Origin: a virus
Virus record (IMG/VR): IMGVR_UViG_3300025889_000733
Coordinates: 1-28,170 of that record
Reading direction: 5' to 3' (one strand)
DNA length: 28,170 nucleotides
Shown: positions 1 through 28,170 of the stretch, in pieces
How the letters are laid out: each line of letters opens with the position of its first letter
Numbering within the stretch: the stretch's first letter is position 1
Made by a program: the position numbers and the translations under genes
Notes under the pieces: model-generated
Told to the model about the DNA's origin: nothing
Database searches by the model: none
The model's input: the letters and a program-made list of their open reading frames with translations, nothing else

Positions 1-10
1 GTGAGTGAAG
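1..10. repeat. Terminal direct repeat, left copy
   Basis: The first ten bases, GTGAGTGAAG, are identical to the last ten (28161-28170). This suggests the window is a whole genome whose ends join. A 10-base match is short for an assembler overlap and is in the size range of cohesive ends of cos phages. The terminase small subunit gene lies one gene away across the junction, as is common for packaging sites. Cos end versus circular closure is inference. Confidence 0.6.
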
Positions 11-20
11 TGCGGGGGGG

Positions 21-33
21 GTACCCTAGGTAC
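21..33. other. Small hairpin next to genome end
   Basis: GTACC-CTA-GGTAC forms a 5-bp stem with a 3-base loop, directly after a run of eight G (14-21). It sits about ten bases inside the left end, between the end repeat and the stop of the first gene. It may belong to the packaging site. There is no T-tract on either side, so it is not an intrinsic terminator. Confidence 0.3.
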
Positions 34-40
34 ACATGGT

Positions 41-370
41 CTAAGGGGTGGCCAATCGGGCTTCCATCGCTAGGCTAGGAGTCCACCAGAAGACCCCAGT
101 GTAACTATTCCAAGCTTGATAGAGATCCCGTAGCCAGTCATCAGTATAGAAGAACTCGTTATCTTTTGGCATCATCATATTAAGATAACAATTACCCTCC
201 TGCTGATATCTCGATACCAGTTCGAGTATCTCATCTCTGGAAGTTCCATTATTAAGCATCTCATTAAGATCTACCGCTATATAGATTGGGTCTAGTTCTG
301 CTAGTTTCTCTTGCATGTATTCGATATCGGTTTCTCTTCCGATTGGGCAAGCGAACAATTTTATCTCCAT
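41..370 (-). CDS. Hypothetical protein, 109 aa
   Basis: I do not recognise this acidic, soluble protein. It shows no membrane segment and no clear catalytic motif; Trp and Tyr are frequent in the last third (for example FFYTDDWL and GVFWW). The start is well supported: AGGAGGT lies four bases before the ATG and directly follows the methyltransferase stop, so it is probably translated in the same operon. It is the last leftward gene before the genome end. The N-terminal half, with IYIAVDLNEML and alternating beta and alpha character, could be a small Rossmann-like or toprim-like fold, but this is weak. Confidence 0.75.
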   Translation of the reverse strand: MEIKLFACPIGRETDIEYMQEKLAELDPIYIAVDLNEMLNNGTSRDEILELVSRYQQEGNCYLNMMMPKDNEFFYTDDWLRDLYQAWNSYTGVFWWTPSLAMEARLATP

Positions 371-379
371 CTCTACCTC

Positions 380-1015
380 CTAGAATAGTTTACTCTGCTT
401 CGAGTATTGTATATATCGTTCTGTTGTTTTCTCGAAGTAATCTGTATCAATCTCCCAAGCATCAAGATCGAATCCAAGATCCCAGCAAGCGCAAGCAATA
501 GAACCCGATCCGAGATGAGTATCCAGTATCTTATCTCCTGGAGTCCCAAACTTCTCTAGGCAATACTTATAGAGCTCGATAGGTTTCTGCGTTGGATGGA
601 TCTTTCCTCCAGTTCTGTTATCGAACTTGAATAGAGGAGCGGGCTTATTAAAAGAAGTCCAGCCCATCTCCCATCCTGAGAAGTTCTCCCAAGGCTGCAC
701 CTTATCCCAAGCGATAACGCATCTAGTAGGAGGAAGATCAAAGTAGTTACCTCCCCATATTATCTGATTCTTGGATACTCGAAAGAGTTCCTCGAAGTAC
801 TCCGGGGAAGGTGCAGTATCCCATCTTTGGATCTTGTTATCGATATTGAGAGCTCTATTCTTTAGTTTTCCCGATCCTTGAAGAGTAATTTTAGATAATC
901 TCTCGATCCCATAGGGAGGATCTACTATAGCGAGATCGTATTGGTTATCTTTCATCTCTCTCATAGCCTGCAGAGAGCATCCGAGATGGAGATTAATGCT
1001 AGGATCTTTACGCAT
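380..1015 (-). CDS. DNA N4/N6 methyltransferase (beta class)
   Basis: Predicted to transfer a methyl group from S-adenosylmethionine to the exocyclic amine of adenine or cytosine in phage DNA, probably protecting it from host restriction. At 211 residues it is a compact single-domain enzyme. The catalytic motif DPPY is at residues 32-35, followed by HPTQKP (140-145) and the SAM-binding loop DTHLGSGS (165-172). This order, catalytic motif first and SAM motif last, is that of the beta class (N6_N4_Mtase family). The start has GGAGGTC just upstream and overlaps the end of the XRE gene by eight bases. No restriction endonuclease is next to it, so it looks like an orphan enzyme. Target sequence is unknown. 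Confidence 0.92.
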   Translation of the reverse strand: MRKDPSINLHLGCSLQAMREMKDNQYDLAIVDPPYGIERLSKITLQGSGKLKNRALNIDNKIQRWDTAPSPEYFEELFRVSKNQIIWGGNYFDLPPTRCVIAWDKVQPWENFSGWEMGWTSFNKPAPLFKFDNRTGGKIHPTQKPIELYKYCLEKFGTPGDKILDTHLGSGSIACACWDLGFDLDAWEIDTDYFEKTTERYIQYSKQSKLF

Positions 1016-1250
1016 CTGACCTCCGAGGGATTGATACTACTAACTTGGTTAGGATCTCTTCGTACTGTTCACCAGTGAGAGCTTCTAATCGATCTGCCAA
1101 CTGGAGTAATGTTTTCAGATCTGGAATCGTTACCCCGTTAAGCCAATTGTATACAGTAGAGCTAGATACTCCAATCTCAGAAGAGAAGGTTACTACGTTT
1201 ACTCCGATCTTCTGTATATACTTTCTTAATAGTTTCTTGAACTGTCCCAT
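1008..1250 (-). CDS. Small XRE-type helix-turn-helix regulator
   Basis: An 80-residue DNA-binding protein. The helix-turn-helix is near residues 20-40 (VTFSSEIGVSSSTVYNWLNG), followed by the Pro and Leu spacing of XRE/Cro-type domains (TIPDLKTLLQLADRL). The pattern of a Trp or Gly turn, then Gly, three residues, Pro, and a leucine-rich helix is shared with four other proteins here (3923-4189, 4218-4538, 5813-6319, 25542-25775). It starts after AGAGGTACAAAG and overlaps the methyltransferase start, so it may control that gene. Its target is not known. Confidence 0.85.
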   Translation of the reverse strand: MGQFKKLLRKYIQKIGVNVVTFSSEIGVSSSTVYNWLNGVTIPDLKTLLQLADRLEALTGEQYEEILTKLVVSIPRRSDA

Positions 1251-1274
1251 CTTTGTACCTCTACTTGCTGGGGA

Positions 1275-1475
1275 TTATCTTCTGAAGCGATCTCTCCTGC
1301 GCTCTTCTCTCTCTTTTCTTTTCTTTGGCTTCTCGTAGGGCTTGCTTCCTTGGAGTTCTCCATCTCTATACATTCTGAGAGCGATCGCTGCTGCCTGCTC
1401 CCACTTGTAGCCCTCTCGAATCAATCTAGTAATCTTGTATCGGACCAGAAGATTATCGCTCTTAGATCTGCTCAT
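1275..1475 (-). CDS. Small basic hypothetical protein, 66 aa
   Basis: The C-terminal third is strongly basic (KPKKRKEREERRRDRFRR), suggesting nucleic-acid binding. The middle has REGYKWEQAAAIAL, a short helix motif also seen as NGYSFEDAFSIA in the 56-aa protein at 6479-6649. Similar GY-x(3)-QA-x-AIA helices occur in small proteins of aquatic phages; this is from memory. It starts inside the end of the upstream gene (14-base overlap) after GCGAGGATT. Function unknown. Confidence 0.7.
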   Translation of the reverse strand: MSRSKSDNLLVRYKITRLIREGYKWEQAAAIALRMYRDGELQGSKPYEKPKKRKEREERRRDRFRR

Positions 1476-1821
1476 AATCCTCGCTATCCTCTTCTCCGTT
1501 ATGGCCTCGTACTATGTTTATCGTAGTTAGAATCGCTCCGAGTAATCCCAAGGCTGGAAAGGTTTCTCTCTCGAAGGTAAGATCCACTCCGAAGGAATCC
1601 CACTTGCAAACTATGTAGACCTCTCCATTAACTGATATAATAGAAGTATCTCCGATCTCATGGTAGTTGATAGCATGATGCATCTCTTCTACTTCTGCTC
1701 GGAGTATCTTCTGAGCATCCTTAATCTTAAAATCTTCCTCGATTTCGATACCGGGAAAGAGATGGGCCAATCTAGCACCATCGATAGAAGGAGGTTTATT
1801 ATTAAATCTTTTCATTTTCAT
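1462..1821 (-). CDS. Hypothetical protein, about 119 aa
   Basis: Unrecognised soluble protein ending in an acidic tail (GEEDSEDYEQI). A beta-rich stretch in the middle (SVNGEVYIVCKWDSFG) and a hydrophobic helix near the C-terminus (FPALGLLGAILTTINIV) are visible. The ATG at 1821 or the one at 1815 is the likely start. An in-frame TTG at 1839 is also possible. None has a good Shine-Dalgarno sequence, so the start is uncertain. It diverges from the rightward gene at 1851 with under 30 bases between, so its promoter must lie inside that gene or the two share control sequence. Confidence 0.65.
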   Translation of the reverse strand: MKMKRFNNKPPSIDGARLAHLFPGIEIEEDFKIKDAQKILRAEVEEMHHAINYHEIGDTSIISVNGEVYIVCKWDSFGVDLTFERETFPALGLLGAILTTINIVRGHNGEEDSEDYEQI

Positions 1822-1850
1822 ATTAATAACATAACACAAGAGGAGGCTAT

Positions 1851-2195
1851 ATGCCTACAGTAAAAGTACCTAGAGAGATCCAATTGCTAGCCCAGCGAGC
1901 AATCGATTATAATCTCTCTCTACCAATGAGTAAGAGAGCAGCCTACAAAGATGATAAAGGAAAGCGAGTACCCGGTACAGGTATGAGAACCGCTAGAAGG
2001 ATTGCCTCCGGTGAAGTTGATAAAGAGCAGCTCGAACTAATGGCAGCATGGTTCGCTAGGCATGCAGAAGCGGAAGGATCTGCCAAGGCTAGACAAGATA
2101 AAACGAGTAAAGCGGCTATCGCTTGGGCTCTCTGGGGAGGTACTCCGGGGAGAGCATGGGTTAAAAGAGCACTCCGATCTCTAGATAACAGATGA
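1851..2195 (+). CDS. Phage protein with ARRIASG...WFARH...IAWALWGG motifs, 114 aa
   Basis: One of only two rightward genes. It has AGGAGG five bases before the ATG, so the start is clear. The protein is basic and helical, with TGMRTARRIASGE (about residues 43-55), AAWFARH (64-70) and AIAWALWGGTPGRAW near the C-terminus. These elements match, in order, a small domain I recall in many phage proteins, alone or fused to head proteins, with the form ARA-LA-G, M-FARH, AW-LWGG-GRAW; its biochemical role is not established to my knowledge. The last codons run into the first ACAGAT iteron of the origin-like region. Position beside the origin would fit a role in replication or its control, but that is inference. 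Confidence 0.82.
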   Translation: MPTVKVPREIQLLAQRAIDYNLSLPMSKRAAYKDDKGKRVPGTGMRTARRIASGEVDKEQLELMAAWFARHAEAEGSAKARQDKTSKAAIAWALWGGTPGRAWVKRALRSLDNR

Positions 2196-2234
2196 TAACA
2201 GATAGAAAACAGATAGAATACAGATAGGTAAATC

Positions 2235-2290
2235 TGCTACTCTTTCGATACTTCGGGCTCGATATGCTACTTTGTGGGTACTTCGAGCCC
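2235..2290. repeat. Inner 26-bp direct repeat, period 30
   Basis: Positions 2235-2260 and 2265-2290 match at 20 of 26 bases, both beginning TGCTACT and both containing TACTTCG. A partial third copy (TGTTACTTTGGCTCGG) starts near 2369. Within the pair, GGGCTCGA (2255-2262) and TCGAGCCC (2283-2290) can form an 8-bp stem with a 20-base loop. These may be binding sites for an initiator distinct from the ACAGAT iterons. Confidence 0.55.
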
Positions 2291-2338
2291 CTTATATATA
2301 TATATAATATAAAAAGATAGATAAAATATATTCTCTAT
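2291..2338. other. AT-rich tract inside the origin-like region
   Basis: A run almost entirely of A and T, starting with alternating TATATATA and continuing through ATAATATAAAAAGATAGATAAAATATATT. It lies centrally between the inverted iteron arms. It stands out from the roughly 45% GC of the surroundings and would be the natural place for strand opening. Confidence 0.55.
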
Positions 2339-2410
2339 ACTACTCGATGCTCTTTTTTAGGGTGTTTCTGTTACTTTGGCTCGGTAGGTAGAGCACTATC
2401 GCAGATTAAC

Positions 2411-2449
2411 CTATCTGTTATTATCTGTTTTCTATCTGTTATTATCTGT
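2411..2449. repeat. Perfect 18-bp tandem repeat, period 21
   Basis: CTATCTGTTATTATCTGT occurs at 2411-2428 and again at 2432-2449. The 21-base period equals two helical turns, so a protein bound at each copy would sit on the same face of the DNA. The repeat contains four of the five right-arm iterons. Confidence 0.75.
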
Positions 2450-2550
2450 ATTTTTTGTTACTAATCTGTATTTTTGATTAGATTCGAAGCGATCTGGTTT
2501 ATTTTTCTTACTGGATCTCAAGTAATACTTGACTTCTGCAGGAAGATCTA

Positions 2551-2586
2551 AACAGAAAAAGAGCCCTAGGCATAACCCAGAGCTCT
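2551..2586 (-). terminator. Intrinsic terminator of the early operon
   Basis: Read leftward, an 11-bp stem with two G-U pairs (AGAGCTCTGGG and CCTAGGGCTCT) encloses the loop TTATG and is followed by TTTTT. It lies about 70 bases after the VirE-family gene stop. It marks the end of the leftward replication operon and shields the origin-like region from read-through. Confidence 0.85.
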
Positions 2587-2654
2587 CCAACCATTTACAA
2601 TTCACATAAACTAACCGAAAGAAGTATACACTCTTCGAGGCTAGTATACAAGGA

Positions 2655-3926
2655 TTATTTTCTAATCCATATCCGAACACCTTCTCTAATAACTTGCTTG
2701 TATCCCGATTCCTTACAGATCTGCGCTATTCTTCGAGCGTTCCCTACATGCTGCTGAGATACTGGAAGCTCTAAGAACTCCATCATCTGAGAAGTTGTAT
2801 TTTTTCCATGGATTACGATCGCCTCTCTTACTTTCATAGCCCAAGGGTCATCGATAATATAGGCTTCTTGTAGTTCTGATAAGGTTCTTTGACTCTCCCA
2901 TTCTAGATGCCAGATTGCTCCGTTATCGTATTCCTCTAAGGCTTCTGCAAAGATCTGCTCTCTATTTGCTTTGAGATACTCGAGATCTACTTGCTGAGTA
3001 ACTGTAATGGGCCATACTCTGCGCTCCGGACCATCAGATAAGAACTGATAATTATTCGAAGTCCCAGCGAACACTACTCTCCGGAGATAGGCTTTCGGGA
3101 ATTGCTGGTATGAGGGTCTGAACTTATCCTCTGCGGAAGATATGAAGGCCTTGAAGTTATCCGCAGTTCTACCCTGGAGAGAGTGAAGTTCTGCAAGTTC
3201 CCAGAGCCAAGTTTCTGTACTGTGTATAAGTTCGAGAGAATCCTTCTTAGAGATATCGAGAGGGGAATCAGAAAACCATTCATCTCCGATTAGAGCCTTA
3301 AGGCCTGTACTCTTGCCCAATCCTTTCTCTCCGCAGAGGACTAAGAAGGTATCCATCTTGCAACCCGGTTGCATAATACGAGCTACAAGAGAGATAACCC
3401 ACTTCTTACTCATCTCCATAATGATTGCTTCAGAGCCTTCGATTCGAGCAGCCTTAAATACAGTATGGAAGAGATGCCTAATACGAGGAGCCCCATCCCA
3501 CTTCGGAAGATTACGGAGCCAATTATGGATCGGTTCTTCTAAGTTCTGGTGGGCTACTCGGAGTACTGCTCGTTTGATATCTGCGCTTGGATACTTGATC
3601 CGATAGGCTCGTTCGATATGCAGACCAATCTCCTCGAGATCTGGATCCCAGAGTTCTCGATCCTTCCACTTCACCTTATTAGAGTGATCGTTATAGCAGA
3701 GGCTACGATATTCCGGATCGTTCTCCAAGATCTTTGCGATGTTACTGCGGTTAGCATAAGGCTTCGGAGGTGCTACAAAGTTTCCTTCCTTATCGTACTT
3801 CGCATCTTTTTTCTCTAATAGATCCCAAGTATCAATATCTGCACCTTCTGGAGCATGCTTGTATTCTGCATCTATACCCATATCTTTAGCAAGGGCTCGT
3901 AGTATCTTCATCTGTTCCTGGTTCAT
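2655..3926 (-). CDS. VirE/VapE-family replication helicase-ATPase
   Basis: A 423-residue protein of the virulence-associated E family, which in phages and mobile elements acts as a replicative, SF3-like helicase. Walker A is GEKGLGKST at 199-207. The Walker B-like TETWLWELAEL is at about 237-247, the sensor-like stretch RRVVFAGTSN at 282-291, and an arginine-finger candidate ERRVWPI at 301-307. The region NWLRNLPKWDGAPRI (about 135-149) is characteristic of this family. It follows an AEP-type primase in the same operon, giving the primase-helicase pair typical of small replicons, and its gene ends beside the origin-like region. It overlaps the upstream HTH gene by four bases (ATGA). Confidence 0.92.
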   Translation of the reverse strand: MNQEQMKILRALAKDMGIDAEYKHAPEGADIDTWDLLEKKDAKYDKEGNFVAPPKPYANRSNIAKILENDPEYRSLCYNDHSNKVKWKDRELWDPDLEEIGLHIERAYRIKYPSADIKRAVLRVAHQNLEEPIHNWLRNLPKWDGAPRIRHLFHTVFKAARIEGSEAIIMEMSKKWVISLVARIMQPGCKMDTFLVLCGEKGLGKSTGLKALIGDEWFSDSPLDISKKDSLELIHSTETWLWELAELHSLQGRTADNFKAFISSAEDKFRPSYQQFPKAYLRRVVFAGTSNNYQFLSDGPERRVWPITVTQQVDLEYLKANREQIFAEALEEYDNGAIWHLEWESQRTLSELQEAYIIDDPWAMKVREAIVIHGKNTTSQMMEFLELPVSQQHVGNARRIAQICKESGYKQVIREGVRIWIRK

Positions 3927-4189
3927 TGTTTCTCCATTCGTTCTACTGCGTAACGATAATCTCTGCTGCTGGCCTTGATTGCTTCTAATATCAGTGCATC
4001 GAAGTAGGCTCGATCTCCTTGCTTTAGCTCTGTCAGTACTTCGCAGATTAACACAAGATTAGATAATCTTGGCATAAACTTCTTTGAAGTGTTTAAAGAT
4101 GAGTAACTTAGGCCTGTAGTGTTACAGAGCTCCGTTCTCGTGATTTCCAGATCTTCGATCTGCTTCTGGACCCATAGATTAAAATACAT
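3923..4189 (-). CDS. Small XRE-like helix-turn-helix protein, 88 aa
   Basis: A longer in-frame ORF begins at 4282, but the start at 4189 is chosen because GGAGGTACA lies directly before that ATG and the longer form would run 65 bases into the upstream gene. The protein opens MYFNLWVQKQ, very like the opening MNFGLWVQME of the protein at 25542-25775. The HTH is near residues 17-35 (TRTELCNTTGLSYSSLN), followed by MPRLSNLVLICEVL, the Pro-Leu-Cys helix shared by the five paralogues. The turn residues are less canonical than in the others. It probably regulates the operon; its target is unknown. Confidence 0.78.
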   Translation of the reverse strand: MYFNLWVQKQIEDLEITRTELCNTTGLSYSSLNTSKKFMPRLSNLVLICEVLTELKQGDRAYFDALILEAIKASSRDYRYAVERMEKQ

Positions 4190-4217
4190 TGTACCTCCGT
4201 ATTTTTTTGTTATTGGG

Positions 4218-4538
4218 TTATTTGGTTTTCTTGTTCTTCTTTTTGTTGGCTCGATATCGAAGCCTTCTGTAAGTAAATTCATACTCTGGCATCTTCTGGC
4301 ATCCTCTTTGGATAATCTTCCAAAGTTCCTCCGGGCTATCTGAGAACAGTTCGCAGAGGGCTAGATAGGTATCGAGTTTCGGATACCGTAGTCCAGTCAT
4401 ATATCCCTTAAGGGTAGCTTCTGATATTCCGATCTTATCTGCTAAGTGTACTAACTTCCAATCCTTCCTAGCAGCCTCGCGGAATATCCACATCCCGAAA
4501 TCAGTACAGCCCTTAGGGATTACTTCGTTCTGGCTCAT
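4218..4538 (-). CDS. Small XRE-type helix-turn-helix regulator, 106 aa
   Basis: The start at 4538 is preferred over an in-frame ATG at 4571 because GGAGGATC precedes it and it forms an ATGA overlap with the primase stop. The HTH is at about residues 29-47 (LVHLADKIGISEATLKGYM), followed by TGLRYPKLDTYLALCELF, which aligns with the other four paralogues. The C-terminus is very basic (RANKKKNKKTK). It lies between primase and helicase genes, an unusual place for a regulator, and a role in initiator or origin binding is possible but unproven. Confidence 0.85.
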   Translation of the reverse strand: MSQNEVIPKGCTDFGMWIFREAARKDWKLVHLADKIGISEATLKGYMTGLRYPKLDTYLALCELFSDSPEELWKIIQRGCQKMPEYEFTYRRLRYRANKKKNKKTK

Positions 4539-5377
4539 ATTAGATCCTCCAATCTTCCCCACCATTGGCACTTATTTGCTCGGTTACAGTGTGGCCATAA
4601 GACCGCATGAGGGAGAGAGGGATCGATGGAAAAGTATACCTCTCTCTTACCGCATTGAGGGCAGAGGATATCTCGGGCTACGTTACCATTTATACTGGCT
4701 CCGACCTTCGATGCTATACCCATTCTAAATTCTGGATTATGGAATAGAGCCTCGATGCCTACTTTGGATCCTGGCTTTCTGCTTACCCATCTATGATACC
4801 GAGGCTTCTTTTCTTCCTTCGGTATATGGGAGTAATCCAATCGAAGGAACCCGGAGCCCTTATGGGCTTTCGCTGCTTGGAGATGGTTATCTCCCCTTGC
4901 TGGAGTAGCGAACCGGTAGTACATACGAGCGCAATCGGTAAGAGCACTAGAATCGGGCTCCCCTTCCCCTACTACTTTATCCCATAGTTCCTTAGCGGCT
5001 TGAGAGGCTCGCTTCCAATCGGTAGCGATTACAGGCTCCTCCAGAGGTAGGATTATTCTCCACTTATGCACCTCTTCAGAGTGGGAGAAAGAAGTATGGG
5101 CTATGTAGTGGTATTCATCCCAGCCCAATCTCCAGCCCCAGTCCGTACCATCATCGAGATCGAATACTAAGCAGGAGATCTCGATAGCATTGGCTCCGCT
5201 TCGATTACCAGCAAAGATAGTAGGGCTCCAGAGTGGGAGGCTCTTCTTTTCTCGTACTGGAAAGGGCTTCGAGGGCATCATAAGAGCCTTGGCAAGATTA
5301 CGAAGGGATACCTCTACCTGCTGGGGCTCTCTTACATAGTGACTATCGAAGAGAGATATCTTATACTTCGGTTCCAT
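4535..5377 (-). CDS. AEP-type DNA primase with C-terminal zinc ribbon
   Basis: Predicted to make primers for phage DNA replication. An in-frame ATG at 5476 exists, but 5377 is preferred because GGAG lies eight bases upstream and most of the extra sequence lies inside the RusA gene. In the 280-residue protein, LVFDLDDG (about 70-77) carries the metal-binding acidic pair of archaeo-eukaryotic primases. HTSFSH (94-99) and HKWRIILPL (104-112) follow, then ARMYYRFATP (150-159). These match prim-pol-like proteins of plasmids and phages. The C-terminal CPQC (239-242) with HC (263-264) and C270 forms a likely zinc ribbon. Its operon partner is the VirE-family helicase. Confidence 0.82.
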   Translation of the reverse strand: MEPKYKISLFDSHYVREPQQVEVSLRNLAKALMMPSKPFPVREKKSLPLWSPTIFAGNRSGANAIEISCLVFDLDDGTDWGWRLGWDEYHYIAHTSFSHSEEVHKWRIILPLEEPVIATDWKRASQAAKELWDKVVGEGEPDSSALTDCARMYYRFATPARGDNHLQAAKAHKGSGFLRLDYSHIPKEEKKPRYHRWVSRKPGSKVGIEALFHNPEFRMGIASKVGASINGNVARDILCPQCGKREVYFSIDPSLPHAVLWPHCNRANKCQWWGRLEDLI

Positions 5378-5813
5378 CTTCACTGCTCCAAGTATAGATA
5401 GAAAAGAGTGTATGGGCTTCCTCATTAGCTCCGCAGTACATATCCTCACAGGAAAGAGAGACCACTCGGTTATCATCTATCCAGATATCCGATTGAGTAA
5501 TGCAATCGAGCACCATCTTAAGCAGATTATCGATATCGGGCTTCTTTGGCCTCCAGATTCTACCTGCAGTGATCTCTCCACGATTGAGATATAATCTCTT
5601 AGTCCGAGGATGGAGAAAGGAAATCGTAACCTTGAATATTCCATCGAGGGGAATCCAATCCTCTCCGCAGGAGGCTCGAAGGTTCTTTACTGCCTCATCC
5701 TTGTAAGTTCTAGAACTCTTCGGAGTATAGGCTCTTCCTGTTTTAGTAATCCGAGGTCTCCCCATAGCTACTGGGGGACCTTGGATAATACCTTGATATG
5801 CTAGTTTCCACAT
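5361..5813 (-). CDS. rusA: RusA-like Holliday junction resolvase
   Basis: Cleaves four-way junctions from replication or recombination, clearing branched DNA before packaging. The start at 5813 (150 residues) is chosen because it overlaps the upstream stop as TAATG with GGAG nine bases before it; a longer frame begins at 5867. The family signature KPDIDNLLKMVLD (91-103) and WIDDNRVV (111-118) supply the acidic catalytic residues. The N-terminal GPPVAMGRPR fits the strand opening the RusA fold. Length is typical (about 120-150 residues). Confidence 0.93.
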   Translation of the reverse strand: MWKLAYQGIIQGPPVAMGRPRITKTGRAYTPKSSRTYKDEAVKNLRASCGEDWIPLDGIFKVTISFLHPRTKRLYLNRGEITAGRIWRPKKPDIDNLLKMVLDCITQSDIWIDDNRVVSLSCEDMYCGANEEAHTLFSIYTWSSEDGTEV

Positions 5814-6319
5814 TAGATGCGCTCCATCTCTACTACTTTCGAGAGTGTAAGATAGTGTTCTTCCCACTTAGTAGGGTATAACATCTTACATAATCTAAGG
5901 AGGCTTGGTACTGTTGGATGGGTATCTCCCGAAATCCACTTAGAGATCCCATTCTTAGAAATACCGATAGCATCTGCAATATCTTCGATAGTGAACTCAC
6001 TATTAGCAATAGCAGCCTGCATCATAGTAGCGAACCTAGGATTAGAGATGGCCTTAAACTTCTCTTGACTCCATCGAACTGCTACAAGAGGATCTGGCTC
6101 GCAGAACTCTTTACGAATAATAAGTCCGTTCACTTGGCAGGAGGCTTCCCATACCCAAGTACAGTAAGTAGGGCTCCAGACCTTGCAGAGCTCTCCGATC
6201 TGCTTTACGTAATCCAATTGATCTAATACGATAGGCTTCGGAGGGGTTCGCTTATTGCTCATCTCTCGAAGTTTGTTTCTTCCGTTCTCTTTGATATAGT
6301 TTCTTCTGCGCTTATTCAT
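5813..6319 (-). CDS. XRE-type helix-turn-helix protein with N-terminal extension, 168 aa
   Basis: The start at 6319 follows GGGGGTG seven bases upstream and lies one base after the stop of the 35-aa membrane peptide. An in-frame TTG at 6359 is less likely. The N-terminus is basic (MNKRRRNYIKENGRNK). A central region rich in Trp and Cys (about 45-75) is unassigned. The HTH lies at about 109-128 (FTIEDIADAIGISKNGISKW), followed by SGDTHPTVPSLLRLCKML, the shared paralogue element. It is the largest and most canonical of the five HTH proteins and a candidate main regulator acting on the palindrome upstream of the operon; that link is inference. Confidence 0.85.
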   Translation of the reverse strand: MNKRRRNYIKENGRNKLREMSNKRTPPKPIVLDQLDYVKQIGELCKVWSPTYCTWVWEASCQVNGLIIRKEFCEPDPLVAVRWSQEKFKAISNPRFATMMQAAIANSEFTIEDIADAIGISKNGISKWISGDTHPTVPSLLRLCKMLYPTKWEEHYLTLSKVVEMERI

Positions 6320-6320
6320 C

Positions 6321-6428
6321 TTACACCCCCAATAACCAAACGAGGAAAGCATATGCAAGAGGGAAAGAGCAGAACACCGCAGCGAAAAGAAGATGGCAGC
6401 AGATAGTATGGGTTATAGATTGTTTCAT
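6321..6428 (-). CDS. 35-residue membrane peptide
   Basis: A short gene with AGAGGTACAAACA directly before its ATG, using the same AGAGGTAC leader as several neighbours. The product begins MKQSITHTICCHLLFAAVF and is almost wholly hydrophobic after residue 8, ending AYAFLVWLLGV, so it should span the inner membrane once or twice. The stop is one base from the next ATG, as expected for coupled translation. Small early membrane peptides in phages often alter host envelope functions or exclude other phages; no specific role can be assigned. Confidence 0.65.
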   Translation of the reverse strand: MKQSITHTICCHLLFAAVFCSFPLAYAFLVWLLGV

Positions 6429-6449
6429 TGTTTGTACCTCTGGTTAGAT

Positions 6450-6468
6450 GGGGAGGAAGATCCTCCCC
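6450..6468 (-). other. Stable intercistronic hairpin
   Basis: GGGGAGGA (6450-6457) and TCCTCCCC (6461-6468) form a perfect 8-bp stem with a 3-base loop between the 56-aa gene and the 35-aa gene. No U-tract follows in either direction, so it is not a simple terminator. It could set mRNA stability or partial termination after the first gene. Confidence 0.5.
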
Positions 6469-6478
6469 GGTTAGTTGA

Positions 6479-6649
6479 TTATTTGTTAAAGTGTGCTTTT
6501 ACTGCATCTAATACTACTTTACCTGCCCAAGTATTCTCAGTAGCGATTGAGAAGGCATCTTCAAAAGAATATCCATTATCCATCCACCATTTTACATCGT
6601 ATGAGATTCTATCGAATAAATGCTTAAATGCTCGTTCATTGTTAGTCAT
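6479..6649 (-). CDS. Small early protein, 56 aa
   Basis: First gene of the leftward early operon. The start at 6649 follows AGAGGTACAAA; an in-frame ATG at 6676 lies within the palindromic operator and is less likely. The product is helical and soluble and contains WWMDNGYSFEDAFSIATENTW, related in form to the REGYKWEQAAAIAL helix in the protein at 1275-1475. First genes of early operons often encode host take-over factors; no function can be assigned here. Confidence 0.72.
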   Translation of the reverse strand: MTNNERAFKHLFDRISYDVKWWMDNGYSFEDAFSIATENTWAGKVVLDAVKAHFNK

Positions 6650-6675
6650 TTTGTACCTCTTGTTATTACTCATCA

Positions 6676-6689
6676 TTGAGTATACTCAA
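6676..6689. promoter_or_regulatory. Perfect 14-bp palindromic operator
   Basis: TTGAGTATACTCAA is an exact palindrome. It touches the -10 box of the leftward promoter and covers the expected transcription start, the classical position for a repressor. A second imperfect inverted repeat (CTAT-AGC-ATAG, 6691-6700) is next to it. One of the five XRE-type proteins is the natural candidate ligand. Confidence 0.6.
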
Positions 6690-6718
6690 CTATAGCATAG
6701 TTTTCTATACTGTGTAAA
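6689..6718 (-). promoter_or_regulatory. Sigma-70-like promoter of the early operon
   Basis: On the minus strand, TTTACA (6713-6718) and TATAGT (6689-6694) are 18 bases apart, each five of six to consensus. The promoter points into the 56-aa gene at 6649. It lies in the 132-base gap separating the leftward early operon from the rightward gene at 6782. On the plus strand GTTATATTG near 6751 may be the -10 for that gene, with no clear -35. Confidence 0.55.
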
Positions 6719-6781
6719 GAAAAAAGAACAAAATAAATAAACTTTTTTGTGTTATATTGCTATCGTATCGGAGGCTACGAT

Positions 6782-7312
6782 ATGAACACGCAATACAGAC
6801 TAAGAGAATCCGATCGCTTATGGTTCCAATATGTAGTACCTACTCTCCGAGATCGCTTTCCTGGCCAATGGAGAACCGAGATTGGAACCGATCGGGATCT
6901 TAAGTATGGAATAGACTATACATATACAGAAAAAGATACCGATAAGAAACTTACCATCTCCGCTCGATTATGGAAGAGTAGACCCTGCAGGCACTTCGCT
7001 CTTAGATGGAAGAGAACCAAGTACCCGGAGATGGGCTTGGAGATTGCATCTAGGCTCGAAGCAATACAGAATGGAGGAGAGATATCCGATCTGACTATGG
7101 AAGGATTTCTCTATAATGGTAAGGTTTGGATGGCAATAATCGATACTCGCAGGCTCTATACTGCGATCGATGGGATAGTACCCTTCCTCTCAGAGTTTAC
7201 AGTAGAGAATACAGGCCCGAAAGACTTAACCATCTTCAAGAGAGCATCTTGGGATCTCTTTTCGGATGGGGAGATAGAGAGAATTATCCTACCCGTAAGA
7301 ACCGAGCCTTAA
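6782..7312 (+). CDS. Hypothetical protein, 176 aa, possible nuclease-like fold
   Basis: The start at 6782 has CGGAGG seven bases upstream; an earlier in-frame ATG (6749) has none. It is the only rightward gene in the right 26 kb and diverges from the early operon. Residues 37-64 show TDRDLKYGIDYTY, then KKLTISARLW. This spacing of an Asp, a GID turn and a beta strand with Arg or Lys recalls restriction-endonuclease-like folds in some phage proteins, but the E-x-K pair is not clear. The rest is mixed alpha/beta. It ends 29 bases inside the convergent holin-like gene, so late transcripts would be antisense to it. Confidence 0.75.
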   Translation: MNTQYRLRESDRLWFQYVVPTLRDRFPGQWRTEIGTDRDLKYGIDYTYTEKDTDKKLTISARLWKSRPCRHFALRWKRTKYPEMGLEIASRLEAIQNGGEISDLTMEGFLYNGKVWMAIIDTRRLYTAIDGIVPFLSEFTVENTGPKDLTIFKRASWDLFSDGEIERIILPVRTEP

Positions 7313-7601
7313 TCTCATCTACGATCTTAGCAATATGCTCTAACTTTGTTTCGAGCATGGTAACCTTACGATCGAGATCGTTAATCTCCGATACCAGTTC
7401 TCTCCGCATATTGTCCTCTCTAGTCTGCATATCAGAGATAACCTTATCGTATCGATCTCGGAGTTCTTTCTCCTTGGTTTCTTGCTTGGCTTCTCTCTCA
7501 TCTGCTCGCTTCTGGAGCTCTTTGTTCTGCATATAGAGAAATAGACCGAAAGCAACGTTAGCACCACCATTAAGAATAAGGTGTAAAAGATTCTCTTCCA
7601 T
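7284..7601 (-). CDS. Holin-like (BhlA/UviB type) membrane protein
   Basis: The 105-residue product begins with a short periplasm-facing segment and one membrane helix (about residues 7-23, LILNGGANVAFGLFLYM). A long, highly charged coiled coil (27-98) then ends in DEIKARF. This plan matches small holins of the BhlA/UviB type, which permeabilise the membrane so the endolysin can act. It lies directly after the amidase, with a TAATG stop-start overlap and GGAG upstream, completing a two-gene lysis cassette. An accessory membrane protein without holin activity is the alternative. Confidence 0.72.
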   Translation of the reverse strand: MEENLLHLILNGGANVAFGLFLYMQNKELQKRADEREAKQETKEKELRDRYDKVISDMQTREDNMRRELVSEINDLDRKVTMLETKLEHIAKIVDEIKARFLRVG

Positions 7602-8176
7602 TATAGACTCCAGGCTACGATACCAGCAGCGATCGAATCAGCAATAGAACGGAGATGCTCTAAGCACAATAGATCTCGATGAGTATCCATGAATAAAGGC
7701 TCGCAGCAGATCGCTACTGGGTTTCCTACTCCTCGTATCGTGTACCAAGCGTTCTTAGTCCAATCCTCGCTAGAGGCAACCTTAGGAAGACATCTAGATA
7801 ATCCGGGTAATTGCTTATCTCTTAATCTATCGCAGATCGAACTCGCTAAGGAGGCTCCTCCTGCGCTACCCATATGGAAAAAACTAGCATAGTCACCACC
7901 TCCGCAATTGAGATGGAGGGAGAGATATACTTGCTTCTCTTGGAACCGCTTAGAGTATTCGTTTACTCGTTTATGCCTATCTGAGTACTTCCCATCGGAG
8001 ATAGGCATAACCTTAACCCCATGCTCGATTAGTTTCTCCTCAATCATGATGGAGAGATACCCGGTATAGATTGCTTCCATACCATTACCGAAAGCAGGAC
8101 TAGACATAATGGAAGCCCCTCGATCTTCGATCTTATCTGGCTTGCCTGCGTGTTGTCTATCTAAGAATACTATCAT
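7601..8176 (-). CDS. N-acetylmuramoyl-L-alanine amidase endolysin (Amidase_3-like)
   Basis: Predicted zinc amidase that cuts the bond between N-acetylmuramic acid and L-alanine in peptidoglycan to release progeny. At 191 residues it is a single catalytic domain with no wall-binding domain or signal peptide, so it needs a holin. Likely zinc ligands are H9 (FLDRQHAG), E34 (GNGMEAIYTG) and H88 (YLSLHLNCGG), with E159 (AICCEPLFMD) as catalytic acid. DRHKRVNEYSKRF (66-78) matches the R-x-x-x-AN region of the family. The Shine-Dalgarno sequence is weak (GGAG 12 bases upstream), which may limit early synthesis. Confidence 0.87.
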   Translation of the reverse strand: MIVFLDRQHAGKPDKIEDRGASIMSSPAFGNGMEAIYTGYLSIMIEEKLIEHGVKVMPISDGKYSDRHKRVNEYSKRFQEKQVYLSLHLNCGGGDYASFFHMGSAGGASLASSICDRLRDKQLPGLSRCLPKVASSEDWTKNAWYTIRGVGNPVAICCEPLFMDTHRDLLCLEHLRSIADSIAAGIVAWSL

Positions 8177-8217
8177 AAGGCTACTATACTCCGATTCAAT
8201 GAGAAAAAGGGGAAAGT

Positions 8218-9915
8218 TTACGCTCGTATGGTTACGAGTGGGTTATCTTCGATATGAAGTACATATCTCCAGCGATTATCGTTCCAAGATTTCGATACTA
8301 TCTGGCACTTGTGTTCTGTTAATCCGACTGTACCCGAAGTAATCGCAATAATATCTCCGAGATCCAGATATCCATACTTCGGAGCAGCAGAGATCTCGAT
8401 AGCGTAGTTCCCTAGAGCATGGGCCCGGATCTTATCTCTGGCTATTCTTACTGCGGTCTGGAAGTCATATACGTAGGGAGCCTCGATTACCTTCTCTCGA
8501 AGTCCGTACCGAGTATAGGAGATATAGGCTAGGGGATCTCGATACTGCATAGGTTGATCTTCCTCCAAAGTAGGATCGATAACTACCTGCGCTCTGAAGG
8601 AACCTAACTGCCCAGCCCATCCGAACCGAATTGTAATCTTATTTATAACTTCACCTTCGAGAGGTGTTAGAGGGCTTATAATCTCGAACTCTCCACTCTC
8701 GATAATGTTATGAGATGCTATAATCTCTTGGCTATAGGTATAGAGATTGAGAGCAGCCTGTATCCCCTTCCCTCCATTTACTACCATAATAGGAAGGAGA
8801 TCCCAGATATTATCCTTTACCCAATCATATACATTTACATCTAGATCGTTAACATATCCTCCGAACTTGTATCGATTGAGTACTGCAGAGAGCCCTTGCC
8901 AAGATGAATAATCAAAGAATAGCCCACTCTTCTCCAAAGCATAAAGAGAAATATCTACCGCTCCTTCTAATGGTCCTGCACCATCGATATTAGGGAATCC
9001 TCCGTTACTCTGTCCCCAAGAGGCATAATAAGAGAAGGAAAGCTCCGGGCTCGATACTTGGAAGTTATCGAACTGTACATTAGTACCCTCTGGGCTTCCC
9101 ACTATAAGATAGAAGGGTACATAGGTATGGATAAAGCCCTTATTATCTACTGCGGTTATCGCATAGTTAGAAAACGATCCTCCTTGGCCATCGAAGATTT
9201 GAATAAGAGAGTTACTGGGACTATATACAGGATGGTATGCTACTTGGAAGTATTGAGTAAGGAGGGTTACAGTACCTCCGGCTTGATAGGCTGGGGCTAC
9301 ATGGAGATCATCATCGAATACTACAGTATTAGCAGCTTCTCTCGGAGCAGTACCAAGATTACCGAATACGAAAGGAACCACCTTACCTTTACTCTGTTCT
9401 ATGATATCGATACTGTAGTTATCTTCGATTATTACATGCTCGGGCCCTAGTAACTTTACTACCCGAACATTAACCGAGTTTTCGATAGTAAAGGATATAG
9501 TACCCTTGGGAGCATCTGGAGAGCCAAAGATCGCTCCGAGTACTCTACCCTTGAATACTGAGAGCTTATCTTGCTGGGTGAAGTCTGTTTTACCATCTTC
9601 GATAATCACCATCGAGAGCTCGCAGAGAGCATCGTTAAGCGTTCTCCCCTTAAGGAATTCCGATACCCAATCTACCTCCTCGAAGATGAGTTCCATCGAG
9701 ATCGTATTGGCTTCCAGATCTACTCCGAGAAGATCGCTCTGTAAATTGATTGGAGGATCGGAGAGGGCTCCTCGATATGGTATCGTAGTATTCTCTGCTA
9801 GATCTTCAATATCGATAGGAACCGTAGAGAACCGATAGACCGCTCCATAATAGGATATATCGAGCAGAAAACAGATATCTCCCTGCTCGATTCTCGATTT
9901 CGGGATAGTTTCCAT
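8218..9915 (-). CDS. Tail hub / baseplate-like protein, 565 aa
   Basis: Structural tail protein. The C-terminal part (about 480-560) has ARDKIRAHALGNYAIEI, then YLDLGDIIAITSGTVG and ending LHIEDNP, the plan of hub proteins that form the tail tip in siphoviruses. The N-terminal 160 residues (FSTVPIDI, YRGALSDPP, FKGRVLGAIF) look like a beta-sandwich ring module, and the middle is Gly- and Tyr-rich. Its place between the large tail protein and the lysis genes supports a tail-tip role. It starts after GAGGAG with a TAATG overlap to the upstream stop. Exact family not assigned. Confidence 0.75.
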   Translation of the reverse strand: METIPKSRIEQGDICFLLDISYYGAVYRFSTVPIDIEDLAENTTIPYRGALSDPPINLQSDLLGVDLEANTISMELIFEEVDWVSEFLKGRTLNDALCELSMVIIEDGKTDFTQQDKLSVFKGRVLGAIFGSPDAPKGTISFTIENSVNVRVVKLLGPEHVIIEDNYSIDIIEQSKGKVVPFVFGNLGTAPREAANTVVFDDDLHVAPAYQAGGTVTLLTQYFQVAYHPVYSPSNSLIQIFDGQGGSFSNYAITAVDNKGFIHTYVPFYLIVGSPEGTNVQFDNFQVSSPELSFSYYASWGQSNGGFPNIDGAGPLEGAVDISLYALEKSGLFFDYSSWQGLSAVLNRYKFGGYVNDLDVNVYDWVKDNIWDLLPIMVVNGGKGIQAALNLYTYSQEIIASHNIIESGEFEIISPLTPLEGEVINKITIRFGWAGQLGSFRAQVVIDPTLEEDQPMQYRDPLAYISYTRYGLREKVIEAPYVYDFQTAVRIARDKIRAHALGNYAIEISAAPKYGYLDLGDIIAITSGTVGLTEHKCQIVSKSWNDNRWRYVLHIEDNPLVTIRA

Positions 9916-12900
9916 TATTCAATCTCCTCGAGGTTCACTGTACTAACCCGGAACATCTCATCTAATCGCTCTTCTCCGAGTACACTCTCTACAGTGATCT
10001 CTCCGGTAGTTCTACATAGCATATGAGAATCTCTAGCAGTAAGTAAGATCTGATCGCTAGTAGGGTTCTTCTCAATACTGGGAAGATATACCAAGGGCTC
10101 TCGATTATTCAAGTATCGGAAGATACCTTCTAGAAGATGCGGATCTCCATAGTTGGCTACGGGTTGCGCTCCAGAAGTGGAAGATAGTTGCCAATAATCC
10201 GGATTGAGATTGTTTAATCTTGTAGGATCGATGGGCTCGGTCCAAGCTACGGAAGCAGTTCTCCTTCCTGCGCTCATCTTACGAGAAAAGAACATACCAT
10301 CTAGGCTCGATTGGGTCTGTATATTTGGAGAGTAAGTAATCGTTCTCCCTCTTTGGTACTGCGGAGCAGGGAAGGCTACAGAGCCCATAAGCATCGATCC
10401 GATCTGGAAATAAGATTCTAATCGATCTTGAGCAGATACTTCTAGCATCCAAGCATATTGACCAAGATTAACACCATCTAATCGAGCCTTAAGGAAGGTA
10501 ACCGAATCGGGGATTAGATAAATCTCTCCGTTCGCTGGAATAGTACTGGGATCGGTAATGCTAGTATCATATTGGATTACGGCCTGCTTTACTTGGCTAT
10601 TAGTACTCCAGATTCCCTCGGAGTTCATAATAATCTTAACGAAGGCTACATCTTTCGATACAGGATCGAATAATCGAGCTCTCCATCCGATAGCCTCTCC
10701 GTATCGAAGTAAGAAATCTTTGGTAGAACTATTCGAGATAAGGGTATTCCCCTTCTTAATGTAAGTACTGGTATAATCTGCAGAAGTATCTACAGTAGCG
10801 AAGGTATTCCAGTTGGTTCCGTTCCAGATTCTAATCCGAAATAATCGAAAGTTAATATTAGCAAGATGGATACCAAACATATCAGAGCATCCGAGGCTCT
10901 TCTCTGTAGCTTGTACTATTGGATCTACGAAGAGGGGGATCTCTTGGAAGCTTTGATCTGCAGATCTCCATACTACTCTCGGAGATAAAGAGATCTTGTG
11001 AAAGATATTCTCGATTCCGTAATCATATCGAGGAGTAATCTTATATTCATCCTCTCCACGTGCTGGAGCATCCTTGGCAGTAATCGCTAATCCTCCATCG
11101 ATATACTGATACTCTCCAAGAGGAGGATAGGTAGCACCTCGAAGAGCGAAATCGAATAGCCCAGCCTCTTCTCCAGAAGAGATCGATACTTCCTGCCAAT
11201 GAGATCTGAAGTTTAATACACCAGAAAAGGCAAGATGGCCCCATTCGATACGATTACCAGCACCCGAAGCCCCTTTGGTTATCCCGGTGATGCTTTGGAG
11301 GCTCCACTTCTTAGCCTGGGCTCCATCATAGGTTCGATAATAGATTCTAGCAGCAGTATCAGTAATACCGATTACTATCTCTGTGCTTTCTGTCATATCA
11401 TGAGTAATGGTAGCCTTAACTCCTGCGCTATCTCGTACTTGGATAGTATTAGGAGCGAACCGAAGGATTAACTCTGTACTGTTTACTGTATCATCCTGAG
11501 TAACTCGGAAAGCGATATAGTTATTAAGGACTCCTCCGGTATTCTGATCTACTTGGAGTCTCAATCGGATTACTTGGCCCTCATCGAAGTAACTACCGCT
11601 ATGAGAGTAACGATAATATCGAGTATTTCCAGTAGTAGATAGATCGAGCCCTTCATCATCGAGAGATTGAAGGCCTGCTCCGATTGTAGTGTATTGAGTA
11701 CTGGTACCCGGTAGGACTACTGGAATATAAGTAGAATCCCACAAGAGATAATTATTACGAGTAGGAGAGATGCTGCGAGCAGGGTAGGAGAAAGAACTGT
11801 ACCCTCCATAGGCTAACATCCATACACTGTTTAACTCATGGCCTATAATCTTGGCTCTTCCCTCGTGTACACAAGAAGATAGTTTCTGTAATCGATCTGA
11901 GTTCGAACCATAATCGAGTATTACACCATCTGCGCTAGTATTACCAGTAGCATAATCCCAAGTTACTCCGAAATCTTCCGAATAGTATCCGATTAATCTA
12001 CCGTTACCGTACTCTTGAGCTACTACCCAGATCTTACCATCTTGATACCATGTAGTTACATTACCGAGTGTTAACTGGTCTCCAGTCTTTAGAGCAAAGT
12101 TTACTCCACTCGTATCGATCTCATATTGATTATCGGCTCTCCAGAAAGCAGAAGAGGCTCGAATACCCGGAGTAGGTATTTTGGTAAAATGGAGTTCATC
12201 TTCCTCGGTTAGATAAGCAATACCGATAGAACCATCCGGAAGGGCTACCGGGCTGGGCTCGTGAAATCTACCATCCGAGAAATCAGAGAAGGAATCTACA
12301 AGAGTAAAAGTAGTACCTCCATCTCGAGATACATACTGCGCTAATCGATTTGGGTTAAGGGTTTCCTCAAGTTCGATAAAGAGCACTACAGCATTATCGA
12401 TAGATACCATCCGCATCTTAACCGGGGTATATTGGCCTGTATTAACTCCTACGTTCAATCCTCGAGGAGAGATCTCCTTCCAGGTATCCCCATTATCGAT
12501 GCTTCGATGCACTTTTATATTAACTGCGGCTTCTGTAGTGTATTGGAAGTAGGCTACCAATACAGAACCATCCTGTAATCGAGTAATCGCTGGGATAGCA
12601 TCACTGGAGAAAGTACCCGGTAAGGATACGAAGGTATTAAGATTAGCGATCGCTCCGTTCTTCTCTTGTCTAGATATTGATACTGTGTGTACGTTCCCAG
12701 TAGTTTCTCTTTCCGATACTACCCAGATAGTACCATCTAGGGAGGCTACGCAATCGGAGTAAGTGTATCGAGCAGTCACCGGAGAAGCAGAGTAGATCCA
12801 ATATCCTGCCTCTGTAAGAATATACGGAGCATCTTGGCCAAGATCGATGCTATCCTCTCCCTTCCAAGTGAAAAGAGCATCTCCTGGTAGCCCTCCTTGG

Positions 12901-13100
12901 ATAGTGTTTAATGTAATCTCTTCGGATTGAGTACCAATAGAGGATACTGTAAGATTAACTCCTTGAGATTGCGCTTCTGGTACTCCGCTTCTCGGATTGG
13001 CTTGGGAGTAGTTTGATTGAGCATCCCAGAGATTATCCTTCGAGATGGAGATAGAAGGGATTAGGAACCCTCTTAGATAGTCTGGTGTTATATTGGCCAT
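9915..13100 (-). CDS. Large tail protein with sialidase-type Asp-boxes and LamG-like region
   Basis: At 1061 residues, the largest gene. Three Asp-box motifs (S-x-D-x-G-x-T-W/F) occur at 200-207 (SIDNGDTW), 258-265 (SRDGGTTF) and 374-381 (SEDFGVTW). They lie in a stretch with regular blades such as LQDGSVLVAYF and LPDGSIGIAYL, indicating a BNR/sialidase-like beta-propeller at about 110-440. Residues 485-640 resemble a LamG/concanavalin-like jelly roll. The C-terminal 400 residues are beta-rich and unassigned. It follows the tape measure gene, so it should lie at the tail tip and bind or hydrolyse surface glycans. A propeller used only for binding is equally possible because catalytic residues cannot be confirmed. 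Confidence 0.8.
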   Translation of the reverse strand: MANITPDYLRGFLIPSISISKDNLWDAQSNYSQANPRSGVPEAQSQGVNLTVSSIGTQSEEITLNTIQGGLPGDALFTWKGEDSIDLGQDAPYILTEAGYWIYSASPVTARYTYSDCVASLDGTIWVVSERETTGNVHTVSISRQEKNGAIANLNTFVSLPGTFSSDAIPAITRLQDGSVLVAYFQYTTEAAVNIKVHRSIDNGDTWKEISPRGLNVGVNTGQYTPVKMRMVSIDNAVVLFIELEETLNPNRLAQYVSRDGGTTFTLVDSFSDFSDGRFHEPSPVALPDGSIGIAYLTEEDELHFTKIPTPGIRASSAFWRADNQYEIDTSGVNFALKTGDQLTLGNVTTWYQDGKIWVVAQEYGNGRLIGYYSEDFGVTWDYATGNTSADGVILDYGSNSDRLQKLSSCVHEGRAKIIGHELNSVWMLAYGGYSSFSYPARSISPTRNNYLLWDSTYIPVVLPGTSTQYTTIGAGLQSLDDEGLDLSTTGNTRYYRYSHSGSYFDEGQVIRLRLQVDQNTGGVLNNYIAFRVTQDDTVNSTELILRFAPNTIQVRDSAGVKATITHDMTESTEIVIGITDTAARIYYRTYDGAQAKKWSLQSITGITKGASGAGNRIEWGHLAFSGVLNFRSHWQEVSISSGEEAGLFDFALRGATYPPLGEYQYIDGGLAITAKDAPARGEDEYKITPRYDYGIENIFHKISLSPRVVWRSADQSFQEIPLFVDPIVQATEKSLGCSDMFGIHLANINFRLFRIRIWNGTNWNTFATVDTSADYTSTYIKKGNTLISNSSTKDFLLRYGEAIGWRARLFDPVSKDVAFVKIIMNSEGIWSTNSQVKQAVIQYDTSITDPSTIPANGEIYLIPDSVTFLKARLDGVNLGQYAWMLEVSAQDRLESYFQIGSMLMGSVAFPAPQYQRGRTITYSPNIQTQSSLDGMFFSRKMSAGRRTASVAWTEPIDPTRLNNLNPDYWQLSSTSGAQPVANYGDPHLLEGIFRYLNNREPLVYLPSIEKNPTSDQILLTARDSHMLCRTTGEITVESVLGEERLDEMFRVSTVNLEEIE

Positions 13101-13101
13101 C

Positions 13102-15129
13102 TTAATACCCTCGTATTCCTACTTGCTTAGTTTTTCTTATTCCGAGATCTGCTGCGAACCTTCCGAAGTGCTTGAACGGTTGGATTACTACTGTCTGTAC
13201 ACTTGGAGAGCCTCCCTGCTGGAGATTTCGAACCCCTTGCTCTCCTCCGATTCTCCGTACAGTAGCTCTATCCAATACTGCTTCTCCTCGCAATACTCTA
13301 GCCCCCATCTCATCTGGGGCCATCCCTCCCATATGGAACTGAGCTTGCGGAGCAGGTTGGCTAGCGATTACTGCTGCTTGAGCGGTTCCGGTAGCAATTG
13401 CTAATCCTGTCATGATTGGAGCCAATACTGGTCCATATCCTTGGGCTTTCGCTACGTTCTCCGCAGTAGTCATCGCTACTTCAGCGAGAGAGGCTGCCTT
13501 AGATAGTTGGAAGAGGGCTATCGCTGCATGGGCTCTGCGTTTAAGGGCTTCTCTCTCTTTCTCGGTAAGTGTATCGAGTACTTCCTGCTGCTTCTTTCCT
13601 GCTTCTACATCGATGGTATTTATCTCCATCTTCTGGGCCATCAGTTGCTCGAGGCTACTTGTAAGAGCAGAAAAGGAACCGATAACCGCTTGGGAGTTCT
13701 CCAATTGTTGCTCTAAGATACCGTTAACCGTTTCCGATTCTACTTCGAGGTTCTCCATCTTGCTCTGGTGTCTTAGGGCTTCGATTGCCATAGCAGCCTC
13801 GGCTTCTCTATCGGTAGCGATACCGAGCCAAGTAAGAGCCTCTATCTCTGCATTAATCCGATCTTGCTGGGCTAGTTTCTTCTTCCCTTCATCATCGAGG
13901 AAAGCTTCTGCCATAGCCCGATCCATCTTATCCTGGAGGGCTTTCTCCTTAAGAATATCATCAGAGAGAGCGAAGGCTTCCTCTAGAGCATCGATAGCCT
14001 TCTCTTCTGCTTGTACTGTTCTCTCGGATGCTTTGGCTCTTCTTTCCGCTTGCTCTGCTGCCTCTTCGGTTGCATCTGTAAGCTCTTTCTCAAGAGTTAC
14101 CATCTCCATCGCAAGATCTTTGGATTCCTCTTGCATCTTCTGGATTGCTTGTACCTTCTTCTCTTCTAGGGCTTTCCTGCTTTGGAGTTCATCTTCTAGA
14201 ATCAGAAGAGCAGATCTTTGATCTAATCCTTGCTTAGTTAGATCTAGGCTATTCTTTACAGTATCATTCTGTAATTGGAGAGTTCTTAATCTCTCTATCT
14301 CTTGCTCTGAGAGTACTACGTTTGCTTCCGCTCCTTGCTTATTGGCTTCGATTAAGGATTGAACTGTACCCAGTAGTAAAGAAGTCTCCTTTACTGAAGC
14401 CTGGGCTCCTTCTATATTTCCTCGGAAACTTTCGTAAGCAGATTCCCCAGCCTTCTCTAGATTGTATTGATATTCGGAGATCTGGCCTGTAAGAAGTTGA
14501 TACTCCAATCTCTGCTCTCGTACCTTTGAGGCTGCATCTTCTAGATTTCTTTGCTGGGCTTCCTGGCTTTCGATTAGAGATTTCTGAGCATCCCGAAGAT
14601 CGAGAGTAGTTTGCTTAACCTTCTCTAGTTCTGCTTGATGCGCTACATATCCAAGAGTTAAGGCTCCAATAGCAACCCCAGCAGCAATAACAAGAGGATT
14701 AAGAGCAGCGAAGGACATAGTTAATCCTTCAGTAACTGCGAAAGCATCTGCTAATCCATCTGCTGCTTCTGCTAACTGAGGATTAACACCTCTAAGAGCT
14801 AATCCAATAGAAGAGAATCCCCTATCAATATCTCCGGATGCTTCCCCTACTCGTTCTAAGCGTTCTTCTGCTCTTCGGGCTGCATCTGCCATATCCTCGA
14901 AATCTGCTGCACCTCTTCTAGCGGCTTGGCTGGCTTGCTTGGCTGCTTTCTTGGATGCTTCTGCGCTCTTCTGAGCAGCCTTCTCCGCTTGCTTCAGTTG
15001 CCTATCGAGAGCGGATACCATCTTCTTAGCTTCTGCCTCGGTTACATTAGGCATCTGCTTAAGTTTGTTAATCAGATCCTTAAGATCTGCCTTATACGAG
15101 ATCGATATACTTCTTTTCTCTTCTGCCAT
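13102..15129 (-). CDS. Tape measure protein
   Basis: Sets tail length and is ejected during DNA delivery. The 675-residue protein is mostly long helical coiled coil rich in Ala, Glu, Lys and Gln. Hydrophobic segments lie near 145-165 (LNPLVIAAGVAIGALTLGYV) and 570-595. The C-terminus has the typical FHMGGMAPDEMGARVLRGEAVLDR motif region seen in many tape measures. It follows the tail tube and tail chaperone genes, as expected. The length predicts a tail of roughly 100 nm using the usual 0.15 nm per residue. It starts after GGAGGATCTA with a TAATG overlap. Confidence 0.9.
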   Translation of the reverse strand: MAEEKRSISISYKADLKDLINKLKQMPNVTEAEAKKMVSALDRQLKQAEKAAQKSAEASKKAAKQASQAARRGAADFEDMADAARRAEERLERVGEASGDIDRGFSSIGLALRGVNPQLAEAADGLADAFAVTEGLTMSFAALNPLVIAAGVAIGALTLGYVAHQAELEKVKQTTLDLRDAQKSLIESQEAQQRNLEDAASKVREQRLEYQLLTGQISEYQYNLEKAGESAYESFRGNIEGAQASVKETSLLLGTVQSLIEANKQGAEANVVLSEQEIERLRTLQLQNDTVKNSLDLTKQGLDQRSALLILEDELQSRKALEEKKVQAIQKMQEESKDLAMEMVTLEKELTDATEEAAEQAERRAKASERTVQAEEKAIDALEEAFALSDDILKEKALQDKMDRAMAEAFLDDEGKKKLAQQDRINAEIEALTWLGIATDREAEAAMAIEALRHQSKMENLEVESETVNGILEQQLENSQAVIGSFSALTSSLEQLMAQKMEINTIDVEAGKKQQEVLDTLTEKEREALKRRAHAAIALFQLSKAASLAEVAMTTAENVAKAQGYGPVLAPIMTGLAIATGTAQAAVIASQPAPQAQFHMGGMAPDEMGARVLRGEAVLDRATVRRIGGEQGVRNLQQGGSPSVQTVVIQPFKHFGRFAADLGIRKTKQVGIRGY

Positions 15130-15599
15130 TAGATCCTCCGCATTAGATCATCGGCTAGAGCCTTAACGATCTTGTTAGATGCTTTCTTCTGGGGCTTTAC
15201 CATAAGTTCATCGGCTACCCTCTTTCCTTGAGGTTGGATAATATCTTGCCCTCTATTGTTCTCCGAATCTACTCCAAACTTTATAGCCCAAGAGTAAGGA
15301 GCCCTATTTACCAAGTAGGCTTCGAAATCTCCGTTAGCAGTTATCCGAAATCCTCTCTCGAACATCTTCCAAGAGCCCTTCGTTACTTCTCGATAGAAAA
15401 CTACGTTACCTTCTTTATCTTTTCTGATCTGGGGCTTCCGTACTGGCCAATCTTTCTTAGCATCTCGTTCGATCTTCTCCATCTCATCTGTAAGGATCTT
15501 TCGAGCATTAGGAGCAACCTTATCGAGAAAGCCTGTATAGAAATCTTGGAGATCTGTATCGATCTCGATTCCGGCTCTCTTTGTTGTAAATTTTTTCAT
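15129..15599 (-). CDS. HK97 gp10-like tail completion protein
   Basis: The 156-residue product contains VNRAPYSWAIKFGVDS (about 97-112), matching the APY-x-x-x-x-E/K-FG signature of HK97 gp10-like proteins, which act in head-tail joining or tail completion. A basic helical C-terminus follows (KPQKKASNKIVKALADDL). Its position is unusual: these genes normally precede the tail tube gene, but here it sits between the tail chaperone and the tape measure. It starts two bases after the stop of the frameshift extension, behind AAGGGG. Confidence 0.7.
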   Translation of the reverse strand: MKKFTTKRAGIEIDTDLQDFYTGFLDKVAPNARKILTDEMEKIERDAKKDWPVRKPQIRKDKEGNVVFYREVTKGSWKMFERGFRITANGDFEAYLVNRAPYSWAIKFGVDSENNRGQDIIQPQGKRVADELMVKPQKKASNKIVKALADDLMRRI

Positions 15600-15601
15600 G
15601 G

Positions 15602-15813
15602 TTAACCCCTTAGCATCTCCTCCATTCTAGCCCTTTTTATCCGCTCTTGTCTATCTTTGGCTTCTTTGGAATCTTCGGTAGATAATCGATATTCAGCAAG
15701 GAGAGAGATCCGGAGATCTTCTGGGAGAGTATAAAACCATAAAGGATCTTTCCCCCATCGGAGAGAGATCCTTAATGCAAGGAGATCTAGCGATCCTCTC
15801 CCTCTTGCGTAAA
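15602..15813 (-). CDS. -1 frameshift extension of tail assembly chaperone (GT-like)
   Basis: The sequence downstream of the chaperone stop codon is open in the -1 frame for 69 codons, with no start codon or ribosome site of its own near its beginning. The product has WGKDPLWFYTLPEDLR and then a charged helical tail ending RMEEMLRG. The W-x-K-D/P-F-x-x-LP pattern recalls the second part of frameshifted tail chaperones. With a -1 slip at 15811-15817 the fusion would be about 183 residues. It fills what would otherwise be a 187-base gap in a tightly packed operon. Confidence 0.75.
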
Positions 15814-16152
15814 ATTTGCTCGATCTTCTACCTCTTTCTCACTGGGGATAACTTTCATCATCTCCAAGAGAACCTCGGAGCCCATCTCGTAGACCTTACC
15901 CGGAGTAACTCCTGCATCTAGCAAGCGATCTAGAACCTTATGCCCGTAAGCAATCGGATCTCCGCTATTGAGATTGTAAGCAGGTAAAACTCGCTTATGG
16001 TCTACGGATACCGCAATAGCAGCAGCGCATAGCCTTCCAAGTTGGGCTCGATTGGGATCGCTCCCCCAGATCGCTACGAAGTCTAAGCAAGTAGCGATCG
16101 AAGTGGGGATCTTTCCCTCGTGAGTTCCAAGTTTTCCAAGATAAAATAGCAT
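15787..16152 (-). CDS. Tail assembly chaperone (G-like), 121 aa
   Basis: Lies directly between tail tube and tape measure modules, where phage lambda has gpG/gpGT. The helical 121-residue protein is the zero-frame product; it coats or guides the tape measure during tail assembly by analogy with lambda. Recognisable elements are RLCAAAIAVSV (40-50) and IAYGHKVLDRLLDAG (67-81). It starts behind GGAGGTACT. A slippery heptamer overlaps codons 113-114, eight codons before the stop, giving access to the downstream -1 frame. Primary sequence of this family is poorly conserved, so the call rests largely on position and the frameshift. Confidence 0.78.
   Translation of the reverse strand: MLFYLGKLGTHEGKIPTSIATCLDFVAIWGSDPNRAQLGRLCAAAIAVSVDHKRVLPAYNLNSGDPIAYGHKVLDRLLDAGVTPGKVYEMGSEVLLEMMKVIPSEKEVEDRANFTQEGEDR
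15811..15817 (-). promoter_or_regulatory. -1 programmed frameshift slippery site
   Basis: On the minus strand the heptamer A AAT TTT (X XXY YYZ) is in the correct phase, read AAT-TTT in frame 0 and AAA-TTT after slipping. A possible stimulatory stem follows about ten bases downstream (GGAGA pairing with TCTCC, 11-base loop). Confidence 0.78.
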
Positions 16153-16169
16153 AGTACCTCCTTATGCCA

Positions 16170-16667
16170 TTACGCTACAGTAAGACCACCGTAACAAGTG
16201 AAGTTCAAAGTAAAACTACTTGGATCACCTTCTGAGAAGTCCAAAGAGCAGATACATTTAGATAATGTTACTGTGTGATCGGCTTCTGCGGTATCTGGGC
16301 TATCTGCTAAGTACTTGATATCGATAGTGTAGTGTTCTACATATGGAGTACCAGTAAGACCAGTAGAAACATTAGCAGAGTAAGCACCGCTAGCATTAAT
16401 AAAATCTCGAACCGATCCAGCGTTTACTCCATCTGTGAACTGTCTGAAGTGGAAAGAGAACGATCCGCTCTTGGCTTGCTCATCTTGTTTACGGATAGCA
16501 GCAAAGTTACCTCGATCCATTACTACGAGTTCTGAGAACTGCTGGGGATCGGAGAAAGTAAAGTTACCATCTTCATAGGCTACTTCTAGGGTTACAGGGG
16601 TTCCAGTTCCATCGAGAAGAGTAATAACACCATCTCGTTTAGTCTTAGGGATTGTTGAATATGCCAT
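16170..16667 (-). CDS. Major tail tube protein
   Basis: The 165-residue protein has the size and beta-rich make-up of siphovirus tail tube subunits. It begins MAYSTIPKTKRDGVITLLDG, contains FSFHFRQFTDG (about 69-79), and ends with FTLNFTCYGGLTVA, a strand typical of tube proteins (LNF/LTF near the C-terminus). It sits just before the frameshifted chaperone gene, as in lambda and many siphoviruses. A strong GGAGG precedes the start. It forms the stacked rings through which DNA passes. Confidence 0.8.
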   Translation of the reverse strand: MAYSTIPKTKRDGVITLLDGTGTPVTLEVAYEDGNFTFSDPQQFSELVVMDRGNFAAIRKQDEQAKSGSFSFHFRQFTDGVNAGSVRDFINASGAYSANVSTGLTGTPYVEHYTIDIKYLADSPDTAEADHTVTLSKCICSLDFSEGDPSSFTLNFTCYGGLTVA

Positions 16668-16709
16668 GAGGGCCTCCGGGGATAATGATTACTATTCTAT
16701 CCGATACGG

Positions 16710-17138
16710 TTAGATAGTGTGTAGAATATTGAACGATAGAGTAATGATTATATACTCTTGGCTATCGGTTACCGTTCTATCACTGCTCAGATAGCGGATA
16801 GAGAATTGGTTATCGGTAGGATAAGCCTCAAGTACTTTGTTAATAACTTCTTCTTCTGCATCTAGGCTCCCATCGTAATCGGTAGGGTATATATCCAGAG
16901 GTCTTAAACGATACGAGAAAAGAACCTGCATAGGAGTAGCCAAGTACACTCCTACCGCTCTTCTCTGTCTTTCTTCCATAGCAGTAGAACTCGATACGGA
17001 GATAGAGAAAGCCTTATGGGCTACAGTGTTCTCCGTACGACCAAAGTAATCCGGAGTATGCTTAGATTCCTTGAACCCCGATATCTCTTCGATCTTCGTT
17101 GCTATTCCTCTTCGGATACTGGAAAGAGATTGGCCCAT
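16710..17138 (-). CDS. Probable tail terminator protein
   Basis: The 142-residue protein lies immediately before the tail tube gene, the usual place of the terminator that caps the tail (lambda gpU-like). It has an N-terminal amphipathic helix (SLSSIRRGIATKIEEI), then beta strands including SFRYLS-like segments, and ends EYIIITLSFNILHTI, like the final strand of this fold. It overlaps the upstream stop as TAATG. Assignment is by position, size and secondary-structure pattern, not by a sequence signature. Confidence 0.6.
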   Translation of the reverse strand: MGQSLSSIRRGIATKIEEISGFKESKHTPDYFGRTENTVAHKAFSISVSSSTAMEERQRRAVGVYLATPMQVLFSYRLRPLDIYPTDYDGSLDAEEEVINKVLEAYPTDNQFSIRYLSSDRTVTDSQEYIIITLSFNILHTI

Positions 17139-17905
17139 TATCTTCTCCGAAATCTACGAGAGAAGCGACCGTTACCATTTAGATAGATTACAGGCTGTTT
17201 AGCTACTCGATCTTCTGGGTTGGCAGTCTGGCCATCGTGATTATGATCATATACGAAGTTAATCCGCTTCCACTCATCCCGATACTGAGCGAAGTGTTCA
17301 TTAGCAAGATCTAGATATCTTCCGCTCGATTGGCCAAGGCTCGAGTGGAAATCTCGGAAGATATAATAGAGGGCTAGATTCTGATGAGCAGCCCGGAAAG
17401 CCTCTGCGCTCATTACCAAGTACTCTAATCCTCCTCCTTCAGTTCTCATTCTCTGAATCATTGTATACCAAGCCTCATCGATATAGGTTTGGTACGAGGT
17501 AAGATTGGAAGGTCTGATATCTGCTAACTGAGAGTAAGTAGCAGTAAGATCTCCATCGGATACTACTGGGTAGAGTCTACGAAGGACTACCGATGCCATT
17601 CTACGGAAAGTATATACCTCTCCTACAATTGTAATCTTCCACTCTTGTAAGTACCCTTCTCCGAGGGTGAGCTCTTCGGTGAGGATACCTGCACTATGAA
17701 CGTAAGTAGGGATATTACCAGGAAAAGAAGCAGCAGCATTATCTATTAACTTGTCTTGATTTGGTTTGTACAGAGTATATCGAACCTCTGTAGGAACTAC
17801 GAGTACTCCATCTCGATAGATAGGTAGGATAGAGGTATTACTCTTCCCTCGTTCGAGAAGCTCTGGTATCTTGATTTGTGGAGCATATGGAGTACTAGTT
17901 GCCAT
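17138..17905 (-). CDS. Probable head-tail connector / adaptor protein, 255 aa
   Basis: The N-terminal 110 residues are beta-rich (SILPIYRDGVLVVPTEVRYTLY). The middle is helical with DLTATYSQLADIRPSNL and SYQTYIDEAWYTMIQRM, in style like head-tail adaptors that begin DL...YL....D. The C-terminus is basic (GRFSRRFRRR). Position between capsid and terminator genes supports a neck role. It overlaps both neighbours by one base. Exact family not recognised. Confidence 0.55.
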   Translation of the reverse strand: MATSTPYAPQIKIPELLERGKSNTSILPIYRDGVLVVPTEVRYTLYKPNQDKLIDNAAASFPGNIPTYVHSAGILTEELTLGEGYLQEWKITIVGEVYTFRRMASVVLRRLYPVVSDGDLTATYSQLADIRPSNLTSYQTYIDEAWYTMIQRMRTEGGGLEYLVMSAEAFRAAHQNLALYYIFRDFHSSLGQSSGRYLDLANEHFAQYRDEWKRINFVYDHNHDGQTANPEDRVAKQPVIYLNGNGRFSRRFRRR

Positions 17906-18561
17906 TACATATCCTTATAGATCTCTAATCCGATCTTGTTGAACTCTTCGATAAAGTCTAGCATATCCTTCTTAATCTTGTACTGTTCTTCTAGTTTCTG
18001 CTTTACTTCTGGGATGTGCTGGGTATTCTGTAATCTTCGGATGGGCTTCTCTAGTTTGAGAGCTTCGAGCTCCCAGAAGTGAGGCTCTACAGGTTGGAAG
18101 GTTCCATCTACTGCTAGAGATACACTCCATCGAGCGAAAGCATCCCGATCGAAGTTCTTAATTACTCGGTTTCCTACTACTCGTACCGATTGGAACTTAG
18201 AACAGTGATATCTCCCACCTCGTACTCGGTACTGATGTACATACTGATACTTTCCGGGATCTAGATATACCCATCCAGCTTGCTGAAGTTTTCCAATACG
18301 AGATCCAGGGTTTCCGATCTCTCCTTGTACTTGATGAACTCCATTTACTCCGGGGATTATTCTCTCCATCCGGACTGTAGGAATAAAATAGCCCTTGCGC
18401 TCTATCTTGGTTCCTTTGGCCTTGGTAACTTCCTTCTCGAAGTATTGGAAGGTCCAGTTAGTAGGATGCCATTTATAGAAAAAAGGGTGATTTGGTTGCT
18501 CTGGAAGGAGCTTATCTTGGGTCTGTTGAACTGGGGCCCAAGGCTGGGGGGAAAAACTCAT
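17905..18561 (-). CDS. Hypothetical structural-module protein, 218 aa
   Basis: The start at 18561 is chosen because GAGGTACATT precedes it; a frame extended to 18573 has no such site. The protein contains PTVRMERIIPGVNGVHQVQG (about 60-79), Trp-rich segments, and a charged C-terminal helix (PEVKQKLEEQYKIKKDML). The PGVNGV element occurs in unassigned neck-region proteins of aquatic phages as I recall them. It is the first gene after the capsid gene and its terminator. No function can be assigned beyond likely head or neck completion. Confidence 0.6.
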   Translation of the reverse strand: MSFSPQPWAPVQQTQDKLLPEQPNHPFFYKWHPTNWTFQYFEKEVTKAKGTKIERKGYFIPTVRMERIIPGVNGVHQVQGEIGNPGSRIGKLQQAGWVYLDPGKYQYVHQYRVRGGRYHCSKFQSVRVVGNRVIKNFDRDAFARWSVSLAVDGTFQPVEPHFWELEALKLEKPIRRLQNTQHIPEVKQKLEEQYKIKKDMLDFIEEFNKIGLEIYKDM

Positions 18562-18580
18562 AATGTACCTCATTAAAGAT

Positions 18581-18608
18581 TAAAAGATGGGAGCCCAAGA
18601 GAGCCCCC
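18581..18608 (-). terminator. Terminator-like hairpin after capsid gene
   Basis: Read leftward, GGGGGCTC, loop TCTT and GGGCTCCC form an 8-bp stem with two G-U pairs, followed by ATCTTTTA. It lies 22 bases after the capsid gene stop. Together with the terminator upstream of the capsid gene it would separate capsid mRNA from its neighbours; read-through is likely because the T-tract is interrupted. Confidence 0.65.
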
Positions 18609-18630
18609 ACCACAACGAACGGAGAAAGGA

Positions 18631-19563
18631 TTATACCTGTGTAGCGATCTCAACACCACGAGCATCTTCCAAGATGGCCATACCTAAGTAAGCATGTCCT
18701 ACAACCTTAGTAAGAGCCTTAGCAGCATCACGATCCATCTCTACCATAACTTCACCCATTTCCATAGCCTCAACAGCACCAGGAAGAGCATTAGGCATAC
18801 CAGTAGCATAACCGATAGCACCAGGGCAGAACATAGCAGCAGCATAGTTAGAACCGTTATCGGTAACGTAGCTAGAAGTATAGATCTCAACACCCATAAA
18901 GGTTCCTTTATAGTGAGAGCCCTTAGCAGAGATAGCCTCGTAAGAAGCAGGAGTAAAGGTTAAGATACCGCTTTCGTTACGGATTGAATCTTGCAATTCT
19001 GCATACTGGGCAGGATGCAATACACAAACATAAGGACCAGGAGCACCCTTATTAGAGTCTGCGGCTTCCAAGGCTTGGATAGCATCTACCCATACATCTA
19101 CAGTCAATGCAGAAGCAGAGCCAACCTGAGCAGTAAAACCACCGAACAAAGCAGCAGTCAACTTAGCGAAAAGAGCATCGTAAGATTTAGCGATATGCTC
19201 AGCGATACGGAAAGGATCGATATCAGCACCCATACCAGTCATAGAAGCAAGATCGGTAATAGAATAAGCCAAAGATTGTCGTTTACAGACTACATCTACA
19301 TGAGAATCTACGAGAGCCTTATTCAAGACTGCATCGCCTTCGGTTGCACCAGTGAACTCAGAGAAGCCCGATTCACCATCTAAAAATGCTTGTCGTACTC
19401 GGATAGTATCAGAACCCATTCCGTTAATGCTTCCTACGAAGTCTACGAAAGGAGTGTTACGAAGATTTACGGAATCCTTGAGCAGTAAGCGAATTTCCGC
19501 AGAGATCATCTGGCTTAAGCGAAGATCTGCCTCAAGCCCAGTAAAAGTAATTTCATTTGCCAT
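18631..19563 (-). CDS. Major capsid protein
   Basis: The 310-residue protein is the shell subunit, probably of the HK97 fold. Supporting features are its size, position after the scaffold module, the helical N-terminus (MANEITFTGLEADLRLSQMI), TDLASMTGMGADIDPFRIAEHI (about 103-124) resembling the spine-helix region, PYVCVLHPAQYAEL (about 176-189), YKGTFMGVEIYTSSYV (about 217-232), and the Gly/Ala-rich C-terminal domain. Codon choice differs subtly from its neighbours, with more AAC, ACC and GCT, as often seen in very highly expressed phage genes. It has terminators on both sides and a candidate promoter upstream. No convincing Shine-Dalgarno sequence precedes the ATG, which is odd for such a gene. 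Confidence 0.88.
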   Translation of the reverse strand: MANEITFTGLEADLRLSQMISAEIRLLLKDSVNLRNTPFVDFVGSINGMGSDTIRVRQAFLDGESGFSEFTGATEGDAVLNKALVDSHVDVVCKRQSLAYSITDLASMTGMGADIDPFRIAEHIAKSYDALFAKLTAALFGGFTAQVGSASALTVDVWVDAIQALEAADSNKGAPGPYVCVLHPAQYAELQDSIRNESGILTFTPASYEAISAKGSHYKGTFMGVEIYTSSYVTDNGSNYAAAMFCPGAIGYATGMPNALPGAVEAMEMGEVMVEMDRDAAKALTKVVGHAYLGMAILEDARGVEIATQV

Positions 19564-19646
19564 GATTACACCATATGTAAGGGGGGGAATAAAAAGAAGT
19601 TTATGGGCTCTTCAGCTATTTCGGGAGCGACCCTACCCACTAGTAT

Positions 19647-19673
19647 CTTATACGAAAGGAGAGCCTATCGCAA
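19647..19673 (-). promoter_or_regulatory. Candidate promoter of the capsid gene
   Basis: On the minus strand TATAAG (19647-19652) is five of six to the -10 consensus; a weak -35, TTGCGA (19668-19673), lies 15 bases upstream. It lies between the upstream terminator and the capsid start, which would otherwise lack a promoter. The short spacer lowers confidence. Confidence 0.35.
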
Positions 19674-19677
19674 GGAT

Positions 19678-19705
19678 AAAAAAAACCTCCCCAGAAGAGG
19701 GGAGG
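19678..19705 (-). terminator. Strong intrinsic terminator upstream of capsid gene
   Basis: On the minus strand CCTCCCC, loop TCTTCT and GGGGAGG form a perfect 7-bp GC-rich stem followed by eight T. It lies about 50 bases after the fibre gene stop. A second inverted repeat, GGAGAG and CTCTCC (19708-19735) followed by TTTTT on the plus strand, adjoins it and could act in the other direction. Confidence 0.88.
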
Positions 19706-19756
19706 AAGGAGAGTGGGGGAGGTACGACCCTCTCCCCTTTTTGAGGAGATTACATC

Positions 19757-21130
19757 TTACAAAGATACGACAATTTCAGCACCAGTAACATTAATCACTG
19801 ACTTGACCTTTACGTTATTGGAATCTACCAATTGTACATCCAATTGGATCTTGTCACCGTTAGAATCATAAGCAGATACATGGATAATCTTTTCACCTAA
19901 TTGGTGGTTCAAAGTAGCCCAAGTATTAGCAGTCAAGTTCTGAGGAGCGAAGGTAGAACGGAAATCCGATTTTGCTACAAGAATTGCACCAGTAGAACTA
20001 TCGTAAGATAACATGTTACCAGTATCAGAATCAGCAGCGATTGCACTACGGGCTCGAGCATTGGTAAAGTACAAGTTAGTACCTTCAGATACATCATCAG
20101 TATCACCATTGAACGAGATTACACCAGAAGCATAAGAAATACCTTGGCCTCCGCTCAAGTGAGCATCTACCAAAGAATCAGCATAAAACTTGTTAGTAGC
20201 TCCTGTTAATTGAGCGATATCATCAGTATTAGCATCGAGAGAGAATTCTCCACCACCATCCCAAGATAATCCCTGGCCTGCACTCAATTGAGAGAATACA
20301 CCAGACAACGGAACAGAAAGAACTCCGCTAGTATCCTTAGAGAGTAATTGGATATCTGGACTGCTCAAAGTTGCAACAGAAAGAGCACTACGGGCTCGAG
20401 CATCAGTAAAGTACAAGTTAGTACCTTCCGCTACATCATCAGTATCAGCAGCCAAAGTAATAACACCAGTACTGCTATTGTAAGAGATACCATTACCACT
20501 TACAGAGATAGCACCACGAGCACGAGCATCAGTAAAGTACAAGTTAGAAGCACCTTCGGAGATGCCATCGCTATCAGTATCGAGAGAGAAAGTACCGTTA
20601 GCACCATCATAAGCAAGGCCAGTACCAGCAGCAAAGAAGCCTCGGATCTCACCTTGATCAGCAGTAAACTCACCAGTAGAAGCATTGAAATCGATACCAG
20701 CAGAAGCGGATAAAGAAGCGCGGATCTCTGCATCAGTAACATCAGCACCTTCGATCTCTGCGAAGTCTGTAGCATCTCCAGCAGTTCCACCATTATGGAT
20801 CCAAGTTTCAGCACGACCGGAAACCGCAGTAAGAATAATAATATCTCCCTCTTGCTTCTCATCTCCATTAGTGTAGTTAGCAGTTACCCAAGCACTCAAA
20901 GAAGTAGCAGTAGTATCTACAGAAACATCTGTAATAGTCAGAGGCTTTAGCTTAAGTTGCTTCTCTCCATTTACAGTTACAAGCTCTGCGTAATTTGCGG
21001 AATCAGTAGCGATACCGACTACGGCATTAGCTTCCAAGTAAGATTTGGTTACTGCGTGGTTACCAGCGGTAGGATCTTCATTAAGTTGAACGACCCCTTC
21101 AAAAATATTTGTAGGTGCAAGAAATTGCAT
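19757..21130 (-). CDS. Repeat-containing fibre or capsid appendage protein, 457 aa
   Basis: The start at 21130 follows GGAGTTAAAA; a frame extended to 21142 lacks this. The N-terminus (FLAPTNIFEGVVQLNEDP, AVTKSYLEAN) looks like an attachment segment. Four repeats of the form DTDD-x-EG-x-NLYFT-ARAR-A-S lie at about 186-209, 230-252, 304-327 (degenerate) and 344-366; such repeats build trimeric fibres in aquatic phages. A C-terminal beta domain (about 399-457, WATLNHQLGEKIIHV to GAEIVVSL) matches the whole small protein at 21184-21402. Its place between scaffold and capsid genes, rather than with the tail genes, suggests a head-attached fibre; a tail fibre encoded here is possible. Confidence 0.78.
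   Translation of the reverse strand: MQFLAPTNIFEGVVQLNEDPTAGNHAVTKSYLEANAVVGIATDSANYAELVTVNGEKQLKLKPLTITDVSVDTTATSLSAWVTANYTNGDEKQEGDIIILTAVSGRAETWIHNGGTAGDATDFAEIEGADVTDAEIRASLSASAGIDFNASTGEFTADQGEIRGFFAAGTGLAYDGANGTFSLDTDSDGISEGASNLYFTDARARGAISVSGNGISYNSSTGVITLAADTDDVAEGTNLYFTDARARSALSVATLSSPDIQLLSKDTSGVLSVPLSGVFSQLSAGQGLSWDGGGEFSLDANTDDIAQLTGATNKFYADSLVDAHLSGGQGISYASGVISFNGDTDDVSEGTNLYFTNARARSAIAADSDTGNMLSYDSSTGAILVAKSDFRSTFAPQNLTANTWATLNHQLGEKIIHVSAYDSNGDKIQLDVQLVDSNNVKVKSVINVTGAEIVVSL
20041..20560 (-). repeat. Direct repeats coding for fibre ARAR modules
   Basis: Three near-identical copies of a stretch containing GTAAAGTACAAGTTAG (plus strand), at about 20067, 20405 and 20530, correspond to the NLYFT-ARAR protein repeats. 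Such near-identical DNA invites recombination that would change repeat number. Confidence 0.7.
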
Positions 21131-21157
21131 TTTTAACTCCATGTAAGAAAAGATTAA

Positions 21158-21173
21158 GAGGGTACCATCCCTC
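21158..21173 (-). terminator. Weak terminator-like hairpin before fibre gene
   Basis: On the minus strand GAGGG, loop ATGGTA and CCCTC form a 5-bp stem followed by TTAATCTTTTCTT. The stem is short, so it may only attenuate transcription into the fibre gene. Confidence 0.35.
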
Positions 21174-21183
21174 GCTCTCTATA

Positions 21184-21402
21184 CTATCTCAAGATAATCT
21201 CTCCGGAGAGTGAAATTTGGAAAGATATTACAACACTATTCGAATCCGTATGGGATACTTCACCTTCTGCGATAGTCCCATCTGAGAGGATTATCTGCAC
21301 CATCGGTTTATATCCGAGATTATGATTAATGAGTACTTGAGTACTATTGGAAAAGGAGTGGATCTGCGGTCTATTAGATCTCGGAGCAAAGTATAAGGCC
21401 AT
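21184..21402 (-). CDS. Small beta-domain protein matching the fibre C-terminus, 72 aa
   Basis: The sequence TQVLINHNLGYKPMVQIIL, then GTIAEGEVSHTDSNSVVISF and ending SGEIILR lines up along its length with the last 59 residues of the fibre (NHQLGEKIIHVSAYDSNG ... DSNNV ... GAEIVVSL). It is thus a stand-alone copy of that domain. A strong AGGAGGAATAATA precedes the start. Likely a structural decoration or fibre-tip/foldon component; which virion part it joins is not visible. Confidence 0.72.
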   Translation of the reverse strand: MALYFAPRSNRPQIHSFSNSTQVLINHNLGYKPMVQIILSDGTIAEGEVSHTDSNSVVISFQISLSGEIILR

Positions 21403-21404
21403 TA

Positions 21405-21713
21405 TTATTCCTCCTCGAAGATAAGAACCACATCAGCAGAGGAAGAGCTCTTGGTAGCGATATAGATATTAGGGCTTCGGTTTCTACCCTTAGCAAGATG
21501 AACTTGCATATAGGAACCTGCTGCTAAGGGTACTTTATCATTACCGAGGATTACTCCATCTGTACCAGTATCGCTCCAGTGTATCTCGTGTTGCTCGCAT
21601 CCGATCGTGACCTTCCGAGCGGTTTTCGGTAGTTGGATCTCCGTTGCAGTTTGGTTAGCTGTGAAAACTTTCACTTTCGGATATGTATTTGAACTTTGTA
21701 GATCTAGTGACAT
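21405..21713 (-). CDS. Small beta-rich protein, possible capsid decoration protein, 102 aa
   Basis: Starts behind GGAGGTACA, and its stop is two bases before the next start. The sequence alternates short strands and turns (TEIQLPKTARKVTIG, GVILGNDKVPLAAGSYMQVHL, VVLIFEEE), typical of small jelly-roll or beta-sandwich head proteins. Located between scaffold and capsid genes, it may be a decoration or vertex protein. No family signature recognised. Confidence 0.6.
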   Translation of the reverse strand: MSLDLQSSNTYPKVKVFTANQTATEIQLPKTARKVTIGCEQHEIHWSDTGTDGVILGNDKVPLAAGSYMQVHLAKGRNRSPNIYIATKSSSSADVVLIFEEE

Positions 21714-21734
21714 TGTACCTCCTTCGATCTTGGT

Positions 21735-22367
21735 TTATAGGGTTCTGCGCTGGGCTTTCCAAGCCTTCTGAATCTCTTCTCTATTGGCTCGGTAAAACTC
21801 TGGATCGTTGATTCGAGAAAGAATATCTCCGCTCTGTACTGGTGCAGGTTTCGCTCCGGTATTCGTTTTCGGAGGAAGAAGAGTAGGAGCCTCTGGGGCT
21901 GGGGCTGCTTCTGTCACCATCGGAGATGCTTCTGCGGTTTCTGTACTGACTTCTGGAGCCTGCTTTGCTTGCAGATGAGGTCTAAGAACTAGAGGAGCCT
22001 CTTCCGGTTTCTCTTTGATACCCTTAATCCAATCTTCGAGGGTTGCTTCTGTCTTACTACGTTGATAGGCCCATTCTACTGCCTCTCTAAGCTCGGGATC
22101 GGTAAAGCCTTGCTCGGATAGCATAGATACTCGGGTATACTTGCTCTCTGCATCCTGTAGAGATTGCTCCAGAGTACTTACTTTCTCTTGTAGCTTGGAG
22201 ATCTTTTCTAGTTCTCCCGATTGGTTATCCATCTGCTCCTGGAGTGCTTTCGCTTGCTCTTCGGCTTGGATTGCTCGTGCGCTTAGTTTGGAGATGCGAT
22301 CCTTAAAAGCAGATTCAATATCGGCTTTCAATACGTATTCTACTCCCTCATGGGTTATTGTTTTCAT
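21735..22367 (-). CDS. Capsid scaffolding protein
   Basis: The 210-residue protein has a long N-terminal coiled coil (about residues 24-82, rich in Gln, Glu and Lys). A helical segment (YQRSKTEATLEDWIKGI) is followed by a low-complexity linker rich in Ala, Pro, Glu and Thr (about 120-172), and a basic helical C-terminus (YRANREEIQKAWKAQRRTL). This layout and its position between portal and capsid are typical of internal scaffolds that bind the coat through a basic C-terminal helix. Starts behind AGAGGTACTA. Confidence 0.78.
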   Translation of the reverse strand: MKTITHEGVEYVLKADIESAFKDRISKLSARAIQAEEQAKALQEQMDNQSGELEKISKLQEKVSTLEQSLQDAESKYTRVSMLSEQGFTDPELREAVEWAYQRSKTEATLEDWIKGIKEKPEEAPLVLRPHLQAKQAPEVSTETAEASPMVTEAAPAPEAPTLLPPKTNTGAKPAPVQSGDILSRINDPEFYRANREEIQKAWKAQRRTL

Positions 22368-22668
22368 TAGTACCTCTTTGCTGTTGGTTACGTTGGTTAA
22401 TGTATCTTAAAAACTCGGATTTCGCTAGGTTCTCCTTATCCCAAGGCATCTCGAAAGCGATATCGAGAAAGGTTTCCAGATCTTGGAGCGGTAACCAGTG
22501 ATCGCTAGCATCCATGCTCTCGAGAAGTTCTTTGCTCTTCTCATAATAGCAGCAACCCGGATGAACTAATCGAATATACATAGCGAGAGCCCAATCATCA
22601 GAAGATAACCACTCTACGATGGTTTTACTGATCTCCTCGATGGGCTTATTACACTGGTCACAATACAT
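22348..22668 (-). CDS. Small CxxC zinc-type protein, 106 aa
   Basis: Begins MYCDQCNKPIEEI, with C3 and C6, and has VHPGCC near residues 35-40. The CxxC-(about 29)-HxxC pattern suggests one structural zinc site. The rest is helical and acidic, with several Trp. It overlaps the portal stop (TAATG) and the scaffold start (20 bases). Function unknown; a role in head assembly is suggested only by position. Confidence 0.65.
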   Translation of the reverse strand: MYCDQCNKPIEEISKTIVEWLSSDDWALAMYIRLVHPGCCYYEKSKELLESMDASDHWLPLQDLETFLDIAFEMPWDKENLAKSEFLRYINQRNQQQRGTNENNNP

Positions 22669-24125
22669 TACATGAACTCCGCTCTCTCTCTGCGGATACG
22701 AAGGAGATACTCTCGAGCCTCTCTATCATCCATATCGTCGTACATCATCATAACGGCTTGTACTGGGGAGATTAGGCCTGCAGTCATCTTCTGTACAATA
22801 TCCTCTCTCTGCGCTCTCATCTCATCCGGAGTTAATGGCATCGAGTGGTAACTTACCCGGTATCCATCTTCCGGAAGGTCTGTACCGAGGAATCGATTAG
22901 CGAGCATAGCAGTTTTAGCTAGTAACTCCTCATCTCCCATACGGAATACAGGTGCAAATTTTTTCTGGGCTTCTCTCTGTCCACTCTTCGATACTGCCAA
23001 GGCATATCCGGATCGAGGATCTCCATTGGTTCTACTGAGTTCTGAAGGAGATAATCCTGCGGCTAATCCTACTCTCATCTCGTACTTAGAGATACTCTCT
23101 AGGAGAGCATGGGGATCGGTAGGAATAGAGAAGGAACCTACTAAAGGCTGCCCTTGAGCATCTGGATCTTGAGTGAATACTAGAATAGAACTTGGATCGG
23201 TAGCAATCGAAGATCTTCGGGCTATCTCGTTCTGATCGATCTGAGATAATCCTGCTACAGATAATCCGGCTACGTACTTCTGAGACCAGCAAGCATCTCG
23301 AACCAAGTGAACCCACATAGAATAGAGAACCGCAGAAGTTAGAGATCCGTATACCATCTGAGAAGCGTTAAAACTATCCCAGAGATATCCGGTTTTCTCT
23401 GCATGGTAGAGAACTACAGGGAGAAAAGGATTACCTTCTCCATCTCGATACGGATAATCCGCTCCTCTGTGAGTAGGATGGCCCATATAGTATTCCGATA
23501 CATCTTCTCCGAGTGTACCATCCTTATTAATCTTGAACATACCAAAGATAGGATTATTCACATCTCGAATATCGAGTACATCTGCTACCCAGCAGGCTTT
23601 CCCTTGATACTCTCTTAATCGAGCCTCTTGGTAGTATACTGGGATATCTGGATTATCGGGATCTGCTTCGCAGTACAAGAGATCCGGAGTAACTATTCGG
23701 TATTGGATACCAGGAGCGATATTAGGAGCCCCTTCTACATGAGGATTAACATCGATTCGAATAGCACTCTCTCGGAGTCCGATTACCATCTGTTGCGCTC
23801 TCTGCATTAGTTGCCATAATCCTGCCTTCGTTACCAATCCTTCTCGAGAAGTAAGATCGGAGATATCTCCGTTAAGATTAGTTACTGCTGGTACTTCATG
23901 ATATAAAACTGATAACTGTCTAGTGATCTGCTCGAATGGATTGGAGGAGAGATCCGCAGGACCCCAGGCCTCTCTCCGATCTGCTGGAAGGTGTCTAGCA
24001 AGTTCATCCTCTAGATCTTGCTCCCAAGCTCCGATTATCATCCGCTTTCTTAGTGCAGTGTGGTTCCATCGCTCTTGCTCATCTGTGGAAGGTGCTAGCG
24101 GCTTAAGTGGAGTATTACTATACAT
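22668..24125 (-). CDS. Portal protein
   Basis: The 485-residue protein forms the dodecameric ring through which DNA is packaged. Directly after the large terminase gene, with a 1-base gap. Features in line with portal families are ITRQLSVLYHEVPAV (about 67-81), the conserved middle (QYRIVTPDLLYCEADPD), the long alpha segment from about 340 (LLESISKYEMRVGLAAGLSP) with SGYALAVSKSGQREAQKKF, and a charged helical C-terminus. This SGYALA-type sequence is typical of portal wing/stem helices. Start behind AAGGATC, somewhat weak. Confidence 0.87.
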   Translation of the reverse strand: MYSNTPLKPLAPSTDEQERWNHTALRKRMIIGAWEQDLEDELARHLPADRREAWGPADLSSNPFEQITRQLSVLYHEVPAVTNLNGDISDLTSREGLVTKAGLWQLMQRAQQMVIGLRESAIRIDVNPHVEGAPNIAPGIQYRIVTPDLLYCEADPDNPDIPVYYQEARLREYQGKACWVADVLDIRDVNNPIFGMFKINKDGTLGEDVSEYYMGHPTHRGADYPYRDGEGNPFLPVVLYHAEKTGYLWDSFNASQMVYGSLTSAVLYSMWVHLVRDACWSQKYVAGLSVAGLSQIDQNEIARRSSIATDPSSILVFTQDPDAQGQPLVGSFSIPTDPHALLESISKYEMRVGLAAGLSPSELSRTNGDPRSGYALAVSKSGQREAQKKFAPVFRMGDEELLAKTAMLANRFLGTDLPEDGYRVSYHSMPLTPDEMRAQREDIVQKMTAGLISPVQAVMMMYDDMDDREAREYLLRIRRERAEFM

Positions 24126-24126
24126 A

Positions 24127-25542
24127 TCAATAGATCCTTAGTTTACCGGGTATGTTTGCTTTGGAAGATTCTAGGGTAGGAACTACGCAGTATCTAAGAG
24201 CATCGACCGAGTGACCCCACTCATCCTTAGATCTTGCGCTTTGGTTCTTCTTCATTGTCCAGCGTTGCAAAGAGAGTATCAATCTCTCGCATTTAGGGCT
24301 AATGAAAAATTGCCTTCTGGCCATGATTGAGTGAATCATAGCGCTCCCATAGTATACACTATATCGAGGCTTCTTAATCGTTCTTATTCTGAAGGGGAGA
24401 TTACCCTGGGGATACTGTAAAACCTTCTCGAAGGCTCTCATAAGTAGCGAGTTACTCATCTTACCACCACCGGAGCCTCCGTAGTGGATATTATCCCCAG
24501 TCCATCTACAAGAAGCAGGCTCGATATGGTTTCTAGATAGCATCTCCAATATTGCTCTAGCATGGGCTTCCGGAGGTGCAGCCCCAGATATATACTCATC
24601 GAGTACATAGACCCAAGGAGAACTCGGATCACTCATCTCTACCGCTGCGAGGATCGCTACTTGAGCATTAGGCTGGCTACCGTGGTCTACTCCGATGCAG
24701 AAGGAATAGTTTCCTACTGGTGCAGGCTCCTTCGATATCATATCTTCAGAGAACTGATCGAATACTCTACCCTCTGGTACTCCTACTACCCAATCTCCAT
24801 TCAATCGAGCAGCCCTATCGATGGGGAGATAGTTCTGAGAGATATTATCTATTTGAGATTGAGAGATAATCGGTTTACAGTACTTAGGAGTAGTAGATTC
24901 TACAGTAAGAGGAGCTCGATGGCAAGTTACTCTGCCTTCATCTACTAATTGCTTCAGATAAGATACATCTTGCCCTACTGGAGTCATCGTTATCCCTACT
25001 GTACCCGTAGATCCTCCTGCTCCACCTCTTAAAACCCTGCTGATAAGTTCCCCCCAGACCTCTCTACTGACAGGTTCATCGATGGCCACATACGAAAGTG
25101 TTGCAGAGGCCAATCCGAGCCCTTGGTTAGCAGTCTTAATATGTATCATAGATCCATTATTGAATCTTACTACGGGATGGATACCTCGAAAGCCTCTACC
25201 GGGTACGAACTCGCAAGAGGGATGGAGAGCATCCTTAGGACACATCGCATAAAGCTTCTCTTGGATCGTTATGCTCTGCTGGTGAGAGTGGGTAATAAGG
25301 AAAGCCTGGATAGGTGGAGGATCGGTATCGAGATAAGGATGGTTACCGAGGCATCGATAGAGGAGTTCTGCAGTCTGTGCATAAGTTTTCCCTACTTGGT
25401 TTCCTCCGAGTAGGAGCTTAATCTTACCGGGATCTTTTAACCAAGCCTCCTGAGGAGGAGTAGGACAGAAATAAGCGAGCGGATTCTGGGTAGCCCGATT
25501 CCGTAGCCTTCTTAGGTTCTTTGTTGTATCCCGGATGCTCAT
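24127..25542 (-). CDS. terL: Terminase large subunit
   Basis: ATP-driven packaging motor and nuclease, 471 residues. Walker A is GGNQVGKT (46-53). Walker B is YVAIDE (151-156). The coupling motif GITMTP is at about 183-188. The nuclease domain begins at FCIGVDHG with D286 as first metal ligand, then VLDEY (about 313-317) and a last acidic residue in DEWGHSVDALRY near the C-terminus. All motor and nuclease motifs seem present. It overlaps the upstream HTH gene stop as TAATG. Packaging mode cannot be read from sequence alone. Confidence 0.94.
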   Translation of the reverse strand: MSIRDTTKNLRRLRNRATQNPLAYFCPTPPQEAWLKDPGKIKLLLGGNQVGKTYAQTAELLYRCLGNHPYLDTDPPPIQAFLITHSHQQSITIQEKLYAMCPKDALHPSCEFVPGRGFRGIHPVVRFNNGSMIHIKTANQGLGLASATLSYVAIDEPVSREVWGELISRVLRGGAGGSTGTVGITMTPVGQDVSYLKQLVDEGRVTCHRAPLTVESTTPKYCKPIISQSQIDNISQNYLPIDRAARLNGDWVVGVPEGRVFDQFSEDMISKEPAPVGNYSFCIGVDHGSQPNAQVAILAAVEMSDPSSPWVYVLDEYISGAAPPEAHARAILEMLSRNHIEPASCRWTGDNIHYGGSGGGKMSNSLLMRAFEKVLQYPQGNLPFRIRTIKKPRYSVYYGSAMIHSIMARRQFFISPKCERLILSLQRWTMKKNQSARSKDEWGHSVDALRYCVVPTLESSKANIPGKLRIY

Positions 25543-25775
25543 TAGAACTTAATCCCCATCGCTTTCGCTCCCTCTCGGATGGTTTTCTCTATCGGTTCCC
25601 TTCTGAGCAGGGAGATCTCCTTGCATACCAGAAAGAAGTACTCGGTTTTTGGGTTCGATAAGCCTGCTCTCCACTTGCACAAGAGAGAAGGATGCGAGCC
25701 TATCCTGCCAGCTAGCCAAGAGAGGCTCTTCTCGTGCTGGTGTAGTTCCATCTGTACCCATAATCCGAAATTCAT
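25542..25775 (-). CDS. Small XRE-like helix-turn-helix protein, 77 aa
   Basis: The start at 25775 is chosen because the protein then begins MNFGLWVQME, closely like MYFNLWVQKQ of the protein at 3923-4189; upstream residues in this frame look noncoding. The HTH is near 17-36 (SLSWLAGRIGSHPSLLCKW), followed by RAGLSNPKTEYFFLVCKEI, the element shared by the five paralogues. It lies between structural and packaging genes, immediately before the large terminase, and could be a late regulator or packaging cofactor. A second open frame overlaps nearly all of it (25549-25860). Shine-Dalgarno is weak (GGGG). Confidence 0.72.
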   Translation of the reverse strand: MNFGLWVQMELHQHEKSLSWLAGRIGSHPSLLCKWRAGLSNPKTEYFFLVCKEISLLRREPIEKTIREGAKAMGIKF

Positions 25776-25829
25776 CCCATACCCCATCGCAATCGCAAGG
25801 ATCGCAAGTACATATATCACAATATCGAT

Positions 25830-26255
25830 CTACTTTCTTGTATCGAGTACTTTTAAGCATTTATCGATCTCCATCTCATTAGCTCTACAGGTTTCGATTA
25901 TCGAGATTGTATTATTGAGATTAGCAATCTCTTCGCACTCCGATTGAGATGCCCCATCTCCCTCTCTGGTTTGGAGCCTGCAGAACATCTCTCTACAGAG
26001 GCCTTCTCCATTATTGGCCATATACTCAGAAGAGCAAGGGATCTCCAATAGATCCGGAGCGGTTAGATTCTTCTGTATCTCTAGTTCTCCCTTCTGGATC
26101 TCGTTCTGTAGTGTTGATAAGTTGTTGATAACTTCGGATTGAGAAGTAGAGAACTCTTCCCACTTCTTACTCTTGTTATCCAGGGCTATGAGAGCCCCAG
26201 TAGTAAGAAGAGAGCCTCCCATCGCTGAGATAAGGATAATCTGTATTACTGTCAT
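25830..26255 (-). CDS. Membrane-anchored Cys-rich protein, 141 aa
   Basis: One N-terminal membrane helix (residues 4-25), then a polar coiled-coil-like segment (35-63) and a domain with six Cys (74, 87, 92, 107, 123, 133), which suits three disulphides outside the cytoplasm. N-in, C-out topology with a coiled coil resembles an i-spanin, but the Cys-rich end is unlike usual Rz proteins and it sits with the terminase genes, not the lysis genes. It overlaps the small terminase stop as ATGA, with AGGTGA upstream. Function not assigned. Confidence 0.68.
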   Translation of the reverse strand: MTVIQIILISAMGGSLLTTGALIALDNKSKKWEEFSTSQSEVINNLSTLQNEIQKGELEIQKNLTAPDLLEIPCSSEYMANNGEGLCREMFCRLQTREGDGASQSECEEIANLNNTISIIETCRANEMEIDKCLKVLDTRK

Positions 26256-26905
26256 TTCTTCACCTTTGGCATCGGGATAATGTTATCGATCTGGCTAATC
26301 GTTCCTTCCAATCTCTGTCTAAGGATTGGAGGGAGAGATACAATAGCAGAAGTAATCTCCGTTAGAAGTTGCTCATCGGTTAATCCTTCGAGTTCATCCC
26401 CCATACCTTCCTCGGCTTCGATCTGTCTTATCTGCTGCACTATTTGGAGGAGTTGCCTCTGGAGGGCTGCATAGGCTTGCCAAGATTGGCTCGATTCTGC
26501 TTTGGCCATACTAGATCGAAGTTCTAAAGCCTGGGTTCTTAATAGATCTAGCATACTAGATGGGAGTTTAACTTCTTTCTGTTGCTGCTGGGCTTGATAT
26601 CCATCTCTAGTATAACCATGCCTTCTTTCTAGCCTCCAGGCAGCAGCCTTCCAATCTCCAGCCCTCGCAGCAGTTTCTATCATAGCAAGATTAGCGATTG
26701 CTCCTTTAGCTTCTGCTGCTTTTATAGTGTCCAGAAACGTTCTGTATTGACCTCTATCTTGATCTTTACCCTTCTCCATCCAATTGTAGAGAGTAGAGCG
26801 AGATATACCCGCATACTCCGCAGCGAGCTCATAAGTAGCCCCCAAGCGGAGAGCCTCCATTATTCGATCTGTTACTGCATCAATAAACTTAGATTTCCTA
26901 GCCAT
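26252..26905 (-). CDS. terS: Terminase small subunit
   Basis: Recognises phage DNA and loads it onto the motor. The start at 26905 (217 residues) is supported by GGAGGG upstream and a TAATG overlap with the methyltransferase stop; a longer frame reaches 26962. The N-terminal homeodomain-like HTH lies at about 20-45 (GATYELAAEYAGISRSTLYNWMEKG). Next is a segment (IKAAEAKGAIANLAMIETAARAGDWKAAAWRLERRHGY) that is highly typical of phage small terminases, then a Gln-rich helix for oligomerisation and an acidic region. It lies near the genome end. Confidence 0.88.
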   Translation of the reverse strand: MARKSKFIDAVTDRIMEALRLGATYELAAEYAGISRSTLYNWMEKGKDQDRGQYRTFLDTIKAAEAKGAIANLAMIETAARAGDWKAAAWRLERRHGYTRDGYQAQQQQKEVKLPSSMLDLLRTQALELRSSMAKAESSQSWQAYAALQRQLLQIVQQIRQIEAEEGMGDELEGLTDEQLLTEITSAIVSLPPILRQRLEGTISQIDNIIPMPKVKK

Positions 26906-28107
26906 TATTCGAGCCCTCCGGTGCCTACTTCTAATCCGTTCTCTGTTGCATATCTTGTCCACCTTCTTCGGATTACATCACAATATTTTGGATCAAGTTC
27001 AATTAAGCGGCATATTCGATTGCTTGCGGCACATCCCAAAAGTGTACTGCCAGAACCACCATAAAAATCAATAACAATATCTTTTTCTTTACCATATTGT
27101 TCGAACATCCAGTTTATTAATTTTATTGGTTTTTGTGTTGGGTGATGCCTTTTGTGATCAAATTCTTGTTCAGTTCCTAAAATACCACTCCAAGTGATTC
27201 TTGAAATACATCTGTGATGCTTTTTTTTTGACCAACACAATTCAAATTCAGAAAATGTTAGTTTCATGTTTTCTACACCGAATCTTTTATCCCAAACAAA
27301 CCAAGAACCTTTTTTTCTGTTAGGTATTAACTCAGCAAAATAATCTGCTCCCCAAATAAAAATTTCTTCGACATTCGGAAATATTGCAAATATTGATGTG
27401 ATTAACGAATCTTTAAAATCTTCGTTGTCTCCAATTACTGGTGTATAATTTTTTGCTTTGTGTATCCATGTACCTTTTCCGCCTTTTCGATTACTAATTT
27501 CTACGTTTAGATTCATACCATATGGTGGATCGGTTAAAATCATATTTACTTTCTCATCACCGAGTAACTTTTCCCAATTCTCTTTTAGTGTTGAATCTCC
27601 GCAGAGTAATCTATGCGGTCCCAGTTCGTAGATCTCTCCCTCTTTGGAATAAACCTCTTCTTCTAGTTCTGGGAGATCTTCATTCTCTTCCTTCGTATCT
27701 GTATCCGATATCTTATCGATAATATCTTGGAGTTCATTATCATCAAACCCAATCCCGGTTAGATCTTCTCCTGCTAGATCCTGTAGTACCTGCTCGAGTA
27801 GATCTTCATCCCAATCTGCTCTCTCATTAAGTTTATTATCTGCGATCGCTAAGAGTTGAGAATCCACTACATCAAGATCCATAAAGCGTACTGGAACCTC
27901 TTTTAAGCCTATCTCTTTAGCTGCTTTCCAGCGTGTATGACCTGCGATAATCACATTATCAGATTTACGAGCGATGATTGGAGAAGAGAATCCGAACCGC
28001 TCTATACTCTGTCTTACCTCGCTAACTGCGTGGTCATTCTTCCGAGGATTCTTATCCCAAGGCTTCAGTTGGTTTATATCAATATATTCTGCTGCTATTT
28101 TACTCAT
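26905..28107 (-). CDS. ParB-like domain fused to DNA methyltransferase
   Basis: A 400-residue fusion common in phages. Residues 1-95 form a ParB/sulfiredoxin-like domain with VIIAGHTRWKAAKEIG (52-67), the G-H-T-R motif. An acidic linker (about 134-156) leads to a beta-class methyltransferase with DPPY (193-196), HPTQKP (322-327) and the SAM loop DFYGGSGST (347-355). It modifies phage DNA, target unknown. Codon choice and base composition change sharply inside the gene: about 26990-27595 is AT-rich, unlike both flanks, pointing to acquisition of the catalytic core by recombination. It is the first leftward gene from the right end, with AGGAG before its start. Confidence 0.92.
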   Translation of the reverse strand: MSKIAAEYIDINQLKPWDKNPRKNDHAVSEVRQSIERFGFSSPIIARKSDNVIIAGHTRWKAAKEIGLKEVPVRFMDLDVVDSQLLAIADNKLNERADWDEDLLEQVLQDLAGEDLTGIGFDDNELQDIIDKISDTDTKEENEDLPELEEEVYSKEGEIYELGPHRLLCGDSTLKENWEKLLGDEKVNMILTDPPYGMNLNVEISNRKGGKGTWIHKAKNYTPVIGDNEDFKDSLITSIFAIFPNVEEIFIWGADYFAELIPNRKKGSWFVWDKRFGVENMKLTFSEFELCWSKKKHHRCISRITWSGILGTEQEFDHKRHHPTQKPIKLINWMFEQYGKEKDIVIDFYGGSGSTLLGCAASNRICRLIELDPKYCDVIRRRWTRYATENGLEVGTGGLE

Positions 28108-28160
28108 AGTATCTCCTGTTTTTTTCTGTAAAAATTAACCAATATCAAAAAAATCTCGTG
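28108..28160 (-). other. A/T-rich leader of the rightmost gene
   Basis: About 50 bases rich in A and T runs, carrying AGGAG six bases before the methyltransferase start. No sigma-70 promoter with both boxes is convincing here; TTGATA occurs at about 28141-28146 on the minus strand without a good partner. If the genome joins end to end, the late promoter may lie across the junction. Confidence 0.35.
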
Positions 28161-28170
28161 GTGAGTGAAG
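28161..28170. repeat. Terminal direct repeat, right copy
   Basis: GTGAGTGAAG, identical to positions 1-10. See the left copy for interpretation as genome end, cohesive end or circular junction. Confidence 0.6.

Follow-up and report, generated by a model that had tools for sequence, protein, structure and literature searches.

The window analysed here, meaning the whole stretch of DNA, is a virus record of 28,170 bp derived from a small marine bacterial virus. Because it encodes a terminase and a major head protein, and because no tyrosine or serine integrase was detected, we regard it as a complete phage and not as a phage-inducible chromosomal island (PICI). The 27,069-bp contig of one relative (L004) continues from the window's end into its start, from which it follows that the genome is circular or circularly permuted. 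Both window ends (1-10 and 28161-28170) have a 10-bp repeat, GTGAGTGAAG, which occurs in one copy at the L004 junction (5859-5923) and is possibly a 10-nt cohesive end. Close to this junction, 26905-28107 encodes a fusion of a ParB_N domain with an N6/N4 DNA methylase, and the stretch 26866-28104 is cleanly missing from L004. Searching 50,697 phage records by megablast returned no match to the window, tblastn of the terminase against phage records returned none either, and matches to the helicase described below were all under 60% identity among these records. The window contains no Rfam RNA family and no tRNA genes. Assigning a Rhodospirillaceae host was rejected as too weak, its sole basis being a near terminase on a 14.7-kb contig in a metagenome-assembled genome so labelled.

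Replication genes form an operon on the minus strand in the order HTH protein, RusA resolvase, primase-like protein, two HTH proteins and VapE-type helicase (Table 1). In the window, as in every relative whose sequence covers that stretch, VapE is preceded by the primase-like gene, whose PHROG primase match is weak. Small HTH-like proteins are encoded at five places in the 28-kb genome (1008-1250, 3923-4282, 4218-4571, 5813-6358 and 25542-25820), and three relatives (G011, G005 and G006) have two tandem relatives of the 3923-4282 protein ahead of VapE. As originally predicted, the replication operon ends at a repeat locus: VapE is its last gene, and the repeat array lies 3' of it, with the right arm about 205 nt past the VapE stop. 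On the array's other side is the convergent gene for a 114-aa protein, the stop of which overlaps the first repeat unit as had been described. Each side of the locus is bordered by the 3' end of a gene. The 114-aa gene was found in 11 near-complete relatives; its motif AWALWGG occurs in at least 575 viral loci, mostly at lower identity.

Table 1. Positions of the repeat locus, its neighbours and the replication operon in the window
Feature	Position	Strand	Remarks
114-aa protein gene	1851-2195	+	convergent with VapE; other side of array
Left iteron arm	2188-2237	+	CAGAT at 2189, 2199, 2210, 2221; inner inverted ATCTG at 2232
Two 30-bp direct repeats with TACTTYG motifs and GGGCTCGA/TCGAGCCC	2232-2291	+	kept in part of the group only
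Invariant 112-nt run	2275-2386	.	window, L003 and L004; no longer run in their ~3.4-kb three-way alignment
AT-rich core (TTATATATATATATAATATAAA...)	2292-2332	.	lowest 60-nt G+C of spacer 0.17
Right iteron arm, mirror of left arm	2401-2449	-	inner inverted CAGAT at 2402; ATCTG at 2413, 2423, 2434, 2444
Extra outer unit of right arm, 20 bp out	2464-2468	-	ATCTG at 2464; within a 20-bp segment absent from L003 and L004
Terminator-like hairpin	2558-2588	-	between VapE gene and array; similar ones after VapE in relatives
VapE-type SF3/AAA+ helicase, 423 aa	2655-3926	-	proposed self-loading initiator; PF05272 E 4e-60; 7pds E 7e-53, Z 29.5
C-terminal winged helix, residues ~363-423, proposed iteron reader	2655-2840	-	AlphaFold2 model; column scan
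R398 codon	2733-2735	-	in VapE C-terminal winged helix
Primase-like protein, VapE operon	4535-5476	-	weak PHROG primase match
RusA-type Holliday junction resolvase	5361-5867	-	PF05866 E 6e-22
HTH protein, first in operon	5813-6358	-	PF01381

The repeat locus is built from two opposed arrays with units 10-11 bp apart, as the original prediction described. That prediction had counted nine CAGAT/ATCTG units; their clustering is borne out, and the number rises to 11 units within 2188-2468. Both arms follow one design of four same-orientation units plus one inner unit reversed. The arms also form the predicted inverted repeat of about 50 bases (2188-2237 versus 2401-2449/50, with 163 nt between), and arm-to-arm identity is 84-90% in close relatives. 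Between them we recovered each of the elements named beforehand, namely the 30-bp direct repeat (2232-2261 / 2262-2291, 73% identical), the 8-bp hairpin, an inverted repeat of GGGCTCGA and TCGAGCCC at 2255-2262 / 2283-2290, and the TATATATA tract. A terminator-like hairpin was likewise present on one side of the locus, although simple terminator scans give about as many hits in shuffled sequence.

The clustering of units exceeds chance, since the counts lie above those of every shuffle even when any 6-mer is allowed. ACAGAT occurs nine times in 281 bp, against a best of seven for any 6-mer when the whole window was dinucleotide-shuffled 60 times, and CAGAT occurs 11 times in the locus, against a maximum of eight among 300 shuffles. 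No other cluster of CAGAT-word units was found in the window. Pairing of the two arms as an RNA stem appears unlikely, as the unit words are shared and the bases between units, inspected by eye, often are not. Cumulative GC skew, proposed earlier as a check, only falls along the window and has no inflection at the locus; it was dropped as evidence, and the origin reading developed below rests instead on the comparison of relatives.

Two relatives, L003 and L004, are about 90-92% identical to the window near the locus. The expectation of conserved arms around a variable core turned out reversed: the core is the best-kept part among close relatives. Across the wider group, its best-conserved part is TATAATATAA. 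The AT-rich core is probably the site of melting. At its end (4152-4248), the 4.2-kb L003 contig has a second, diverged copy of VapE sequence (window 2786-2885) joined to window position 10, possibly reflecting a chimera, a deleted genome or an assembly artefact.

To extend the comparison, we searched for relatives using the terminase, VapE and the 114-aa protein, which yielded about 70 VapE loci. The score of each array was that of the strongest inverted repeat in the interval from VapE to the 114-aa gene, allowing 110-330 nt between the arms, and scoring was confined to the 58 loci having both flanking genes and a VapE identity of at least 36%. Mirrored arrays were present in all 58, which are fewer than 58 independent cases because many are near copies of one another. 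Scores ranged from 18 to 48 (median 29), compared with 9-15 for dinucleotide-shuffled sequence and 8-15 for equal-length genic stretches upstream. The step from one unit to the next was mostly 10 bp (190 cases) or 11 bp (88 cases), and the lowest 60-nt G+C of the spacer was 0.25 or less in nearly all relatives.

The genes around the array vary. The array is 3' of VapE, and in some relatives, where a further gene intervenes, the two are separated by as much as about 1-1.7 kb. By eye, an apparent C5 methylase gene separates array and VapE in G007, G010, G006 and G023; another inserted gene, in G016, G036, G023 and G027, is an apparent exonuclease. On the opposite side, an extra gene separates the 114-aa gene from the array in L118. 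Across the loci compared, the array moves as a block and is separable from both flanking genes. The unit word also differs among lineages (CAGAT, CACTA, CACGT/CACCA, CACAT and mixtures), with one word common to both arms of each genome. Such joint change of both arms implies that the protein reading them must have changed too.

Similar repeats are found beyond the scored set. Two distant VapE genes (L268 and L270, 33% identity) have mirrored repeats directly 3' with other words (TGGACCACT and CTGAGCAACCT, respectively). A divergent member, L254, has a 61-nt imperfect inverted repeat upstream (2287-2347 / 2659-2719) that is not of the unit type. Each of five cultured VapE phages inspected has a 220-330-bp gap 3' of VapE, and in three of them repeats fill it: GGATAC 12 times in Enterococcus phiFL4A, TGTCAA eight times in Listeria LWP01 and GGTCAC eight times in Marinobacter PS3. 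No clear array was found in the VapE 3' gap of the two Bacteroides phages.

DnaA boxes provide a second line of evidence. Perfect boxes (TTATCCACA) number 54 in the 82 kb that lie downstream of VapE, up to the 114-aa gene, compared with 10 in 446 kb upstream of VapE; near-copy loci inflate both counts. In several lineages they cluster in the stretch separating VapE from the array, with up to eight in about 180 bp in G011 (L092 1720-1904); clusters also occur in L195, L201, L224, L230, L232, L238 and L244, that is, in some lineages only. There is no perfect box in the window. These clusters support an origin in this group, and their distribution suggests that some members also use host DnaA, as if dependence on it had been gained and lost over lineages. 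Together with an architecture kept in 58 of 58 relatives, the DnaA clusters in several lineages uphold the original prediction of an origin in which opposed iteron arrays surround an AT-rich core where the replication operon ends. We put the probability that the locus is a replication origin at roughly 0.9.

We next consider the helicase. Both features of a VapE-type self-loading helicase are present, namely a VapE-like domain and a structural match to solved members. The nearest solved structure by sequence is 7pds (PriRep1 with double-stranded DNA), which was also recovered with Foldseek (6e-23). A VIA-align comparison, in which it again ranked first (Z 29.5), extended over residues 31-423, up to the last residue, with an rmsd of 8.8 that indicates differently placed domains. 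The next structural match was the SaPI5 primase-helicase 7ola (Z 11.8). A literature search found no paper naming PriRep1. In the AlphaFold2 model (mean pLDDT 84.7), VapE ends in a winged helix with helices at 363-371, 378-384 and 394-406 and strands at 409-414 and 417-422. Residue 398 is predicted to lie in the third helix, the recognition helix, close to its start.

The original prediction left the iteron-binding protein open among VapE, an HTH protein and the product of gene 1851-2195. To choose among candidates, we scanned the alignment columns of five proteins (VapE, the HTH protein 5813-6358, the primase, RusA and the 114-aa protein) against the unit word. VapE 398 was the one position with a fixed and identical change in two clades; a looser rule admitted two more columns, one in the HTH protein and one in the primase. 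An extended VapE scan drew on 58 distinct proteins and covered the 43 with a CAGAT, CACTA or CACGT word. Within these classes, column 398 was the sole VapE column with disjoint residues, being R in 25 of 25 proteins with CAGAT and K in 18 of 18 with CACTA or CACGT. The primase had no disjoint column in the extended scan. On a tree built without the C-terminal domain, these data reduce to three independent contrasts, all in agreement (sign test 0.25); with only three contrasts a p of 0.05 is out of reach, making the link a strong lead and not proof.

The residue-398 rule is loose outside the three word classes: L248 (CACAT) has R, L260 and L262 (mixed CACTT/CAGGT/CAGAT) have R, and L263 (mixed) has K. 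L261, with a weak non-CAGAT array, has K. A direct reading of the G of CAGAT by R398 (a G3 contact) is contradicted by L248, which combines CACAT with R. The 114-aa protein is a poor candidate for setting the word, as none of its residues tracks the word and another gene may intervene before the array (L118). The HTH proteins 3923-4282 and 4218-4571 are disfavoured, having no homologue detected near VapE in several array-bearing members, where a missed or replaced gene is possible. The balance favours VapE as the best candidate binder of the iterons, and we judge an origin with VapE as its reader to be probable on this comparative evidence. That a single recognition-helix position, R398 or K398, sets or mainly sets the iteron word, with repeated switches of origin specificity and closely related phages having incompatible origins, is a tentative proposal that we rate at somewhat worse than even odds.

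To the computed features (architecture, conservation, joint change of the arms, DnaA clusters, helicase family and fold, and the R398/K link) we add a proposed mechanism comprising VapE binding, two rings, melting and bidirectionality. In this proposal, the C-terminal winged helix of VapE would read each 10-11-bp unit, ACAGATA in the window. Helical phasing of the units would bring the protomers of an arm together on a single side of the DNA. With the two arms pointing towards each other, a pair of helicase rings would be loaded in opposite orientations, one on either side of the core. The AT-rich core would then melt, with each ring taking one strand, and the operon's primase and host polymerase would start bidirectional synthesis. 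DnaA boxes beside the array would be an addition in some relatives. Word switches would have occurred from ACAGATA to ACACTAG in one clade and to ACACGTA in another, involving all units of both arms along with residue 398.

An origin might instead have its units read by the HTH protein 5813-6358, which would recruit VapE, the winged helix being otherwise employed. This protein was found in all relatives covering that stretch and evolves faster than VapE, as in the sister pair G032/G029, which have different words and share 44% identity in the HTH protein and 76% in VapE. However, its divergence between words is not clearly above its pace (in clade I, 63-68% within CAGAT and 55-63% between words), and the single disjoint column that the extended scan gave for it is a scattered one, with four different residues on either side of the word split. 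Moreover, the SaPI and SCC initiators described in PMC7581432 bind via the helicase's own C-terminal domain. We therefore consider recruitment through this HTH protein unlikely, and VapE remains the preferred reader.

Two further explanations would deny that the locus is an origin. A layout of repeats flanking a core that has an inverted repeat is reminiscent of attP, and the array could be arm-type sites around the core of a phage attachment site. Yet profiles for tyrosine (PF00589) and serine (PF00239) recombinases matched none of 16 records, most of them near full length, while positive controls were matched. Nor do arms of this length (up to 11 units), the AT-rich core and the DnaA clusters fit attP, an explanation that we regard as scarcely credible. 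The array might otherwise serve regulation, as an operator or enhancer, or partition; this has slightly better prospects and is still very improbable. Phased-site arrays are used by regulators and ParB-type proteins too, and this phage has several HTH proteins and the ParB_N-methylase fusion. Against this, no promoter of either neighbouring gene is expected at an array that both genes run towards, clusters of the array word occur only at this locus within the window, DnaA-box clusters lie beside the array in relatives, and the array is linked to a helicase of self-loading type. We retain the origin reading, and a PICI-type origin of a complete tailed phage, with VapE loading as proposed, seems to us likely.

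If so, a whole group of complete marine phages has a PICI-type origin, and the similar repeats in three of the five cultured VapE phages suggest that satellites and phages share a single widespread type of replicon. Iteron words that vary naturally while the helicases stay near-identical lend themselves directly to experiments on origin recognition by self-loading helicases, and they also bear on why origin words change among close relatives. Were the residue-398 switch true, there would be closely related phages with mutually incompatible origins.

Among known systems, the closest solved protein by both sequence and fold, C-terminal part included, is PriRep1 (7pds), at about 23-27% identity; its record is labelled 'Similar to D. 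nodosus vapE', and we take it to come from a different, staphylococcal, element. In the lambdoid system, the O protein is not a helicase. The lambdoid ori resembles the present locus in having phage iterons adjoining an AT-rich tract, and differs in its one-sided row of 4-6 iterons within the O gene (PMC7466680). In SCCmec, the helicase Cch2 uses its C-terminal domain to bind short direct repeats that closely follow the gene encoding it, but this is a D5-type helicase with only three iterons in one cluster (PMC7581432). The same source, with reference to Ubeda et al. 2007, describes SaPI Rep as binding iterons that come immediately after the rep gene; contact is made by the C-terminal domain and apparently involves two hexamers.

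The strongest likeness is to the origins of Gram-positive and Gram-negative PICIs, in which two iteron sets flank an AT-rich region 3' of rep and the rep-ori replicon is functional (PMC6092414). Both features, two-sided iterons around an AT-rich core and a position 3' of the rep or VapE gene, are found here. The suggestion that the mirrored array is more elaborate than a simple iteron row is correct, but the design is known from PICIs (PMC6092414). Here the two sets are mirrored. PICI Rep binds iterons by its C-terminal domain, and here a winged helix is predicted at the corresponding end of VapE, with the R398/K link as an indirect sign. PICIs are satellites without a full virion gene set that are integrated by int, whereas the carrier here is a phage. 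Unlike in PICIs, several relatives have a C5 methylase, an exonuclease or DnaA clusters between the array and its neighbours, and the unit word changes among close relatives. The kind of origin is therefore known or nearly so, and what is added is its mirrored, helically phased form and a natural series of words with one linked residue.

Follow-up and report, generated by a model that had tools for sequence, protein, structure and literature searches.

A probable lambda G/GT-type tail assembly chaperone with a predicted -1 ribosomal frameshift in a group of uncultivated phages

Upstream of the tape measure gene in an IMG/VR virus record of 28,170 bases (the whole stretch of DNA analysed here, referred to as the window), a 187-base gap separates the end of a short gene from the next ATG (15599). 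Is this gap empty, or does it encode the second part of a protein that ribosomes reach by changing frame? In phage lambda, a gene located between tail tube and tape measure carries a -1 frameshift near its 3' end and gives a short and an extended product, the gpG/gpGT tail assembly chaperone (Levin 1993; Xu 2004, 2013, 2014, as cited in PMC5009743). The window has a similar arrangement, and the original prediction read the locus as a chaperone of this kind. Our analysis supports that reading: based on its sequence and that of its relatives, the locus very probably encodes a lambda G/GT-type tail assembly chaperone made with a -1 ribosomal frameshift. The evidence consists of the position, a conserved slip site and a -1 extension under selection, with the function deduced from position and architecture.

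The heptamer AAATTTT occurs in phase in the 0 frame of the short gene, here called G, as gcA AAT TTT (minus strand, 15817-15811). The G stop TAG is the eighth codon past the heptamer, as in the original prediction, with seven sense codons between them. After a slip at this site, the -1 frame encodes YARGRGSLDLLALRISLRWGKDPLWFYTLPEDLRISLLAEYRLSTEDSKEAKDRQERIKRARMEEMLRG over 69 codons and ends with a TAA at 15604-15602, so that the extension fills the gap up to the next gene; this part of the prediction was likewise borne out. The bare motif AAATTTT is not rare in the window (4 seen, 4.1 expected). Of 36 genes tested, none but G has an XXXYYYZ motif in phase within 20 codons of its stop, and an open run of 69 codons has a probability of about 0.012 in shuffled sequence. 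The coordinates are collected in Table 1.

Table 1. Features of the predicted frameshift locus and its surroundings in the window.
Feature	Coordinates	Strand	Basis or remark
Gene in tail tube position, 165 aa, highly conserved	16170..16667	-	tube identity by position only
Shine-Dalgarno-like AAGGAGG, 4 nt 5' of the G ATG	16157..16163	-	read from sequence
G-like 0-frame gene, 121 aa, incl. stop TAG	15787..16152	-	relatives in 81 loci; dN/dS 0.12
Slippery heptamer A AAT TTT	15811..15817	-	80/81 loci keep it; zero third-position changes on tree
Predicted GT frameshift product, 183 aa	15602..16152	-	sequence
T-like -1 frame extension, 69 codons + TAA	15602..15811	-	open in relatives, purifying selection, without conserved start
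Dual-coding 0-frame tail 3' of heptamer, TQEGEDR + TAG	15787..15810	-	length varies among relatives
Possible stimulatory stem-loop, 8 nt past heptamer, weaker stem	15777..15802	-	weak, not family-wide
Second, stronger hairpin	15742..15773	-	strong in window's clade; not conserved family-wide
Conserved 156-aa gene between GT and tape measure	15129..15599	-	conserved in relatives
Tape measure protein, 675 aa	13102..15129	-	phrog_1506 E 2.3e-7

We then compared the locus with its relatives, 81 loci that are 57-97% identical to the window over the best segment; 80 come from IMG/VR and one from a contig of a Rhodospirillaceae metagenome-assembled genome. The relatives keep the heptamer, as the original prediction expected, in the form A AAT TTT in 80 of the 81 loci. 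The exception (L057:5320-5345) reads GCG GAT TTT TCC TAA, i.e., G GAT TTT. Homologues with stops in the -1 frame or without a slip site, the comparative findings named as able to overturn the prediction, did not occur: the -1 frame is open in 81/81 loci up to its stop or the contig end. We take the slip-site observation as settled because it is conserved in the relatives. The 0-frame stop moves among these genomes while the heptamer stays put; the number of 0-frame sense codons after it is 0, 1, 6, 7, or 8, and in one clade the stop lies exactly one sense codon past the heptamer. In most relatives the stop of the extension adjoins or overlaps the next ATG. With a heptamer frozen in about 60 distinct sequences and the stop behind it shifting, the group provides a strong comparative data set. 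Apart from the G GAT TTT of L057, the slip site has no natural variant in the group, and G GAT TTT is itself a known shift site. It is that of pea enation mosaic virus, where a nearby stop affects efficiency (PMC5009743); a close stop is also found in one clade of the relatives of the window. That virus is an RNA virus of plants and the gene is unrelated, so the parallel extends to slip-site mechanics only.

A tree of 59 distinct sequences reveals zero changes at the silent third positions of the slip-site Ala, Asn, and Phe codons, whereas each of 15 other conserved two-codon columns changes at least once, with a mean of 7.3 changes. The median dN/dS, estimated by pairwise counting and thus rough, though the contrast is large, is 0.120 in G and, past the overlap, 0.195 in the extension. 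The other two sense frames of the extension have values of 0.94 and 1.68, and both contain stops in 59/59 sequences, while the antisense frames have values of 0.93, 0.48, and 2.31. The proposed check for a low ratio in the extension therefore gave about 0.2, against 0.5-2.3 in other frames. Judged by these ratios, the extension evolves as a protein, under purifying selection. The comparison of sequences demonstrates the slip site, the two frames and the selection on both products.

In the proposed mechanism, most ribosomes would translate 121 codons and stop, producing G. At A AAT TTT, a minority with tRNA-Asn in the P site and tRNA-Phe in the A site would slip, with the tRNAs re-pairing one base back, on AAA and TTT; these ribosomes would read 69 further codons in the -1 frame and produce GT, a protein of 183 aa. 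In lambda, according to the account in PMC5009743, G and GT are made at 30:1, which puts GT at a few per cent; G attaches to the tape measure protein and T to the tube protein, and neither is present in virions. By analogy, the tape measure protein here would be coated by G in many copies and GT in few, and the T part would bring in tail tube subunits. That ribosomes slip here, how efficiently they do so, and that the products serve as a chaperone are our inferences. The predicted tryptic junction peptide of the GT fusion, ANFYAR, would be diagnostic for the product. The peptide originally suggested for mass spectrometry, GKDPLWFYTLPEDLR, is an incomplete tryptic product and needs correction, as trypsin would yield DPLWFYTLPEDLR.

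The original prediction placed the gene between tail tube and tape measure. It follows the tube-like gene (assigned by position) and lies upstream of the tape measure gene, but a conserved 156-aa gene (15599-15129) intervenes. Relatives with enough sequence to cover this region share the order of tube-like gene, G/GT, 156-aa gene, and tape measure. Family searches returned no match for the 165-aa tube candidate and none for the 156-aa gene. Elsewhere in the window, the major head protein is matched by phrog_544 and PF25209, and the terminase by PF03237. The 156-aa gene (15129-15599) is absent from the lambda gene order.

Could the two frames be explained in some other way? The extension might be a separate small gene, with its own start codon or translated by ribosomes that re-initiate at the G stop. 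Such coupling near the TAG could in principle give access to the -1 frame, and some relatives have an ATG at extension codon 12 (codons 10-16 in one clade). However, the relatives have no conserved ATG, GTG, or TTG at the junction, and the window lacks a -1 frame start all the way from the upstream -1 stop to extension codon 30. A separate gene would also leave the frozen silent positions of the heptamer unexplained, and we regard it as very unlikely. Alternatively, one ordinary gene might have been cut in two by decay or by an error in sequencing or assembly, and a one-base difference would fuse the frames. Yet all 81 loci, which come from many independent assemblies, are split at this one site, and both parts are under purifying selection. 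The relatives thus refute this reading, whose probability we consider negligible. The slippage that joins the frames at AAATTTT, which is an A run followed by a T run, could also be that of RNA polymerase (transcriptional realignment) and not that of the ribosome. The longest homopolymer at the window site is four T, which is short for transcriptional slippage, whereas the pattern and phase fit tandem tRNA slippage. Moreover, the G GAT TTT exception breaks the A run and is nevertheless a ribosomal shift site, leaving polymerase slippage extremely improbable.

A real frameshift could also produce something other than a tail chaperone, given that neither G nor T has a family or fold match. Searches of Pfam, PHROGs, NCBIfam, and PDB sequences gave nothing significant for either protein, nor did Foldseek with their models, and a search of a phage collection recovered no match for GT or for the G of a divergent relative (L079). 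The case for a chaperone thus comes from position and architecture. Against a different function, a G/GT identity agrees with the position relative to the tape measure gene, the sizes, the predicted helical folds, and the -1 extension. AlphaFold models of G and T, folded as separate proteins, are mostly helical (pLDDT 86 and 80, respectively), and T has a weak, below-cutoff match to PF06854 Phage_Gp15 (best E 0.01). A non-chaperone product thus appears highly improbable. Under the chaperone reading, these proteins are probably tail chaperones of a family that escapes profile libraries. A more far-reaching reading, which we consider unlikely, is that the family of G and T has no kinship with the chaperones described so far and perhaps invented the frameshift arrangement independently, with the 156-aa gene as a third component that helps to handle the tape measure.

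The sequence downstream of the heptamer may contribute to the predicted frameshift in some of these phages. Canonical tandem -1 frameshift signals often, but not always, include a stimulatory structure there. In the window, bases 15805-15740, which include both hairpins, fold at -28.3 kcal/mol (z -2.36). The mean z of the downstream stretch is -1.35 (60 sequences) versus -0.21 in control stretches of G. The family consensus fold is poor, with 8 pairs and a small covariation term, and it did not recover a family-wide stem with good covariation downstream of the heptamer; Rfam gave no match for the putative stimulator. A clade-specific frameshift stimulator is possible.

The G/GT frameshift as a phenomenon is already known (Xu, Hendrix and Duda 2004, as cited in PMC5009743), and G/GT genes of different phages share little sequence (PMC5009743). 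What is new here is very probably a previously undescribed protein family that, on the comparative evidence, uses it near-invariantly. An uncultivated phage group without close isolates would thus also use the G/GT frameshift. Compared to lambda, the locus differs in its A AAT TTT slip site, in having no detectable relation to known chaperone families and in the extra conserved gene before the tape measure. The literature search found only one paper in which AAATTTT is given as a slippery sequence of a phage, in a Wolbachia phage hydrolase, which is a different gene (PMC10299305).

The nearest isolates by capsid are phage DSL-LC06 (L084) and Pelagibacter phage HTVC112P (L085), at 27-30% identity. 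Both have a gene order similar to that of the window and, at the corresponding position, an analogous slip site and a -1 extension of about 60 codons that fills the gap before the tape measure gene. They differ in their slip sites, A AAA AAC and A AAA AAG, respectively, with a TAG immediately after, and the extension is unannotated. In DSL-LC06 (OR003941.1, 15480-15671), the annotated tail assembly chaperone ends A AAA AAC TAG and the -1 frame continues for about 60 codons past the stop; this is probably a missed GT extension. In HTVC112P (MN698246.1, 15490-15675), gp40 ends A AAA AAG TAG and the -1 frame is open for about 58 codons, as far as the start of the tape measure gene; in place of an extension, the record has a reverse-strand ORF, gp41. 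Comparison of profiles for G and T of the window with profiles for the chaperones of these two phages, the latter built from two sequences only, detected no relation. Annotation misses such extensions, apparently in these two published isolates as well. In Salmonella phage PMBT28 (L086; MG641885.1, 1528-2228), AUZ95505.1 contains a T TTT TTC motif 16 codons ahead of its stop, and the -1 frame continues across the following, separately annotated gene, AWH90828.1. Judging from this layout, the two are probably a GT fusion annotated as two genes.

Two tetramers are strongly depleted in the window, CGCG (2 seen versus 18.2 expected) and AGCT (58 versus 195.3), as if restriction sites were being avoided.
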